NCBI RefSeq assembly: GCF_000511385.1 | Contig: NC_023137.1 | Span: 999,001-1,063,000, forward strand | Origin: Phaeobacter gallaeciensis DSM 26640 | Lineage (GTDB): Bacteria; Pseudomonadota; Alphaproteobacteria; Rhodobacterales; Rhodobacteraceae | Direction: 5' to 3' | DNA length: 64,000 bases | Shown here: positions 1 to 64,000 of the stretch, one piece after another | Layout: every line of letters starts with the position of its first letter | Position numbering within the stretch: the first letter of the stretch is position 1 | Program-made: the position numbers and the translations under genes | Notes under the pieces: model-generated | Told to the model about the DNA's origin: nothing | Database searches by the model: none | Seen by the model: the letters and a program-made list of their open reading frames with translations, nothing else

Positions 1-28
1 CAAGGGTGGTGAGGGCGGTTCGGATCAT
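1..28 (-). CDS. 5' end of a gene running off the left edge (partial)
   Basis: Only the start codon and eight further codons are present, reading MIRTALTTL on the minus strand. The ATG at 28 is preceded by a good ribosome binding site (GGGAG, 7 nt upstream). The basic-then-hydrophobic start would suit a signal peptide, but nine residues cannot identify a product. It is divergent from the zinc-finger gene at 273; the 244 bp between them should hold both promoters, and I see no clear element there. Confidence 0.5.
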
Positions 29-272
29 CTCATGTCTCCCGTGGTCGATCTTGCCCAACAGATAGCAAGGCGGGCGGGGCCGTTCCAGTGGTTTGCGGCG
101 GGATAAATCGGCGGCATTTTCACGACCGCAATGGCCCCGGCACCTCATCGCCCGCAGCAACCCCATCCCCCATATCCAGCGAGTACCACTTTGGACTGAA
201 ACCGCATAGGTTGAGTCGGGCCGATAGATTTTCGTCAGCACAACCTGTCACCGATCCGGGGAGGACCTCTGA

Positions 273-581
273 ATGAACCACGCCGCTCACAAGGACATAC
301 TGACACATCTGCGCAAGGGCTTGCCGGCCACCGGTGCGCCGCTCACCGCTGAGGCCACTGTGGTGCCGCTGGCGCCCCGGCGTGCCACCCCGGCCGCGGT
401 ACAGCCGTCCGAGGCCGTGCTCAGCCGCAAGTGGCTGGAACTGCGCCGCGATATCGACTGCGCTCTGGCCCGGCTGGATGAAGGGTCATATGGCTACTGT
501 CAGATCTGTGGCGATCGCATCAGCGACAGCCATCTGAACGCGAATCCAACCACGGCATTCTGCGCCTCCTGCGCGGGCTGA
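273..581 (+). CDS. DksA/TraR-family C4 zinc-finger protein
   Basis: This 102-residue protein has a C-terminal four-cysteine zinc finger, with pairs CQIC (C76, C79) and CASC (C97, C100), preceded by an amphipathic stretch near residues 51-72 (KWLELRRDIDCALARLDEG). This is the arrangement of the DksA/TraR family, whose members bind the RNA polymerase secondary channel. It is shorter than E. coli DksA (about 151 residues), so it resembles the small TraR-like members. The first 50 residues are Ala/Pro-rich and probably disordered. A role in transcription control is inferred from the family; no target can be seen. Confidence 0.75.
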   Translation: MNHAAHKDILTHLRKGLPATGAPLTAEATVVPLAPRRATPAAVQPSEAVLSRKWLELRRDIDCALARLDEGSYGYCQICGDRISDSHLNANPTTAFCASCAG

Positions 582-831
582 CAGCGCGCCGTTATTGCGG
601 GACTGGCGCCTCCAACCGGTGCCCGCAACACCACCCCCGACGCCGACGCTCCCCGGCAGACCCAATCCTCTGCAAGCCCAACCCCTGTGGAGCCGCAGCA
701 AATCTCCGTGCTGCATCCCAACTCGCCCGCGCCTCCACGCGGGCGCTTTTCTTTTTGACTGTTTTCATTGCCCGCGCGCTCCCCTACAGCAGGGCCATCC
801 TGTTCTGACCTGCCCCGATGGAGCTTTGCCG

Positions 832-1347
832 ATGTCCTGCGCCCTATGTGCCGCCGAAACCCCGCTTGTGTCTCATGAGGTGACCGGCGCCCCTGATGGC
901 CACTCCCCGGAGGTTGCGATCTGCGAGATCTGCGCCGAACAGGTGACTGGTGATCTGGATCCCAATCACATGCGCTGCCTGTCCTCGGCGATGTGGTCCG
1001 AAACCCCGGCGGTTCAGGTGCTGGCAGCCCGGTTGCTGGCACGGCTGGCGGATCATGACTGGGCGCGCGACCTGGCCGACCAGCTCTGGCTGGAGGATGA
1101 GATCCGCGCCTGGGTTGAGGCCGCACCGGCAACCAGCGCGCATCGCGACAGCAATGGCGCGCCGCTGGCGCAGGGCGATTCCGTGGTGCTGATCAAGGAT
1201 CTGCCGGTCAAGGGCGCAGGCTTCACTGCCAAGCGCGGTACGGCTGTCCGCAACATCTCCCTCGTCGCCGACAATCCCGAACATATCGAAGGTCGGGTTG
1301 ATGGGCAGCGCATCGTTATGCTCACCAAATTTGTGAAAAAGAAATAG
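832..1347 (+). CDS. PhnA/YjdM-type zinc-ribbon protein
   Basis: The 171-residue product begins with a zinc ribbon (C3, C6, C31, C34) and ends with the small beta-rich PhnA domain (GDSVVLIKDLPVKGAG near residue 118, ending MLTKFVKKK). This is the layout of PhnA/YjdM proteins, historically named after the phosphonate operon but of unsettled function. I start at 832 (MSCALC) because the zinc ribbon begins there; the frame is open further upstream without homologous-looking residues. No phosphonate genes lie nearby, so a role in phosphonate use should not be assumed. Confidence 0.75.
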   Translation: MSCALCAAETPLVSHEVTGAPDGHSPEVAICEICAEQVTGDLDPNHMRCLSSAMWSETPAVQVLAARLLARLADHDWARDLADQLWLEDEIRAWVEAAPATSAHRDSNGAPLAQGDSVVLIKDLPVKGAGFTAKRGTAVRNISLVADNPEHIEGRVDGQRIVMLTKFVKKK

Positions 1348-1452
1348 GCGACCCAGTCGCCACAGGGCCGCAGAAATGCGCACCCGCCCGTTGCCGCCCT
1401 GTCTCGGATGTGGCACAACCGGATCAACAGACTGAACAGATGAGTTTAGCAT

Positions 1453-2106
1453 ATGACTGACTTTGCCGAACGTCGCCGCATGATGGTCGACACGCAGATC
1501 CGCCCGTCGGATGTCACCAAATTCCCGATCATCGAAGCCATGCTGGCAGTGCCGCGCGAGGCCTTTGTTGCCGATGCGCAGCGTGAAGCAGCTTATGCCG
1601 ACGGCAATCTGGATCTCGGCCCCGGCCGTGTGCTGCTTGAGCCGCGCACTCTGGCCAAAATTCTTGATGCGATGGATGTGCAGCCGGATGAGTTGGTGCT
1701 CGATGTGGCTTGTGGTCTGGGCTATTCCACCGCAGTGATCGCCCGCGTCGCCCAGATGGTGATCGGCGTGGAGGCGGATGAGTCCATGGCCTCTGAGGCG
1801 CAGGATCAGCTGTCGGCAGTTGGCGCCGACAATGCCATTGTTCACACGGGCGCGCTGGATGCCGGTGCAGCGGAACATGGCCCCTATGATGTGATCATCA
1901 TTGAGGGTGGCGTAGAAACCGTGCCGGAGGCGCTGCTCGACCAGCTTAAGGATGGTGGTCGCGTGGCCGCGATCTTCATGTCTGGCGCATTGGGGGAGGT
2001 CAAAGTCGGCTATAAGAGCGTTGGCCAGATCTCCTGGCGACTGGCGTTCAATGCTGGTGCGCCGGTACTGCCCGGTTTTGAGGCGGCAAAAGAATTCGCT
2101 CTCTGA
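1453..2106 (+). CDS. pcm: Protein-L-isoaspartate O-methyltransferase family protein
   Basis: The 217-residue product has the SAM-binding motif I (LDVACGLGYSTAVIA) near residue 79, followed by an acidic loop (GVEADESM), as in Pcm enzymes that methylate isoaspartyl residues for protein repair. The N-terminal RRRMMVDTQIRPSDVTK is typical of the alphaproteobacterial branch. The order pcm, tolC, popZ-like (to 5202) is, as I recall, a conserved alphaproteobacterial block. Whether this branch is a true isoaspartate methyltransferase is less certain than its fold. Confidence 0.85.
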   Translation: MTDFAERRRMMVDTQIRPSDVTKFPIIEAMLAVPREAFVADAQREAAYADGNLDLGPGRVLLEPRTLAKILDAMDVQPDELVLDVACGLGYSTAVIARVAQMVIGVEADESMASEAQDQLSAVGADNAIVHTGALDAGAAEHGPYDVIIIEGGVETVPEALLDQLKDGGRVAAIFMSGALGEVKVGYKSVGQISWRLAFNAGAPVLPGFEAAKEFAL

Positions 2107-2126
2107 TCCGCAGGGAGTTTACAGTC

Positions 2127-2159
2127 GATCCGCGCTGATGATCCCTATTGGGGCGGATC
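2127..2159 (+). repeat. Inverted repeat between pcm and tolC
   Basis: GATCCGC at 2127-2133 is mirrored by GCGGATC at 2153-2159, giving a 7-bp stem with a 19-nt loop. There is no T-tract, so it is not an obvious intrinsic terminator. Further GATCCGC copies lie nearby (2173-2179). It may stabilise or process the pcm-tolC transcript. Confidence 0.35.
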
Positions 2160-2245
2160 GCAACATACAGGCGTCTGACGATCCGCAGCGCCAGAGAGCA
2201 GAACGGCACTGCCGCGTCGGTAGGCCGGACCACATGAGGCTAAAG

Positions 2246-3664
2246 ATGCGCAATAAACTGACGGCAAACCTGTTCAAGGCCTTCGTCTTCGCCGGAAGCG
2301 CAGCACTGCTGCTGGGCGCGCCGAAACAGGCCGCCGCCGATAATCTCTCCGATGCGATGATCGGCGCTTATAACACCAGCGGCCTTCTGGAACAGAACCG
2401 CGCTCTGCTGCGCGCGCAGGACGAAAATGTTGCGGTGGCCGTTGCCCGTTTGCGTCCGGTTGTGGACTGGGTGGCGCAGGCCGAACGTCGTTACGTTCGC
2501 ACTGGGTTTGGCAACTTCGCCGTCTCCAATCACGATTCGTCGATTTCAACAGGACTGGATCTCTCCTGGTTGCTGTTCGACAACGGCGTATCCCGCCTGA
2601 ACCAGATGGCGGCACAGGAAACCGTTCTGGCCACGCGGCAGGCATTGATTGATATTGAACAGCAGGTGTTGTTTGCGGCGGTACAGGCCTATGTCAATGT
2701 GCTGCTGCAGCAGGATACGGTGTCTTTGCGCCGCAACAACCTGCGCCTCCTGCGCGAGGAACTGCGGGCGGCCAATGACCGGTTCGAAGTCGGTGAGGTC
2801 ACCCGGACCGATGTCGCCCTCGCAGAGAGCCGGGTCGCGGGCGCGCAGGCCAGCCTGATCGAAAGCCAGGGCGACCTGCTCAATGCAAAAGCAACCTATG
2901 TGCAGGCCGTCGGCCGTGAGCCGGGAACAATTGCGGGCCAGCCGCCACTGCCTCAGCGGGTCGCCTCTTTGCAGTCTGCGGAAGCCATTGCGATGCGCAA
3001 TCATCCTAGCCTGCTGACACAGCAACATTCGGTCAAAGCCGCCGATTTGAGCGCTCAGAGCGCCAGCCGTGGCCTCGGCCCGACGGTGAACTTCCGCGCC
3101 AGCGTGGCTCACGGCGAAAATCCCAGCGGTTCGGGCACAAGTGACACGTCAAGCGCAAGCGTTGTGCTCAGCCAGCGTCTCTATGCAGGCGGGGCGGTGG
3201 CCTCCGCTCGGCGCGCCAGCATCGCCCGTCTTCAGGCGGAACGCGGTGCGTTGATCACCACTCAGCGGAGTGTCGTTCAAGATGTCTCCGAGGCGTTTGT
3301 GGTGCTGGAAGCTGCGCGTGCCAGCCTTGTCTCCTCCAACGAACAGGTCCGCGCCGCGCGCGTTGCCTTTGACGGTATCCGCGAGGAGGCCACCCTGGGT
3401 GCCCGCACCACGCTGGATGTACTGGAGGCAGAGCAGGAGCTGTTGAACGCCCAGACCGCGCGTGTTCAGTCGCGCGCAAATCAGGCTCTCGCGGCCTATG
3501 CGCTGTTGCAGGCGCAGGGGCTGCTGACGGCGGAACACCTTGGTCTGGCTGTCGAAATCTACGATCCGACGCTTTACTATAATCTGGTGAAGGATGCCCC
3601 GGCCCATGTCAGCCAGCGCAGCAAGGATCTGGACCGGGTGATGCGCGCCTTGGGCAAGAACTGA
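2246..3664 (+). CDS. tolC: TolC-family outer membrane efflux/secretion protein
   Basis: The 472-residue protein has a signal peptide (basic start, hydrophobic core, Ala-rich cleavage region near residue 31) followed by two tandem outer-membrane-efflux halves. Heptad-rich helices in each half form the periplasmic tunnel, and SQRLYAGG starts the second beta-strand pair. It would be the outer-membrane channel for type I secretion or RND/ABC efflux. I chose 2246 rather than the in-frame ATG at 2234 because GAGG lies 6 nt upstream of it. It sits between pcm and the popZ-like gene with no pump gene beside it, as expected for a general TolC. Confidence 0.9.
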   Translation: MRNKLTANLFKAFVFAGSAALLLGAPKQAAADNLSDAMIGAYNTSGLLEQNRALLRAQDENVAVAVARLRPVVDWVAQAERRYVRTGFGNFAVSNHDSSISTGLDLSWLLFDNGVSRLNQMAAQETVLATRQALIDIEQQVLFAAVQAYVNVLLQQDTVSLRRNNLRLLREELRAANDRFEVGEVTRTDVALAESRVAGAQASLIESQGDLLNAKATYVQAVGREPGTIAGQPPLPQRVASLQSAEAIAMRNHPSLLTQQHSVKAADLSAQSASRGLGPTVNFRASVAHGENPSGSGTSDTSSASVVLSQRLYAGGAVASARRASIARLQAERGALITTQRSVVQDVSEAFVVLEAARASLVSSNEQVRAARVAFDGIREEATLGARTTLDVLEAEQELLNAQTARVQSRANQALAAYALLQAQGLLTAEHLGLAVEIYDPTLYYNLVKDAPAHVSQRSKDLDRVMRALGKN

Positions 3665-3732
3665 GGCTCGATCAGGTATCAATTGGAGGTCCGTTGGGGC
3701 GGGCCTCCCTAAAAACCATCTGATTCACACGG

Positions 3733-3761
3733 TTGTCTGGACCGGGACAGGTCGCTACACT
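3733..3761 (+). promoter_or_regulatory. Putative sigma70 promoter of the popZ-like gene
   Basis: TTGTCT (3733-3738) and TACACT (3756-3761) are separated by 17 bp, close to the sigma70 consensus. They lie about 30 bp upstream of the start codon at 3793, so the leader would be short. Seen by eye only. Confidence 0.5.
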
Positions 3762-3792
3762 CAATCGCAAGAGGCGAGAGTGATAAGCAAAA

Positions 3793-5202
3793 ATGTCCGA
3801 ACCGGTTACCCAAGCTGAAATTGAAGACGTCCTGTCATCGATCCGCCGTCTGGTGAGCGAGGACAGCCGCACCGCTGGCACCTCGCTCGGCAAGGGGGCA
3901 GAGGCGGCATTGGCTGCGCAGATCACCAAGCCCGTTCCGGCGCCATCCGGGGGGCAGGGCACTGCCGCGCCCGGATCCGCCAACGGCGTCACTAACGGCA
4001 GCAGCCAGCCGGTCACCCGTCTGGTTCTGACACCTGCGCTGCGGGTGCCGGAAAGTAAGCTGACCCCCGTTGCGCCCGCGCCTGAAAATCCCGCCGTCGC
4101 TGGTACAAGCGCTGTGGTAGGTGCTGCATCTGCTGACAGTGCTCACCGGTCTGAAGAGGCGGCCGATATCGCGCCCGGCCCAGAGGCAGATCCTTCCGGG
4201 AAAGACAGGTTTGAGGCGCTCTTGGCAGCAGACGCTATCGAGTTCTGGACTGAGCCTCAGGACCTTATCGCGCAGGGTATTGCGCTGCATGACAATGATC
4301 CCGGCAATGAGGATCTGGCCTTTTTCAATGGTATTGCCGCCGCCACAGCTGCTGATGAGGCCGCTGATGAAGTGGCGGAGACCCCCCACGCAGCCGCTAC
4401 TGTCCCCGACGCGCCAACATCGCCAGCTGAGGTAACGCTCAACACTGAGGCCCCTTGGACTGATCCCACTGCCACGCTCTACCAGGCCGCCGCCAGCACG
4501 GATCATGATGATAGGGCGCAGGCCGAGGATCCCAATCCGGCCGCGTCCCCGGCAAAACCTGCCTCGCAACTAAACCCGAAGGTCGGCGCGGTGGTGCAGA
4601 AACTGGCAGAGATGGAGGCAGCCAATACCTCCCGTCCGGTCCTCTGGGAACCCGATGGCTCCCGCGACACGCCCTATGCCGGCAGTGATCTGGAAACACT
4701 CGCCTGGGATGAGCAGGACGGCGACACGGATGCACAGGGGCAGACGGAACCCGTCGATGAGACCCCGACGACCGTCGCGGATGTGGTTATCAGATCCGAG
4801 GGGGACGATACACAGGCGGAGACAGCTCAGATAGACGCCGCACCGCAGATCGAACCCTCAGCCCTCCAGCCGGAGCTGCATACGCAGGCTGAGGCGCCCG
4901 CCGTCGATACCGCGGTTGAGGAGAACACAAGCAGCGACATCCCAGCAGCGCCAGCCGCATCGACCACCGATAGCGTTGATCGTGATCTGCTGGAGACTTC
5001 AGTCACCGAAACCGCACTTGAGGCGCTGGACGCTCTTGGTTCCGATGAGAACTTTCTGGATGAGCACGCCCTGCGTGAGCTGGTCTCGGAAATCGTGCGT
5101 GAGGAGCTACAGGGGGCCCTGGGGGAGCGGATCACTCGCAACGTCCGCAAGCTGGTGCGCCGTGAAATCCACCGCGCCCTGTCGGCCCAAAACCTGCTCT
5201 GA
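3793..5202 (+). CDS. PopZ-like (DUF2497-type) polar scaffold candidate
   Basis: The 469-residue acidic protein has three parts. A short N-terminal helix (MSEPVTQAEIEDVLSSIRRL, residues 1-20) resembles the PopZ start. Residues about 30-415 are Pro/Ala/Glu/Thr-rich, low in complexity and probably disordered. The C-terminal 50 residues form helices (ALRELVSEIVREELQGALG, then RNVRKLVRREIHRAL) that fit the PopZ oligomerisation region. PopZ organises the cell pole and anchors the chromosome origin in Caulobacter. The middle is much longer than in Caulobacter PopZ (about 177 residues). Its place directly after pcm and tolC supports the assignment, which remains inference. Confidence 0.6.
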   Translation: MSEPVTQAEIEDVLSSIRRLVSEDSRTAGTSLGKGAEAALAAQITKPVPAPSGGQGTAAPGSANGVTNGSSQPVTRLVLTPALRVPESKLTPVAPAPENPAVAGTSAVVGAASADSAHRSEEAADIAPGPEADPSGKDRFEALLAADAIEFWTEPQDLIAQGIALHDNDPGNEDLAFFNGIAAATAADEAADEVAETPHAAATVPDAPTSPAEVTLNTEAPWTDPTATLYQAAASTDHDDRAQAEDPNPAASPAKPASQLNPKVGAVVQKLAEMEAANTSRPVLWEPDGSRDTPYAGSDLETLAWDEQDGDTDAQGQTEPVDETPTTVADVVIRSEGDDTQAETAQIDAAPQIEPSALQPELHTQAEAPAVDTAVEENTSSDIPAAPAASTTDSVDRDLLETSVTETALEALDALGSDENFLDEHALRELVSEIVREELQGALGERITRNVRKLVRREIHRALSAQNLL

Positions 5203-5230
5203 TACCTTTGCCCGGTGATCTTGGGGCGAT

Positions 5231-5251
5231 TGTCACAGCCCCTCTGTGACA
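5231..5251. repeat. Inverted repeat between convergent genes
   Basis: TGTCACAG (5231-5238) and CTGTGACA (5244-5251) form a perfect 8-bp stem with a 5-nt loop. It lies between the popZ-like gene and the convergent cobQ gene and could end or protect both transcripts, although neither side has a T-tract. Confidence 0.45.
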
Positions 5252-5259
5252 CGCAGGAG

Positions 5260-6720
5260 TTACGCGCCGCGCACCGGCTCTGCCAGGGCCAACAACGCAT
5301 CCAGATCCATACAGTCCTCAAGGTGATCCGCCAGCGCGTCCAGCGTGGCCTCAACCCCGTCGTCATAGCCCGCCACACTCTCATGGCCGAGGCCGGAGAG
5401 AACGGACGCCCGAAACGCATCCGAACTGAACAGCCCGTGCAAATACGAACCGCGCACCCGCCCATCGGGGGAGGCGGCACCCTCTGGACGGCCATCAATT
5501 TCCAGCCAGGCGCGGGAGCAATCCGGTCCATCAGTGCGCCCCATGTGGATCTCATAGCCGCTCACAGGCAAGTTGCCATTGCGGGTCACCGCCTCGGTCA
5601 ATGTCACCCGTTTTTCACCGGCCATGACCGTATGCACATCCAACAGGCCTAGCCCGGTAACCTTGCCTGGACGCCCATCCACGCCGTCCGGGTCGTCGAT
5701 GGTCTGTCCCAGCATCTGATAGCCACCACAGAGGCCCATGACATGGCCACCGCGCCGGTAATGGGCCAGGATATCAATGTCCCATCCCTGTGCCCGCAGA
5801 TAGGTGAGATCGCCAATGGTGGATTTGCTGCCAGGGATCAGCACCAAATCCGCATCACCGGGCAGGGCGCGGCCCGCAGGCACGATTTCCACCGTAACAT
5901 TGGGTTCCGCTGCCAGCGGGTCGAGGTCGTCGAAATTGGCCATGCGCTCCAGCTGCGGTACCACGATCTTGCAGGTGCCGCCGGGGCGGGAGGCGATGTC
6001 CATCATATCCTCAGCCGGAAGTTTCCAGGCATCCCAGAACCACGGGATTACCCCCATCGACGGCCAGCCGGTGCGCGCTGCGATATCATCGCGACCGGCA
6101 TCAAACAGGCTGCGATCCCCGCGAAACCGGTTGACCGCAAAACCCTTGATCCGCGCCAGATCCTGCGGCTCCAGCACCGTATGGGTGCCGACAATCTGCG
6201 CGATCACTCCGCCACGGTGAATGTCACCCACCAGCACCACTGGCACCTCTGCCGCGCAGGCAAACCCCATATTGGCGATATCGTTCTTGCGCAGGTTGGT
6301 TTCTGCCGGGGAGCCGGCGCCTTCGATCAGCACCAGATCCACATCGGTTGCCAGCCGGTGAAAACTCTCCAGCGCCGCCTCCAGCAGACCGGTTTTGTCG
6401 CGCATGAAGGATCCGGCCGCCTGCGTGCCCCGCCGTTTGCCCTGCACAATCACCTGCGCGCCGGTCTCGGTTTCCGGTTTCAAAAGCACCGGGTTCATAT
6501 CGGTGTGGGGGGGGCGCATGGCGGCGCGGGCCTGCAAGGCCTGTGCACGGCCAATCTCGCCCCCCTCAGGGGTGACAGCCGCATTGTTGGACATGTTCTG
6601 CGGCTTGAATGGGGCCACCGACAGGCCCCGGCGCACAAAGGCCCGCGCTAACCCGGCGACAATCATCGACTTGCCGACATTGCTGCCGGTGCCTTGGATC
6701 ATGATCGCCCGTGCTGTCAT
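5260..6720 (-). CDS. cobQ: Cobyric acid synthase
   Basis: The 486-residue enzyme performs the four glutamine-dependent amidations that turn adenosylcobyrinic acid a,c-diamide into adenosylcobyric acid in B12 synthesis. The N-terminal synthetase domain has a P-loop-like GTGSNVGKS (residues 10-18) and [10 protein letters not shown], and the C-terminal glutaminase domain carries the nucleophile motif [12 protein letters not shown]. Length is normal. No other cobalamin gene is in the window, and I found no B12 riboswitch features in the short region upstream, so it seems to be a stand-alone copy here. Confidence 0.95.
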
Positions 6721-6848
6721 GGCTTTCTCCCTCTCGCGCGTAATTGGTGGTTCGATCTCTCTGCTCTCTCAGCCATGGCGGATTTTTGACGCGCTGAAAA
6801 GCCCGCAGAGCGGCCTATTCCAAGTTGAAACCGCCACCACAAAAAGAA

Positions 6849-6880
6849 AAAACGCGCCCCCCAGGACGCGCTTTTCATTG
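6849..6880 (-). terminator. Intrinsic terminator of the gene at 6914-7231
   Basis: Read on the minus strand, AAAA-G-CGCG, a G-rich loop and CGCG-TTTTTT form a short stem with a bulged G followed by a run of T. It sits about 35 bp beyond the stop codon of the minus-strand gene. Confidence 0.55.
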
Positions 6881-6913
6881 TCGGTATTCTGTCTGTCAGA
6901 CTGGCAGGTCTGT

Positions 6914-7231
6914 TCAGGCCGCTTCGGCCTGTGCCGCATTGCGGCGTTCGCTCTCTTCGCGCGACAGCGCAACAGAGGTACGGACACCACGGCCGACAAA
7001 TTCCATCAGGCCGCCGACCACGCGTTCGTTGGGGTCGATGCCTGCACAGCTCAGCACTTCGCGCCCATCGCGCGACCGTGCCCACCGAGCAATCTGCTCA
7101 GGGCCGTTACCATATTTCTTGTCATCGGCAATCGCGTCATCAAGTGCCGCCAGCACAACCGCCGCAAACAGCTTGCGTGCCCGGTTGCCTTGCTCGTTAT
7201 TATATGCGGTGCCGTCAACGAAATCTCGCAT
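6914..7231 (-). CDS. Small conserved protein (DUF6280-like)
   Basis: This 105-residue soluble protein (start MRDFVDGTAYNNEQGNRAR, end ERRNAAQAEAA) matches my memory of a family found throughout Rhodobacterales and catalogued as DUF6280, with no known function. It is charged, mainly helical, has one cysteine and no signal or membrane segment. It is divergent from efp with 216 bp between them and has its own terminator, so it is probably transcribed alone. Family naming is from memory and should be checked. Confidence 0.65.
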   Translation of the reverse strand: MRDFVDGTAYNNEQGNRARKLFAAVVLAALDDAIADDKKYGNGPEQIARWARSRDGREVLSCAGIDPNERVVGGLMEFVGRGVRTSVALSREESERRNAAQAEAA

Positions 7232-7376
7232 CGTGCTTCCTTTTTGTTCTTGCTATTGCAATTTCGGCGTAGCGCTCCTTATGGCGGAATTGTGACGATT
7301 CGGATAGCCTCCATACGCATATCTTTTATGCGTAATTTGCATAGCTCTCCGGTCTGTCACACGACATATCGTTGTC

Positions 7377-7404
7377 TTGCCAGCCGACTCCCTGCCAGAT
7401 ATAG
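7377..7404 (+). promoter_or_regulatory. Possible efp promoter
   Basis: TTGCCA (7377-7382) and ATATAG (7399-7404) with a 16-bp spacer lie about 45 bp upstream of the efp start. The match is moderate and was judged by eye. Confidence 0.35.
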
Positions 7405-7447
7405 GGGCGGTTAACAGTTCATCAACCACCCGAGAGGGATTTTTGTC

Positions 7448-8011
7448 ATGCCCAAAATCAACGGTAACGAGATCCGCCCCGGCAATGTTCTCGAGCACAA
7501 TGGCGGTCTGTGGGCCGCTGTCAAAGTCGATCACGTGAAGCCCGGCAAAGGCGGCGCCTTTGCTCAGGTCGAGATGCGCAACCTGCGCAACGGCTCCAAA
7601 CTGAACGAGCGTTTTCGCTCTGCTGACAAGGTAGAGAAGGTGCGTCTGGAGCAGAAAGATCAGCAGTTCCTCTATGAGAGTGACGGCATGTTGGTGTTCA
7701 TGGACACTGAAACCTACGAGCAGATTGAACTGCCGGCAGAACTTCTGGGTGACCGCCGTCCGTTCTTGCAGGATGGCATGACCATCGTTGTTGAATTCCA
7801 CGATGACGAGGCGCTGAACGCCACCGTGCCGCAGAAAGTCACCTGCAAGATCGTCGAGACCGAGCCGGTCGTCAAAGGGCAGACTGCAGCCAACTCTTTC
7901 AAGCCGGCCATCCTTGATAATGGGGTGAAGGTCATGGTGCCTCCCTTCGTCGGGCAGGATGAGCTGATCATCGTCAACACCGAGACCATGGAATATTCTG
8001 AGCGCGCATAA
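7448..8011 (+). CDS. efp: Translation elongation factor P
   Basis: The 187-residue, three-domain factor binds next to the ribosomal P site and relieves stalling at polyproline sequences. The modification-loop motif KPGKGGAF is present with the lysine at position 34, the residue that is beta-lysylated in E. coli. Length and full-span similarity are normal. A strong terminator follows. Whether the epmA/epmB modification genes exist in this organism cannot be seen here. Confidence 0.97.
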
Positions 8012-8041
8012 GTGGTTAGCGCCAACATACCCGCGAAACAG

Positions 8042-8075
8042 AAACCCCCCGCAGCCCGGCTGTGGGGGGTTTTTC
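8042..8075. terminator. Bidirectional terminator between efp and the convergent gene
   Basis: AAACCCCCC (8042-8050) pairs with GGGGGGTTT (8064-8072), a 9-bp stem with a 13-nt loop and a T-tract continuing on the plus strand. The A-run on the other side lets it serve the convergent minus-strand gene as well. Confidence 0.85.
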
Positions 8076-8102
8076 TTACGCCGAAGGTGCTGGCAGCTGC
8101 CC

Positions 8103-8672
8103 TCAGTTGTAGTCGATGTCGAGCTGACGCAGCTCCAGACTGTGGCCGCATTCATCCATCATCTTGCCATAGGCGGCGGTAAATCCGGCCAGAGACGCGT
8201 CCAGAACCATCTCGCCAGCGGCATAGGGCACCACCGTGCGCACCTCCATCCGCTGACCGTTCTGCATCCACAGAATGCTGTTCAGCGCGTCCATCCAGCG
8301 GACCTGCGCGCGCGCCTCAGCGAGGCCTTCGTCGTTGATTTCACCGTTGGCGACACCGTAGAACACCGCTTCCCGATCGATGATGAACCCAATCGCCTGA
8401 CCGTTCTGCACCTGTGTCGGATAGTGACGAGGGGCGCTCTCAAACAGTTCCAGCTGCGGGTAGGTTTCCGGTGGGCCGACATCGCCTTGGGTCACTGACA
8501 TACGCAGAAGCGGCAGCCCATCACCGCCGGTCCAGGCCGTGCAATCGCGCCAGTCATGCTGTTCCGTGATCCGAATTTCAGCGGCGACAGACCAGTCCTG
8601 ATACTCCCAATAATCCGTCGCAAGGGCGGGCAGGGGCAGCAGGCTGAGGGCAAAATAGGGGAGCAGGCGCAT
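8103..8672 (-). CDS. Secreted protein of unknown function
   Basis: The 189-residue product begins with a clear signal peptide (MRLLPYFALSLLPLPALA, cleavage after residue 18) and so is probably periplasmic. Two cysteines (in RDCTAW and MDECGH) could form a disulphide. I recognise no family. I start at 8672 because GAGG lies about 9 nt upstream and the signal peptide begins there; the frame stays open to 8732. It precedes ygfZ on neither strand as an operon: ygfZ lies upstream on the same strand, 101 bp away. Confidence 0.65.
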   Translation of the reverse strand: MRLLPYFALSLLPLPALATDYWEYQDWSVAAEIRITEQHDWRDCTAWTGGDGLPLLRMSVTQGDVGPPETYPQLELFESAPRHYPTQVQNGQAIGFIIDREAVFYGVANGEINDEGLAEARAQVRWMDALNSILWMQNGQRMEVRTVVPYAAGEMVLDASLAGFTAAYGKMMDECGHSLELRQLDIDYN

Positions 8673-8773
8673 CGGCAATTCCTCGAAAAATGACCCCTCA
8701 GACATAGCCGAGCGTTGGATCAACCCTGCCATGACGTCGCGTCACAAGCTGAAGGAGCGGCCACAGAATTGCC

Positions 8774-9514
8774 TCATGTCTTACCGTGCCAGTCGATCCG
8801 CGCGTCCTGCGCACACATGTCGTCGCCGGCGCGGTCGAATCGCAGATAGGCGATGGCCTGATTTCCGGCCTGCGTGAACAGCGTGCCGACAGGTTTGTCG
8901 GCGCGCCGGATCTCGGTGCCGACCGGGGCCTCTCCCGTGACGGCCACCGTGGCCAGCCCCTTGCGCAGTGTGGTCTTGTGCTTCATCCGGGCGGTGACCT
9001 CCTGGCCGACATAGCAGCCTTTGCGGAAATCGACGCCATTCAACCGTTCAAACCCGGCCTCCAGGATGTAGCTGTCCGGCCCCAGTTCAATGCCGGTTTC
9101 GGGGATGCAATGTGCCACACGGATTGCGTCCCAGTTGCTGTCGTCGTCGCCCGCCTCCGCGCCATAAAGCCGCCAGCCCAGATCCGGGTGGCGCGGATCC
9201 TCCAGCGCGCCCTCAGGCGCAGGCCCGGTGCCCCGGCGCACGGCCAGATCGGTTTCCTCAATAGTGATCTTGGCGCGCAGCCGGTACATGGTCAGCCGTT
9301 TGGCCAGACTGGCGGCCAGACTCTCGTCCACATCCAGCAGCAGATCCTCGCCATCCGCAGCGACAAAGAAATCCGCCAGATATTTGCCCTGTGGCGTCAG
9401 CAGGGCGGCATAGACCAGCCCCTGATCGACCTTGGCGACATCATTGGTGATCAGCCCCTGCAGGAAGTCACGGGTCTCGGCACCGGAGAGGCGCAGGATG
9501 CGGCGGTTGCTCAT
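8774..9514 (-). CDS. ygfZ: YgfZ/GcvT-family folate-binding protein
   Basis: The 246-residue protein carries the YgfZ signature KGCYVGQEVTAR near residue 172, with the conserved cysteine. YgfZ binds tetrahydrofolate and helps assemble or repair certain Fe-S enzymes such as MiaB. The N-terminal half is a GcvT-like fold (FLQGLITNDV, TPQGKYLADFF). It is shorter than E. coli YgfZ (326 residues), as is usual for the alphaproteobacterial form. It lies downstream of the ABC exporter-type gene's strand mate region with its own start and 57 bp spacing to that gene's end. Confidence 0.9.
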   Translation of the reverse strand: MSNRRILRLSGAETRDFLQGLITNDVAKVDQGLVYAALLTPQGKYLADFFVAADGEDLLLDVDESLAASLAKRLTMYRLRAKITIEETDLAVRRGTGPAPEGALEDPRHPDLGWRLYGAEAGDDDSNWDAIRVAHCIPETGIELGPDSYILEAGFERLNGVDFRKGCYVGQEVTARMKHKTTLRKGLATVAVTGEAPVGTEIRRADKPVGTLFTQAGNQAIAYLRFDRAGDDMCAQDARIDWHGKT

Positions 9515-9571
9515 AGGTCAGGCTCCTGAAGGATCATGAGAGGCAATGTAGGTCGCGGGGTGGGGCAAGGC

Positions 9572-11614
9572 CTAGCCGAACATGCGGCGGGCCAGTTTCT
9601 GGAACCAGCGGGGCTGGTCACCGCCATCGCGGAATTGTTTCGGCGCCTGTGCGGCGACGCCCTCGCGGTCGACCAACGTCTTGCCGTCCTGAAACTGCAG
9701 CCGGTAGAGATCCGCATAGATGCCGCCGCGCTCCAGCAGCTCTTCATGGGTGCCATGGTCCATCACCTCGCCACGTTCCATCACCACGATTTTATCGGCA
9801 TTGCGGATGGTCGACAGCCGGTGCGCGATGACCAATGTGGTGCGCCCGCCGGAGAGTTTCTCCAGCGCTTGTTGCACCACCTTTTCAGATTGCGCATCAA
9901 GGGCGGAGGTCGCCTCATCCAGCAGCAGGATCGGGGTGTCCCGCAGAAGCGCGCGGGCAATCACCACCCGCTGGCGCTGTCCCCCAGACAGGGCTGAGCC
10001 ACGCGGCCCCACCAGCGTATCCAGCCCATTGGCGAGTTTCGGCAGGAAATCCGCAACATGGGAGGCTTTCAACACCTCCTCTAGCTGCGCATCAGTCACA
10101 TCGGTGCGCCCCAGCAGGATGTTCTCGCGCAGGGTCTCGTCAAACAGCAGGGCCTCCTGTGTGACCACGGAAAACAACCCGCGCAGGTCATCCAGATCCA
10201 GATCCCGCACAGCAACACCGCCCACGGTGACGGATCCCTCCTGCGGGTCCACCAGACGGGTCAGCAGGTTGAAGATGGTCGATTTGCCGGCACCGGATGC
10301 ACCGACTAGGGCGGTGGTCTTGCCTGCCTCGGCCACCAGCGACAGCTGTCGCAGCACATCCGAGTCGCCATAGCGCAGGGTCACATCCGCCAGCGCCACC
10401 TCCGGTAGGCCCTTGGGTGGGGCGACGGGGTTTTCGGGCGATACCAGTTTGATCGGAGAATCCATCAGCTCCTTGATGCGCTCCATCGCGGCGGCGGCCG
10501 CCTGCCAGGTGCCGCTGATCGATGCCAGACGGCGCATCGGATCAAAGGCAAGACCGATGGCGGTGAAGAAGCTCATGAACTCACCAACGGTTTTCTTGCC
10601 CTCGATGATTTCGGCGCCGCCATAGAGCACCACGCCCATCACGCCCAACCCGGCCATGATATCGATCATGCCGGTGGTGGAGGCTACGCCAAAGGAGGCG
10701 CGCACTTCGGAGCGGACAAACTGATCCATATGGCCGCCAAACCGGTCGGTTTGATAGTCTTCAAGATTGTTCAGCTTGATTGGCACGATGCCATGAAAAA
10801 TCTCATCCAGCCGGGTAGAGAGGGACGCGCCCAGATCCCGCGCCTGCGAGGCCTTGCGTCGCACATAGCGCTGCACGGCGGCCAGCGGCAGCAGCAGCAT
10901 CGGCAGGCCAATCAGCATGATCGCGGTCCAGCGCCAGTCCACGCTGATCGCCACCGCCAACACGGCCACCATCTGGGTGACATCGCGGCCCGCACCGGTG
11001 ATCAGCGCCTGCCAGACAGAGTTGATGGCCATGACATCGCTTTGTACTCGCTGGATCAGAAAGCCGGGCGGGTTCACCTGATGAAACGAGGGATCCTGTC
11101 GGATCAGCCGCGCCAGCATATCCTTGCGCATATGCGCGGCAGAGGTCTGGGAAATCTTGCTGAGGATCACCTTCTGGCAGACGCTGGACAGACCCCGCAT
11201 GGTAAAGATGATCAAAAACGCCAGGCTGACCCAGAACAGCGCATTGGTATTGCCCGCGACAAACACCAGATCGAACATCGGCTGCATCATGTAGCTGAGG
11301 CCACCAACGGTGCCGCCCTCAATCAGCATGAACAGGATCGCCAGACCCAATAGCCCCATGTAATGGCGCAGATAGCCGCGCCAGAGCCAGCCCAGCAACT
11401 CGCGCGAGGACATGTGCTCAGGCTTGGTCTTGATAACCGGTGTCTCCGCTGTGGTCTGGGCTTCGGTCGCAGTTTGGGCCGTTGCTGCGGCATCCTTGTG
11501 CGCGTCCGTGGCAGCTCCTGTGGCAGAGGTCGTGTCCGGCGCTGCGGGAGAGGGTGTCTTGGGGTCAGTCTGGGGCAAGGGGTCCAACCGCTGTGGTTTT
11601 TCTGGCACTGACAT
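9572..11614 (-). CDS. MsbA-like ABC exporter, fused membrane and ATPase domains
   Basis: The 680-residue protein is a half-transporter that works as a homodimer. About 80 N-terminal residues are Ala/Thr/Pro-rich and probably cytoplasmic. A six-helix membrane domain follows, then an ATPase with Walker A (GASGAGKST), signature LSGGQRQR and Walker B (ILLLDEATSALD). This is the lipid/drug exporter class that includes MsbA; substrate cannot be read from sequence. I start at 11614 (MSVPEKPQ). The extension is longer than in E. coli MsbA (582 residues in total). It is divergent from the aminotransferase gene at 11818. Confidence 0.88.
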   Translation of the reverse strand: MSVPEKPQRLDPLPQTDPKTPSPAAPDTTSATGAATDAHKDAAATAQTATEAQTTAETPVIKTKPEHMSSRELLGWLWRGYLRHYMGLLGLAILFMLIEGGTVGGLSYMMQPMFDLVFVAGNTNALFWVSLAFLIIFTMRGLSSVCQKVILSKISQTSAAHMRKDMLARLIRQDPSFHQVNPPGFLIQRVQSDVMAINSVWQALITGAGRDVTQMVAVLAVAISVDWRWTAIMLIGLPMLLLPLAAVQRYVRRKASQARDLGASLSTRLDEIFHGIVPIKLNNLEDYQTDRFGGHMDQFVRSEVRASFGVASTTGMIDIMAGLGVMGVVLYGGAEIIEGKKTVGEFMSFFTAIGLAFDPMRRLASISGTWQAAAAAMERIKELMDSPIKLVSPENPVAPPKGLPEVALADVTLRYGDSDVLRQLSLVAEAGKTTALVGASGAGKSTIFNLLTRLVDPQEGSVTVGGVAVRDLDLDDLRGLFSVVTQEALLFDETLRENILLGRTDVTDAQLEEVLKASHVADFLPKLANGLDTLVGPRGSALSGGQRQRVVIARALLRDTPILLLDEATSALDAQSEKVVQQALEKLSGGRTTLVIAHRLSTIRNADKIVVMERGEVMDHGTHEELLERGGIYADLYRLQFQDGKTLVDREGVAAQAPKQFRDGGDQPRWFQKLARRMFG

Positions 11615-11817
11615 CGGTGTCAGGCCTGCGCCATTTAAGCAGCTGGGGGCAAAGGTGCAAGCATTGGCGCGGTGTTCACCCACGGCTGGGGGGCATCCAC
11701 CGGGATCACGACATCGCTACGTCAATTCTATTTCCACGGCATCACAAGGGCTTGCAGCCCGCGAATCCGCAGGCCACAGTCGCCGCAATCAGACCTTTTG
11801 CTTGACAGGAGTGCAGC

Positions 11818-13071
11818 ATGACAGCGGGTGTTTCCCTTGCCGCAGGGCGCGGATATCTGGCGATCCCCGGGCCTTCGGTCATACCGGATGCGGTGTTGCA
11901 GGCGATGCACCGCCCGTCGCCTAATATCTACGCCGGAGAGCTGGTGGAGATGACTGCAACGCTGATCCCTGATCTGCGCCGGGTTGCGCGCACGGATCAT
12001 AATGTGGCGATCTATATCTCCAACGGCCATGGCGCCTGGGAGGCGGCGTTGCAGAACACCCTAAGGCCCGGCGACACCGTGCTGGTGGCCTCCTCCGGGC
12101 GCTTTGCCATCGGCTGGTCCGAAATGGCGGAGGCCCTGGGGATCGAGGTTGAGCTGTTGGATTTCGGCACCGGTGCGCCCTGGGACATGGACCGCATCGC
12201 CAGCCATCTGGCCGCAGACCGTGCGCATCGGATCAAGGCGGTTCTGGCAGTGCATGTGGATACCTCCAGCTCCATCCGCAACGATGTGGCGGCGATGCGT
12301 GCGGCGCTGGATGCCTGCGATCACCCTGCGCTGCTGATGGCCGATTGCATTGCCTCGCTTGGCTGTGACCGGTTTGAGATGGACGCCTGGGGCGTCGATG
12401 TAATGGTCTCGGCCTGCCAAAAAGGGTTGATGGTGCCTGCGGGCATGGGGTTTGTGTTCTTCAGCCCCAAGGCCGCGGAGGCGCGGTCCCGTCTGCCACG
12501 GGTCAGCCGCTACTGGGACTGGCAGCCGCGCGCCAACCCGGAAGAATTCTACCAGTATTTTGGCGGCACCGCACCGACGCATCATCTGTATGGCCTGCGG
12601 GCCGCGCTGGATCTGGTCCACGCGGAGGGGATGGAGGCGGTCTGGGCGCGGCATCATCATCTGGCGCGCGCGATCTGGGCGGCATGTGACGCCTGGGGCG
12701 CTGGCGGTCCGTTGCGGATGAATGTGCAGGACGAGGGCTTGCGCTCCAATGCGGTGACATCGCTGCATCTGGGCGGGGATCACGCCACCCGCCTGCGCGC
12801 TTGGGTGGAGCAGACCCTGGGGCTGACGCTGGGCATCGGTCTTGGCATGGCGCCGCCTAATAGCCCGGAGTGGCACGGCTTCCTGCGGCTGGGCCATATG
12901 GGCCATGTGAACGGTCAGATGATCATGGGGCTATTGGGCGGTGTTGATGCCGGGCTGAAAGCGCTGGAGATCCCGCATGGATCCGGTGCGCTGGAGGCCG
13001 CGGCATCGGTGATCGCCGGGGCTGGCAGCATGGAAACCAAAGCGCCCTCAGGTCGCAGCTGCTGCGGCTGA
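11818..13071 (+). CDS. Class V PLP aminotransferase, alanine/serine-glyoxylate type
   Basis: The 417-residue enzyme opens with the typical IPGPSVIPDAVLQAM and has the PLP-lysine region SACQKGLMVP, as in alanine-glyoxylate and serine-glyoxylate aminotransferases. TAPTHHLYGLRAAL is another family landmark. Such enzymes interconvert glyoxylate/glycine with serine or alanine; the exact amino donor is not decidable here. The start at 11818 has AGGAG upstream. It faces a HisC-like aminotransferase convergently, with only 25 bp between stops. Confidence 0.85.
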   Translation: MTAGVSLAAGRGYLAIPGPSVIPDAVLQAMHRPSPNIYAGELVEMTATLIPDLRRVARTDHNVAIYISNGHGAWEAALQNTLRPGDTVLVASSGRFAIGWSEMAEALGIEVELLDFGTGAPWDMDRIASHLAADRAHRIKAVLAVHVDTSSSIRNDVAAMRAALDACDHPALLMADCIASLGCDRFEMDAWGVDVMVSACQKGLMVPAGMGFVFFSPKAAEARSRLPRVSRYWDWQPRANPEEFYQYFGGTAPTHHLYGLRAALDLVHAEGMEAVWARHHHLARAIWAACDAWGAGGPLRMNVQDEGLRSNAVTSLHLGGDHATRLRAWVEQTLGLTLGIGLGMAPPNSPEWHGFLRLGHMGHVNGQMIMGLLGGVDAGLKALEIPHGSGALEAAASVIAGAGSMETKAPSGRSCCG

Positions 13072-13096
13072 TCCGCAGCAGGTCTTGCGCCGCGCC

Positions 13097-14206
13097 TCAG
13101 CCGTTGCGCGCCCGCGCCAGTGCGACGGGCAGCGCGCGGGCAAAAGCGTTGAGCTGATCCTCCGGCCCGCAACTCACTCGGATGCAGCGGTTTTGCGGCG
13201 CGGCAAAGGGCATCCGCACAAACACGCCCTGATCCACCAGACCGTCCAGTACAGTCTTGGCAAATGCGCCGTCTCTGCCGCAGTCGATGGCCACAAAATT
13301 GGTGGCTGAGGGCAGGGGCGTCAGCCCATTGTCACGGGCAATTTCACCAATCCGGTCGCGGGCGGTACTGATGCGGTCCAGAACCTCAACGAGCCAGTCC
13401 TGATCCTGCAGGGCCGCCAGCGCGCCAATCTGGGCGGTGCGGTTCATGCCGAAATGGTTGCGCACCTTGTTGAAGGCGGCGATCAGTTCCGCCTCTGCCA
13501 GCACATAGCCCACCCGCGCCCCGGCCATGCCATAGGCCTTGGAAAACGTCCGCGTACGGATCACGCGCGGATCATCGATGTCGATGGGCAGGGCAGTGCC
13601 CTCCGGCGCGCAGTCGATATAGGCCTCGTCCAAGAGTAGCAGGCAGCCTTCTGGCAGGGCATCCATCGCCGCCAGCAGGTCGGCGCCGCTGTGCCAGCTG
13701 CCCATCGGGTTGTCGGGATTGGCCAGGTAGACCAGCTTGGCACCCACATCCGCTGCCCTGGCGAAGAGCGCCACGGGGTCTTCGTGGTTGCCCTTGTAAG
13801 GCACAGTATGCAGCACCCCGCCAAAACCCGCGACATGGTAGTTAAACGTCGGATAGGCCCCAAGCGAGGTCACCACCGGATCACCTTCGCCAATCAGCAA
13901 CCGCACCAGATAGCCGAGCAGCCCGTCGATGCCCTCGCCAATCATGATGTTCTTAGGCGCGATCCCGTGGTGGGCGGCCAGCGCTGCGCGCAGCTCGTGG
14001 CTCTCGGCGTCGCCATATTTCCAGATCTCGCCGAGCGAATCCTGCATCGCGGCAATCGCTTTGGGAGAGGGGCCAAAGATATTCTCGTTTGCGCCCAGCC
14101 GTGCCTTGAACACCGCGCCGCGCTGGCGCTCTTGGGTTTCCGGCCCGACAAAAGGGACTGAGGCAGGGAGGGACTGGGCAAGCGGGGTGTAGCGTGGCTG
14201 TGTCAT
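13097..14206 (-). CDS. HisC-like PLP aminotransferase
   Basis: The 369-residue class I/II aminotransferase has LGANENIFGPSPKAI, LANPDNPMGSW and the PLP lysine in FSKAYGMAGARVGY. These fit the histidinol-phosphate/aromatic aminotransferase group. It is not among other histidine genes, so it could be a second copy acting on aromatic or other amino acids rather than HisC proper. Its start is 140 bp from the divergent crotonase gene. Confidence 0.85.
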   Translation of the reverse strand: MTQPRYTPLAQSLPASVPFVGPETQERQRGAVFKARLGANENIFGPSPKAIAAMQDSLGEIWKYGDAESHELRAALAAHHGIAPKNIMIGEGIDGLLGYLVRLLIGEGDPVVTSLGAYPTFNYHVAGFGGVLHTVPYKGNHEDPVALFARAADVGAKLVYLANPDNPMGSWHSGADLLAAMDALPEGCLLLLDEAYIDCAPEGTALPIDIDDPRVIRTRTFSKAYGMAGARVGYVLAEAELIAAFNKVRNHFGMNRTAQIGALAALQDQDWLVEVLDRISTARDRIGEIARDNGLTPLPSATNFVAIDCGRDGAFAKTVLDGLVDQGVFVRMPFAAPQNRCIRVSCGPEDQLNAFARALPVALARARNG

Positions 14207-14345
14207 GGGAGCAGATAACGTGATCGGAGGCTGCCGGGCAAGCGCCGGCGACAGCCTGCGGTTTTGCCCCGGCGTTACGCTGGATCACCGCTGGGATCCG
14301 GGGCAGTCTGCGGCCAAGAGAATGTCCGAGAAAGAGGGGGCCGAC

Positions 14346-15131
14346 ATGGCACGGGTATCGGTAGAGATTGAAGACCATATCGCAAGGGTGACGCTGACCC
14401 GCGGCGACAAGATGAACGCGCTGGACAGCCAGATGATCGAGGAGATCATCGCCGCGGGCGAAAGCCTGATGGACAGTAAGGCGCGGGTGGTCGTGCTCTC
14501 GGGCGAGGGCAAGGCGTTTTGCGCCGGGCTTGATCTGATGAGCTTTGCCCAGATGGGGCTGCAAAACCCCGAAGAGTGGCTGATGAGCCGCTCTCACGGT
14601 GATGCCAATCAGGTGCAACAGGTGGCGATGGTCTGGCGCCGTCTGCCGATGCCGGTGATTGCGGCGATCAATGGCGTTGCCTTTGGCGGCGGGCTGCAAT
14701 TGGCGCTCGGGGCTGATATCCGCATTGCTGCGCCGGATGCAGGGTTTTCTGTGATGGAGATGAAATGGGGTATCGTGCCGGACATGGGGGGCATGGTGCT
14801 GCTGCCGCAGCTGTTGAGGTCCGATGTACTGCGCAGACTGACCTATACGGCGGAGAAAGTCTCGGCGCCGCAGGCGCTGGACTGGGGGCTGGTTACGGAA
14901 CTGGCCGAGGACCCCGTCGCCCGCGCCCATGAGCTGGCGACTGTGATTGCAGGCCAAAGCCCGGCCGCCATCCGCGCGGCCAAAGCGCTGATCGAGACAG
15001 CTGAGGCCAGCACTGACCGCGCCGAGGTGCTGCTGGAGGAATCCCGCGTGCAGGTCGGTCTAATCGGTAAGCCGGAACAGATGGAGGTGGTTGCCGCCCA
15101 GATGCAGAAACGCGCACCCAAATTCGACTGA
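14346..15131 (+). CDS. Enoyl-CoA hydratase/isomerase (crotonase) family protein
   Basis: The 261-residue protein has the crotonase oxyanion-hole region GKAFCAGLDLMSF and the second block AINGVAFGGGLQLALGADIRIA. It acts on an acyl-CoA thioester, but the usual catalytic glutamates of enoyl-CoA hydratase are not clearly in place (EMKWGIVPDMGGM), so the reaction could be hydration, isomerisation or hydrolysis. I start at 14346 because GAGGGGG lies just upstream; an in-frame ATG at 14322 is less well placed. Confidence 0.85.
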   Translation: MARVSVEIEDHIARVTLTRGDKMNALDSQMIEEIIAAGESLMDSKARVVVLSGEGKAFCAGLDLMSFAQMGLQNPEEWLMSRSHGDANQVQQVAMVWRRLPMPVIAAINGVAFGGGLQLALGADIRIAAPDAGFSVMEMKWGIVPDMGGMVLLPQLLRSDVLRRLTYTAEKVSAPQALDWGLVTELAEDPVARAHELATVIAGQSPAAIRAAKALIETAEASTDRAEVLLEESRVQVGLIGKPEQMEVVAAQMQKRAPKFD

Positions 15132-15157
15132 GCCAGACATAGTCCGATCTTGAAATG

Positions 15158-15199
15158 AAAGAGAGCCGCGCCGGGATCTGACCAGCGCGGCTCTTTCCT
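15158..15199. terminator. Bidirectional terminator between crotonase and aldolase genes
   Basis: GAGCCGCGC (15163-15171) pairs with GCGCGGCTC (15185-15193), a perfect 9-bp stem with a 13-nt loop, flanked by AAAGA and TTTCCTT. It lies between two convergent genes. Confidence 0.7.
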
Positions 15200-15227
15200 T
15201 AGTGTCTTGCCCCGTCAGGGGCGCGCG

Positions 15228-16130
15228 TCAGATCGAGGCGCGGTAGATTTTGTCGATGTTGGAACCGAGTGCCGCGTTATAATCATCATCGCTCATGGTC
15301 ACGTTCAGACCTTCGGTCAGGGCGCGGCTGAAGGAGGCGATCATGGTCTTGTTCTGGGTCAGCTTCTCACAGGCATCATCGGTGGTGTAACCGCCAGACA
15401 GGGCCACGACGCGCACCACATTGGCGTGGGCTGCCAGATCGTCATAAAGACCGGCCTCGGTCGGGATGGTCAGCTTCAGTGCCACTTTGGTATCGGTGGG
15501 TAGGGCGTTCAACTCGGCCAAGATCGCGTCTTTCAGCAGCGCTTCAGCTTCGGCTTTGGTGGCGGAGTGGATGTCCACTTCCGGCTCGATGATCGGCAGC
15601 AGGCCGGCGGCTGCGATCTGACGGCCAACGATGAACTGCTGACCCACGACATTCTTGATACCGGTGGCATTGGCACCCTTGATGACGGAGCGCATCTTGG
15701 TGCCGAAAATCCCGGCCTTCACGGCACGCGACAGCAGCGCATCAAGATCAGGCATCGGTTTCATGGTCTGGGCGTCGTCCGCCTCATCCGCGAGGCCTTT
15801 GTCTACCTTGAGGAAGGGCACAACGCCGCATTTGTCCCAGAGGTAGGCAGGCACCGCTGTGCCATCGATCGCCGCATCCATGGTCTTTTCAAACAGGATC
15901 GCGCCAAGGATCTTGTCGCTGTTGAAATCGGGCGCGGTGATGATCCGGGCGCGCATCTTCTGGATTTCGCCGAACATCTCGTCATCATTGCTATAGGCGT
16001 CTTCGGTCACACCATAGAGCGCCAGCGCCTTCGGGGTGGAGCCGCCGGACTGGTCAAGCGCCGCGATGAAGCCCTTGCCGTTTGCGATACGATCAAGCTG
16101 TGCGGTCTGGGTCGAGGTTTCTTGCGCCAT
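15228..16130 (-). CDS. fda: Fructose-bisphosphate aldolase, class I
   Basis: The 300-residue protein matches the bacterial class I (Schiff-base) aldolase family, with GFIAALDQSGGSTPKAL near the start and the lysine-containing VALKLTIP strand. It cleaves fructose-1,6-bisphosphate to DHAP and glyceraldehyde-3-phosphate, or runs in reverse in gluconeogenesis. I choose the ATG at 16130, which follows a GGAG; a GTG five codons upstream is less likely. A plausible promoter lies at 16172-16199. Confidence 0.92.
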   Translation of the reverse strand: MAQETSTQTAQLDRIANGKGFIAALDQSGGSTPKALALYGVTEDAYSNDDEMFGEIQKMRARIITAPDFNSDKILGAILFEKTMDAAIDGTAVPAYLWDKCGVVPFLKVDKGLADEADDAQTMKPMPDLDALLSRAVKAGIFGTKMRSVIKGANATGIKNVVGQQFIVGRQIAAAGLLPIIEPEVDIHSATKAEAEALLKDAILAELNALPTDTKVALKLTIPTEAGLYDDLAAHANVVRVVALSGGYTTDDACEKLTQNKTMIASFSRALTEGLNVTMSDDDYNAALGSNIDKIYRASI

Positions 16131-16171
16131 AGGTCGGGTCTCCACGAAAAGGGATTGTCTGTCTGGCCCCG

Positions 16172-16199
16172 TCTATACCGCGCCTGCGGCAGGAAACAA
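16172..16199 (-). promoter_or_regulatory. Putative sigma70 promoter of the aldolase gene
   Basis: On the minus strand TTGTTT (16199-16194) and TATAGA (16177-16172) are 16 bp apart, about 42 bp upstream of the aldolase start. Judged by eye. Confidence 0.5.
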
Positions 16200-16255
16200 C
16201 TATTAGCATCAGGTGGTTGCGCTAACGCCGTCGCTAACATGACGCGTGGGCAAGA

Positions 16256-16286
16256 AAAAAGGCAGACCGCGCGGGCCTGCCTTTTT
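16256..16286. terminator. Terminator after pyrG
   Basis: AAAAAGGCAG (16256-16265) and CTGCCTTTTT (16277-16286) form a perfect 10-bp stem with an 11-nt loop. The minus-strand T-run serves pyrG; the plus side also has a T-run. Confidence 0.88.
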
Positions 16287-16322
16287 CGTTGTAATGATCT
16301 GTGGCGCATGCGGCGCCGGGCG

Positions 16323-17966
16323 TCACACCAGACGCGAGGCTTCCTTGGCGGCGCGCACGAAATCGTCGAACAGCGGGTGCGGATCAAACGGTTTCGATTT
16401 CAGCTCCGGATGGAACTGCACGCCGATGAACCAGGGATGATCGGACCATTCGACGATTTCCGGCAGGCGACCATCGGGGGACATGCCGGAGAATTTGAGG
16501 CCACAGGCCTCCAGCTGCTCGCGGTATTTGGTGTCCACCTCATAGCGGTGACGGTGGCGTTCCTCGATCTTGGTGGTGCCATAGACCTCGGCCACTTTGG
16601 AGCCTTCGGCCAGCGTGGCGTTGTAGGACCCCAGACGCATGGTGCCGCCCTTGTCGTCATCGACCTTGCGCGCGACAGTATGGTTGCCCTGCACCCATTC
16701 TTTCAGGTGATAGACAACCGGCTCAAAGCGTTTCTTGCCCGCCTCATGGTCGAATTCTTCGGAACCCGCCTCGGAGATACCTGCAACGTTGCGCGCAGCC
16801 TCAATCACGGCCATCTGCATGCCAAGGCAGATGCCCAGATAGGGCAGCTTGTGCTCGCGGGCATATTGCGCGGCCTTGATTTTGCCTTCTGTGCCGCGCT
16901 CGCCAAAGCCGCCGGGAACCAGAATGGCGTTGTAGCCTTGCAGGTAAGGGGCTGCGTCTTCCTTGTCGAACAGCTCGGCATCGACCCATTCGATCTTCAC
17001 CTTCACGCGGTTCGACATGCCACCATGGGTCAGTGCCTCGGCGATGGATTTATAGGCGTCTTCCAGCTGGGTGTATTTGCCCACGATGGCGATTTTGACC
17101 TCGCCTTCGGGGTTGTAGATGCGGTCGGCCACATCTTCCCAGCGGGCCAGCTTGGGTTTCGGGGCGGGGGCAATGCCAAAGGCATCCAGCACCGCCTGAT
17201 CGAGACCCTCGCGGTGATAGGCCAGCGGGGCCTCGTAGATGGACTTGAGATCTTGCGCCGCAATCACAGAGTCGGCGCGCACGTTGCAGAACAGCGCCAG
17301 TTTTTCGCGTTCCTTATGCGGGATCGGTCCCTCGGAGCGGCAGACCAGAATATCGGGGGCCAGACCGATGGAGCGCAGTTCCTTTACGGAGTGCTGGGTC
17401 GGCTTGGTCTTCAGCTCGCCGGAGGCCTTGATATAGGGCAAGAGGGTGAGGTGCATGAAAATACACTGACCACGTGCCTTGTCATTGGCAAACTGACGGA
17501 TCGCCTCAAAGAAGGGCAGGCCTTCGATGTCGCCGACGGTGCCGCCGATTTCGCAGAGCATGAAATCAACCTCGTCTTCGCCGATGGAGATGAAGTCTTT
17601 GATTTCATTGGTTACATGCGGAATGACCTGAATAGTCTTACCGAGGTAGTCGCCCCGGCGTTCCTTTTCCAGCACGTTGGAATAGATCCGGCCCGAGGAG
17701 ACCGAGTCGGTCTTGCGGGCGGCCACGCCGGTGAACCGTTCGTAGTGGCCAAGGTCGAGATCGGTCTCGGCGCCGTCGTCAGTCACGAAGACTTCGCCAT
17801 GTTCGAACGGGCTCATCGTGCCCGGATCGACGTTCAGATAGGGGTCCAGTTTACGCAGGCGGACGGAATAGCCGCGCGCCTGAAGAAGTGCCCCAAGAGC
17901 GGCGGATGCCAGCCCTTTGCCCAGAGATGATACAACACCGCCAGTAATGAAAATGAAACGCGCCAT
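16323..17966 (-). CDS. pyrG: CTP synthase
   Basis: The 547-residue enzyme makes CTP from UTP, ATP and glutamine. The N-terminal amidoligase domain begins with the family motif [13 protein letters not shown]; the C-terminal glutaminase domain has the nucleophile motif [16 protein letters not shown] and ends with [12 protein letters not shown]. Length is normal. secG lies upstream on the same strand 262 bp away, but pyrG appears to have its own promoter (18045-18073) and a hairpin-rich leader, which suggests separate control. Confidence 0.97.
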
Positions 17967-17980
17967 GAGTGTTCGGCTGC

Positions 17981-18039
17981 CCCCGTGAGAAGTCAGAATT
18001 CAGCTGCCCGGCGGTTGCAGAAACCGCAGCATCACGGGG
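17981..18039 (-). promoter_or_regulatory. Structured 5' leader of pyrG
   Basis: On the minus strand CCCCGTGA (positions 17981-17988 and its complement arm at 18032-18039) forms an 8-bp outer stem enclosing a GCGGTT/AACCGC hairpin (18011-18027). The predicted transcript would begin at about the first base of this stem, and the stem closes 14 nt before the pyrG start codon. No T-tract follows it, so it would more likely affect translation or stability than termination. Confidence 0.45.
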
Positions 18040-18044
18040 CTTTA

Positions 18045-18073
18045 CGTATAAAGGATTCGCGCAAAATGCGCAA
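18045..18073 (-). promoter_or_regulatory. Putative sigma70 promoter of pyrG
   Basis: TTGCGC (18073-18068) and TATACG (18050-18045) are 17 bp apart on the minus strand. A start at about 18040 would put the first transcribed bases in the leader stem described at 17981-18039. Confidence 0.5.
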
Positions 18074-18228
18074 GCAAGCCGCAAGATGCTGTTACGGCTG
18101 CTTTTGTTTATTCTAAGTGTAGTGGATTCTCGCGAATCCCGCGTCAGACGCAGTGGTCATTGTCGGATCTGCCCAAAGCGGTGAGATCCGCCGGGCTGAT
18201 CCAAAGGTCCAGACCCGAAGGGCCGGAG

Positions 18229-18591
18229 TTAGTCTGCGCTGGGAACCAGCGGTGCGTTGTCGCCCTGAACCGGCGGCAGCAGATCGCTACCGAGCGGCGC
18301 TTCGGGGGCATCAGCGGCACCCTCCGCGGCAGGGGTGCTCAGTCGGTCTGCGACCGAAGAGCCTGCGGATTTCTGCGCCGCCAGAATGGTCAGCGTGATC
18401 GAGGTGCCGATAAAGGCTACGGCCAGGATCCAGGTCAGCTTGCTCATCGCGGTGGCTGCGGCCCGGCCAGACATGGCCCCGCCACCGCCGCCGCCCATGC
18501 CAAGGCCGCCGCCTTCGGAACGCTGCAAGAGGACAACGGCAATCAGCCCCAAGGCCAGAAGAAGATGGATGATGAGTACGACGTTTTCCAT
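18229..18591 (-). CDS. secG: Preprotein translocase subunit SecG
   Basis: The 120-residue inner-membrane protein has two hydrophobic segments (VVLIIHLLLALGLIAVVLLQ and LTWILAVAFIGTSITLTIL) separated by the SecG signature EGGGLGMGGGGGGAMSGR. SecG stimulates SecYEA-driven export. The C-terminal tail of about 45 residues is Ala/Pro-rich, longer than in E. coli. The start has AGGA upstream. Lying upstream of pyrG is, as I recall, the usual Rhodobacterales arrangement. Confidence 0.93.
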   Translation of the reverse strand: MENVVLIIHLLLALGLIAVVLLQRSEGGGLGMGGGGGGAMSGRAAATAMSKLTWILAVAFIGTSITLTILAAQKSAGSSVADRLSTPAAEGAADAPEAPLGSDLLPPVQGDNAPLVPSAD

Positions 18592-18840
18592 AGGATCCTA
18601 CGGCGGTTGGCTGAGTATCGGGCGGTAAATAGGGAAGATTGCTCTGAGGGGCAAGGGCTCAGTTTGCGGAACGGCGGAGAACGCGGCGCTGTGACCTCTG
18701 AGGCGGCTGAAATGTGCAAGAAATAGCGCAGGACCAGCGCCCGTGGGAGGGGCGGGTGGCGCCTTGCATCAGGCCCGCTGATCCCATCCATGACGGATTG
18801 TGACTGGACAGGTTTACGCTGCGGCGGGCAGTCTCACCCC

Positions 18841-19455
18841 ATGCCTCATGATCACGCTGACGCCCCGCATAGCCTCTTGCCCCCGGATCCCGCCCTGCGC
18901 GTCAAGGCGCTGGAAACTCTGCTGACACAAAAGGGGCTGATTGATCCGGCCGCGCTGGATGAGATTATCGACACCTATCAGAACCGCATCGGGCCTGCGA
19001 ATGGCGCGCGGGTGGTGGCACGCGCGTGGTGCGATCCGGAATTTAAAGCGGCGCTGCTGGCTGACGCCGACCCGGTGCTGGCGGATCTGGGCTATTATGG
19101 CCGTCAGGGCGAGCATATGGTGGTGGTCGAGAACTCGCCCGCGCAGCACAATATGGTCGTCTGTACCCTGTGCAGCTGTTACCCGTGGCCGCTGCTGGGT
19201 ATTCCGCCGGGGTGGTATAAGTCGGACGCCTATCGGTCCCGTGCTGTACGTGAGCCGCGCCGGGTGCTGGCGGAGTTTGGTGTAACGCTGTCTGACGAAA
19301 CATCCGTGCGGGTTTGGGATTCGACCGCCGAGGTGCGCTATCTGGTGTTGCCGATGCGACCCGAGGGCACCGAAGGGCTGAGCGAGGATGCACTGGCGGC
19401 ATTGGTCAGCCGCGACAGTATGATTGGCACGGATATCCCAGAGGTGCAGAGATGA
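18841..19455 (+). CDS. nthA: Nitrile hydratase alpha subunit, cobalt type
   Basis: The 204-residue subunit carries the metal site CTLCSC at residues 108-113 (in [12 protein letters not shown]). Threonine in the second position marks the cobalt form, whereas CSLCSC marks the iron form. The three cysteines bind a low-spin metal, two of them after oxidation. The enzyme hydrates nitriles to amides in the cytoplasm. I start at 18841 ([10 protein letters not shown]), which matches family length. The stop overlaps the start of the beta subunit, so the two are translationally coupled. Confidence 0.95.
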
Positions 19456-20156
19456 GCCGGGTTCATGACATGGGGGGACGATTCGGCGATGGCCCGCTGA
19501 AGCCCGAACGGCAGGATGCCCCGGTTTTTGCAGAAGACTGGCATGGCCGCGCGCTGGCGATAACGCTGGCTTGCGGCGCGCTGGGGCAGTGGAATATCGA
19601 CACTTCGCGCCATGCGCGCGAACGGCTGGCACCGAAGGACTACACACGGTTTTCCTACTACGAGAAATGGCTGGCAGGTCTGGCGAGCCTATTGGTGGAG
19701 AAACAGGTGCTGAGTGCTGAGGATCTGGCGGGGGCTGCTGCGGCTGGCGATGGCACGGGCGCAGACCGCGCGGCCCCGCATCCGCTGGCGGCCCGTGCCC
19801 TGAAGGCGGCGGATGTGGCCGCAGCGCTTGCCAAGGGTGGCCCGGCAGATCGCCCCAGCCCAATTGAGCCCAGCTTTGCCCCCGGTGATACCGTGCGTTG
19901 TCGGAGGCCCGGTGGCAATCGGCTGGTGGATGGCGGCCATACGCGGCTGCCGACCTATGCGGTTGGAGCCACGGGGCAAATCCTGCGATTGCATGGCAGT
20001 CATGTTCTGCCGGACAGTGCTGCGCATGGGCTGGGAGAGGCACCGGAGCCGCTTTATGCGGTGACTTTCCCGGCCGGTGAATTGTGGTCCCACGCCGAAC
20101 ATCCGGGTGATGAGGTGGTTCTCGATTTATGGCAAAGCTATCTGGAGCGGGTATGA
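19452..20156 (+). CDS. nthB: Nitrile hydratase beta subunit
   Basis: The 234-residue subunit starts [14 protein letters not shown]. Its helical N-terminal half packs on the alpha subunit. The C-terminal SH3-like barrel carries the family block [19 protein letters not shown] and ends [13 protein letters not shown]. The ATG at 19452 overlaps the nthA stop codon by four bases (ATGA), and its own stop overlaps the next gene in the same way, so all three are coupled. Confidence 0.95.
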
Positions 20157-20509
20157 GCGAACGTGACGTACAGATGGCAAAGCGCCCGGAACCGGCCTTT
20201 GACCAGCCCTGGCACGCGCAGGTCTTTGCGCTGACGGTGCATCTGAATGAAAACGGGGTGTTTTCCTGGGGCGACTGGGTATGGCGGTTTTCTGCGACGC
20301 TGCGCCGTCACGGGCTGGCGAAAGATCTAAATGGTGGCGAGGATTATTTTGCCGCCTGGCTGGAAACGCTGGAGCTCTATCTGGCCGAGGTCGGCACCGT
20401 CGCTGCCGAGGACGCCGTAGATATGCGCCTGAAATGGGAGACGGCCTATCTCGCCACGCCTCATGGCCAGCCGGTGCGGCTGGCAGAGTCCACGGCGCGG
20501 AAGGGCTGA
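20153..20509 (+). CDS. Nitrile hydratase accessory (activator) protein
   Basis: The 118-residue protein resembles the small cobalt-NHase activators (P14K/NhlE type). Landmarks are FDQPWHAQVFALTVHLNENG, WGDWVWRFSATL and YFAAWLETLELYL. The family resembles the beta-subunit N-terminus and delivers cobalt by swapping alpha subunits. The start at 20153 overlaps the nthB stop (ATGA). No amidase, aldoxime dehydratase or cobalt transporter gene follows, so what happens to the amide product is not shown here. Confidence 0.9.
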   Translation: MSERDVQMAKRPEPAFDQPWHAQVFALTVHLNENGVFSWGDWVWRFSATLRRHGLAKDLNGGEDYFAAWLETLELYLAEVGTVAAEDAVDMRLKWETAYLATPHGQPVRLAESTARKG

Positions 20510-21134
20510 GCCCGGGTTATGGGCAGCGGACGGCGCCGCTGCGGCGGTTTCATAAACAGGGTGTTCAGACACTGTCGGGCATGGTGCTGTGTTGCTGTAT
20601 GCGTTTGGATGTCTCCGGTTCGATCTCTTGGTATTACAGGGTTTTTCGATGTCTGTTGCGGATAAAAAGGGCGGCGCCGCCGCTAAAACTCTGGTCAGGC
20701 CCGGGTGGGGCCTGGCGGACAGGATATCCTGATCTGCCGCGCATTGCCTGGCGTGCCAACTGCGATCTAACGCAGCACCCTGCGGATGCGGAGCCAATCT
20801 TGGGTCGTCTTGGTTGGTGGCGCAGCAGGGCGGTTACTCCGGCTGCGCAGAGGTGATCGATCAGCGGCCAGTCTGGCAAAGATACGGATAAAGATCGTGA
20901 AGAGGGCGCGCGGTAGCCGGGCAACGGGCGGTCACGGCAGTGAGCCGCCGGTGATGCGCAGAAAGCGGAAATTGCAAGGAGATACCAGGTCTTAGCGCAC
21001 AACCTAGGCGCTTTGTTTGACTTTCGATCCTTCAAGGTTTTCCTTCCAAATCAAATAATTCGATTGTAGGCTTGTCAGTGGTGCGATAGCTCAAGCGATC
21101 TCACCTAGAGGAAACCAAACCAATTTCTACTGAC
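20510..21134. other. Intergenic region without a recognisable gene
   Basis: This 625-bp stretch after the nitrile hydratase operon has no convincing coding frame. A 27-codon open frame at 20649-20732 (MSVADKKGGAAAK...) is the only hint and lacks a strong ribosome binding site. The last 130 bp are AT-richer than the surroundings and probably hold the promoter of the sensor kinase. Confidence 0.5.
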
Positions 21135-22529
21135 GTGCTACAGCAGATCGCCCCATCCGAAATCGTCGCGACCTTGAGAGAAAGTCTCTTGGTCCTTACG
21201 GAGGATTTGTTGGTGGAATATGCCAATGATCGGTTTTTTGAGACCTTTGAGGTCGAAAGGGAGGCGACCGTCGGTACAGAGATTGCAGAGCTTGGGAACG
21301 GCCAGTGGAATATCCCGTCGTTGATCCACGCGCTTAGTGGCATTCTCGACCATGGCCAAACCGTCCATGATATCGAGGTCGACCATGTGTTCGAGAACAT
21401 CGGTCGCCGGGTTATGCTGCTCAACGCACGGAAGACGGTGCGTCCGGGAAATGGCTCCCGGCGCATATTGCTCGTGATCGAAGATGTGACTGCAAATAGT
21501 GATGCTGCGGCAGAACTCGAACGCGAGCGGCTGCTGTCGACCGGCATCGTCGACACCATAAGCGAGCCTTTGCTTGTGCTTGACGAGCGTCTTGGAGTGA
21601 TTACTGCGAGCAGAGCTTTTTACACCAAGTTTCAAGTCACTGAACAGGCAACACTGGGGCGCCGTTTGGATGACCTCGGTAATGGGCAGTGGGCCATACC
21701 TGAACTCTTAGATCTCTTAACACATGTCATTCCTGAAAGCTCCGTCATCAATGACTACGAAATGTGTCATGACTTTCCGAGCATTGGCCGCCGCACTTTC
21801 CTTCTCAATGCGCGTAAAATCTACCGCGCAGGGAACCATACATACATGCTATTGCTGGCGATCCAGGATATCACGGAGAGGCGACAGCTAGAGGCAGAGC
21901 GGCAGCAGGCGCTTGAGAATGCAAATCGCCTACTCGAAGAGTTGAACCACCGTGTCATGAACAGTTTGGCGATGATTGGCGGTATCATCTCAATGGAGGC
22001 GCGCAATGTGAGTGACTTGGATGCAAAAGCTGCATTCTCACGGATGCGCGCGCGCTTGGACGCAGTGGGCCGACTGTATAAAACCTTGTCCCGCTCTGGC
22101 GCTGTGGACCATGTTGATACGCGACAGTATCTGACCGCTCTCGCTGAGGACCTTGTGACGTCCTCGGGGCAAATTGATTATCCAAATCTGGAAATAGATA
22201 TCGATCAGGCGCCTATTTCCACGCGGATCGCTGTGCCGTTAGGTCTGATTGTAAATGAGTTGATCACCAATAGCCTGAAATACGCTTTCGATAAGAGCGA
22301 CGGTCGGCTTCGTGTTACTATGAAGATCGACGGTAGCGAAAGTCGTCTTATGATCTCCGACAACGGCATCGGGATTGATCCGGCCGCGCGTGTTGATTCT
22401 GGCCTGGGACAGAAACTGACCGCTGCATTCACGACTGAACTCAACGGTAAGATCGCAACTTCAAGCGATGAAACCGGAACCCGGCATACATTGATTTTTC
22501 CGACGAGCACGTTCCAATCATCGGTGTGA
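21135..22529 (+). CDS. Tandem-PAS sensor histidine kinase, HisKA_2/HWE-like
   Basis: The 464-residue protein has no membrane segment. Two related PAS domains (about residues 10-118 and 128-250) share LGNGQW.IP.L and IGRR...LLNARK, showing an internal duplication. The dimerisation box ELNHRVMNSLAMIGG follows with His272 as phosphoacceptor. The ATPase has VNELITNSLKYAF (N box), DNGIGID (G1) and SGLGQKL (G2). It would be a cytoplasmic sensor. No response regulator is adjacent. The start is odd: GTG at 21135 is the first common start codon after an in-frame stop at 21087, but the nearest good ribosome binding site (GAGG, 21108-21111) suits the ATT at 21123. Confidence 0.85.
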   Translation: MLQQIAPSEIVATLRESLLVLTEDLLVEYANDRFFETFEVEREATVGTEIAELGNGQWNIPSLIHALSGILDHGQTVHDIEVDHVFENIGRRVMLLNARKTVRPGNGSRRILLVIEDVTANSDAAAELERERLLSTGIVDTISEPLLVLDERLGVITASRAFYTKFQVTEQATLGRRLDDLGNGQWAIPELLDLLTHVIPESSVINDYEMCHDFPSIGRRTFLLNARKIYRAGNHTYMLLLAIQDITERRQLEAERQQALENANRLLEELNHRVMNSLAMIGGIISMEARNVSDLDAKAAFSRMRARLDAVGRLYKTLSRSGAVDHVDTRQYLTALAEDLVTSSGQIDYPNLEIDIDQAPISTRIAVPLGLIVNELITNSLKYAFDKSDGRLRVTMKIDGSESRLMISDNGIGIDPAARVDSGLGQKLTAAFTTELNGKIATSSDETGTRHTLIFPTSTFQSSV

Positions 22530-22936
22530 TCACGGCCCTAGTGGTGATGTGCCAGACAAACTGGCATCTACATTGACTGCAAAAAACTGCTGACCGCAAA
22601 ACTGACGAATTTGGCGCATAGAGGAGTGGTTGAGAGTTGTGGCTGAGATGATCTCGCCTATGCCATGTTTTTCAATCGCCCGAGGGGAATCGCCGGATCT
22701 CACGGGATTGAGGTGCAGCTGAGGTCATCAGATGGGGCTTCGGCGTGCCGGTTATTGTATAGCTGGCGAATGGGGCAGGGCTCGGAATGGTTTTGGGCCT
22801 GTTTCAGAGTTCTTCACGGTGCGATATCCGCTGGAAAAGCGGTGCTCGGGTGGGGTGCGGCGAAAAACCGGTTCCCCTGTCTGCGCTGCCTCGTTATACG
22901 GAGCGTCGGTTTCAACCAGCATACAGAGGACCTGAG
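22530..22936. other. Region upstream of purA, no gene seen
   Basis: About 400 bp without a credible coding frame. TGCCAG-ACAAA-CTGGCA near 22550 forms a 6-bp hairpin just after the kinase gene, without a T-tract. The rest presumably holds the purA promoter and leader; I see no riboswitch signature. Confidence 0.45.
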
Positions 22937-24250
22937 ATGGCCAATGTCGTGGTAGTCGGCGCCCAGTGGGGTGACGAAGGTAAAGGCAAGATTGTCGATT
23001 GGCTCAGCGAGCGCGCTGATGTCATTGCGCGTTTTCAGGGCGGTCATAACGCCGGTCATACGCTGGTGATTGACAGCAAAGTCTACAAACTGCACGCGCT
23101 GCCCTCGGGTGTGGTGCGCGGCGGCAAGCTCTCGGTCATTGGCAATGGCGTGGTGCTGGACCCCTGGCACCTGATGAAAGAGATCGAGACCGTGCGCGCG
23201 CAGGGCGTGGAGATCTCGCCCGCGACGCTGATGATCGCGGAAAACACCCCGCTGATCCTGCCGCTGCATGGCGAGCTGGACCGGGCACGCGAAGAGGCGG
23301 CCTCCAAAGGCACCAAGATCGGCACCACTGGCCGCGGCATCGGTCCGGCCTATGAGGACAAGGTGGGGCGCCGCGCGGTTCGCGTGGCTGACTTGGCGGA
23401 TGAGGCCACTCTGATCGCCCGCGTTGATCGGGCGCTGCAGCACCATGATCCGCTGCGCAAGGGTCTGGGTGTTGATGCCATCGACCGCGATGCGCTGATC
23501 GAGCAGCTGAAAGAGATCGCACCGAAGATCCTGCCTTATGCGGCACCGGTTTGGAAGGTGCTGAACGAGAAGCGCAAGGCGGGCAAGCGGATCCTGTTTG
23601 AAGGCGCGCAGGGCGCGCTGCTGGACATTGATTTCGGCACCTATCCCTTTGTGACGTCGTCCAATGTGATTGCCGGTCAGGCGGCGACTGGCGTTGGCAT
23701 CGGCCCCGGCTCCATCGATTATGTGCTGGGTATCGTGAAGGCCTATACCACTCGCGTTGGTGAAGGCCCGTTCCCGACTGAGCTCTTGGAGGAAGACGGC
23801 ACCCCGGATGCGGATGGCGAGCGTCTGGGCACCCGCGGCCACGAGTTCGGCACCACCACCGGCCGTCAGCGCCGCTGCGGCTGGTTTGATGCAGCACTGG
23901 TGCGTCAGACCTGCGCCACCTCGGGCATCAAGGGCATCTGTCTGACCAAGCTGGACGTTCTGGACGGCTTTGAGACCCTGAAGATCTGCACCGGTTATGA
24001 TCTGGACGGCGAGCATCTGGACTACCTGCCGACGGCCGCGGATCAACAGGCGCGCTGCACCCCCATCTATGAGGAGATGCCGGGCTGGAGCGAGAGCACT
24101 GAAGGCGCGCGCAGCTGGAACGACCTACCGGCCAATGCCATCAAATACGTCAAGCGCGTGGAAGAGCTGATCGACTGCCCGGTGGCGCTTTTGTCCACCA
24201 GCCCGGAGCGGGACGACACCATTCTGGTGACCGATCCCTTTGCAGACTGA
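22937..24250 (+). CDS. purA: Adenylosuccinate synthetase
   Basis: The 437-residue enzyme joins IMP and aspartate with GTP to give adenylosuccinate, the first committed step to AMP. The GTP/IMP site [16 protein letters not shown] (residues 8-23) and GGHNAGHT are intact, as is the C-terminal LTKLDVLDG guanine-binding region. The start at 22937 gives the canonical [15 protein letters not shown]. The stop overlaps the next gene by one base. Confidence 0.97.
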
Positions 24251-24495
24251 TGTCTGACGAAAGTGGTCTGAGCTACAAGGCGCGGCGGCGCTGGGCGCTG
24301 GTGATCCTGCTGATTGGCATGCCGCTCTATATCGTGCTGGCGGTCAATGTGATCAGCTGGCTCGACCGGCCCTCGCTGCTGGTGGAGCTGATTGTTTATG
24401 TGGTTCTCGGTGTGTTGTGGATCCTGCCGTTCAAATTCGTCTTTCGCGGCGTCGGCAAGGCGGATCCCAACGACCCGGATCAGGATCAGGGCTGA
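24250..24495 (+). CDS. Small inner-membrane protein, DUF2842 type
   Basis: The 81-residue protein has two membrane segments (about residues 14-34 and 43-64) and an acidic tail (PNDPDQDQG). It fits DUF2842, a family of unknown function that I know from alphaproteobacteria. Its ATG overlaps the purA stop (TGATG), so the two are probably co-translated. A strong terminator follows at 24612. Confidence 0.8.
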   Translation: MSDESGLSYKARRRWALVILLIGMPLYIVLAVNVISWLDRPSLLVELIVYVVLGVLWILPFKFVFRGVGKADPNDPDQDQG

Positions 24496-24611
24496 GTTGG
24501 TGGAATTGGCGGTGAAGGGGCGCTGCCCCTCTTGACCTGACGGTCAATTCACCCCGGAGTATTTCGGGAAAGATGACGAGCGGTTTGCCCTGAACATCTT
24601 GCCCCAGACAG

Positions 24612-24642
24612 AAAAAGGCGGCCTTTGCGGGCCGCCTTTTTT
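24612..24642. terminator. Bidirectional terminator
   Basis: AAAAAGGCGGCC pairs with GGCCGCCTTTTT around a 6-nt loop, with T-runs on both strands. It serves the purA operon and the convergent gene ending at 24664. Confidence 0.9.
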
Positions 24643-24663
24643 GTGTGTTGCACGGGGCAGGGA

Positions 24664-26934
24664 TCAGCCGACAGCGCGGTTGCCGGGTTGAAAGCCGATC
24701 TGGCCGGAGGCGGTGAAACGACCGTTGTCGGCGCGTTCAATCTTGCCCTCGCGCAAGAGCTGGCCAAAGCTGCGCAGCCCGTCTTCTCGGTTGAACTCAG
24801 TCCCGTCGACGCCGCGAACCTTGTTCATCAGCTGTGGGCGGGAGAAGTGATCGCGCCCTTCCACAAAGCTCATATAGGCGGCAGCCGCTTCGAGCAGCTC
24901 GCCGAGTTCGACTGCGCCGGTTTCCTCGGCGTAGGCGGCAAAGCCGCCTTCGGTGGCGCTGGTTACCGGGGCGTCTTCGGCCAGGATCGCGGCGGAGACC
25001 CGGCGCGGGCGCACCGGCGCGGCTGGGGCAGCGCTGCTGTCGTCGATGCGCTGCTCCTGTACCAGTTTCAGCGGTGCCGGGCGGCTTGCGGGTTTGGCGG
25101 GACGCTGGTCGGCGTTGCTGCGGCCTTCACCGCTGGAGGTCGGGCGGGCATCGGGGCGGCGCGGGCGCACCACGCTGGCCAGATCATCGCGGTAGACCTG
25201 TGCGTCATCCTTGCTCTCAAGGGCTCCACCGGCGCTGCGTTCGGTGGAGGCCGCGGCCATCACGGCCCGCAGCTGGCTGTAGGTTTCGCGCGAGGTGCTG
25301 TTTTCGGGGTCTTCCAGACGTTCGTCGGCGGCCGCCATCAGGCGCGCAATATCGCCGTCGGCGGTGCTGGTGGCGCCGCGTTTGGGGCCCGGTTGCGGTG
25401 CCACGGATGCGGCGGCGTCCTCCGGGGTGCTGATGGCGTGCGGGGCCTCTGTCAGCTGCGCGGGGTGCTGACGCTCTGCCATGGCGCCGGGCTGAGGCTC
25501 GGCAATCTCGTCTTCGTCGTCATAGGCAGTCAGCGTATCTGAGATATCATCGATCTCGTCACCACCGAGCAGATCCGCCTCCACCGCGGCGAGCTCGGCC
25601 AGAAGTTCGGCCTCGTCATCAGGAGACAGGCTGCTGTCGACGGCGGGTTCTTGCGCTGGTGTGCTGGTCTCGGGTGCTGGGGTGGATTTGGCGTCAGCGG
25701 GCGCGTCGCCAGCCTCATCATCAACCGCTTCCAGCGTGCCGCTGGCCATGGCGCCTTCGATCTCGCGGCGTTTGACGCGCAGCACGCGGCCCCGCTTGCG
25801 CGGCGTTTCGGTGTTTGCCGGTGTGGCTGCGTCAGCTGTGACCTCGGTCTCCTTGATCTCTTCGGGCTGCGCGGTTCCAGCGGGCGCGTCGCCGTCCTGT
25901 TCGGCGGTGATATCATCCAGACCGCTCAGATCATCGCGGGTCTCTTCGTCCGAGGTGTCATCTTCAGCCTCGCTTGTTCTGCTGTCGGCGAAGAACGCCT
26001 CAGCGCCTTCGGGCACGTTGGGGATGGCCGGTGTGTCAGAGGCGTCAGTGTCTGTTCCAAGTTCGAGGGGGTTCAGCGTCTCGGCTATATCGGCGTCGCT
26101 GTCGGCATCGGCGGTTTCTGTGGATGTCTCACCCGCGTTCTCAGAATCCACGGCATCGTGATCAGCGGAGAGCGCATCGGTGATGTCTTTCACCGCGTCT
26201 TCGCGCGCCTGTTCAGCGTGCTGATCTTCGGTGAACTCATCCGTTGGGGTTTTGGCAACAACCGCGCGGATACGGCGCAGCTTGGCGGCGATGCTCTCGG
26301 CGGAGCTGTCAGTATCGGCCTGAGTGGGATCGGCCTGAGCAGGGTCGGTTTGGGCCGTGTCAGTTTGAGCGGGGTCGGTCTGGGTCGCCTCGGGCTCCAC
26401 GGTCTCGGCCACAGCCGTATCAGTCGGCGCGGCGACGGGTGCGGCGGGCGCGGTTTGTTGCACAGGTTGCAGCGGTACCTCTGCCACCTGAACTGGGGCC
26501 TCGGCGGCGGGCTGGATCTGCGGCGCGGCAGGCGTGGCTTCAACGCGTCTTGCGGTGGGCTCAACCGGGTCAGCGGCAGTGACCGGAGCCGCATCCGGGG
26601 AGGCGAGGGCGCTGGGGGCGCGGTGCTGCGGAGCATCACCTGCAGGCTGCGATGGTGTTTCGGCGGCGGGGCTGGTCAGGGTGGCGGCGCGCAGGTGGAT
26701 ACCTTCGGCGCTGGTGCGGGCCTCGACCTGGCGGGCGACTTCACGTTGGGCAATCCGGGCCAGCATCTCGGCGTCCGGCTGCGGCGGTTCTGCCCCGAAA
26801 TAGCGGTCATCTGAGGCGAGATCGCGAAAATACTCCGCAATTGCCTTCATGGTGCCAAATGAATCGTCGAACCCTTCCAATGTGCAGGAAAAAGTCCCGT
26901 AGGAGACTGTCAAAACCTTGTTGTTCTGTACCAT
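24664..26934 (-). CDS. Large acidic, mostly disordered protein with two conserved ends
   Basis: The 756-residue protein has a conserved-looking N-terminal domain (residues 1-80; SYGTFSCTLEGFDDSFGTM, then EYFRDLASDDRYFG) and a C-terminal domain of about 90 residues (FVEGRDHFSRPQLMNKV, then GLRSFGQLLREGKIER) that looks like a winged-helix fold. Between them lie about 580 acidic, Ala/Pro/Thr-rich residues with repeats such as AQTDTAQTDPAQADPTQAD. I know similar proteins in other Rhodobacterales next to purA, without an assigned function. I start at 26934, which has GAGG upstream. It could be a scaffold or a regulator. Confidence 0.75.
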   Translation of the reverse strand: MVQNNKVLTVSYGTFSCTLEGFDDSFGTMKAIAEYFRDLASDDRYFGAEPPQPDAEMLARIAQREVARQVEARTSAEGIHLRAATLTSPAAETPSQPAGDAPQHRAPSALASPDAAPVTAADPVEPTARRVEATPAAPQIQPAAEAPVQVAEVPLQPVQQTAPAAPVAAPTDTAVAETVEPEATQTDPAQTDTAQTDPAQADPTQADTDSSAESIAAKLRRIRAVVAKTPTDEFTEDQHAEQAREDAVKDITDALSADHDAVDSENAGETSTETADADSDADIAETLNPLELGTDTDASDTPAIPNVPEGAEAFFADSRTSEAEDDTSDEETRDDLSGLDDITAEQDGDAPAGTAQPEEIKETEVTADAATPANTETPRKRGRVLRVKRREIEGAMASGTLEAVDDEAGDAPADAKSTPAPETSTPAQEPAVDSSLSPDDEAELLAELAAVEADLLGGDEIDDISDTLTAYDDEDEIAEPQPGAMAERQHPAQLTEAPHAISTPEDAAASVAPQPGPKRGATSTADGDIARLMAAADERLEDPENSTSRETYSQLRAVMAAASTERSAGGALESKDDAQVYRDDLASVVRPRRPDARPTSSGEGRSNADQRPAKPASRPAPLKLVQEQRIDDSSAAPAAPVRPRRVSAAILAEDAPVTSATEGGFAAYAEETGAVELGELLEAAAAYMSFVEGRDHFSRPQLMNKVRGVDGTEFNREDGLRSFGQLLREGKIERADNGRFTASGQIGFQPGNRAVG

Positions 26935-27073
26935 CGGATAGGTGTCCTCGCCAAAGTCATTGCCGCTTACGTTGCTGGCGCAGAGGGTCAAATTGCGCCC
27001 GAATCCGTGCAATTGATCGTATCATTTTGTGTTCAGATTGTGGTCTGTTTCCTTTTCTGCGAGTAATCGCGGT

Positions 27074-27739
27074 ATGAAAAAGATGATTGTTGAGCAGGTT
27101 GAGCCGGTAACGCTGATTGGAGCCGGGGTGCTGGGACCGGATGATCTGGTGACAGCGCTGGCGCTGGCCCCGGTGCTGGTGGCGGCGGATGGCGGGGCGG
27201 CGCATGCGCTGGCGGCGGGGCATCGCCCGGTTGCAGTGATCGGCGATCTGGATTCGCTGGCAGCAGACGTGCAGGCGGATCTGGCACCGGGGGCGCTGCA
27301 TCATGTGACTGAGCAGACCACCACGGATTTCGACAAGGCGCTGCGGATGATCGGTGCGCCGGTGGTGCTGGGGGTTGGCTTCCTGGGCGGACGGATTGAC
27401 CACCAGCTGGCCGGGTTCAACACGCTGGTGCAACCACATCCCAGTCCCTGCGTGCTGCTGGGGCCGCAGGAGGTGGTGTTTCATCTGCGCGGTGAGATTG
27501 CGCTGCCGCTGGCGGCGGGGGAGGTGGTGTCGCTGTTTCCAATGCAACAGGTCACCGGTTGGTCGGAGGGGCTGGAATGGCCGATTGAGGGCTTGCAGCT
27601 GGATCCGATGGCGCGGGTTGGGACCTCCAACCGGGCGACCGGGCCGGTGCGGCTCAGGGCGGATGGGCCGGGGATGCTGGTTATCCTGCCGCGGGTCCGG
27701 CTGGCGGACGTTGTCGCTGCGCTGCAGGTGCAGGGGTGA
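27074..27739 (+). CDS. thiN: Thiamine pyrophosphokinase
   Basis: The 221-residue enzyme transfers pyrophosphate from ATP to thiamine to make TPP. Family motifs are ADGGAAHALAAGHRP, VIGDLDSL, TTDFDKAL and GGRIDHQLAGFN. The start at 27074 (MKKMIVEQ) has only a weak ribosome binding site, and the ATG at 27083 is an alternative. No TPP riboswitch is visible upstream. It ends 25 bp before a convergent exporter gene. Confidence 0.88.
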   Translation: MKKMIVEQVEPVTLIGAGVLGPDDLVTALALAPVLVAADGGAAHALAAGHRPVAVIGDLDSLAADVQADLAPGALHHVTEQTTTDFDKALRMIGAPVVLGVGFLGGRIDHQLAGFNTLVQPHPSPCVLLGPQEVVFHLRGEIALPLAAGEVVSLFPMQQVTGWSEGLEWPIEGLQLDPMARVGTSNRATGPVRLRADGPGMLVILPRVRLADVVAALQVQG

Positions 27740-27764
27740 AAGTCAGACCGGTCGCGCCGGCCGA

Positions 27765-28727
27765 TCAGACCGCTGGCTGTTCAGGCGCGATGGGCGGGTC
27801 CTTGAGCAGCAGCGCAGCCTTATCGGCGGCCGCTTTTTGCAACTGGATCTGGCGTTCGCGCAGGATCACGAAGAGACCAGCGGCGATGGTGATCAGGATG
27901 CCGATCGCAGCGAGGCCGTTCGGTAGCTCATCAAAGATCCACAGGCCAATCAGAGCCGCAACCGGAATTTCCAGATACTGCATCGAGGCCAGTGTGGCGG
28001 CAGGCGCGTAGCGCAGGCTCCATGTCATCAGCAGATGTGCGGCGGTGCCCAGTAGACCGATGGCAGCCAGAAGGCCCCATTGCTCAGCGTTTGGTGTGAT
28101 CAGCGCCAGTACGGGAAGATCCGCGATCTGGCCCAGCAGCAGTACTGGGGCCAGTAGCACGCAGGCCATGGTGCCGGAGACCGCTTGCAGGCCCACGGGA
28201 TCGGTGTCCTTGGCGATCTGGCGGGTGACGAGCATGAAAAGCGCAAAGATCACCGCCACCATCAGTGGCCAGAGTGCGTGCCAGCCAACAGCCACAAAGC
28301 TGGGCTGGATCACCAGAAGCGTGCCCGCAAAGCCGACAATACAGGCCAGAAGACGGATCATACCCACCTCTTCGCCCAGCACATATTTGCCAAGGAGCAG
28401 CATGATGAACGGCATCACAAAGGCAATCGCCACCGCATCTGCAAGTGGCAGGTATTTCAGCCCGGTGAACATGGCACCAATGCCCGCGATATGTAGCAGG
28501 GTGCGCACAAAGGTCAGGCGTAACACGCGGCCCTGCATCCGCCAGATGCGACCTGTCGCCCAGATCAGCGGGGCGAGCAGCAAAACCTGAGCAGCAAAGC
28601 GGACAAACAGCAGCTGGCCAAGAGGGATATGCGCCCCCAGCAGTTTGGCCACCGCATCCCCCATCGGGGCGGTGATGCAGAAACCAAGCATCAGAAGGAT
28701 GCCGAGGGAGGGGCGATCATGGGTCAT
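27765..28727 (-). CDS. EamA/DMT-family transporter
   Basis: The 320-residue inner-membrane protein has about ten hydrophobic segments arranged as two EamA repeats of five. Landmarks are LKYLPLADAVAIAFVMPF in the first repeat and LRYAPAATLASMQYLEIPVAAL in the second. Such proteins export amino acids, metabolites or drugs; substrate is unknown. The C-terminal 40 residues are charged and cytoplasmic. It is probably transcribed alone. Confidence 0.88.
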   Translation of the reverse strand: MTHDRPSLGILLMLGFCITAPMGDAVAKLLGAHIPLGQLLFVRFAAQVLLLAPLIWATGRIWRMQGRVLRLTFVRTLLHIAGIGAMFTGLKYLPLADAVAIAFVMPFIMLLLGKYVLGEEVGMIRLLACIVGFAGTLLVIQPSFVAVGWHALWPLMVAVIFALFMLVTRQIAKDTDPVGLQAVSGTMACVLLAPVLLLGQIADLPVLALITPNAEQWGLLAAIGLLGTAAHLLMTWSLRYAPAATLASMQYLEIPVAALIGLWIFDELPNGLAAIGILITIAAGLFVILRERQIQLQKAAADKAALLLKDPPIAPEQPAV

Positions 28728-28839
28728 GCGGCCACGCTAGGCGCGGGCGCATGGGGATGCAAGCAGGGGTTGCGATTCGGATCTGGTGTGATGCGTCAGG
28801 TGTATGTTGCACACCCCGCCAGAAAGAGCTTCCGGGACC

Positions 28840-30213
28840 TCAGCAGTTCGGCACGTTCACCGCAAGGCCGCCGAGCGAGGTTTCCTTGTATTTATCATGC
28901 ATGTCCTCACCGGTCTGGCGCATGGTTTCAATGCAGGCATCCAGCGGCACGAAGTGCTGGCCGTCACCGCGCAGGGCGAGGGAGGCGGCAGAAACCGCCT
29001 TGATCGCCGCAAGTCCATTGCGTTCGATACAAGGTACCTGCACCAGACCCTTCACCGGGTCGCAGGTCATACCCAGATGATGCTCCAGCGCGATTTCAGC
29101 GGCGTTTTCTACCTGTTCGGGCGTGCCGCCCATCACCGCACAGAGACCTGCGGCGGACATGGCGGCGGCAGAGCCGACCTCAGCCTGACACCCCGCTTCA
29201 GCGCCGGAGATCGACGCGTTGTACTTCACGAGGCCAGCAATGGCGGCGGCGGTCAGCAGGAAATCCTCGATATGGGTCTCCGACGCGCCGGGCACGTGGT
29301 CGAGGTAATAGCGGATCACCGCCGGCAGGGTGCCTGCAGCGCCATTGGTCGGGGCGGTGACCACCTGACCGCCAGCGGCGTTTTCCTCGTTCACCGCCAT
29401 CGCATAGACGCTCATCCAGTCATTGATGGTGTGGGGCGCGTTGATGTTCATGCCACGTTCGGCCTGCAGGGCATCGTGGATTCCCTTGGCACGGCGGCGT
29501 ACATTGAGGCCACCTGGCAGGATGCCGTCGCGTTCCAGACCACGGTTGATGCAGTCATTCATCACCTGCCAGATGCGGGCTGTGCCTTTGGCGAGGCTGA
29601 CCTCGCAGCCGCGGGAAATCTCGTTTGCGCGTTTCATGCCGGCAATCGATTTGCCGCTGGATTTGGCCATCTCCAGCATTTCAGCGGCGGATTTGAACGG
29701 GTAAGGCACCGGCTCGCCTTCGTCAGTCGCCTTGCCTGCAGCCAGCTCTTCCTCGGTCACGACAAAGCCGCCACCGATGGAATAATAGACCTGTTTCAGG
29801 ATCACATCGCCCTGGGCGTCGGTGGCCATCAGGATCATGCCGTTGGCATGGCCGGGCAGCGCGTGATCATAGTCGAAGATCATATCCGCCTTGGGGTCGA
29901 AATGCAGCGCGCCGAGACCTTCGGGGTGCATGGTGTGGGTTTCGCTCAGCTCTGCTAGAAAGGCCTCTGCCTTATCGTCATCATAGTCATGGGCGACAAA
30001 GCCGCCGAGGCCCAGAATGGTGGCGCGGTCGGTGGCATGGCCAACGCCGGTGAAGGCCAGAGAGCCGTGCAGAGAGGCGCGCAGTCCGTGGAATTCAAAC
30101 GGAGAGGCGCGCATCAGGTCCAGGAACTTTGCAGCGGCCACCATCGGCCCCATTGTGTGCGAGGACGAGGGGCCAATGCCCACTTTGAACATGTCGAAAA
30201 CGGAGAGGAACAT
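28840..30213 (-). CDS. sdaA: L-serine ammonia-lyase, Fe-S type
   Basis: The 457-residue enzyme deaminates L-serine to pyruvate. It begins with MFLSVFDMFKVGIGPSSSHT, carrying the phosphate/serine-binding GPSSSHT. Cysteines for the 4Fe-4S cluster lie in EAGCQAEVGSA and in GMTCDPVKGLVQVPC. Length matches the single-chain bacterial form. The GST gene lies 38 bp upstream on the same strand, so they may share a transcript. Confidence 0.95.
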   Translation of the reverse strand: MFLSVFDMFKVGIGPSSSHTMGPMVAAAKFLDLMRASPFEFHGLRASLHGSLAFTGVGHATDRATILGLGGFVAHDYDDDKAEAFLAELSETHTMHPEGLGALHFDPKADMIFDYDHALPGHANGMILMATDAQGDVILKQVYYSIGGGFVVTEEELAAGKATDEGEPVPYPFKSAAEMLEMAKSSGKSIAGMKRANEISRGCEVSLAKGTARIWQVMNDCINRGLERDGILPGGLNVRRRAKGIHDALQAERGMNINAPHTINDWMSVYAMAVNEENAAGGQVVTAPTNGAAGTLPAVIRYYLDHVPGASETHIEDFLLTAAAIAGLVKYNASISGAEAGCQAEVGSAAAMSAAGLCAVMGGTPEQVENAAEIALEHHLGMTCDPVKGLVQVPCIERNGLAAIKAVSAASLALRGDGQHFVPLDACIETMRQTGEDMHDKYKETSLGGLAVNVPNC

Positions 30214-30251
30214 TAGGTGGCTGATCCTTCTGAGGGATTTGCGTAGGATGG

Positions 30252-30920
30252 CTAGGTAAAGGGGGCCGGGCCGAGGCCTTCTGCCTCGCAGGCCACGGTC
30301 ACGGCAGTGCGGCTTTCCAGCCCGGCGCAGAGGCGCTGCAGGCTGGGGTAATGTGCCAGAGTGAACCAGGATCGGTCGGCCTGCGCCGGATAAAGCGCCA
30401 TCCAGCGTATCTGGCAGGCCAGGTAATAGTCCAACACCGAAGGTTGCAGCGCACCAAACCAAGAGGGACGGGCCGCGGCGGCCTGATCGAGGTTGGTGAG
30501 ATGCTGATGCAGGCGCTGATGCAGCACCTGTTGCAGCTGGGATTGCTGATCGGCGTCCGGGCCGATGTATTTCTTCGGATAAAACAGCATCCGCAGATCG
30601 GCGTGCAGCGTGTTGGATGCAAAGAACAACCACTTCAGGAAGGCTGCGCGGTCTGGGCTGCCAGGGGATGGGGCCATTGCGCTGTGCCGTTCGGACAGCC
30701 ACAACAGAATGGCGGCGGTCTCAAACATTGGCCCGTCCGGGGTTTCCAGCACCGGGATCAGCCCGTTCGGGTTTAGCGCCCGGTACGCCGCGCTCTTCTG
30801 TGCCTTGGCCCTGCGATCAACCAGTACGCATTCGTAGGGTTGACCGAGTTCTTCCAGCACCAGCCGGATGACCAGCGAGGCGTTGTCGGGAGCGTAATGG
30901 AGGCGGTAGCTGTTCATCAT
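30252..30920 (-). CDS. Glutathione S-transferase family protein
   Basis: The 222-residue cytosolic protein has an N-terminal thioredoxin-like domain (NPNGLIPVLETPDG, with cis-proline and the following FETAAILLWLSE) and a helical C-terminal domain. The substrate is unknown. It precedes sdaA on the same strand. Two palindromes in the region upstream (30969-30984 and 30990-31001) could be operators for it. Confidence 0.87.
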   Translation of the reverse strand: MMNSYRLHYAPDNASLVIRLVLEELGQPYECVLVDRRAKAQKSAAYRALNPNGLIPVLETPDGPMFETAAILLWLSERHSAMAPSPGSPDRAAFLKWLFFASNTLHADLRMLFYPKKYIGPDADQQSQLQQVLHQRLHQHLTNLDQAAAARPSWFGALQPSVLDYYLACQIRWMALYPAQADRSWFTLAHYPSLQRLCAGLESRTAVTVACEAEGLGPAPFT

Positions 30921-30968
30921 GGAACCATTCTAAGGTGTCTGCCGGTGTTGGTAACGCCCGTTTCCGAC

Positions 30969-31001
30969 GTTTCCAATAGGAAACACGCAGTTTGCGCAAA
31001 C
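30969..31001. promoter_or_regulatory. Two adjacent palindromes upstream of the GST gene
   Basis: GTTTCC-AATA-GGAAAC (30969-30984) and the perfect palindrome GTTTGCGCAAAC (30990-31001) are centred 19 bp apart in the region between the GST gene and the divergent Dabb gene. They look like operator sites for a dimeric regulator. The regulator is not evident. Confidence 0.4.
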
Positions 31002-31073
31002 ACTGGCGCAAGGGGCGACTGGTGATGTCCGGTGGTTGAGCTTGGCCCCTGGGAGTGGGTAAAGCTAGGGTTT

Positions 31074-31097
31074 GACAGGGCAGCCGGTTGCCCTGTC
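31074..31097 (+). repeat. Perfect hairpin just before the Dabb gene
   Basis: GACAGGGCA (31074-31082) and TGCCCTGTC (31089-31097) form a perfect 9-bp stem with a 6-nt loop. The Shine-Dalgarno GGAGGG begins on the next base, and a TTGACA overlaps the left arm. It could be an operator over a -35 element or an RNA hairpin controlling translation. Confidence 0.5.
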
Positions 31098-31109
31098 GGA
31101 GGGTGTGCT

Positions 31110-31421
31110 GTGATCCTGCATTGTGTGTTCTGTCAGTTCGATGAGACGGTTTCCCGCGTGGCGCGCGAGGATGTTCTTAAGGCTTTGGCGGAGTTCTCGT
31201 GTGGTCTGGAGGGCGTGCTGGCCTTTGACTGGGGGCCGAACCGCGATTTTGAGTGTAAATCCCAAGCCTATAGCGACGGGTTTGTCATCCGGTTTTCGGA
31301 TCGTGCAGCATTGGAGCGGTACGCCGATCATCCCACGCATCAGCAGTTGGGCGCGCAGCTATGTGCCTTATGCGTGGGCGGCGGCGATGGGATCACAGTC
31401 TTTGATCTGGAAATACCATAG
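31110..31421 (+). CDS. Stress-responsive Dabb-domain protein
   Basis: The 103-residue protein starts with GTG (VILHCVFCQF), preceded by GGAGGG at about 7 nt. It fits the dimeric alpha/beta barrel (Dabb) family: an N-terminal strand with HCVFCQF, a helix, then FDWGPN, and a strand-helix part FVIRFSDRAALERYADHPTH. Family members range from stress proteins to small enzymes; function here is unknown. rpiA follows 77 bp downstream. Confidence 0.7.
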   Translation: MILHCVFCQFDETVSRVAREDVLKALAEFSCGLEGVLAFDWGPNRDFECKSQAYSDGFVIRFSDRAALERYADHPTHQQLGAQLCALCVGGGDGITVFDLEIP

Positions 31422-31498
31422 CGGGAGAGCATGGGCTCTCGCACGGATGGTGCAAATCCGTTTATAACGCAACAAAACAAGTGCATGGAGTCGCGGTC

Positions 31499-32287
31499 AT
31501 GACCGGAGAACTATCCCCCATCGACAAGGCCAAATTTGTTGCTGCCAAACGTGCGGCGGAGATGGTTGAAGATGGCATGCGCGTGGGGCTGGGTACAGGC
31601 TCCACGGCGGCCTGGCTGGTGCGCTGTCTGGGTGAGATGGTGCAGAACGATGGGCTGCGGATCAAGGGTGTGCCGACCTCCACCCGCACCGCTGAACTGG
31701 CTCGCGATGTGGGGATCGAGATCCTGACATTGGATGAGGCGAAGTGGCTGGACCTGACCATTGACGGCGCCGACGAGTTTGACCGCGATCTGAACCTGAT
31801 CAAGGGCGGCGGCGGGGCGCTGCTACAGGAGAAGATTGTCGCCACCGCTTCTGACCGGATGGTGGTGATCGCTGACAAGGCCAAAGAGGTCGAGAGCCTT
31901 GGGGCGTTCCCCCTGCCTGTGGAGGTGATCCCCTTTGGTTGGCAGACCACGCAGGCGCTGCTCGAGGAGACTTTGGTGGCGATGGAGGTCATGGGCCGCA
32001 AGACGACGCTGCGGATGAACGGGGATGCGGCGCTGGTGACGGATGAGGGAAACCATATTCTGGATCTGCACCTCAATCGTATTGGCAATGTGCGGCAGAT
32101 GGCGCTGGTGCTGAACCAGATCCCGGGCGTGGTTGAGAATGGTCTGTTCATCGACATCTGCGACACCGTTGTGGTGGGCTACGGCGATGGCAAGGTTGAG
32201 GTGCGCGATATCAACGAGGGCACGGTGGAGACCGACCGGCTTGATTTCGTGGAGACCGAGAACCTGTTTACCGATCTGAGTGACTGA
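31499..32287 (+). CDS. rpiA: Ribose-5-phosphate isomerase A
   Basis: The 262-residue enzyme interconverts ribose-5-phosphate and ribulose-5-phosphate in the pentose phosphate pathway. RpiA motifs GLGTGSTAAWLV, IDGADEFDRDLNLIKGGGGAL and the GNVRQMALVLNQIPGVVENG end are all present. The ATG at 31499 has GGAG upstream. It may form an operon with the kinase-like and glutathione reductase genes downstream. Confidence 0.96.
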   Translation: MTGELSPIDKAKFVAAKRAAEMVEDGMRVGLGTGSTAAWLVRCLGEMVQNDGLRIKGVPTSTRTAELARDVGIEILTLDEAKWLDLTIDGADEFDRDLNLIKGGGGALLQEKIVATASDRMVVIADKAKEVESLGAFPLPVEVIPFGWQTTQALLEETLVAMEVMGRKTTLRMNGDAALVTDEGNHILDLHLNRIGNVRQMALVLNQIPGVVENGLFIDICDTVVVGYGDGKVEVRDINEGTVETDRLDFVETENLFTDLSD

Positions 32288-32324
32288 GGCGAGATAACCC
32301 GTCTAGACCTTATTGGGGGTATCC

Positions 32325-32837
32325 ATGTCGCCATTTCAAGCCACGTCTTCTACACCGACCCTGCACATGCTGTGCGGGAAAATTGCTGCCGGGAAATCCA
32401 CGCTGGCTGCACGACTGGCCGCTGATCAGGGGACCATCCTGCTGGCCGAGGATGCTTGGCTGCATGCGTTGTTTGCCGATCAGATGTCGTCGCCTGCGGA
32501 TTACCTACGCTGCGCAGAAAAACTGCGCGGGATTATGGCGTCGCATGTTGCATCGCTCTTGCAGGCGGGGGTTTCGGTTGTTCTGGACTTTCCCGCGAAT
32601 ACCGTCGACTCCCGTGCTTGGATGCGCAGTTTGATTGATCACACCGATGCAGCCCATCAGTTGCACCTATTGGATGTGCCGGATGAGCTGTGCCTGGCTC
32701 GGCTTCGAGCGCGCAACGCTGCGGGCGCGCATCCTTTTGCGGCAACCGAAGCGCAGTTTCATGCGTTCACCAAGCATTTTACCCATCCTGCTGAAGAAGA
32801 GGGTTTCACGGTCGTCGTGCACAGGGTTGCAGAGTGA
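32325..32837 (+). CDS. Small P-loop ATPase/kinase-like protein (AAA_33 type)
   Basis: The 170-residue protein has a Walker A motif (GKIAAGKST, residues 18-26), an aspartate after a beta strand (VVLDFPANT) and an arginine-rich lid (LARLRARNA). This fits the small AAA_33 group of P-loop phosphotransferases related to zeta toxins and gluconate kinases. The phosphorylated substrate is unknown. No antitoxin-like gene is beside it. The start at 32325 follows a GGGGG run. Confidence 0.75.
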   Translation: MSPFQATSSTPTLHMLCGKIAAGKSTLAARLAADQGTILLAEDAWLHALFADQMSSPADYLRCAEKLRGIMASHVASLLQAGVSVVLDFPANTVDSRAWMRSLIDHTDAAHQLHLLDVPDELCLARLRARNAAGAHPFAATEAQFHAFTKHFTHPAEEEGFTVVVHRVAE

Positions 32838-32990
32838 TCTCGCCCCGGTCTTCTTCACGCGGTTTTCACGGTTTCGCGAGTAAACCGCCCTCGGGCATTA
32901 TAAACCGGGCAGCTTACCCCCACCTGCAAGTCTGGCAATTACCTCTGCGCTATGTGATACCTCGCGCAAGACATGAAAAGGGCGATAGAC

Positions 32991-34346
32991 ATGAGCTTTG
33001 ACTACGATCTCTTTGTTATCGGCGGCGGCTCCGGTGGGGTGCGCGCGGCGCGGGTGGCAGCACAGGGGGGCGCCAAAGTCGCGCTGGCGGAGGAAGACCG
33101 CTATGGCGGCACCTGCGTGATCCGGGGCTGTGTGCCGAAAAAGCTGATGGTCTTTGCCAGTGAATATGCGGGTATGGTTGAGGATGCGCAGGCCTATGGC
33201 TGGGATCTGTCCCCCGGCAGCTTCGACTGGGACCGCTTCAAGACCAAATTGCACGCCGAGCTGGATCGGTTGGAAGGCATCTATCGCGGCATCCTGAAGA
33301 ACAATTCGGTTGAGACCTTTGATCAGCGCGCCAAACTGGCGGATGCCCATACGGTTGAGCTGGCGGACGGCACCCGCAAGACGGCGAAACATATCCTGAT
33401 TGCCACAGGCGGCTGGCCAATGACGCCGGAGTTCCCCGGCTCCGAACTGGCCATCACCTCAAACGAGATATTCCATCTGGAAAAACTGCCCGAAAGCATG
33501 CTGATTGTCGGCGGTGGCTATATCGCCTGCGAATTTGCAGGCATCATGAACGGGTTGGGGGTCAAGACCACGCAGTATTATCGCGGTGCGCAGATCCTGC
33601 GGGGGTTCGACGATGAGGCGCGTGGACTGATCTCAGAGGAGATGTGCCAGTCCGGTGTGGATCTGCATCTGGGCACCAATGTGCTGGAGATGCGCAAAGA
33701 GGGCGACAAGATCTGGGTGAAGGCCACCAATGGTGATGAGACCCTATTCGATCAGGTGATGTTTGCCACCGGTCGCAGCCCCAATGCTGACAATCTCGGT
33801 CTGGAGGCGCTGGGCATTGAGCGCGACCGCGCCGGGGCCATTGTGGTCGATCAATACAGCCAGACTGGCGTGCCGTCGGTCTATGCTGTTGGGGATGTGA
33901 CCAACCGGGTGAACCTGACGCCGGTTGCCATTCGCGAGGGCATGGCCTTTGTCGAGACGGTGTTCAATGGCAACCCGACCAGCCCCGATCACGACCTGAT
34001 CCCGACGGCCATCTTTACCCAGCCGGAAATGGGCACCGTCGGCCTCAGCGAGGAAGCGGCGGCGGAACAGGAGGAGATCGAGGTCTATGCGACCTCCTTC
34101 AAACCGATGCAGCAGGCCTTTGCCGGGCGGGCACAGCGGGTGCTGATGAAGCTCATCGTCTCCAAGGCGACGCGCAAGGTGCTGGGATGTCATATTGTCG
34201 CTCCGGGAGCGGGTGAAATGATACAGCTGGCAGGCATTGCCGTAAAAATGGGTGCAACAAAAGAAGACTTTGATCGTACCGTGGCAGTGCATCCGACGAT
34301 GTCGGAAGAGCTGGTCACGATGAAGACACCGGTGCGGACGGCTTGA
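32991..34346 (+). CDS. gor: Glutathione-disulfide reductase
   Basis: The 451-residue flavoprotein reduces GSSG to GSH with NADPH. It has the FAD motif FVIGGGSGGVRAAR, the redox disulphide GGTCVIRGCVPKK, an NADPH-binding GGGYIACEFAG and the C-terminal dimer-interface histidine in VHPTMSEEL. I prefer the ATG at 32991 (MSFDYDLF) to that at 32973 because this gives the usual family start and length. Confidence 0.95.
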   Translation: MSFDYDLFVIGGGSGGVRAARVAAQGGAKVALAEEDRYGGTCVIRGCVPKKLMVFASEYAGMVEDAQAYGWDLSPGSFDWDRFKTKLHAELDRLEGIYRGILKNNSVETFDQRAKLADAHTVELADGTRKTAKHILIATGGWPMTPEFPGSELAITSNEIFHLEKLPESMLIVGGGYIACEFAGIMNGLGVKTTQYYRGAQILRGFDDEARGLISEEMCQSGVDLHLGTNVLEMRKEGDKIWVKATNGDETLFDQVMFATGRSPNADNLGLEALGIERDRAGAIVVDQYSQTGVPSVYAVGDVTNRVNLTPVAIREGMAFVETVFNGNPTSPDHDLIPTAIFTQPEMGTVGLSEEAAAEQEEIEVYATSFKPMQQAFAGRAQRVLMKLIVSKATRKVLGCHIVAPGAGEMIQLAGIAVKMGATKEDFDRTVAVHPTMSEELVTMKTPVRTA

Positions 34347-34415
34347 TTTTTCAGGCAGAAACCACAGGTAGGAACAACAAGCCGCGATGGGCGGCGAGAT
34401 AGGGATTGGACACAT

Positions 34416-35573
34416 ATGGCGGGCAATAACGGTGGCCCCTGGGGGGGCGGTGGCTCTTCTGGCGGCTCAGGCAACAGAGGCAACAACCAAGGCGGTGACG
34501 ACAATCGTGGGGGCGGACGCCGCCCTGATGATGGTCAGATCCCCGAGATCGACGAGCTGGTGAAAAAAGGCCAGGAACAGCTGCGGGTGCTGATGGGCGG
34601 TCGTGGCGGTGGCACTGGCGGCGGTGGCCGCGGTGGCGCTGGCGGCGGCGGTGGTGGTCCGCAGCTGACCAAGGGCACCGTGGCGCTGGGCGCGTTGGTG
34701 GCTGTCGGCTTCTGGGCCTTTGCCAGCTTCTACACCGTGAAGCCGGAAGAACAGTCGGTTGAACTGTTCCTTGGAGAGTATTCTTCCACCGGGCAGCCGG
34801 GCCTGAACTTTGCGCCCTGGCCGCTGGTGACCAAGGAAATTCTGCCGGTGACCCGCGAACAGACCGAGGATATCGGTGTGGGCGGCGGTCGTGGCTCTGA
34901 GGCCGGGCTGATGCTGACCGGCGACGAGAACATCGTCGATATCGATTTCCAGGTGGTCTGGAATATCAATGATCCGGCGAAGTTCCTGTTCAATCTGCGC
35001 GATGCCCGCACCACCATCCGTGCGGTGTCGGAATCCGCGATGCGCGAAATTATCGCCCAATCCGAGCTGGCACCGATCCTGAACCGGGATCGCGGCGCGA
35101 TTGCCTCGCGCTTGCAGGATCTGATCCAGTTCACCCTGGATGACTATGACAGTGGCATCAACATTATCCGCGTGAACTTTGACAAGGCGGATCCGCCGGC
35201 CTCGGTTATCGCGGCCTTCCGCGATGTTCAGGCGGCTGAGCAGGAACGTGACCGCCGTCAGAACGAAGCCGATGCCTATGCCAACAATGCGCTGGCCGAG
35301 GCCCGCGGTCAGGCGGCAGAGCTGCTGGAGAAAGCCGAAGGCTACCGTGCTCGCGTTGTGAACGAAGCGCAGGGTGAGGCGAGCCGTTTTTCTGCGGTTC
35401 TGACCGAATATGAGAAAGCCCCGGATGTGACCCGCAAGCGTCTCTATTTGGAGACGATGGAAGAGGTGCTGGGCCGCGTCGACAAGATCATCTTGGATGA
35501 GCAATCCGGCGAAGGTCAGGGCGTCGTTCCCTATCTGCCGCTGAATGAACTGCGCCGTGGAGGTAGCAACTGA
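34416..35573 (+). CDS. hflK: HflK, FtsH protease modulator
   Basis: The 385-residue protein has a cytoplasmic N-terminal part with two glycine-rich tracts (residues about 4-35 and 62-86), one membrane helix (about 89-110) and a periplasmic SPFH/PHB domain. The long coiled-coil region (about 260-320, AAEQERDRRQNEADAYANNA) follows. With HflC it forms the cage that surrounds FtsH. The stop overlaps the hflC start (TGATG), as expected for equal synthesis of the two. Confidence 0.95.
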   Translation: MAGNNGGPWGGGGSSGGSGNRGNNQGGDDNRGGGRRPDDGQIPEIDELVKKGQEQLRVLMGGRGGGTGGGGRGGAGGGGGGPQLTKGTVALGALVAVGFWAFASFYTVKPEEQSVELFLGEYSSTGQPGLNFAPWPLVTKEILPVTREQTEDIGVGGGRGSEAGLMLTGDENIVDIDFQVVWNINDPAKFLFNLRDARTTIRAVSESAMREIIAQSELAPILNRDRGAIASRLQDLIQFTLDDYDSGINIIRVNFDKADPPASVIAAFRDVQAAEQERDRRQNEADAYANNALAEARGQAAELLEKAEGYRARVVNEAQGEASRFSAVLTEYEKAPDVTRKRLYLETMEEVLGRVDKIILDEQSGEGQGVVPYLPLNELRRGGSN

Positions 35574-36463
35574 TGCGTAAATCAACTCTTTTGCTGCCCG
35601 CACTGGTGATTATCGTCATCACCGCGCTGTCGTCTGTGTTTATCGTGGATGAGCGCGAAAAGGCGCTGGTTCTGCAATTTGGTCGCGTGGTCTCCGTTAA
35701 GGAAGAGCCGGGGCTGGCGTTTAAGATTCCGCTCATTCAGGAGGTTGTGCGTTACGATGACCGTATCCTGAGCCGTGACATCGATCCGCTGGAAATCACC
35801 CCGTCGGATGACCGCCGTCTGGTGGTCGACGCCTTTGCCCGATATCGGATCACCGATGTGAACCGGTTCCGTCAGGCCGTTGGTGGTGGCGGTATTGCTG
35901 CTGCTGAGAGCCGCCTGGATTCGATCCTGCGGGCGCAGACCCGCGAAATCCTTGGCTCCGTCAGCTCCAATGACATCCTGTCGTCGGACCGCGCGGCGCT
36001 GATGCTGCGGATCCGAAACGGTGCCATCGCTGATGCCCGAGCGCTTGGGATCACCATCATCGACGTTCGCCTGAAGCGCACAGACCTGCCGTCTGAAAAC
36101 CTTGATGCGACCTTTGAGCGGATGCGGGCCGAGCGTGTGCGTGAAGCCACTGATGAACGCGCCCGAGGCAATGAGGCCGCACAGCGGATCCGGGCGCAGG
36201 CCGACCGGACCGTGGTTGAGCTGGTCTCCGAGGCGCAGCGCGAAGCGGAGATCATTCGCGGTGAAGCAGATGCTGAGCGTAACGCGATCTTTGCGCAGGC
36301 CTATGGTGCGGATCCTGAATTCTTCGAATTCTACCGCTCGCTCAACGCCTATGCCGCGTCGTTGCAAGCCGGAAACTCCACCATGGTTCTGTCGCCGGAC
36401 AATGAGTTTTTCAACTATCTGAAATCCTCGGATGGCAAACCGGCAGCGGCTGCCCAGCAATGA
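35573..36463 (+). CDS. hflC: HflC, FtsH protease modulator
   Basis: The 296-residue partner of HflK has an N-terminal membrane helix (LLLPALVIIVITALSSVFIV), the SPFH domain with the start motif DEREKALVLQFG and the coiled-coil RGNEAAQRIRAQADRTVVEL. It overlaps hflK by one base. A strong terminator follows, so hflKC form a unit that may also include gor upstream. Confidence 0.96.
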   Translation: MRKSTLLLPALVIIVITALSSVFIVDEREKALVLQFGRVVSVKEEPGLAFKIPLIQEVVRYDDRILSRDIDPLEITPSDDRRLVVDAFARYRITDVNRFRQAVGGGGIAAAESRLDSILRAQTREILGSVSSNDILSSDRAALMLRIRNGAIADARALGITIIDVRLKRTDLPSENLDATFERMRAERVREATDERARGNEAAQRIRAQADRTVVELVSEAQREAEIIRGEADAERNAIFAQAYGADPEFFEFYRSLNAYAASLQAGNSTMVLSPDNEFFNYLKSSDGKPAAAAQQ

Positions 36464-36504
36464 TCACCGCAGCAGATATTCTGCGTATGAGTGTGAGAGA
36501 ACAG

Positions 36505-36538
36505 AAAGGGGCTGACAGTTGGGTCGGCCCCTTTTTTT
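36505..36538 (+). terminator. Terminator after hflC
   Basis: AAAGGGGCTGAC (36505-36516) pairs with GTCGGCCCCTTT (36523-36534) with one G-U pair, followed by a run of seven T. Confidence 0.92.
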
Positions 36539-36733
36539 ATCCCCTTTTCTTGGGTGCGTTCCTCAGCGACAGCTCACCGGGTTTCACTTCGAATTGAATA
36601 CGTGCAACATTCGTTGTGACCGTTTTTGAAAAGACTACATTACAGCCCATGATCCGCTGCGGGCCCAGAGGTGCGTGCCCGTGCAGGCCCCGCCGCAGCA
36701 GATGGAATTTGGCGACAACTAAGGAGTAGTTTC

Positions 36734-38248
36734 GTGCAGCCACAGGCAATGAAAAATACAATCAGCAGCGCCAGCGCCGTTGCGCGCCAGTCCGCGCTCC
36801 AGACGACGCAGTGGCGGATGCTCTGGCTGGCCATGGTTAGCACCCTGATGGTGCTGGCGCAGGTGGCCATTGCGCAGGCCCGACCCGAAAGCCTCGCCCC
36901 GCTGGCCGATAAGGTCAGCCGGGCGGTGGTGAATATCACGACGACAACGGTGGTTGAGGGACGCACAGGGCCGCAGGGTATCGTGCCCGAAGGGTCACCT
37001 TTTGAAGATTTCTTTCGGGAATTTCAGGACCGCAACGGTAGTCAGGGCGACCGTCCGCGCCGGTCTTCGGCGCTTGGCTCTGGTTTTGTGATTTCGGAAG
37101 ACGGCTATATCGTCACCAACAACCACGTCATCGAAGAAGCCGATGAGATTGAGATCGAATTCTTCCCTGGCGAAGGCCAGCCGGCGCAACCGCTGCCCGC
37201 CAAGGTGGTGGGCACTGATCCCAATACAGATATTGCGCTTCTGAAGGTGGAAGCCCCGATGCCGCTGACTTTTGTCAAATTCGGTGACAGCGACCTGGCG
37301 CGTGTCGGTGACTGGGTTGTGGCGATGGGCAATCCGCTGGGGCAGGGGTTCTCTCTCTCGGCTGGTATTGTCTCAGCGCGTAACCGCGAGCTCAGCGGCT
37401 CTTATGATGACTACATCCAGACCGATGCGGCGATCAACCGGGGGAACTCTGGTGGGCCGCTGTTCAATATGGACGGGGAAGTTGTTGGTGTGAACACAGC
37501 CATCCTGTCTCCTAATGGTGGGTCCATCGGGATCGGCTTCTCCATGGCCTCCAATGTGGTCAGCAAGGTTGTGAACCAGCTGAAAGAATTCGGCGAAACC
37601 CGCCGTGGCTGGCTGGGTGTGCGCATTCAGGACGTGACCAAGGACGTGGCTGAGGCGATGGGTCTGGACAGCGCCAAGGGTGCGCTGGTCACCGATGTGC
37701 CGGACGGACCGGCCAAGGCGGCGGGACTGCTGGCGGGCGACGTGATCCTGTCCTTTGATGGGGTAGATGTGAAAGACACCCGTGCGCTGGTGCGTCAGGT
37801 CGGCAATACCGAAGTGGGCAAAGCCGTGCGCGTGCGGGTCTTCCGCGAAGGCAAGACCGAGACGCTGCGGGTGACTTTGGGTCGTCGTGAGGATGCGCAG
37901 CGTCAGAACACTCCCGTTAGCGGCGATGACAACGCGCCTGACATGACCGAAAAGCAGCTTCTGGGTCTGACCGTCAGCCGCCTGAGCGACGATCAGCGCA
38001 GCGAGCTGAACGTGCCCGATGGCATGGATGGTCTGGTGATCACCTCGGTGGATGAGACCTCGGAGGCATGGGAGAAGGGCATGCGTGCCGGTGATCTGAT
38101 TACCGAGGCAGGCCAGCAGAAACTGACCTCGATCAGCGAGCTGGAAGCACGTATCGACGAGGCGAAGGAAGCCGGTCGTAAATCGCTGCTTCTGCTGGTG
38201 CGTCGCGCAGGGGAACCACGCTTTGTGGCGCTGAACCTGTCTGAGTGA
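36734..38248 (+). CDS. degP: Do/DegP-family periplasmic serine protease
   Basis: The 504-residue protease has a signal peptide, with cleavage likely after AIAQA near residue 56, a trypsin-like domain with catalytic His131 (TNNHVIEE), Asp166 (NTDIALLKV) and Ser239 (GNSGGPLF), and two PDZ domains. It degrades or refolds damaged envelope proteins. I chose GTG at 36734 because AAGGAG lies 7 nt upstream; ATG at 36749 is the alternative. It follows hflKC, another envelope quality-control system. Confidence 0.93.
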   Translation: MQPQAMKNTISSASAVARQSALQTTQWRMLWLAMVSTLMVLAQVAIAQARPESLAPLADKVSRAVVNITTTTVVEGRTGPQGIVPEGSPFEDFFREFQDRNGSQGDRPRRSSALGSGFVISEDGYIVTNNHVIEEADEIEIEFFPGEGQPAQPLPAKVVGTDPNTDIALLKVEAPMPLTFVKFGDSDLARVGDWVVAMGNPLGQGFSLSAGIVSARNRELSGSYDDYIQTDAAINRGNSGGPLFNMDGEVVGVNTAILSPNGGSIGIGFSMASNVVSKVVNQLKEFGETRRGWLGVRIQDVTKDVAEAMGLDSAKGALVTDVPDGPAKAAGLLAGDVILSFDGVDVKDTRALVRQVGNTEVGKAVRVRVFREGKTETLRVTLGRREDAQRQNTPVSGDDNAPDMTEKQLLGLTVSRLSDDQRSELNVPDGMDGLVITSVDETSEAWEKGMRAGDLITEAGQQKLTSISELEARIDEAKEAGRKSLLLLVRRAGEPRFVALNLSE

Positions 38249-38350
38249 TCTTTGGCTGCGGGGGGCTTTAAACAGTGACCCGCTGCCCACGCGGTGCCCC
38301 GCTGCGCGTTTGAAATACTGGCGTTGGGGGATCGGTACAGAACGCAAGAC

Positions 38351-38382
38351 AAAAGGGCCGGGCAGGGATGCTCGGCCCTTTT
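38351..38382. terminator. Bidirectional terminator after degP
   Basis: AAAAGGGCCG (38351-38360) and CGGCCCTTTT (38373-38382) form a perfect 10-bp stem with a 12-nt loop. Read on the minus strand it would also end a transcript from the hairpin-rich region at 38386-38720. Confidence 0.75.
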
Positions 38383-38385
38383 GCG

Positions 38386-38720
38386 TGGATCACAACAGGG
38401 TGGCGAAATTGCCCCCAGCCCTGGTTCGGCGTGTCACGGACTCACGCCGACGGGAGATGCCTACACACGGGTTCAATAACCCAAGGTACCTCCCGGCACC
38501 TTCTGTCCGATCCAACGAGCTGTTCTTAGGTTTCCGCCGCCCCAGATGGCGCAAATGGTCCCCGGTGTGCGCCCGGCGGATTTCCTGGGTCCCGTCGAGC
38601 CATGTGCCGTGACACATGGCTCTTGATGGGACAGGCTGCCGTTGGGATGGAACGGATAACGGCGGCCTGATATGACCATGCCCCTAAGCCACAGGTATGG
38701 TCTGTAACCCAGTTCACAAT
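38386..38720 (-). ncRNA. Candidate structured non-coding RNA, no family recognised
   Basis: No coding frame is credible here, yet hairpins follow each other: an 8-bp stem at 38426-38450, GGGTT/AACCC at 38469-38482, an 8-bp stem at 38483-38502, a nested stem at 38533-38580 and a perfect 10-bp stem at 38597-38622 inside a further imperfect stem. Read on the minus strand, the stem at 38483-38502 closes a GGGA (GNRA) loop and its mismatch becomes a G-U pair, favouring minus-strand transcription. TTGTGA and TACCTG at 38719-38692 could be the promoter, and the terminator at 38351-38382 the end. It is not recognisably tmRNA, RNase P, 6S or SRP RNA. Confidence 0.4.
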
Positions 38721-38797
38721 TGAGTAAGATTATTGGGACGTGGTCCTGCGCGGCAGTCAGTCCCTGATCCGGACTGGGCTGGGGTCCGCAGGGCGCG

Positions 38798-39562
38798 TTA
38801 GCCGATATCTGGGTCGGCCAGTAGTTTCAGCGCGGCCCGGTCGCGGATCGTCAGGCCTCCACGGCTGATATCAATCACGTCACTGCGTTTCCACTGTGAC
38901 AGGGTTTTTGAAACCGCCTCACGGGTGGCGCCGACAAATTCCGCAAGTTCGCTCTGTGACAGAGACAGGCGCCCGTCTTCGCCTTCGGTCGTCAGATAGA
39001 GCAGCTTGCGTGCCAGCCGCACCGGCATCGGCAGAAAGACCTGCTCGCTGTACTGCGTGTTCATCCAACGCATCCGTTGGCCGGCCAGCCGCAGCAGATC
39101 CCCGGCAAGGGCCGGGTGATGTTGCAACTTTGCGAGCACATCGCCGCTGCGCAACCGGCGCAGGCGACTAGGCTCCAACGCCGTTGCGGTCGCAGTGCGC
39201 GGACCGGGGTCAAACAGCGCGATCTCGCCAAAGACGGCGCCGGGGCGCATGATGTCCAACGACAGTTTACGCCCGGCAGCGGATAGGGTGGAGAACTCCA
39301 CCGCGCCACTGACAATGGCATAGAGCGCATCGCCTTCATCGCCTTGTTCAAACAGCTCTTCTCCGGTCTGCAGCAGCACTTCGCTGGCCTGGCTGTCGAG
39401 CATTTCTAGCAAGCGGTCAGAGGCACCGGAAAGAAAACCGCGATCCGGCAGCAGCCATTTGCGCCGCGAAGCATTGCCGGAGCCAGAGGTGTCGCCTTTG
39501 GGTCTGTCAGAAGCGTGGCCAGAGCGGGGCAAGGTGCCGGGGGCAGGGGGCAGCGGGCTCAT
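38798..39562 (-). CDS. Crp/Fnr-family transcriptional regulator
   Basis: The 254-residue protein has a disordered 35-residue start, a cyclic-nucleotide-binding-type domain (about 55-165; GDEGDALYAIVSGAVEF and PGAVFGEIALFDPGPRTATATA) and a C-terminal winged helix with recognition helix TREAVSKTLSQWKR. It has no cysteine at all, so it cannot hold an Fe-S cluster like FNR. The phosphate-binding-cassette-like GEIAL...RTATATA leaves binding of a cyclic nucleotide possible. Its target genes are not evident. Confidence 0.9.
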   Translation of the reverse strand: MSPLPPAPGTLPRSGHASDRPKGDTSGSGNASRRKWLLPDRGFLSGASDRLLEMLDSQASEVLLQTGEELFEQGDEGDALYAIVSGAVEFSTLSAAGRKLSLDIMRPGAVFGEIALFDPGPRTATATALEPSRLRRLRSGDVLAKLQHHPALAGDLLRLAGQRMRWMNTQYSEQVFLPMPVRLARKLLYLTTEGEDGRLSLSQSELAEFVGATREAVSKTLSQWKRSDVIDISRGGLTIRDRAALKLLADPDIG

Positions 39563-39604
39563 GCCGGGCCTGCGATGGTGGTGCGAGGGGGGTGGCCTTC
39601 TGTT

Positions 39605-40189
39605 TCAGGTTTCAATGGCAACCAACCCCAGTTTGCGGGCGCTGAGAAGCGACAGCTGATCATTGTCGAACCCGTCCTGTTTCTGAAATCTGCGTACAGA
39701 CGCTCGGGTGGCCCTGTCCAAATGGCCGTTGATTTCGCCGGTGTAGAGGCCGCGTACCGCCAGAGCCCGCTGCAAAGAGCCAACTAGTTGCGGTGTCATA
39801 TCCACCGGGCAGGGTATCTCAAACCAGCTTTCGCGGCGGGGCCGCACAATTTCCTGACGGGTTTCTCGGCGAAAACGGGCAGGCGCAATAACCCGCCCAT
39901 CTGGCGCGCTTTTGGCCGGGCGGGTCATCACCTGTACCGTGACAGTTTCGATCACGGCGGGCGTTGTATGGGTGGCCCAGCAACTGCCGGGGGCCGCGCC
40001 GGGCGGGGCGGCTGGGGTGTTGCGGGAGACTTGGGTGTTGCTGCCACCTGTTGAAGATTCAGTACAGGCGCCAAGCAGCAGCCCTGCCACCGCAAGCGAA
40101 ATTAGGCGCAGGTTGGCCCGCCGCCAACTGTCGCGCCTGAAACAGGCCTGTCCCAGCCAGGGCCCAAGTGGGCGCAAGAGGTCAGCCAT
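39605..40189 (-). CDS. Lipoprotein with peptidoglycan-binding domain
   Basis: The 194-residue protein has a long basic N-terminus, a hydrophobic segment and a lipobox (LLLGAC, Cys42), so it is probably an envelope lipoprotein. The C-terminal 60 residues form a PGRP_1-type peptidoglycan-binding domain (VGSLQRALAVRGLYTGEING and RASVRRFQKQ). In between are conserved-looking, Arg-rich strands. It likely anchors to the cell wall. It lies 42 bp upstream of the Crp-type gene on the same strand and may be co-transcribed with it. Confidence 0.75.
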   Translation of the reverse strand: MADLLRPLGPWLGQACFRRDSWRRANLRLISLAVAGLLLGACTESSTGGSNTQVSRNTPAAPPGAAPGSCWATHTTPAVIETVTVQVMTRPAKSAPDGRVIAPARFRRETRQEIVRPRRESWFEIPCPVDMTPQLVGSLQRALAVRGLYTGEINGHLDRATRASVRRFQKQDGFDNDQLSLLSARKLGLVAIET

Positions 40190-40293
40190 GAACAAAGTCC
40201 CCGTGACGAAACACCGATGTGAAACACCTGTGTCGAAATATCAGCAGCCGTGATGCTGCGATGGCCCGTCCGTGTGGGCGCATCTGGACTTAG

Positions 40294-40835
<542 letters not shown>

Positions 40836-40836
<1 letters not shown>

Positions 40837-41699
40837 TGCTGTCGGGGGCTCAGGCGCGGCGATCTCTGTTGCGCGCCTGGCTCCGGTTCATGCGCCGCGC
40901 AGAGCGGGCTTCGTGTCTGTGGCATGCGTTGTCTTATGGCAACGGCGCCAGACGGTCTAGCGTTCTCGGGATCCGGGGTGTCGTTCTGTCGCTTGGCCTT
41001 ATCCTTGGTATCGCGGCGGTAGCAGACGCACAGCCGATCCTGACAGACGCACAATTTAAAGGTCCGGTCACCCACTATCCGCATGGGGTCTTGGGGGATC
41101 GTATTGAGTATTCTGCGATGGTGCTGCAGGACAGCCGTGGGCGCAGTCATCGCATTGACCTGCCTGTCGGCGGCGCAGTCTTTGAGGATCTGGCCCCGCG
41201 CCTGTGGGACGTGACTGGAGATGGCCTGCCGGAGGCGGTGGTTGTGGAAAGCGATCCGCAGGCTGGCGCACAGCTGGCAATCTATGGTCTGCGTGGCGGG
41301 ACGCTTCACAAGATCGCGGCAACGCCGCATATTGGCACCCGGTTTCGCTGGCTTGCGCCGGTCGCTGCGGTGGATTTGGACGGTGACGGCCATATTGAAA
41401 TCGCTTATATTGACCGCCCGCATTTGGCCAAGACCCTGAGGGTCTGGCGCTACCAGAACGGGGCGTTGCAGGAGGTGGCGCAGCAGACGGGGCTGACCAA
41501 TCATCGCATCGGTGAGGATTTCATCACCTCCGGGCTGCGTGATTGCGGGGCGGGGCCCGAGCTGATCACGGTCGATGCCGATTGGACGCGCATTATGGCA
41601 ACGTCGCTGGTGGACGGTCGGTTGATCAGCCGCGACATTGGTGCGTTTTCGCATCGGGACCAGTTGGCGACGCGCTTGTACTGCGTGGATCCAGCATAG
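40836..41699 (+). CDS. Exported VCBS/FG-GAP-repeat-like protein
   Basis: The 287-residue protein has a long charged N-terminus, a signal-type hydrophobic segment (VVLSLGLILGIAAVADAQ, about residues 49-66) and calcium-type loops DVTGDGLPEAVV and DLDGDGHIEIAYI. These are typical of FG-GAP/VCBS beta-propeller proteins. Its function is unknown. The ATG overlaps the ferredoxin stop (TGATG), so the two are translationally coupled, an unusual pairing. Confidence 0.75.
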
Positions 41700-41918
41700 C
41701 TGGAGAGGTTCGGGGCAGGCTGCATCGAACCCATTGCTAACGAAGCCATCGCTAAAGTTGCGCGTATTTTTCCCGGTTACCCGAGCTTTGCCCCCTTTGC
41801 GTTGCAGGTTTGTTCACCACTTTGCCGGTAGTCTCTTGTCAAAGACACCTCCCGGGATGCTGCGGATTCGGCCGGGGCGATCCGCGGTGGACCTCGTTTG
41901 CAAGCAGGAGACAGGCGC

Positions 41919-43694
41919 GTGACCTTTTCACCCTATGTGCTGGGCACCGGCATCGCCGGATGGAATTTCCTGGACCGGACCCGTGTCCAACAGCAGCAGA
42001 TTTTCGAGAAATCGCCGATCCTGGATCGGGCGGTGCAGGATTTCACTCAGAAGATTGAGGGTATCCAGAGCTCAGATCAGCTGCTGGACGACTATAACGT
42101 GCTGAAGGTCGCGCTGGGTGCCTTTGGCCTTGATGAAGATATCAACAACCGTGCGTTCATCAAAAAAGTGCTGGATTCCGATTTGTCAGAGCCGACGTCA
42201 TTCGCCAATCGCCTGAATGACAATCGCTATCTCGGTCTTGCGCAGACCTTTGGCTTCGGTGGGGATGCGGGGCCGCAGCTGCCCAGCTCCAGTGTTGAAA
42301 AACCCTATGCCAATGTCGCCAGCCCGGAGGATCTGCTGTCCAACCAGACGCTGCTCAATCAGGCGCTGGATGATTTCGGCCTGGAAAAATACGCAGGTAA
42401 TGAGTTTTTTCTGATGCGGGTTCTGGAATCAGATACCACTGATCCTGCGTCCTTTGTGAACCGGTTGAGCGATAGCAAGCTGGCCGATTTCGCCAATGCG
42501 TTTCAGTTCAATCAGCCACCTGACTACGCCAGCAGCATGGAGGCGCTGGTAGGGGAATTCAGCGCCATGAACGATGGCAATGGTCCTGCCAATGCAGATG
42601 AGTTGTTGGAGAATGAGGACTTGTTGAAGGCGGTCGTTGATAGCTTCGATCTGGAATATACCAATACCATCTTCCTCAAGCGGATGCTGGAGTCCAATCC
42701 CTATGACCCGGATTCGCCGGTGAACCAGCAAGAAGATCCGCGCTATCTGGCGATGTCACGCGCGTTTGGCTTTGGCATTTCTGACATCAACAGCTTTACC
42801 AGCCCGGAGGAGTTACTGGCACAGCCCCAGTTGCTTGAGGATGCGCTGGAGCAGTTCAACCTGAGCAACCCCGGTGAACAGTATATCCGGGATGTGCTGG
42901 AATCGGATCTGTCGGATCCGAATTCCTTCGTGAACCAGCCCAGCAATATTGCCTTCTATGACTTTGCGGAAGCCTTTCAGAATGAGTGGCCAAGCGCGCC
43001 CAGTCGGATGCAGGTGCTCGCCAATGAGGTGGGGGGCAAACTGGCCGGTTATGAGCAGCCCCAACAGTTTGTCTTTGACTTCGACGCCTTTGAGGCGGGG
43101 CTTGATGTGTTCAACATCAGCGAACGGGAGTTGGATTTTGACGTGATGATCAAGGCGTTTGAATCCGACCTTTCCTCCGAGATTTCATACGCAAACCTGC
43201 ACCGTGATCCGAACCTTAAGGCGATGGCGCATGCTTTTGCCTTCAATCCGGGCGGCAGTGATCATACCTATCCGGCTGGCTTTGCACAGGAAATCGTGGA
43301 TCTATATAAGGATCGTAATTTCGAAATCGCCATCGGGGAAAGTGATCCGAACATGCGCCTGGCGCTGTCGCTGGAGCGTGAGTTGCAATCAATCGCGGAT
43401 GCCGGGGGCAGCGAAGATGCGCATTGGTTCGGGATTATCGGCTCGCCGCCGCTCAAATCCATGTTCGAGACGGCGCTTGGCCTGCCTGCGAGTTTTGGAC
43501 AGCTTGATGTTGACCGTCAGGTGAATGAGATGAAAGAGCGCGCGCAGACATCTTTTGGCACGACGCATCCGGCTGACTTGCTGGAAACCGAGAAACTTGA
43601 TGAGTTTCGCAACCGCTTTCTGCTGCTGAGCGGTCTGAATAGCGATCAGGCGGCAAATGGGTTCAGTGATCCGATCTTCACCTTGTTTCAATAA
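41919..43694 (+). CDS. Five-repeat DUF1217 protein (flagellum-associated family)
   Basis: The 591-residue protein contains five copies of a 58-61 residue unit at about residues 54-114, 139-198, 229-286, 299-355 and 385-443. The consensus is LL...L..AL..F.L, then F...VLESD..DP.SFVN, then LA.AF.F. This fits DUF1217, whose genes are often in alphaproteobacterial flagellar clusters; here no flagellar gene is adjacent. The protein has no signal peptide. I start at GTG 41919, with GGAG upstream. It may bind flagellar or other envelope components, which is inference. Confidence 0.7.
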   Translation: MTFSPYVLGTGIAGWNFLDRTRVQQQQIFEKSPILDRAVQDFTQKIEGIQSSDQLLDDYNVLKVALGAFGLDEDINNRAFIKKVLDSDLSEPTSFANRLNDNRYLGLAQTFGFGGDAGPQLPSSSVEKPYANVASPEDLLSNQTLLNQALDDFGLEKYAGNEFFLMRVLESDTTDPASFVNRLSDSKLADFANAFQFNQPPDYASSMEALVGEFSAMNDGNGPANADELLENEDLLKAVVDSFDLEYTNTIFLKRMLESNPYDPDSPVNQQEDPRYLAMSRAFGFGISDINSFTSPEELLAQPQLLEDALEQFNLSNPGEQYIRDVLESDLSDPNSFVNQPSNIAFYDFAEAFQNEWPSAPSRMQVLANEVGGKLAGYEQPQQFVFDFDAFEAGLDVFNISERELDFDVMIKAFESDLSSEISYANLHRDPNLKAMAHAFAFNPGGSDHTYPAGFAQEIVDLYKDRNFEIAIGESDPNMRLALSLERELQSIADAGGSEDAHWFGIIGSPPLKSMFETALGLPASFGQLDVDRQVNEMKERAQTSFGTTHPADLLETEKLDEFRNRFLLLSGLNSDQAANGFSDPIFTLFQ

Positions 43695-43911
43695 GGGTGA
43701 TTAGGTGGCTTGGCCGTCGCGACGGTTGCGCCATTCGATATCGGATGCGGGGGACTGGTTATCGGGGCGGCGTCTTGGCGCGCGGTGTAGTGCAGATGTG
43801 GAACTGCGCAGACGCGTGGGTCTCGGTCAAAGGATTTCTCGGATGGCATGACCCGCCGGGTGCGATTTGATCCCATGATCCTGTTGGCCGTGATCCTGTT
43901 TGTAGTGATCT

Positions 43912-44127
43912 ATGCTGCGCCGGGTCCTGGATGGCCGTATCACAGCGTACTTGGTCATGTTTGGCTGCCTCATCAGGCTAGATCTCTTTGGAAGGGATCT
44001 CTCCGGACACGATCATACCTGGCCATGGTGGGACCTGCCATATCGGATTGGATCGGGATGGCTGATGGGCTTCGACAAATTGATGCCGGGAGGATCGGAG
44101 ACGCGCGTATTTAGGCGGGAGGTCTGA
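43912..44127 (+). CDS. Doubtful small open frame
   Basis: This 71-codon frame (MLRRVLDGRITAYLVMFG...) has a short hydrophobic part and a Trp-rich stretch (HTWPWWDLPYRIGSGWLMG). It overlaps another frame (43848-44114) that begins with a plausible membrane segment (ILLAVILFVVIYAA). A single frameshift near 43920 would join the two into one small membrane protein of about 93 residues, so this could be a decayed gene or a sequencing error. No ribosome binding site supports either start. Confidence 0.2.
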   Translation: MLRRVLDGRITAYLVMFGCLIRLDLFGRDLSGHDHTWPWWDLPYRIGSGWLMGFDKLMPGGSETRVFRREV

Positions 44128-44231
44128 TACCGAACGAACTGATACCGAGATGCTCGCTAGTCGAACGATTACTGCTGGGATCGCCGATGCGAGTGTGGTT
44201 CGAACCGGTCGTTCCCATGGTGGAACCGGTC
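44124..44231. repeat. Short direct repeats
   Basis: CTGATACCGA occurs at 44124-44133 and 44139-44148 (15 bp apart), and GAACCGGTC at 44202-44210 and 44223-44231 (21 bp apart). GGTCGTT is also repeated (44208 and 44233). The 21-bp period would place two protein sites on one face of the helix. Confidence 0.45.
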
Positions 44232-44511
44232 AGGTCGTTGGGGACCCTATTGAGGTGAAACATACTGAGCCGGGTTCTACCCAATCAGCTCATGATTGAG
44301 GTTGGCCGTCCCGTCGGGAGGTACCTCCCAGCGCTGATGACGTGCAGACAGATGCGCATGCGCAGCTCAATCACGTCGCCCAATCGCGCCGCCGGTGTCA
44401 AAGGGAACACAGCAGACCGGGTGGGGCACATCAAGCGGATCACACCAGCAGGACTATTTGGGTTGGCTAAGTCGCAAGATTGGACCCCGGCGCGGAGACG
44501 GTGGCGCAAGG

Positions 44512-45144
44512 TCACGTGTCTTGGCTGCCAACCACATGGGCCCCGTCGATATCGCCAAGCGACGAGAACAAAGCGGCGGTATTGCTGACCCCCATCTTTT
44601 TCAGCAACCGCGCCCGGTGCACCTCCACCGTGCGATAACTCAGGCCGAGGCTGCGGGCGATTTCCTTGCTGGTTTTTCCCTCGCAAAGCAGGGAGTAAAC
44701 TTCCCGTTCACGCCGGGTCAGTGGCTGATAAGGACGTGAGCGTGACAGGTCAGCGAAGCTCCAGACTGCGCGTGCCAAAGGATCCTCAGGGGTGAAACTG
44801 TGGCCACGCACCCGCACCCAGAACAGGCTGCCGTCCTTGCGCCGCATGACCCGTTCATCCCAATAAGGCGCCCCGGTTCCCAAAGTATCGTCACCACGGC
44901 TGCGCAGGTTCAAGAACTCCTCCTCGGAGGGGTAGAGAAATGCAAAGAGTTGGTCCAGAAGGTCGTCCCGGGGATAGCCGAACATTTCGCAAAAACGCCG
45001 GTTGCAGTCCCTGAGCACTCGGTTTTCTGTGACGACAATCCCGACCGGCAGGAAATCATAGGCCAGCTGCATCAGGTCACGATCGGCAAAAAGCTGGTCG
45101 AGTGTTTCGGGGCTGGGGTGGGTCTGCGGGCGTTCGGCCGTCAT
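44512..45144 (-). CDS. PAS-LuxR transcriptional regulator
   Basis: The 210-residue protein has a PAS domain (about residues 28-140; FLPVGIVVTENRVLRDCNRR and MRRKDGSLFWVRVRGHS) followed by a LuxR-type helix-turn-helix (LTRREREVYSLLCEGKTSKE and SYRTVEVHRARLLKKMGV). It has no receiver domain, so the signal would be sensed directly by PAS. I start at 45144 (MTAERPQ), with AGGA just upstream. Targets unknown; the repeat-rich region downstream of it (43695-44511) is not obviously linked. Confidence 0.88.
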   Translation of the reverse strand: MTAERPQTHPSPETLDQLFADRDLMQLAYDFLPVGIVVTENRVLRDCNRRFCEMFGYPRDDLLDQLFAFLYPSEEEFLNLRSRGDDTLGTGAPYWDERVMRRKDGSLFWVRVRGHSFTPEDPLARAVWSFADLSRSRPYQPLTRREREVYSLLCEGKTSKEIARSLGLSYRTVEVHRARLLKKMGVSNTAALFSSLGDIDGAHVVGSQDT

Positions 45145-45291
45145 CTGATCCTGCTGGTGCTCCTCGGGTGGCCACAATAAGGCTGCGGATACCTGCTGGC
45201 ACAGCATGAGCAGCGGGGGCTATGGCCATTGTTGCGGGGACCTTAGCGGAGTGAGGCCATCGTGAAAACCGGCTGCGGGACGCGTCGGTGA

Positions 45292-46173
45292 TCAGGACAG
45301 GTAGTAGTCCACCGGCTGCAGTGGCGGTGGCGCGTCCTGTCCGAGCTTCGGCGCCAGCGCCCGCTCTACCGTGCGACAGATCGCATCCAGCGGCAGGCCG
45401 TTTACCGTCTCGCCAAAGGGGTGAGACAGCTCTTCGGTCACCTCGGCTAGGCCGAAGAACACATAGGCGACAATGCCCACAAATATCGGGGTGAGCCAGC
45501 CCGCGCCGTCAATCAGCGCAAAGGGCAGGAGCAGGCAGTAGAGATAGGTCGTGCGGAACACCAGCAGCGAATAGACATAGGGGAGCGGCGTGGTCGCGAT
45601 GCGCTCACAGCCGGCCTGCGCCAGTGCGATGCTGGCCGTGCGCTCGGCCAGGGCCTTGCGAGCGAAGCCATCGTCGGCACCAATGGCCACCGCCGCGGCC
45701 AGCGCATCCAATGCGGCGCAGGGGGCATGAGGGGATCCCGAAAAATCGTCGCCTGTCCAACGGATTGCTGGAGATGTGTCTGTTTCCTTACGTAGATTGA
45801 TGCGGTGCAGATGCAGGAACCCAAGGGCGAGCCGCAGGATTTGCGCCTGCTTGTCTGGGTCAGCAACGAAGAGGTCGACCTCGCGGCTGAGGCTGCGCAG
45901 ATCCGCAACCAGTTGGCCCCACAACCGCCGCCCCTCCCACCAGCGGTCATAGGCGGCGTTGTTGCGAAACCCCAGAAACAGCGAGAGCGCGATGCCAAAC
46001 ACAGCAAAGGGTGCCGCATTTGTATGGGGCAACGGCAGGACGTTGGCGTCGATCCACAAGACCAGCGCAGACAGGGCCGAGAGCCCGAGGATTCGGGGCA
46101 GAATGCGGGGCAGGACCGAACCGCGCACCGCAAACAGCAGCTGCATCAGTCCGGGTTTGTCGCGAAGGATCAT
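45292..46173 (-). CDS. Bestrophin-family membrane protein
   Basis: The 293-residue protein has the bestrophin/UPF0187 landmarks: an N-terminal RDKPGLMQLLFAVRGSVL, the first membrane helix, then SLFLGFRNNAAYDRWWEGRR, and the C-terminal LPLDAICRTVER. Bacterial members form pentameric ion channels, some sodium-selective. I start at 46173 (MILRDKPG), with GGAG 9 nt upstream. It stands alone between the LuxR-type gene and purD, all on the minus strand. Confidence 0.9.
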   Translation of the reverse strand: MILRDKPGLMQLLFAVRGSVLPRILPRILGLSALSALVLWIDANVLPLPHTNAAPFAVFGIALSLFLGFRNNAAYDRWWEGRRLWGQLVADLRSLSREVDLFVADPDKQAQILRLALGFLHLHRINLRKETDTSPAIRWTGDDFSGSPHAPCAALDALAAAVAIGADDGFARKALAERTASIALAQAGCERIATTPLPYVYSLLVFRTTYLYCLLLPFALIDGAGWLTPIFVGIVAYVFFGLAEVTEELSHPFGETVNGLPLDAICRTVERALAPKLGQDAPPPLQPVDYYLS

Positions 46174-46482
46174 CGGCGGTGACTCCGAGGGAGGAAAAGG
46201 GGACAAATAGCAGCTGGCGCGAGGCTGGCAGAACCCTGCGCCGATTGTTGGCGCAGGCAGCGGCAGCTTAGACCGCAATCCAGCCTATCGCCGTGCAGAA
46301 AACGGCAGCTGGCAGGCGTTCGCGGCGGTTTTCTGTCGGATCTGCAAAGGTGCCCAGATATTCTGAGTTTCAGAGAACCGATCAGCGGCGGTGCTGCCGG
46401 GCGCCATGCGCCCGGCCGCGCCCAACTGTGTCGGGCTATCTTTGATTGGTCGTGAACAGGCGGGAAGGCCTGCTGCGCGGGC

Positions 46483-47748
46483 CTATTTCAGCGCGCGCCA
46501 GCCGATATCACGGCGGAAGAACCCCTGCGGCCAGTCGATGCCATCGACCATCGCATAGGCGCGGTCGCGGGCCTCTTGCAGGGTGTCGCCCCGCGCTGTC
46601 ACATTCAGCACCCGGCCGCCAACCGCCAGTACCTTACCATCTTCGGCCTTGGTGCCGGCATGGAACACCATATTGCTGCTGTCTTCGGGCAGGGTTTCCA
46701 AGCTTTTGATTTCAGACCCCTTTTCATAAGCGCCGGGGTAGCCTTCCGCCGCCATCACCACAGTGATCGCATGATCATCGGCCCAGTTCACCTGCGCCTC
46801 AGCCAGACGGCCCTCTGCGGCAGCCTGCATCAGATCCAGCGCCTGGGCGCCGAGGCGCATCATCAGCACCTGACATTCCGGGTCGCCAAAGCGAACGTTG
46901 TATTCCACCAGCCGGGGCTGCTCGTCCTTGATCATCAGACCGGCATAAAGCACGCCCTGATAGGGCATGCCGCGTTCCGCCATCACCCGCATGGTGGGCT
47001 TTACGATTTCTGCCATCGCTTTCGCATCAATGTCCGCCGACAAGACTGGTGCGGGGGAGTAAGCGCCCATGCCGCCGGTGTTGGGACCGGTATCGCCCTC
47101 GCCGACGCGTTTGTGGTCCTGGGCGGAGCCGATGGCCAGCACGTCCTCGCCATCGACCAGCACAAATAAGGAGGCCTCTTCGCCTTCCATGAATTCCTCG
47201 ATCACCACCTCGGCACCGGCGCCGCCAAAGGCCCCGCCGAACATGTCGTCAATCGCAGCGATGGCCTCGGCCTCTGTCATGGCGATGATCACGCCCTTGC
47301 CGGCGGCCAGACCGTCAGCCTTGACCACCGTGGGTGCGCCGTGCTTGCGCACATGGGCCTTGGCCGCTTCGGCATCGGTGAAATGGCCATATCCGGCAGT
47401 GGGGGCGTTTGCCGCGTCGCAGATTTCCTTGGTGAAGCTTTTGGAGGCTTCCAGCTTGGCCGCAGCCTCGGAGGGGCCAAAGACCAGGAGACCTGCGTCG
47501 CGTAGGCGGTCAGCCACACCGGCGGCCAGCGGCGCCTCCGGGCCGATGATCACGAAATCAATGGCGTTTTCCTCGGCAAAGGCGGCGACAGCGCCGCCAT
47601 CGTCGATATCCAGCGTGGCGCAATCGGCGATCTGGGCGATGCCGGCATTGCCCGGTGCCACGATCAGCTTATCGCATTTGGGGTTCTGCATCACCGCCCA
47701 GGCCAAAGCATGTTCGCGCCCGCCGCTGCCGAGGATAAGGATATTCAT
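46483..47748 (-). CDS. purD: Phosphoribosylamine--glycine ligase
   Basis: The 421-residue ATP-grasp enzyme catalyses the second step of purine synthesis (GAR synthetase). It begins MNILILGSGGREHALAW and has the GARS motifs KADGLAAGKGVI and RFGDPECQVLM. Length is normal. It is divergent from xseA with 144 bp between the starts. Confidence 0.97.
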   Translation of the reverse strand: MNILILGSGGREHALAWAVMQNPKCDKLIVAPGNAGIAQIADCATLDIDDGGAVAAFAEENAIDFVIIGPEAPLAAGVADRLRDAGLLVFGPSEAAAKLEASKSFTKEICDAANAPTAGYGHFTDAEAAKAHVRKHGAPTVVKADGLAAGKGVIIAMTEAEAIAAIDDMFGGAFGGAGAEVVIEEFMEGEEASLFVLVDGEDVLAIGSAQDHKRVGEGDTGPNTGGMGAYSPAPVLSADIDAKAMAEIVKPTMRVMAERGMPYQGVLYAGLMIKDEQPRLVEYNVRFGDPECQVLMMRLGAQALDLMQAAAEGRLAEAQVNWADDHAITVVMAAEGYPGAYEKGSEIKSLETLPEDSSNMVFHAGTKAEDGKVLAVGGRVLNVTARGDTLQEARDRAYAMVDGIDWPQGFFRRDIGWRALK

Positions 47749-47892
47749 TGACGCATTCTCCGATCTGCCTGAGCCCTGTGACTCCCCGGCGCCAGCCGGG
47801 GCTTGCCTTGCTTGCCGCGGGTTCTATGCTGCGCGGACTTTCAAAACAAGAACTCAGTAGGTGCCTTTGCGCCGCAGGAGAGCAGCCCCGCC

Positions 47893-49458
47893 ATGTCAGA
47901 CCTGTTTGATGATCCAACCCCATCCGACCGGCCCGGGCAGAACGCCCCCGAATTCACCGTCTCGGAAATCTCAGGTGAGGTGAAGCGCACGCTAGAGGGC
48001 ACCTTCGGCCGCATTCGGGTGAAGGGGGAGGTGGGCCGCGTGTTCAAGGCGCGTTCCGGGCATCTTTATTACGACATCAAGGATGATCGCTCGGTGCTGG
48101 CCTGCACCACCTGGAAGGGGCAGATCGCAAGCCTCTCCGTGGTGCCGGAAGAGGGGCTGGAGGTGGTTGTCACCGGCCGGTTGACGGCGTTCGGCGGACA
48201 GTCGAAATACAATATGAACGTCGATGAGGTGGCGGTTGCCGGGCAGGGCGCGCTGATGGCGTTGTTGGAAAAGCGCAAGAAACAGCTGGAGGCCGAGGGC
48301 CTGTTTGCGCCGGAGCGGAAAAAACCGCTGCCGTATCTGCCGCAGATCATCGGGGTGGTGACCTCGCCTTCAGGGGCCGTGATCCGCGATATCCTGCACC
48401 GGCTGCGCGACCGTTTCCCGCGCAAGGTGCTGGTCTGGCCGGTCGCCGTGCAAGGGCCGAACTGCGCGCCGGAGGTGGCGCGCGCCATCGAAGGATTCAA
48501 CCAGCTGACACCGGGGGGCGCGCTGCCACGACCGGACCTGATCATTGTGGCCCGTGGCGGGGGCTCGATCGAGGACCTGTGGGGCTTTAACGAGGAAATT
48601 GTCGCCCGGGCTGTCGCGAACAGTCAGATCCCGCTGATCTCGGCCGTGGGGCATGAGACGGATACCACGCTGATTGATTTTGTGTCCGACCGTCGCGCAC
48701 CGACCCCGACGGCGGCGGCGGAACTGGCGGTCCCGGTGCGGTTGGAACTGCTGGGCTGGACCGAGAATCAGGGCGCGCGGCTGGTGCGCTCGGCGGGTCA
48801 GGCGGTGCAGCAGCGACGGCAGAGGCTGAACGATCTGGCGCGGGCGTTGCCGAAGCCCGATACGCTATTGGAAACGCCGCGCCAGCGGCTGGACCGGGTG
48901 TCCGAACGGCTGCCCGATGCGCTGATCCGGGGAGTTGAGCGTCGCCGCCTGCGGCTGAGCGAGGCGGCGGCTGCGCTGCGGCCCAGCACGCTGCGTCAGC
49001 TGGTCACAGCCCGTCAGGATCGGCTGCGCAATCTCTCGTCGCGGTTGACGCTGCGCCCGATCCAGCAGGAGCTTGGACGTCAACGGGATCACATTGGCCA
49101 ACTGGCGCAGCGGCTTGAAACCGTGCAGACACAGCGGCTGGACCGGCACCGGCACCGTCTGGAGGCAACGGGTCGGCAGCTGGAGATCCTCAGCTACAAG
49201 GCCACGCTGGAGCGCGGCTATGCCGTGGTGCGCAGCAAGGATGGCGTGGTGACCCGGGCCGCAGATGCCGCCACGCAGGCAGGTTTACGGATCGAATTTG
49301 CCGATGCGGAAATCGCTGTGATGACGGGAGAGGCAGGCACCGCAGATCGAGCGATGCCGTCGACAAAGAAACCCAGCGCGTCCAAATCAGAGGCGTCCAA
49401 ACCGGGTAAGCGCCAGAGCGGCAAGGCGGCGCCGGATGACCAGGGGTCCCTGTTCTGA
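47893..49458 (+). CDS. xseA: Exodeoxyribonuclease VII large subunit
   Basis: The 521-residue subunit has an N-terminal OB-fold that binds single-stranded DNA (about 20-115; TVSEISGEVKRTLEGTFGRI), a nuclease domain (IIGVVTSPSGAVIRDIL, VARGGGSIEDLWGFN, SAVGHETDTTLIDFV) and a long coiled coil (about 290-430). The Lys/Ser-rich tail of about 40 residues is an extra. With XseB it degrades single-stranded DNA. xseB is not in the window. Confidence 0.95.
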   Translation: MSDLFDDPTPSDRPGQNAPEFTVSEISGEVKRTLEGTFGRIRVKGEVGRVFKARSGHLYYDIKDDRSVLACTTWKGQIASLSVVPEEGLEVVVTGRLTAFGGQSKYNMNVDEVAVAGQGALMALLEKRKKQLEAEGLFAPERKKPLPYLPQIIGVVTSPSGAVIRDILHRLRDRFPRKVLVWPVAVQGPNCAPEVARAIEGFNQLTPGGALPRPDLIIVARGGGSIEDLWGFNEEIVARAVANSQIPLISAVGHETDTTLIDFVSDRRAPTPTAAAELAVPVRLELLGWTENQGARLVRSAGQAVQQRRQRLNDLARALPKPDTLLETPRQRLDRVSERLPDALIRGVERRRLRLSEAAAALRPSTLRQLVTARQDRLRNLSSRLTLRPIQQELGRQRDHIGQLAQRLETVQTQRLDRHRHRLEATGRQLEILSYKATLERGYAVVRSKDGVVTRAADAATQAGLRIEFADAEIAVMTGEAGTADRAMPSTKKPSASKSEASKPGKRQSGKAAPDDQGSLF

Positions 49459-49533
49459 ACCGCTGGCAAAGCTGAGGTTGCGCAGAAGCCACCCGCGTCG
49501 ATACGGTTAAGGTCAGGGTTTGTGCGAAGGGGG

Positions 49534-49947
49534 CTAAACGCCAATCTTGGGACCAAGGCAGAGCATGTCCTCGCCGATGTCTTCGGCCTCATACAGCTCA
49601 GTGGCCTCCGGGTCGCCGTCGAACTGTGCAATCAGCCCATCGTCGCCGATTGAGAACTGCCAACACTGCGGTGTGCCGATCTCATCGTAGACAAAGCAGA
49701 TCTGATCAGCCTCTGGGTACCATTCGCCATCCTGACATTGCCCGTCCAGAAATGACCAGATCACCCGGCGGTTCGGCAGATAGCGTTCAACCCCGTAGGG
49801 CACCCCGTCGAAGCCGTAGAACAATGTGCGGCCTTGGGTGTAGCGGTCGAACTGATCGGCAGTGAGCGGCGCGCCGGCCCAAGCGGGGCGGTCCTCGGAC
49901 AGGAGGCCACAGAGCACCGTCGAGAGAATCAAGCTGAGCTGTCGCAT
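49534..49947 (-). CDS. Small secreted protein of unknown function
   Basis: The 137-residue protein has a signal peptide (MRQLSLILSTVLCGLLSEDRPAWA, cleavage near residue 24). The mature part begins APLTADQFDRYTQGRTLFYG, and then has FLDGQCQDGEWYPEADQICF with a likely disulphide. I recall similar small periplasmic proteins in Rhodobacterales but no function. I start at 49947 because the signal peptide begins there. Confidence 0.7.
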   Translation of the reverse strand: MRQLSLILSTVLCGLLSEDRPAWAGAPLTADQFDRYTQGRTLFYGFDGVPYGVERYLPNRRVIWSFLDGQCQDGEWYPEADQICFVYDEIGTPQCWQFSIGDDGLIAQFDGDPEATELYEAEDIGEDMLCLGPKIGV

Positions 49948-50175
49948 GGGCCAACTGTGCCAGAGGCGCAGGGTTCTGGCCAATATTTCCGTGACCCATG
50001 TTCAGCAACATTTCGGGGTCTGTCGCGCAGTCGGCTTTGCGATTGGGTTGCGCGGCGTCACCTTTGACCGTTGGCGAAGAGGCGGGCAACATCAGTCATA
50101 TACCGGCCAACTTAAGGCACGGCACGCAAAGCAAGCACCGGCGCAGACCGCAGCTGCAACGAAGGGGAGAGCGAC

Positions 50176-50853
50176 ATGCCAGGTTTTGGAAGCAGCCCTG
50201 CAGGGGATGTGTTGATTGTGGCGGCGGCGCTCTCGGCGCTTTTGTACCTAGGGTTGACCGCGCGACCTCCCAGCGCGCTGCGCAGCGTGACCAAGACGCT
50301 GGCGGTGCTCCTGCTGGCCGTTGCCGCATGGCTGGGAGGAGGGCCGCTGCTGCTGACCCTGGCGCTTGGCCTCTGCGCAGTGGGCGATTTCTGCCTGTCG
50401 CGCGACGGGGAGGGCGCGTTCATGGCTGGAGTGGGCGCCTTTGCGGCAGGCCATCTCATTTATATTTTTCTGTTCCTTGGTCAGGAGAGCAGTGATCTCG
50501 CAAGGTTGGTACAGCTGCCGCAACTGGTCGGCGTGCTGGTGCTGGCTATGGTCGGGCTTGCCATGGTACGGCTGCTGGCACCGCGGGCTGGTGCGTTGAA
50601 GGGGCCTGTACTGGCCTATGTGCCAATTATCTTGTGCATGGGGCTGGCGACGCTGACTTTGCCGCTGGGCATTGGGCTGACGGGTCTGGCGCTGGTGCTG
50701 CCGGCGGCGGTGGCCTTCATGGCCTCTGATATTGTGCTCGCGTTTGAGACCTTTGTGTTGGGCGAAGATCACCCGGCGCGGCGGATCACGCCTTATGTGG
50801 TTTGGCCGCTTTACTGGGGCGCGCAGGCGGGGTTTCTGCTGGCGTTTCTTTAG
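50176..50853 (+). CDS. YhhN/TMEM86-family membrane protein (lysoplasmalogenase-like)
   Basis: The 225-residue protein is almost entirely hydrophobic, with about eight membrane helices, and carries GLCAVGDFCLSR and AFMASDIVLAFETF, the two aspartate-containing blocks of the YhhN family. Animal members (TMEM86) hydrolyse the vinyl-ether bond of lysoplasmalogens; the bacterial role is less clear. ftsY follows 111 bp downstream. Confidence 0.82.
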   Translation: MPGFGSSPAGDVLIVAAALSALLYLGLTARPPSALRSVTKTLAVLLLAVAAWLGGGPLLLTLALGLCAVGDFCLSRDGEGAFMAGVGAFAAGHLIYIFLFLGQESSDLARLVQLPQLVGVLVLAMVGLAMVRLLAPRAGALKGPVLAYVPIILCMGLATLTLPLGIGLTGLALVLPAAVAFMASDIVLAFETFVLGEDHPARRITPYVVWPLYWGAQAGFLLAFL

Positions 50854-50964
50854 GCCGGGACCGGATTTGCGTCGGTTGATGCGGCGAGGTGCTTTGCACT
50901 TGCCGCAAAACCGCATTAGGTGTCCGCGTAACAACTCGCACCGACCCAATCTGCGGAGACCGAC

Positions 50965-52248
50965 ATGGCGTTTTTCTCAAAACTGAAGGACCGGCTGTTC
51001 AAGTCGTCGAACAAGCTTGAGGAAGGGCTGGATGCCATCGTCGAGGAGGGTGCAGAGGCTGCGGCCCCGCATCAGCCTGCACCTGAAAAGACACCTGATG
51101 TGCCGCCGTCCGCACCGCCTGTCGAGGGTCCAGCTGAACAGCCTGTTGAGGCTCCGAAGGCTCCGCCAGTGGAAGTGCCGTCTGAAGCGCCGTCCGAGAT
51201 CCCCGTAGATGCGCCTGCCGAGATCCCGGCCCAGACGCCCGAACAATCGCCCCGCCCGGCGGAGCCCATTACAAAACCGGCGGAGCCCGTGAAAAAACCG
51301 GCGGAGCCGATGGCGAAACCATCGATCAAGCCGACGGTCGCGCCGGATCCAACTCCGGCAACGCCGGGTCTCTTGGGGCGTCTGATGGGGCGCGGCAAAG
51401 CGGATGAGCCGCGCCGCGCGCTGGATGACGAGATGCTGGAACAGCTGGAGGACCTTCTGGTCGGGGCTGACATGGGGGTCGATACCGCGCTGCGGGTCAC
51501 CGCCAATATGGCCGAGGGTCGATTTGGCAAACGGCTGTCCACCCGCGAGATCAAGGAACTGCTGGCCGCAGAAGTGGCCCGGATCATGGAGCCGGTTGCC
51601 CGTCCCATGCCGATCTACCAGAAACGCCCGCAGGTGGTTTTGGTGGTGGGGGTTAATGGCTCCGGCAAGACCACCACAATCGGCAAGCTGGCCAGCCAGT
51701 TCAAGGCTGCGGGCAAAAAGGTGGTGATTGCCGCAGGCGACACCTTCCGCGCGGCAGCAGTGGAGCAGTTGCAGGTCTGGGGCGATCGGGCGGGCGTGCC
51801 GGTCCTGACCGCTCCGGAAGGGTCTGATCCGGCCAGCCTTGCCTTCGACGCGATGACCCGCGCGCAGGAAGACGGCGCAGATCTTCTGATGATTGATACG
51901 GCCGGACGCCTGCAGAATCGCGCCGACCTGATGGAAGAGCTGGCCAAAATCGTCCGCGTGATCCGCAAGAAGGACGAGACCGCGCCGCATAATACGCTGC
52001 TGGTGCTGGATGCGACCACCGGTCAGAACGCCCTCAATCAGGTGGAGACCTTCCAGAAGCTCGCAGATGTCTCCGGTCTGGTGATGACCAAGCTGGACGG
52101 CACCGCCAAGGGTGGCGTACTGGTGGCGTTGGCGGATCGCTTCGGCCTGCCAATCCATGCCATTGGCGTGGGCGAGCAAATCGATGATCTGGCGCCTTTC
52201 GACCCGGAAGAATTTGCTGCTGCGCTCACCGGTCTGGAACGTTCCTGA
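50965..52248 (+). CDS. ftsY: Signal recognition particle receptor FtsY
   Basis: The 427-residue GTPase is the SRP receptor that brings ribosomes making membrane proteins to SecYEG. An acidic, Pro-rich A region (about 1-145, with KPAEP repeats) precedes the N domain (about 150-205) and G domain with P-loop GVNGSGKTTTIGKL (about 228), DTAGR (about 311) and TKLDGTAKGG (about 375). The A region is of E. coli-like length but has a different, proline-rich composition. Confidence 0.96.
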   Translation: MAFFSKLKDRLFKSSNKLEEGLDAIVEEGAEAAAPHQPAPEKTPDVPPSAPPVEGPAEQPVEAPKAPPVEVPSEAPSEIPVDAPAEIPAQTPEQSPRPAEPITKPAEPVKKPAEPMAKPSIKPTVAPDPTPATPGLLGRLMGRGKADEPRRALDDEMLEQLEDLLVGADMGVDTALRVTANMAEGRFGKRLSTREIKELLAAEVARIMEPVARPMPIYQKRPQVVLVVGVNGSGKTTTIGKLASQFKAAGKKVVIAAGDTFRAAAVEQLQVWGDRAGVPVLTAPEGSDPASLAFDAMTRAQEDGADLLMIDTAGRLQNRADLMEELAKIVRVIRKKDETAPHNTLLVLDATTGQNALNQVETFQKLADVSGLVMTKLDGTAKGGVLVALADRFGLPIHAIGVGEQIDDLAPFDPEEFAAALTGLERS

Positions 52249-52344
52249 CCAACGCAGGCCCACCCATCTTCTGGCTGAAAATATCCTCCGGGGTCCGGGG
52301 GTGGAAAACCCCCGGTCATCTGTCTTGGCGCAAAGGTATTTCAA

Positions 52345-53247
52345 TTGAGCGATTGGCTGATCTCGCTGGAAGGCACGGAGGCGGGGCACCATATGGCCCT
52401 TGCTCTGGCCCTGATGGCTGCGCTGTTGCATGCGGTGTTCGGGGCGCTTCAGAAAGGGCGCTATGATCCTTGGTTGTCGCGCGGGGCGATTGATTTTTCC
52501 TATGGGATGATGGCGATGCCGCTGGCGTTGTTCGTCGTGCCTTGGCCGGAACCACATATGTGGCCAATCTTTGCGGCCGTCTGGGGGATCCATGTGGCCT
52601 ATAAGATCCTGCAGGGGCTGGCCTACAGTAAGGGCAGCTATACCGTTGTTTACCCGGTCGTGCGAGGCACCGGGCCGCTGTTCACGGTGCTTGGCGCCTC
52701 GGTTCTGTTTGATGAGCGGTTTACGGCGGTCCAGTGGCTGGGGGTTGCCGTGCTTTTGGCGGGGATCTTTGGCCTTGCGCTCTACAATTTTCGCAATTTG
52801 ACCAGCGATCGTGAGACCCTTGGCAGTGCGCTGGCGCTGGCAGGGGTCACCGGTATCTTTGTGGCGCTTTACACCACCTATGATGCCTATGGTATCCGCG
52901 CGACGGCGGATCCTTTCACCTTCCTTGCTTGGTTCTTCTTCATCGACGGGCTGGCGATGCCGCCTTATGCCTATTTGCGCTGGAGGGCGATGACGCCACG
53001 CCCTGATCCCGGTCCCCTGATGGCCAAGGGGTTATTGGGCGGTCTTATTGCCTTTGGCTCCTTTGGTGCGGTGATGCTGGCGACACGGCTGGACAAGGTG
53101 GGCGAGGCAGCGGTGCTGCGTGAGACCTCGACCGTGTTCGCGGCCCTGATCGGCTGGCTGGTGCTAAAGGAAACCGTTGGTCCGCGCCGGATTGCGCTGA
53201 TGGCTTTGATCGCGCTGGGGGCCGTGATAGTGGAGATGGGCGGCTGA
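52345..53247 (+). CDS. EamA/DMT-family transporter
   Basis: The 300-residue inner-membrane protein has about nine or ten hydrophobic segments in two EamA repeats (VYPVVRGTGPLFTVLGAS in the first, VGEAAVLRETSTVFAALIGW in the second). Substrate unknown. The start is a TTG at 52345 with AAAGG 8 nt upstream. It lies between ftsY and the YciB gene on the same strand and is not closely related to the exporter at 27765. Confidence 0.87.
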   Translation: MSDWLISLEGTEAGHHMALALALMAALLHAVFGALQKGRYDPWLSRGAIDFSYGMMAMPLALFVVPWPEPHMWPIFAAVWGIHVAYKILQGLAYSKGSYTVVYPVVRGTGPLFTVLGASVLFDERFTAVQWLGVAVLLAGIFGLALYNFRNLTSDRETLGSALALAGVTGIFVALYTTYDAYGIRATADPFTFLAWFFFIDGLAMPPYAYLRWRAMTPRPDPGPLMAKGLLGGLIAFGSFGAVMLATRLDKVGEAAVLRETSTVFAALIGWLVLKETVGPRRIALMALIALGAVIVEMGG

Positions 53248-53370
53248 TCCGCTGGCCCTTCACCACTCTATGATGACCCAACAGGTTGAAGACCAGAGGC
53301 AGGCAACCCAGATTTCGCAGAACGCACCGCGACCGCAGATGACGCGCGGGCGCAACAGGCAGGAGATCCC

Positions 53371-53985
53371 ATGGCGGGCAAACCCATCAACCCAACCCTG
53401 AAACTGGTGCTGGAATACGGCCCGCTTGTTGCGTTTTTCGCAGGCTATCTGTGGCTGCGCGACGAGGTGTTTGTGATTGGCGGGGAAGAATACCGGGGGT
53501 TCATCATTGCCACCGCAGGCTTCATCCCTCTGATGATCCTCTCAAGTCTGGCGCTGTGGCGGCTTACTGGGCACATCTCCAAGATGCAGGTTGGCACGCT
53601 GATCATTGTGGTGCTGTTTGGCGGACTGTCTGTCTGGTTCAATGATGAACGGTTTTTCAAGATGAAGCCGACGATCCTCTATGTGCTGCTGGGCGGTGCC
53701 TTGGCAATCGGTCTTCTGCGGGGCGAGAGCTATCTGAAGGTGGCGATGGATGACCTGATGCCGCTGCAGGATGCCGGCTGGATGATCCTGACCCGGCGGC
53801 TGTGTTATTTCTTCTTTGCGCTGGCGGTTCTTAACGAGGTGATTTGGCGCACCCAGAGCGAAGGGACCTGGGTCTACTTCAAAACGTTTGGTCTGTCGCT
53901 GGCGATGTTTGCCTTCTTCATGACCCAGGCGCGGGTGTTTCAGGCCTATGCGCTGCCGGATGCCGAGGTGGATGAGACGGAGTGA
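53371..53985 (+). CDS. yciB: YciB/IspZ family inner-membrane protein
   Basis: The 204-residue protein has five or six membrane segments and the family features NPTLKLVLEYGPLVAFF at the start and RRLCYFFFALAVLNEVIWRT in the second half. YciB proteins (intracellular septation protein A) influence envelope integrity and division. AGGAG precedes the start. The group ftsY, EamA gene, yciB is plausibly one transcript. Confidence 0.9.
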   Translation: MAGKPINPTLKLVLEYGPLVAFFAGYLWLRDEVFVIGGEEYRGFIIATAGFIPLMILSSLALWRLTGHISKMQVGTLIIVVLFGGLSVWFNDERFFKMKPTILYVLLGGALAIGLLRGESYLKVAMDDLMPLQDAGWMILTRRLCYFFFALAVLNEVIWRTQSEGTWVYFKTFGLSLAMFAFFMTQARVFQAYALPDAEVDETE

Positions 53986-54115
53986 GCCGGGGCTTTCGCA
54001 TTTGCATTGGCGGCTGGGGTGTCGCATGTCGCGGGTCTCTCGTCGTCTTTGAGGTTGGGTCACGCGGGTGTGATGGAACACCAGGGGCTGAAGGGCGCGC
54101 AGTGCCGCTGCGGAC

Positions 54116-54144
54116 TTGACCAAACGGCGGTTTCGGCGTATCCG
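54116..54144 (+). promoter_or_regulatory. Promoter of the metZ riboswitch transcript
   Basis: TTGACC (54116-54121) and TATCCG (54139-54144) are exactly 17 bp apart. Transcription would begin near 54150, a few bases before the SAM-II aptamer, which supports the assignment. Confidence 0.65.
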
Positions 54145-54154
54145 AAGCTCACAT

Positions 54155-54213
54155 ATCGTGGCGATTTGTTTACCGGATTGCGGGCCACGTAAAACAATCC
54201 CGCTAAAGAGGTC
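54155..54213 (+). promoter_or_regulatory. SAM-II riboswitch of metZ
   Basis: The sequence has the whole SAM-II pattern. CGTGG (54157-54161) pairs with CCACG (54185-54189). The loop has the conserved GATTTG and CCGGATTGC. The pseudoknot pairs GCGGG (54180-54184) with CCCGC (54199-54203), followed by the conserved CTAAAG. SAM-II elements bind S-adenosylmethionine and switch off methionine genes in alphaproteobacteria. The Shine-Dalgarno-like AAAGAGG (54205-54211) lies at the 3' edge, where ligand binding would hide it. Confidence 0.92.
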
Positions 54214-54225
54214 AGGATGTGAAGG

Positions 54226-54259
54226 ACCCCCTTTCGCTTGGCCGAACGGGGGTTTTTTT
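54226..54259 (+). terminator. Intrinsic terminator between riboswitch and metZ
   Basis: ACCCCC (54226-54231) and GGGGGT (54248-54253) form a 6-bp stem with a 16-nt loop followed by T-run (54253-54259). It lies between the SAM-II aptamer and the metZ start and is probably an attenuator. A start-stop ATG-TGA (54217-54222) and a GTG-initiated 45-codon open frame (54219-54356) begin just before it, both served by AAAGAGG at the aptamer's end. Confidence 0.8.
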
Positions 54260-54288
54260 AATGCGCATTGCGCGCAAGGAGATAGAAG

Positions 54289-55479
54289 ATGAGCGAGACC
54301 TGGAACAAACGCACCAAACTGGTGCATGGCGGCACCCGGCGCAGCCAGTACAATGAGGTCAGCGAAGCGATCTACCTGACGCAGGGCTTTGTCTATGACA
54401 GCGCTGAGCAGGCTGAGGCCCGGTTCATCGAGACCGGTCCCGATGAATTCATCTATGCCCGCTACGGCAACCCCACGGTGGCTATGTTCGAAGAGCGGAT
54501 TGCCGCGCTGGAAGGGGCCGAGGACGCCTTTGCCACCGCGTCCGGCATGGCGGCGGTCAATGGCGCGCTCACTTCGATGCTGAAGACGGGTGACCATGTG
54601 GTTTCGGCCAAGGCGCTGTTTGGCTCCTGTCTCTATATTCTTGAGAATATCCTGACCCGCTTTGGGGTTGAGGTGACTTTTGTTGATGGCACCGATCTTG
54701 GCGCTTGGCGCGCGGCGCTACGGCCCGACACCAAGGCGGTGTTTTTCGAATCCATGTCCAACCCGACGCTGGAAGTGATCGACATTGCAGCGGTGGCGGA
54801 GCTGGCCCATGCGGTCGGTGCCACCGTCGTGGTGGACAATGTGTTCTCGACTCCGGTGTTCTCAAACGCCATCGAACAGGGCGCGGATGTGGTGATCTAC
54901 TCAGCCACCAAGCATATCGACGGGCAGGGCCGGGTTCTGGGTGGCGTCATCCTTGGAACGCGCGATTTTATCCGCGGCACCGTTGAGCCCTATATGAAAC
55001 ACACCGGCGGCAGCCTCAGCCCGTTCAATGCTTGGACCCTGCTAAAGGGGCTGGAGACAATTTCGCTCCGGGTGAATGCGCAGGCGGACAGTGCGCTGGA
55101 ACTGGCGCAGGCGCTGAGCGGTCATCCGGCGCTGTTGCGGTTGATGTATCCGGGGCTGGAAGATCACGCCCAACACGCGCTGGTCCAGCGGCAATTGGGC
55201 GGCAAGGGCGGCACTGTGCTGTCGCTGGATCTAAAAGGCGGCAAGGAGGTGGCATTCAGGTTCCTGAACGCGCTCACCATCCCGGTGATTTCCAACAATC
55301 TGGGCGATGCGAAATCCATTGCCACCCATCCAGCCACCACCACCCATCAGCGGTTGTCGGAGGAGTTGAAGGATGAGCTGGGCATCACCCCGGGGCTGGT
55401 GCGGTTCTCGGTCGGGTTGGAGGATGCAGGTGATTTGATTGCGGATCTGACGCAAGCGCTTGCGGCGGCTGAGGGCTGA
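54289..55479 (+). CDS. metZ: O-succinylhomoserine sulfhydrylase
   Basis: The 396-residue PLP enzyme of the Cys/Met metabolism family makes homocysteine from O-succinylhomoserine and sulphide. The N-terminal KLVHGGTRRSQYNEVSEAIY, the catalytic SATKHIDGQGRVLGG (Lys208) and the C-terminal TTHQRLSEEL fit MetZ. Control by SAM through the upstream riboswitch agrees with a role in methionine synthesis. AAGGAG lies 7 nt upstream of the ATG. O-acetylhomoserine use cannot be excluded from sequence. Confidence 0.93.
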   Translation: MSETWNKRTKLVHGGTRRSQYNEVSEAIYLTQGFVYDSAEQAEARFIETGPDEFIYARYGNPTVAMFEERIAALEGAEDAFATASGMAAVNGALTSMLKTGDHVVSAKALFGSCLYILENILTRFGVEVTFVDGTDLGAWRAALRPDTKAVFFESMSNPTLEVIDIAAVAELAHAVGATVVVDNVFSTPVFSNAIEQGADVVIYSATKHIDGQGRVLGGVILGTRDFIRGTVEPYMKHTGGSLSPFNAWTLLKGLETISLRVNAQADSALELAQALSGHPALLRLMYPGLEDHAQHALVQRQLGGKGGTVLSLDLKGGKEVAFRFLNALTIPVISNNLGDAKSIATHPATTTHQRLSEELKDELGITPGLVRFSVGLEDAGDLIADLTQALAAAEG

Positions 55480-55689
55480 ACGGGGCGACACCAAGATGCA
55501 GTTGGGGCAGGGGGCAATTTGGGTTGCCTGCCTCAGCTGGGAACCGATCCTAGGTGATCTTGGGGCAATCGCCGGAAATACGCAAAACACGACGCTTTTG
55601 AATGATCTGTTTTGCGATCTGCCGCGTAACAGACTAAAACCAATCCTGCCGCCTGATGATCGGGCAGCATCAGCGGAGGTCTCTGTGTC

Positions 55690-56793
55690 ATGAACTCTCA
55701 CTCGCGTAATCTGACCAAGGCGCCTGATCGAGCGGACGCAGAAGAGGCGCTCGACCTATTGCGCCAATGGGCCAGCGCAGCCACCGAGACTGAAATTGCC
55801 CAGTTGAACCCGGCGGTCGCGCGGCTTCTTCCGGATGCGCCAGTGGGCAATTATCCGGATCTGTCGCGACACTACCCTGAGGGATTTGAGGCTGACATCA
55901 GCTATCGTGCAACCCTGCCGGATCTGCAAAACGGCCCTTCGAGCCTGATCCGGGGCGCGCATGAACAGATCCAGCATGTGGGGATTTCCAACTTTCGCCT
56001 GCCGATTCGCTTTCACACCCGTGACAATGGGGACCTGACACTGGAAACCAGCGTCACCGGCACCGTCAGCCTGGATGCCGACAAGAAGGGCATCAATATG
56101 TCCCGGATTATGCGGTCGTTCTACAAACATGCCGAGCGCACCTTCAGTTTTGAGGTGATGGAGGCGGCTCTGGATGATTATCTGACAGATCTGGAGAGCC
56201 TGGATGCGCGCCTTCAGATGCGGTTTTCCTTTCCGGTGAAGGTCGAAAGCCTGCGGTCGGGCCTGTCGGGCTATCAGTACTATGATATCGCTCTGGAAAT
56301 CGTCGATCACGACGGTGAGCGGACGAAGATTATCCATCTTGATTATGTCTACTCCTCGACCTGTCCCTGCTCACTTGAGTTGAGTGAACACGCACGTAGT
56401 TCACGGGGGCAGCTGGCGACGCCGCATTCGCAGCGCTCGGTTGCGCGGATATCTCTGGTGCAGGAACCGGGCGCCTCGATGTTGTGGTTTGAAGATGTGA
56501 TTGATCATTGCCGCCGCGCGGTGCCGACTGAAACGCAGGTGATGGTGAAGCGTGAGGACGAACAGGCCTTTGCCGAGTTGAACGCGGCGAACCCGATCTT
56601 TGTGGAAGATGCGGCGCGGTTGTTCTGTGAGGCGTTGCAGTCGGATCCACGGATCGGTGATTTCCGGGTTGTCGCCAGCCATCAGGAAAGCCTGCACAGC
56701 CACGATGCGATCAGCGTTCTGACACAGGGGCAGACATTTGCGGCCCGCAGCATTGATCCGAAGATGTTCGCGACGCTGATCCATCAGGGCTGA
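55690..56793 (+). CDS. folE2: GTP cyclohydrolase FolE2 (type IB)
   Basis: The 367-residue enzyme converts GTP to dihydroneopterin triphosphate for folate (or queuosine) synthesis. It is unrelated to FolE but catalyses the same reaction and can use metals other than zinc. Motifs are HVGISNFRLPI, DKKGINMSRIMR and the metal-ligand STCPCSLELSEHAR, and the end HSHDAISVL. It could allow folate synthesis at low zinc; I found no clear Zur box upstream. A terminator follows. Confidence 0.93.
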   Translation: MNSHSRNLTKAPDRADAEEALDLLRQWASAATETEIAQLNPAVARLLPDAPVGNYPDLSRHYPEGFEADISYRATLPDLQNGPSSLIRGAHEQIQHVGISNFRLPIRFHTRDNGDLTLETSVTGTVSLDADKKGINMSRIMRSFYKHAERTFSFEVMEAALDDYLTDLESLDARLQMRFSFPVKVESLRSGLSGYQYYDIALEIVDHDGERTKIIHLDYVYSSTCPCSLELSEHARSSRGQLATPHSQRSVARISLVQEPGASMLWFEDVIDHCRRAVPTETQVMVKREDEQAFAELNAANPIFVEDAARLFCEALQSDPRIGDFRVVASHQESLHSHDAISVLTQGQTFAARSIDPKMFATLIHQG

Positions 56794-56840
56794 GGGCGCC
56801 TGAGGCGCGTATTCCGCCGCAGACTTGGCCTATCAAACCG

Positions 56841-56876
56841 AACCGCCTGCCCATTCGGGCGGCGGTTTCTTTTGTT
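56841..56876 (+). terminator. Terminator after folE2
   Basis: AACCGCC (56841-56847) pairs with GGCGGTT (56861-56867), with GCCC/GGGC pairing inside, followed by a T-rich TTCTTTTGTT. Confidence 0.8.
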
Positions 56877-56907
56877 AATCAATGGTCATCTGCGTTGCGG
56901 CATTTTT

Positions 56908-56924
56908 TTGCTGCACTGCGGCAA
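56908..56924 (+). promoter_or_regulatory. PhaR-like box upstream of the H1-like gene
   Basis: TTGCTGCACTGCGGCAA is an almost perfect inverted repeat of TGC-rich halves, resembling the sites of PhaR, the repressor of polyhydroxyalkanoate granule genes. It lies 94-110 bp upstream of the gene at 57018. The match is from memory of such sites. Confidence 0.45.
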
Positions 56925-57017
56925 TAATCAGCTAGACTTGCAACCTGAAGGGGTGCGTGCGTTGCGACTCCCATCCTCAGGAGGCCGCAAAAGCTGCCCG
57001 CCAAACAGGAGATGTTG

Positions 57018-57779
57018 ATGATCCCTCTACTCGATTTCACAGACCTTCCCCGAACCCCTGCTGCGCTGGCTGGCACGATTGTTGGTAACCAGTTGCGGTT
57101 CTGGCGTGGCGCCATGACTCTGATGGGGGCGGTGCCTGCGGCGCAGATGGCCTTGGCTCGAGAGGCTATGGCTGCGACTTATGGCGTCACTGGCAAGACT
57201 GGCACCAAGACCGCATTGCCGTCATCGTCCAACGATACGGTTGCAAAGCCTGCGCCTGCCCGCCGTAAGGCCACGCGCAAACCGGCCCGTCCAGCGCAAT
57301 CTGCAGCGGTCAAAAAGATCAATAAACCTGCCCCGAGCGGGGTCATCACTACAGAGGCAGCAGCCTCAAAGGCCACCAAGGCAGTAGCGACCCCAACCCA
57401 GACCACTTCCGACCAGAGCGGGTTTGCCAGCCAAAGAACCACCAGTGGCGGTAGCGCTGCGAAGCCGACTGCATCAAAACCCTCTGCGCCTGCGGCCCGC
57501 CGCAAAACACCTCGTGCGCCGTCGAAACCGGCGCAGATGCCAGCCACTCTTAAGTCGGCGGCGGCCAAATCTGAGGCAAAGCCTGTCGTGACCGATAGCC
57601 GACAGATGGGTCTAAAACAGACCGGAACCACCAGCGCGCAGGCCTTGATGGCGGGTCAGGCCGCAGGGGCGGCCCCGGGACAACAGGATAGTGGCAAACA
57701 GGCGGCTGCGAAGCCAACCACGGCGAAGCCAGCCGCTGCAAAGGCCAAACCTGCGTCTAAGTCACGGGCAAAACAATAG
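57018..57779 (+). CDS. Basic protein with histone-H1-like tail, phasin-like candidate
   Basis: The 253-residue protein has a short hydrophobic or amphipathic N-terminal part (residues 1-52; GNQLRFWRGAMTLMGAVPAA) and then 200 Ala/Lys/Pro/Thr-rich, highly basic residues (AKPTTAKPAAAKAKPASKS near the end) without fold. This layout recalls phasins of the PhaF type, where an amphipathic N-terminal part coats polyhydroxyalkanoate granules and an H1-like tail binds DNA. The PhaR-like box upstream points the same way. Neither is proof: it could also be a nucleoid protein. AGGAG supports the ATG at 57018. Confidence 0.6.
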   Translation: MIPLLDFTDLPRTPAALAGTIVGNQLRFWRGAMTLMGAVPAAQMALAREAMAATYGVTGKTGTKTALPSSSNDTVAKPAPARRKATRKPARPAQSAAVKKINKPAPSGVITTEAAASKATKAVATPTQTTSDQSGFASQRTTSGGSAAKPTASKPSAPAARRKTPRAPSKPAQMPATLKSAAAKSEAKPVVTDSRQMGLKQTGTTSAQALMAGQAAGAAPGQQDSGKQAAAKPTTAKPAAAKAKPASKSRAKQ

Positions 57780-57843
57780 GGCCAGCCTGCCGGACGCGCG
57801 CAGTCTCTTGACAGTCTGTGCGGGGCAGGCCAACGCTGCGACC

Positions 57844-59292
57844 ATGTTGGATCTGCGTCCGGTTGGATATGTCATTGGCCTGTTGGTGGCCATTCTTGGG
57901 GCGACCATGGTGTTTCCTCTGGCCGTCGATCTATACGACGGGCAGGGGGAGTGGCCGGTTTTCCTCGAAAGCGCGGTGATCACCATCCTTGGCGGCGGGC
58001 TGATCGCGCTCTCCTGTGCCAATGGGGTGCGCGAGGGGTTGACCATTCAGCAGACCTTTCTGCTGACCACGCTGGTCTGGGTGGCGCTGCCGCTGTTTGG
58101 AGCCATCCCGCTTATGCTCGGCGCCACCGAGTTGCGGTTTGTGGACGCGTTTTTCGAGGCTATGTCGGGCCTCACCACCACCGGTTCCACCGTGATCTCC
58201 GGGTTGGACGATCTGCCGCGCGGGCTGTTGCTGTGGCGCGGCATCCTACAATGGCTGGGTGGCATCGGGATTATTGTGGTCGCGATGGTGTTCCTGCCCG
58301 AATTGCGGGTCGGTGGAATGCAGATTTTCCGCTCAGAAGCTTTTGATACCATGGGTAAAATCTTGCCCCGCGCGCAGGCGATCGCGAAACAGATTTCGCT
58401 GATCTACGTGGGGCTGACCGTCGCCTGTATGGTGGTTTATATGTTGTTGGGGATGGAGCCGTTCGACGCGCTGGTCCATGCGCTGACCACCTGTTCGACC
58501 GGCGGGTTTTCCAATTATGACGCGTCTTTCGGGACCTTCACTGGGGAGCCCGAATATGCGGCATCAGTATTCATGATCCTCGCGGCGCTGCCGTTCGTGC
58601 GCTATGTGCAGATGATCAACGGCCAGTCCAAACCGCTGTTTCGTGATAGCCAGATCCGGGCATTTCTGACGACAATTGCCCTGCTGGTGGTGGTGACCGC
58701 CTGTGTGCTGGTCTACGTCTTTCCACATCATCCGGAACAGGCCGTGCGTGAAGCGCTGTTCAATATCACCTCGATCATTTCCGGCACCGGCTACGCCAGT
58801 GTCGATTATATGCAGTGGGGCAGCTTTCTGGTCATGCTGTTCTTCTTCATCGGGTTGATCGGGGGCTGTGCGGGGTCCACTGCCTGTTCGGTCAAGATCT
58901 TCCGGTATCAGTTGCTGTTTGCCTCGATCCGGGTGCAGATCCAGCGGATCCATTCGCCACATGGGGTGTTTGTGCCACGCTATCAGGGGCGGGCGGTGGA
59001 TACCGAGGTGCTGAGCTCGGTGATTTCCTTTTTCATGTTCTTCGTTGTGACGCTGGGAATCGTGGCCTGGGCCCTGGCCCTGACGGGGCTGGATTTTGTG
59101 ACGGCGGTATCCGGGGCTGCAACGGCTGTGGCCAATATCGGCCCCGGCCTCGGCGATCGGATTGGACCTGCGGGTAATTTCTCGACGCTGAATGACGGGG
59201 CGAAGTGGATATTGAGCGCGGCGATGCTGATTGGGCGGCTGGAATTGATGGCAGTTTATGCCATTCTGACCATCCGGTTCTGGCGCAATTAA
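57844..59292 (+). CDS. trkH: TrkH-type potassium uptake protein
   Basis: The 482-residue membrane protein forms the K+ channel of the Trk system. The four pore loops with the filter-type motifs are visible: TTTGSTVISG, CSTGGFSNYD, ISGTGYASVDY and AVANIGPGLGD. It begins MLDLRPVGYVIG at 57844. The TrkA partner is not in the window. Confidence 0.93.
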   Translation: MLDLRPVGYVIGLLVAILGATMVFPLAVDLYDGQGEWPVFLESAVITILGGGLIALSCANGVREGLTIQQTFLLTTLVWVALPLFGAIPLMLGATELRFVDAFFEAMSGLTTTGSTVISGLDDLPRGLLLWRGILQWLGGIGIIVVAMVFLPELRVGGMQIFRSEAFDTMGKILPRAQAIAKQISLIYVGLTVACMVVYMLLGMEPFDALVHALTTCSTGGFSNYDASFGTFTGEPEYAASVFMILAALPFVRYVQMINGQSKPLFRDSQIRAFLTTIALLVVVTACVLVYVFPHHPEQAVREALFNITSIISGTGYASVDYMQWGSFLVMLFFFIGLIGGCAGSTACSVKIFRYQLLFASIRVQIQRIHSPHGVFVPRYQGRAVDTEVLSSVISFFMFFVVTLGIVAWALALTGLDFVTAVSGAATAVANIGPGLGDRIGPAGNFSTLNDGAKWILSAAMLIGRLELMAVYAILTIRFWRN

Positions 59293-59449
59293 GCAGATCG
59301 ACCGTGCATGGCGGTTCTTACGCATCAATATTGCGTGTTGCCCCTGCGTTTCTATGTGTATCGCTACAATCCGCAGGCTTGCCCTCCTGAGGCCGCTCGC
59401 ATAAGAGGCGGGGAGTTGAAACCCGCAAGCGCACGGAGAGTTTTGCCCA

Positions 59450-60688
59450 ATGCCCGTTCTTGTGATGAAATTCGGTGGCACATCTGTCGCCAATCTGGAC
59501 CGCATCCGCCGCGCGGCGAAACGCGTGGGCGTCGAGGTGGCCAAGGGCTACGATGTGATTGTCATCGTCTCTGCGATGTCGGGCAAGACCAATGAGCTTG
59601 TCGGCTGGGTCAATGAGACCTCGCCGCTGTTTGATGCGCGCGAATATGATGCGGTTGTGTCTTCTGGCGAGAATGTCACCGCCGGGCTGATGGCGCTGAC
59701 CCTGCAGGAGATGGATATCCCGGCGCGCAGCTGGCAGGGCTGGCAGGTGCCGTTGAAGACCACCAGCGCCCATAGCCAGGCCCGGATCGAGGAAATCCCG
59801 CCGGAGAACATCAACGCGAAATTCGGCGAAGGCATGAAAGTCGCCGTGGTCGCAGGCTTCCAGGGGATCAGCCCCGAAGGCCGCATTACCACACTGGGAC
59901 GGGGCGGATCGGACACCACCGCCGTGGCCTTTGCTGCGGCCTTTGAGGCTGAGCGCTGCGATATCTACACCGATGTGGACGGGGTCTATACCACCGACCC
60001 ACGGATTTGTGACAAGGCGCGCAAGCTGGACAAGATCGCGTTTGAGGAAATGTTGGAACTGGCCTCGCTGGGGGCCAAGGTCTTGCAGACCCGCTCGGTC
60101 GAGCTGGCGATGCGCTACAAGGTGAAACTGCGCGTGCTGTCCAGTTTCGAGGAACAATCGGACGAGGCCGGAACCCTGGTCTGCGACGAGGAGGAAATCA
60201 TGGAATCCAATGTTGTGGCCGGTGTGGCCTATTCCCGTGACGAAGCCAAGCTGACCGTCCAGTCGGTCGCCGACCGTCCCGGCATCGCGGCGCATATCTT
60301 CACCTCGCTGAGCGAAGCGGGCGTGAATGTGGACATGATCGTGCAGGATATCTCTGACGAGGGCCGCACCGATATGACCTTCTCCTGTCCGACCGATCAG
60401 GTCGCGCGTGCCGAGCAGGCGCTTCAGGCGGTGAAGGAAAAGGGCGAGCTGAACTATGCAGAGCTGCTGGCAGACCGTGATGTCGCCAAGGTTTCTGTGG
60501 TCGGCATCGGCATGCGCTCGCAATCTGGAGTTGCAGCGAAGATGTTCAAGGTGCTGTCGGATGAAGGCATCAACATCAAGGTGATCACCACCTCCGAAAT
60601 CAAGATTTCGGTGCTGATCGACCGGAAATACATGGAACTTGCGGTGCAAGCACTGCATGATGCGTTTGAATTGGACAAGGCGGCCTGA
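59450..60688 (+). CDS. lysC: Aspartate kinase
   Basis: The 412-residue enzyme phosphorylates aspartate, the entry to lysine, threonine and methionine. It has KFGGTSVAN (residues 5-13), GRGGSDTTAVA and FTDVDGV-like YTDVDGVYTTDPR, and two C-terminal ACT domains (about 265-335 and 345-410) for feedback control. It is a single-function kinase, without homoserine dehydrogenase. No lysine riboswitch is seen upstream. ptsP follows 46 bp later. Confidence 0.96.
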   Translation: MPVLVMKFGGTSVANLDRIRRAAKRVGVEVAKGYDVIVIVSAMSGKTNELVGWVNETSPLFDAREYDAVVSSGENVTAGLMALTLQEMDIPARSWQGWQVPLKTTSAHSQARIEEIPPENINAKFGEGMKVAVVAGFQGISPEGRITTLGRGGSDTTAVAFAAAFEAERCDIYTDVDGVYTTDPRICDKARKLDKIAFEEMLELASLGAKVLQTRSVELAMRYKVKLRVLSSFEEQSDEAGTLVCDEEEIMESNVVAGVAYSRDEAKLTVQSVADRPGIAAHIFTSLSEAGVNVDMIVQDISDEGRTDMTFSCPTDQVARAEQALQAVKEKGELNYAELLADRDVAKVSVVGIGMRSQSGVAAKMFKVLSDEGINIKVITTSEIKISVLIDRKYMELAVQALHDAFELDKAA

Positions 60689-60734
60689 TCTGGACCTGGC
60701 CGCCTGACACCGACAACCTGTGTGAACGGCCCCC

Positions 60735-62975
60735 ATGGTAAAGACGACCGAATCCGAAAGTCGCAACTTATTGATGCGCTTGCGTGAGGCGATGGCCGGT
60801 GACGATGCCGGTCAGGCCCGTCTGGACAAGATCACGCAGCTGATTGCCGACAGCATGCGCAGCGAGGTGTGCTCGGTCTATCTGTTCCGCGATGATGAGA
60901 CGCTTGAACTTTGTGCGACTCAGGGCCTGAACGTGGAATCCGTGCACCAGACGCGCATGCGGATCGGTGAGGGGCTGGTGGGCCGTGTGGCGCGCTATGG
61001 CAAGGTGGTGAACACGCCTGACGCGCCCAACGCCAAGGGCTTCCGTTATATGCCGGAAACGGGGGAGGAGCGTTTTGCCTCTTTCCTCGGTGTGCCGATC
61101 CAGCGTCTGGGCGAGATGCTGGGCGTGCTGGTGGTGCAGTCCAAAGAGGGGCGTGAATTCTCTTCTGATGCGGTCTACGCACTGGAGGTGGTGGCTATGG
61201 TCATCGCCGAGATGACCGAGCTTGGCGCCTTTGTCGGGGAAGGCGCGGCCTTGTCTCCGCTGCACCAGCAGCCTGTCCTGTTGCGCGGTACCATCGCGCA
61301 GGAAGGCGCCGTGGAGGGCCATGTCTGGCTGCATGAGCCGCGCGTCGTGGTGACCAACCCTATCGCCGATGATCCCCACCGCGAGCTGGAGCGCCTGCAT
61401 GAGGCGGTTGAGGAACTGCGCGTGGGTGTCGACAAGATGCTGGAGGTCACCCAAACCGGCGACAAAGAACAGTTGCAGGTTCTGGAAGCCTATCGGATGT
61501 TTGCCAATTCCAAGGGCTGGATGCGCCGGATGGAAGAGGACATTGGCCGGGGCTTGAGCGCAGAAGCCGCTGTGGAAAAAGAACAATCGCAGGCGCGTGC
61601 CCGGATGGGCCAGGTGCAGGACGCCTATCTGCGCGAGCGTCTCAGCGACCTTGATGATCTGTCTAACCGTCTGCTGCGCATCTTGACTGGGCAGGGCAGT
61701 GAGACTGGCGCCGAGCTGCCTGATGATCCGGTTCTGATTGCGCGCAATATCGGTCCGGGAGAGTTGCTGGAATATGGCCGCAATCTGCGTGGTATCGTGC
61801 TGGAGGAGGGCTCCGTGGGCTCCCATGCCGCGATCATCGCCCGTGCCTTGGCGATCCCGCTGGTGGTCCATGCCAAACGCATCACGACCGAGGCGCTGAA
61901 CGGCGACCACATCATGGTCGATGGCGAGCAGGGCGTGGTGCATCTGCGGCCCGATGATACCGTTGTCGGCGCCTTCCGTGACAAGATTGCCATGCAGGCC
62001 AAGGCGCAGGAGCGCTATGCCTCGATCCGCGACAAGCAGGCGCTGACGCGGGATGGTCGCCGGGTGCATCTGATGATGAACGCCGGGCTGATGGCAGATC
62101 TACCATCGCTGGAAAACTCAGGCGCTGAGGGCGTTGGCCTGTTCCGCACCGAATTGCAGTTTCTGGTTCGCAACCAGATGCCCAAACGTTCAGAATTGGT
62201 GGCGCTGTACCAGCGGGTTCTGGATGCGGCGGGCGGCAAGCGGGTGGTGTTTCGCACGCTGGATATCGGCTCGGACAAAGTCCTGCCCTATATGAAGCCA
62301 ACGGATGAGCCCAACCCGGCGCTTGGCTGGCGGGCAATCCGTGTGGGCCTGGACAAGCCCGGCGTGATGCGGATGCAGTTGCAGGCGCTGATCCGGGCTG
62401 CCAATGGACGTCCGCTAACGCTGATGTTTCCCTTTGTGGCCCAGTTCGAGGAGTTCCGCGACGCCAAGGCGGAAGTCGCCAAAACACTGGAGCGGGAGCG
62501 CCGTCTAGGCCATCCTCTGCCTGAGAAGCTGGAAGTCGGGGCGATGCTGGAGACCCCCTCTCTCGCCTTTGCGCCGCAGAAGTTCTTTGACGAGGTGGAG
62601 TTCCTGTCGATTGGCGGCAATGACCTCAAGCAGTTCTTTTTTGCCGCTGACCGTGAGAATGAGCGGGTGCGCAAGCGCTACGATACGCTGAATGTCAGCT
62701 TCCTGAGCTTCATCGCGCAGATCGTTGAACGCTGTGAGAAATCCGGTACTCCGCTCAGTTTCTGCGGTGAAGATGCTGGCCGCCCGATTGAGGCTGTTTG
62801 TCTTGCTGCGATGGGGCTTCGGGTGCTGTCCATGCGGCCTGCCTCAGTTGGTCCGGTAAAGTCCTTGCTGATGCGTGTAGACCTGAATGATATCCGCAAA
62901 ATCATCACGGACGCCCGTCATCGGGGCGAACAGACCGTGCGTCCGGCAGTCATGCAGTATCTGCGAGAGCTTTGA
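60735..62975 (+). CDS. ptsP: PtsP, enzyme I of the nitrogen phosphotransferase system
   Basis: The 746-residue protein is EI-Ntr, which takes phosphate from PEP and passes it to NPr. The N-terminal GAF domain (about 18-160) binds the regulatory signal, for example glutamine in known members. Then come the PTS EI domains: the phosphoacceptor His (about residue 364) in GSVGSHAAIIARALAIP, and the C-terminal PEP-binding barrel with LSIGGNDLKQFFFAADREN and LSFCGEDAG. The downstream partners (NPr, EIIA-Ntr) are elsewhere. The pair lysC-ptsP is, as I recall, conserved in Rhodobacterales. Confidence 0.95.
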   Translation: MVKTTESESRNLLMRLREAMAGDDAGQARLDKITQLIADSMRSEVCSVYLFRDDETLELCATQGLNVESVHQTRMRIGEGLVGRVARYGKVVNTPDAPNAKGFRYMPETGEERFASFLGVPIQRLGEMLGVLVVQSKEGREFSSDAVYALEVVAMVIAEMTELGAFVGEGAALSPLHQQPVLLRGTIAQEGAVEGHVWLHEPRVVVTNPIADDPHRELERLHEAVEELRVGVDKMLEVTQTGDKEQLQVLEAYRMFANSKGWMRRMEEDIGRGLSAEAAVEKEQSQARARMGQVQDAYLRERLSDLDDLSNRLLRILTGQGSETGAELPDDPVLIARNIGPGELLEYGRNLRGIVLEEGSVGSHAAIIARALAIPLVVHAKRITTEALNGDHIMVDGEQGVVHLRPDDTVVGAFRDKIAMQAKAQERYASIRDKQALTRDGRRVHLMMNAGLMADLPSLENSGAEGVGLFRTELQFLVRNQMPKRSELVALYQRVLDAAGGKRVVFRTLDIGSDKVLPYMKPTDEPNPALGWRAIRVGLDKPGVMRMQLQALIRAANGRPLTLMFPFVAQFEEFRDAKAEVAKTLERERRLGHPLPEKLEVGAMLETPSLAFAPQKFFDEVEFLSIGGNDLKQFFFAADRENERVRKRYDTLNVSFLSFIAQIVERCEKSGTPLSFCGEDAGRPIEAVCLAAMGLRVLSMRPASVGPVKSLLMRVDLNDIRKIITDARHRGEQTVRPAVMQYLREL

Positions 62976-63007
62976 ACATATCGCAGACAGCGAGGGTGAA
63001 TCCAAAG

Positions 63008-63037
63008 ACCGCGCGGCCCATTCCGCGCGGTTTTTTT
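63008..63037 (+). terminator. Terminator after ptsP
   Basis: ACCGCGCGG (63008-63016) and CCGCGCGGT (63023-63031) form a perfect 9-bp stem with a 6-nt loop followed by seven T. A textbook intrinsic terminator. Confidence 0.95.
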
Positions 63038-63046
63038 ACGGCTGCC

Positions 63047-63646
63047 TCTGGCTGCGGACTGCAGCTTATGGGGGTATTCGAGTGGTGGGCTGTGGATGAA
63101 ATGTCGAAATCATCGTAACCAGTGTTTGATGGATAGCGATTTTTCGGCTGAAAATATCCAGTAAAATTTTGAAAATCGTGTTCTTTTTTGTAGAATGCTG
63201 ACAATATTCCACGTTTCGCGAGGTTTGCGCTCAAGTCGCTCAAGGGTTGAGAGTCCTTAGGTTGCCCCCTGACTTATCCACAGGCGTGACAGTATACCAA
63301 GGATACGTTTATGTTATTGATATTGCTTATTTAAATATTGTCGTATTCGCGAGGAGATAGGGCCGGTTCAATAAGTTCTCAACATCAACTATGACGCCTA
63401 GATAGCTGAAATGTTGGGGGAATACGTGGTGGTATGTAAGCGGATTTATCGCCCGCGTACCGATAGGCCCCGAAAAACCCGGAGTGTCCTGCCGCAGATC
63501 GAAGTTTTTCAGGTTTGGGTGAATATTCCTTTAAGGGGCAAATCAGTCATATTTGTAAAAGCTTCAAGTATAAAAGTTTAAGCTTGAAGTTTATCGTGAT
63601 CCGCTTATCCTGTTTGCAGTTTAGACAGCAATAGGGGAGTGGCATC
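63047..63646. other. AT-rich intergenic region upstream of a CoA-aromatic hydroxylase gene
   Basis: This 600-bp region is clearly AT-richer than its surroundings and has no credible gene. The last 100 bp hold a repeat (AAGCTT.AAG at 63559-63568 and 63580-63589) that may be an operator for the following gene. The composition change at the ptsP terminator may mark the edge of an accessory catabolic cluster. Confidence 0.55.
63559..63589. promoter_or_regulatory. Repeat upstream of the hydroxylase gene, operator candidate
   Basis: AAGCTTCAAG (63559-63568) and AAGCTTGAAG (63580-63589) differ at one base and are 21 bp apart, two helical turns. CTTCAAG and CTTGAAG are also inverted copies of each other. 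Genes of this pathway are often controlled by MarR-type repressors, which bind such sites. Confidence 0.45.
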
Positions 63647-64000
63647 ATGAAAATCGCCTGTTTGGGAGGCGGCCCGGCTGGCCTTTACTTTGCGATCTCA
63701 ACCAAGCTGCGCCAACCTGACGCTGAGATCACGGTTTTTGAGCGTAACAAACCGGATGACACGTTCGGTTGGGGTGTTGTGCTGTCTGATGATGCGCTTG
63801 AGAACCTGACTGCGAACGATCCCGTCAGCGCCGGGCAGATCCGCGATAAATTTGCCTATTGGGATGATATCGCCGTTGTGCATGGTGGCGCGCGGACCGT
63901 CTCAGGTGGGCATGGGTTTGCCGGGATCGGTCGCAAGGCGATGCTGGTGATCCTGCAGGAGCGGGCGCGCGAACTGGGCATTGATCTGCAGTTTGAGACG
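63647..64000 (+). CDS. Salicylyl-CoA 5-hydroxylase / 2-aminobenzoyl-CoA monooxygenase type flavoprotein (partial)
   Basis: The first 118 residues are present. They begin MKIACLGGGPAGLYFAI, the FAD-binding GxGxxG-type start, and continue with VFERNKPDDTFGWGVVLSDD, characteristic of flavin monooxygenases acting on aromatic CoA thioesters (salicylyl-CoA 5-hydroxylase or anthraniloyl-CoA monooxygenase). The full proteins often have a second oxidoreductase domain; that would lie outside. It would belong to an aerobic CoA-dependent aromatic degradation pathway. GGGGAG precedes the ATG. Confidence 0.8.
   Translation, partial: MKIACLGGGPAGLYFAISTKLRQPDAEITVFERNKPDDTFGWGVVLSDDALENLTANDPVSAGQIRDKFAYWDDIAVVHGGARTVSGGHGFAGIGRKAMLVILQERARELGIDLQFET

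Follow-up and report, generated by a model that had tools for sequence, protein, structure and literature searches.

A SAM-II riboswitch that probably attenuates metZ transcription through a direct antiterminator in Phaeobacter gallaeciensis

The 64,000-nt stretch of DNA analysed here (the window; Phaeobacter gallaeciensis DSM 26640, NC_023137.1 positions 999,001–1,063,000, forward strand, with positions below counted from its first letter) carries, in 5' to 3' order, a SAM-II aptamer, the motif AAAGAGG at the aptamer edge, an ATG-TGA start-stop with an overlapping GTG frame, a terminator and metZ with its own Shine–Dalgarno sequence. The features are the following:

54116–54144, + strand: candidate promoter, read from the sequence as TTGACC (54116–54121), a 17-nt spacer and TATCCG (54139–54144)
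54148–54227, + strand: SAM-II (SAM_alpha) riboswitch aptamer (RF00521, 60.9 bits, E 1e-11, gathering score 36)
54157–54189, + strand: P1 stem-loop, CGTGGC (54157–54162) with GCCACG (54184–54189), from the Rfam consensus structure line
54202–54212, + strand: 3' strand GCUAAAGAGGU of pseudoknot P2, which includes AAAGAGG, from the core CTAAA..GG and the role given to P2 in excerpts of PMC9373788 and PMC5352136
54210–54225, + strand: predicted 5' arm of the antiterminator, GGUCAGG, UG and GAAGG, with A54217 and U54220 bulged (RNAfold of 54202–54245; register and permutation tests)
54217–54222, + strand: ATG-TGA start-stop, from the sequence; the genus keeps the ATG, which is repeatedly lost outside it
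54219–54356, + strand: GTG frame of 45 aa that overlaps metZ, from the open reading frame list
54226–54259, + strand: intrinsic terminator hairpin and T tract, from sequence and fold, found in 135 of 154 relatives
54230–54243, + strand: predicted 3' arm CCUUUCGCUUGGCC of the antiterminator, overlapping the left arm and loop of the terminator (RNAfold of 54202–54245; register and permutation tests)
54276–54281, + strand: AAGGAG, the Shine–Dalgarno sequence of metZ, from the sequence, 7 bases 5' of the metZ ATG
54289–55479, + strand: metZ, O-succinylhomoserine sulfhydrylase-like, 396 aa, from the open reading frame and 80 relatives at 82–91% identity

The aptamer put forward in the original prediction was confirmed by a covariance search, in which RF00521 was the sole Rfam match above its gathering score within the window, and no further SAM-II copy turned up when the whole genome was searched. 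The conserved GATTTG and GCTAAA..GG core and the P1 stem are all present in the aptamer (RF00521 alignment and sequence), which would be expected to bind SAM. GCTAAAGAGG begins at 54202, and AAAGAGG occupies 54205–54211; the Rfam structure line omits the pseudoknot, for which the possible P2 pairs are CC (54173–54174) with GG (54210–54211) and A54172 with U54212.

The locus was compared with three sets of leaders. SAM-II elements were found in 160 of the 198 Rhodobacteraceae genomes searched and, in a search of the genus Phaeobacter, in all seven genomes; two family genomes (G077 and G178) had two matches each, and the other family genomes listed had one. The family set, taken from the family matches listed and a search of the genus, holds 156 loci (30 initial and 119 further ones among the matches listed) and 154 distinct leaders, two (L033 and L049) having been dropped as identical in leader to L034; all 154 precede a metZ-like gene. 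The near set consists of 80 named loci picked by metZ similarity, 79 of them readable (L172, with no readable aptamer, was dropped), and the class set of 70 leaders from 67 of 141 matching genomes, taken from the better-scoring ones, of which 63 were readable and 7 were dropped. One record titled Nocardioides marinus (Actinomycetota; L158) has a metZ that is 89% identical to that of the window and groups with Leisingera; it is probably mislabelled or mixed.

The core CTAAA..GG is found in 154 of 154 family leaders, though the same pattern also served as their anchor, and the AAAGAGG strand takes the form CTAAAGAGG in 101, CTAAAAGG in 43 and others in 10. By a simple pattern match, the third P2 pair is Watson–Crick in 111 of the 154, a wobble in 9 and unpaired in 34. 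AAAGAGG had been claimed as a Shine–Dalgarno sequence: the motif is there, but because its strand is part of the aptamer it is by itself no evidence for a ribosome-binding site.

Upstream of the aptamer, TTGACC-17-TATCCG is likely, from its sequence, to be the promoter, and transcription would start near 54151. The motif was read directly in the sequence and is absent from the output of a consensus scan of the window; TTGAC lies at most 52 nt 5' of P1 in 143 of 154 relatives, and 35–38 nt 5' of it in 114, by a pattern match made without a shuffled control. For the gene at 54289–55479 we assume the name metZ, which comes from the original prediction and from knowledge of the family; its closest named relative is in Phaeobacter italicus (91% identity), by a search that may leave out the window's own record and very close ones. 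The ribosome-binding site that had been claimed for metZ is borne out by AAGGAG 7 bases before its ATG, and a loose Shine–Dalgarno-like pattern (3–4 letters) stands 5' of metZ in 146 of 154 relatives. Between the T tract of the terminator and this site lies a small hairpin, TGCGC...GCGCA (54262–54276), and a hairpin after the terminator that folds at −4 kcal/mol or below occurs in 98 of 120 relatives; it is weakly better than shuffles, and with so weak a signal (mean z −0.87) it was set aside as a functional element.

The terminator is also as had been claimed, and its stem has an energy of −14.7 kcal/mol. Its left side consists of ACCCCC (54226–54231), a mismatch and TTCG (54233–54236), its loop spans 54237–54242, and its right side consists of CGAA (54243–54246), a mismatch and GGGGG (54248–54252), followed by the T tract (54253–54259). 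A simple consensus scan missed it, probably because the inner mismatch gives a loop too long for the scan rule. The finder used for the comparison detected a terminator with T tract in 135 of the 154 family leaders, in all 79 leaders of the near set whose aptamer was readable and in 41 of the 63 readable class leaders; its presence after the aptamer in 135 of 154 relatives argues that the terminator is not there by chance. The finder undercounts: it scored 22 of the 70 class leaders as lacking a terminator, in several of which one is visible by eye with a T tract after an A. In the remaining 19 of 154 family leaders, SAM-II precedes metZ and the finder saw no terminator (L003, L010, L016, L020, L044, L046, L050, L056, L061, L063, L064, L105, L106, L109, L110, L135, L137, L140 and L142), and in two of these, L063 and L142, a T tract after an A was again seen by eye. 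Some family leaders without a terminator may control translation or work in another way.

Folding of 54202–54245 with RNAfold predicts, for the window, a 14-pair antiterminator hairpin of −14.8 kcal/mol in which GGUCAGG (54210–54216), UG (54218–54219) and GAAGG (54221–54225) pair with CCUUU, CG and CUUGGCC (54230–54243). Since this hairpin takes both the GG of P2 and the left arm and loop of the terminator, the outcomes are mutually exclusive. Many class-wide leaders (L237–L306) have GGUCGG or GGCCGG as the strand after the aptamer and CCCUGACC, CCCGACC or CCGGCC as the left arm of the terminator. Both P2 G residues pair with the terminator arm in 39 of the 41 class leaders that have a terminator.

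A raw count of such pairs says little, because a strand rich in G readily pairs with an arm rich in C: all 135 leaders form at least four pairs, and a minimum of eight is reached in 96% of real cases, in 82% after arm swapping and in 62% after full shuffling. Plain counting was rejected as evidence after these swapped and shuffled controls. In a first swap test over all 135 leaders, matched arms bound at −11.2 against −8.6 kcal/mol, but the mean z was only −0.9 and, at the median, 18% of swapped arms performed as well as the true one; this test includes near-identical arms, and representatives were used instead. When terminator arms were exchanged between dissimilar leaders and the linker–arm binding energies compared, true partners bound more tightly than exchanged ones both among 50 family representatives (−10.53 versus −8.81 kcal/mol; 0 of 10,000 permutations as low) and among 28 class representatives (−11.11 versus −9.46 kcal/mol; 3 of 10,000 permutations). 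The same test gave 0 of 10,000 permutations for the 77 representatives of both sets pooled and, with a stricter cut, 92 of 10,000 for 14 family representatives and 0 of 10,000 for 28 from both sets.

The register of the pairing was tested as well. In an alignment of 53 leaders (50 distinct), chosen by eye from the 135 for having the window's type of terminator, the true register keeps 89.1% of cells paired versus 30.5–69.8% when slid, and 15 cells are changed on both sides versus 6.1 in shuffles. In a larger and more uniform alignment (59 distinct), pairs hold in 90.5% of cells versus at most 61.7% when slid, and two of five covariation measures were no better than shuffles. The aptamer, the terminator and the alternative pairing with its conservation are observed in the sequence and by computation.

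To stand in for the SAM-bound state, the P2 strand was withheld from pairing in the energy calculations. With P2 blocked, the antiterminator loses 5.8 kcal/mol on average, and at least 2 kcal/mol in 133 of 135 leaders. For the window at 54202–54252, the free RNA folds into the antiterminator (−15.5 kcal/mol) and the RNA with P2 withheld into the terminator (−13.5 kcal/mol); one base further, to 54253, the energies are −15.5 free and −15.3 kcal/mol blocked, and if C54243, a base shared with the terminator, is left out, the antiterminator stands at −11.1 versus −13.5 kcal/mol. After transcription of the T tract, the terminator is favoured whether or not P2 is withheld (−19.8 kcal/mol). When P2 is blocked, the minimum-energy fold changes from antiterminator to terminator in 45 of the 135 family leaders, 49 of the 79 near ones and 7 of the 41 from the class set. 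The terminator is favoured in both states in 83 of 135 family and 32 of 41 class leaders, the antiterminator in both in 6 of 135 family and 30 of 79 near leaders, and neither fold appears in 1 of 135 family and 2 of 41 class leaders. The antiterminator is by prediction exclusive with both P2 and the terminator in the window, and the flip in energy is confined to part of the relatives; together with the narrow margin in the window, this argues that the switch must depend partly on the order and timing of folding, as is the case for other attenuators.

We consider it very probable that the SAM-II riboswitch represses metZ by transcription attenuation that needs no ribosome and works through a direct antiterminator. 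At low SAM, the free GG of AAAGAGG and the linker (54210–54225) would pair with the terminator across its left arm and loop (54230–54243); with the antiterminator formed, the terminator would not form, RNA polymerase would continue into metZ, and the read-through metZ would be translated from its own Shine–Dalgarno sequence. With SAM bound, P2 would hold the GG, the antiterminator would lose its outer base pairs and the terminator would form, freeing a leader RNA of about 110 nt. We infer SAM binding, the termination switch, the ends of the transcripts and the direction of control. The earlier view that the riboswitch acts on the terminator and not on the start site of metZ agrees with the placement of the elements and with the evidence.

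An improbable alternative is that the terminator is fixed, such that transcription of metZ is always lowered and leader RNA always made, while SAM-II influences RNA stability or works in trans. Of the window's final folds the terminator is indeed the most stable, and it already prevails at the decision point in the 83 family leaders noted above; moreover, excerpts of Scheuer et al. 2022 (PMC9373788) describe a terminator of Sinorhizobium meliloti metA that limits expression in both media, with no SAM-II-driven antiterminator predictable, and leader RNAs that are stabilised at high SAM. A fixed terminator would not, however, need the observed matching of linker and terminator arm, and S. meliloti metZ itself is predicted in the same excerpts to switch.

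The original prediction was a translation-gated attenuator, in which a ribosome at the leader start (ATG 54217 or GTG 54219) would, without SAM, cover the left arm of the terminator, and SAM would hide the Shine–Dalgarno sequence. Both reading frames are present as it described them, and the ATG is well placed, with AAAGAGG 5 nt upstream. It is retained in 7 of 7 Phaeobacter genomes and, at the window's position, in 58 of 79 near relatives, the others having ACG (20) or AAG (1); GTG stands at the window's GTG position in 20 of the 79. Across the family set, an ATG lies 4–11 nt past the aptamer in 39 of 154 leaders, versus 11.6 expected from shuffled linkers, and any start codon at this spacing in 58 versus 34.4. 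ATG occupies the window's exact position in 23 of the 154.

Against this reading, the codon is gained and lost repeatedly. In a maximum-likelihood phylogeny of 85 metZ genes (84 different), ATG changes to or from ACG or AAG at least six times among these near relatives, and well-supported branches require five of these changes. ACG is found in the six rows labelled Leisingera, and ATG in the eight rows of the branch of the window's genus. No ATG, GTG or TTG is found at spacing 4–11 in 13 of the 79 near relatives. In the family set, 115 of 154 leaders lack an ATG at this spacing and 135 have a terminator, so a terminator in the absence of such an ATG occurs in at least 96. The original prediction had named a leader start codon not conserved in relatives as grounds for refuting it, and 58 of 79 near and 39 of 154 family leaders are not the pattern of a conserved one, which counts against the ribosome step as a general mechanism.

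The frames fare no better. Those that follow the ATG run for 1 to 116 codons, or stay open for at least about 170 codons in nine leaders, and the number of C residues in the terminator arm shifts the frame after the ATG; conservation therefore extends to neither the peptide nor the frame, and only partly to the start codon. With no constant frame or peptide after the ATG in the 154 leaders, a leader peptide was rejected. The GTG frame at 54219–54356 is probably not a gene. Attenuators of the trp and his type, which are ribosome-mediated, exchange a terminator and an antiterminator in a leader with a small reading frame; unlike in those systems, the leaders here showed no conservation of a peptide, a run of codons or a start codon.

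The pairing offers part of an account of the ATG excess. The middle base of the window's ATG pairs with G54236 in the predicted antiterminator; among near relatives this base is U or C, with one A, and its predicted partner is G in 54 of 58 ATG and 17 of 20 ACG leaders. A change from ATG to ACG destroys the start codon yet keeps the RNA pair, so the excess is explicable by shared descent and the pairing constraint. In addition, the antiterminator predicted for SAM-free RNA engages the GG of AAAGAGG and also the UG of the AUG (mean unpaired probability about 0.5 for GAGG and AUG), and the proposed ribosome site would therefore be half masked when the gene is ON. We therefore regard a ribosome gating the terminator as very improbable, the antiterminator explaining the linker without one: what stands of the earlier proposal is that the riboswitch gates the terminator, and what falls is the translation step. 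ATG-TGA is probably an incidental product of the antiterminator sequence. The ATG may nonetheless be used; the data can be explained without selection on it.

A hybrid is conceivable where the ATG is kept, in Phaeobacter and other lineages, with an initiating 30S subunit on AAAGAGG-AUG aiding the antiterminator and with several gains and losses as ATG and ACG alternate. We think this very unlikely too; if true, SAM would set ribosome loading and termination at once through one strand.

Slightly less likely still is distant ribosome loading, in which the aptamer Shine–Dalgarno sequence would recruit the 30S subunit for the downstream start of metZ, a mechanism reported for S. meliloti metA. The order of aptamer Shine–Dalgarno sequence, AUG1, terminator and second start is that of S. 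meliloti metA in excerpts of PMC9373788, and the nine leaders whose ATG frame stays open for at least about 170 codons (L028, L065, L066, L080, L083, L086, L121, L124 and L148) probably run into metZ; by analogy with AUG1 of S. meliloti metA, an extended protein could be made from them. However, metZ has AAGGAG at 54276–54281 and relatives share a Shine–Dalgarno-like pattern there, and in the window a TGA directly follows the leader ATG. Direct occlusion, in which the aptamer strand would be the Shine–Dalgarno sequence of metZ itself, is at odds with AAGGAG and with the same pattern in 146 of 154 relatives.

SAM-II elements with a terminator before the gene have precedents. Excerpts of earlier work record putative terminators downstream of many SAM-II aptamers (Corbino et al. 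2005, PMC1273637), SAM-II with terminator platforms (Barrick and Breaker 2007, PMC2258182) and metY as the core target of SAM_alpha in Rhizobiales and Rhodobacterales (Leyn et al. 2014, PMC4239095); relative to those platforms, the antiterminator is here spelled out and compared, and its sequence varies between lineages. The nearest likeness is S. meliloti metZ, whose switch is predicted to terminate transcription on SAM binding and which shares, in the excerpts of Scheuer et al. 2022 (PMC9373788), the aptamer class, the position before metZ, the terminator between them and the OFF logic. Its SAM-II leader yields an RNA of about 100 nt, more abundant in high-SAM medium, so that a terminated RNA of about 100–110 nt has been measured there and would be expected for the window (PMC9373788, excerpts). 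The predicted fold of S. meliloti metZ may already show the same pairing.

Other SAM-II systems differ more. Excerpts of a 2024 review assign SAM-II to direct occlusion (PMC10907184). The Sargasso Sea metX element (PDB 2QWY) has the same aptamer class and an RBS-like 3' strand inside P2, which excerpts of PMC10907184 and PMC9373788 take as the ribosome-binding site of the gene, whereas in the window the P2 strand is the predicted antiterminator arm and the metZ Shine–Dalgarno sequence lies 65 nt further on. S. meliloti metA shares the aptamer Shine–Dalgarno sequence, a near AUG, the terminator and a downstream start, but its AUG2 alone drove no translation and no antiterminator was predicted for it (PMC9373788, excerpts), whereas the window has a good metZ Shine–Dalgarno sequence and a predicted antiterminator. 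In the open-licence literature, covered mostly as titles and the beginnings of abstracts, we noticed no description of a SAM-II antiterminator in Rhodobacteraceae, and we found no open-licence paper that treats SAM-II together with Phaeobacter.

We class the element in the window among the SAM-II transcription attenuators that had already been predicted for Alphaproteobacteria, ordinary in kind, and the new addition is the comparative analysis of the antiterminator, which defines the exact base pairs for testing. The results suggest that, in many Alphaproteobacteria, the strand read as a Shine–Dalgarno sequence is the first arm of an antiterminator and that the linker evolves together with the terminator; a start codon can then arise in such a leader as a by-product of RNA pairing.
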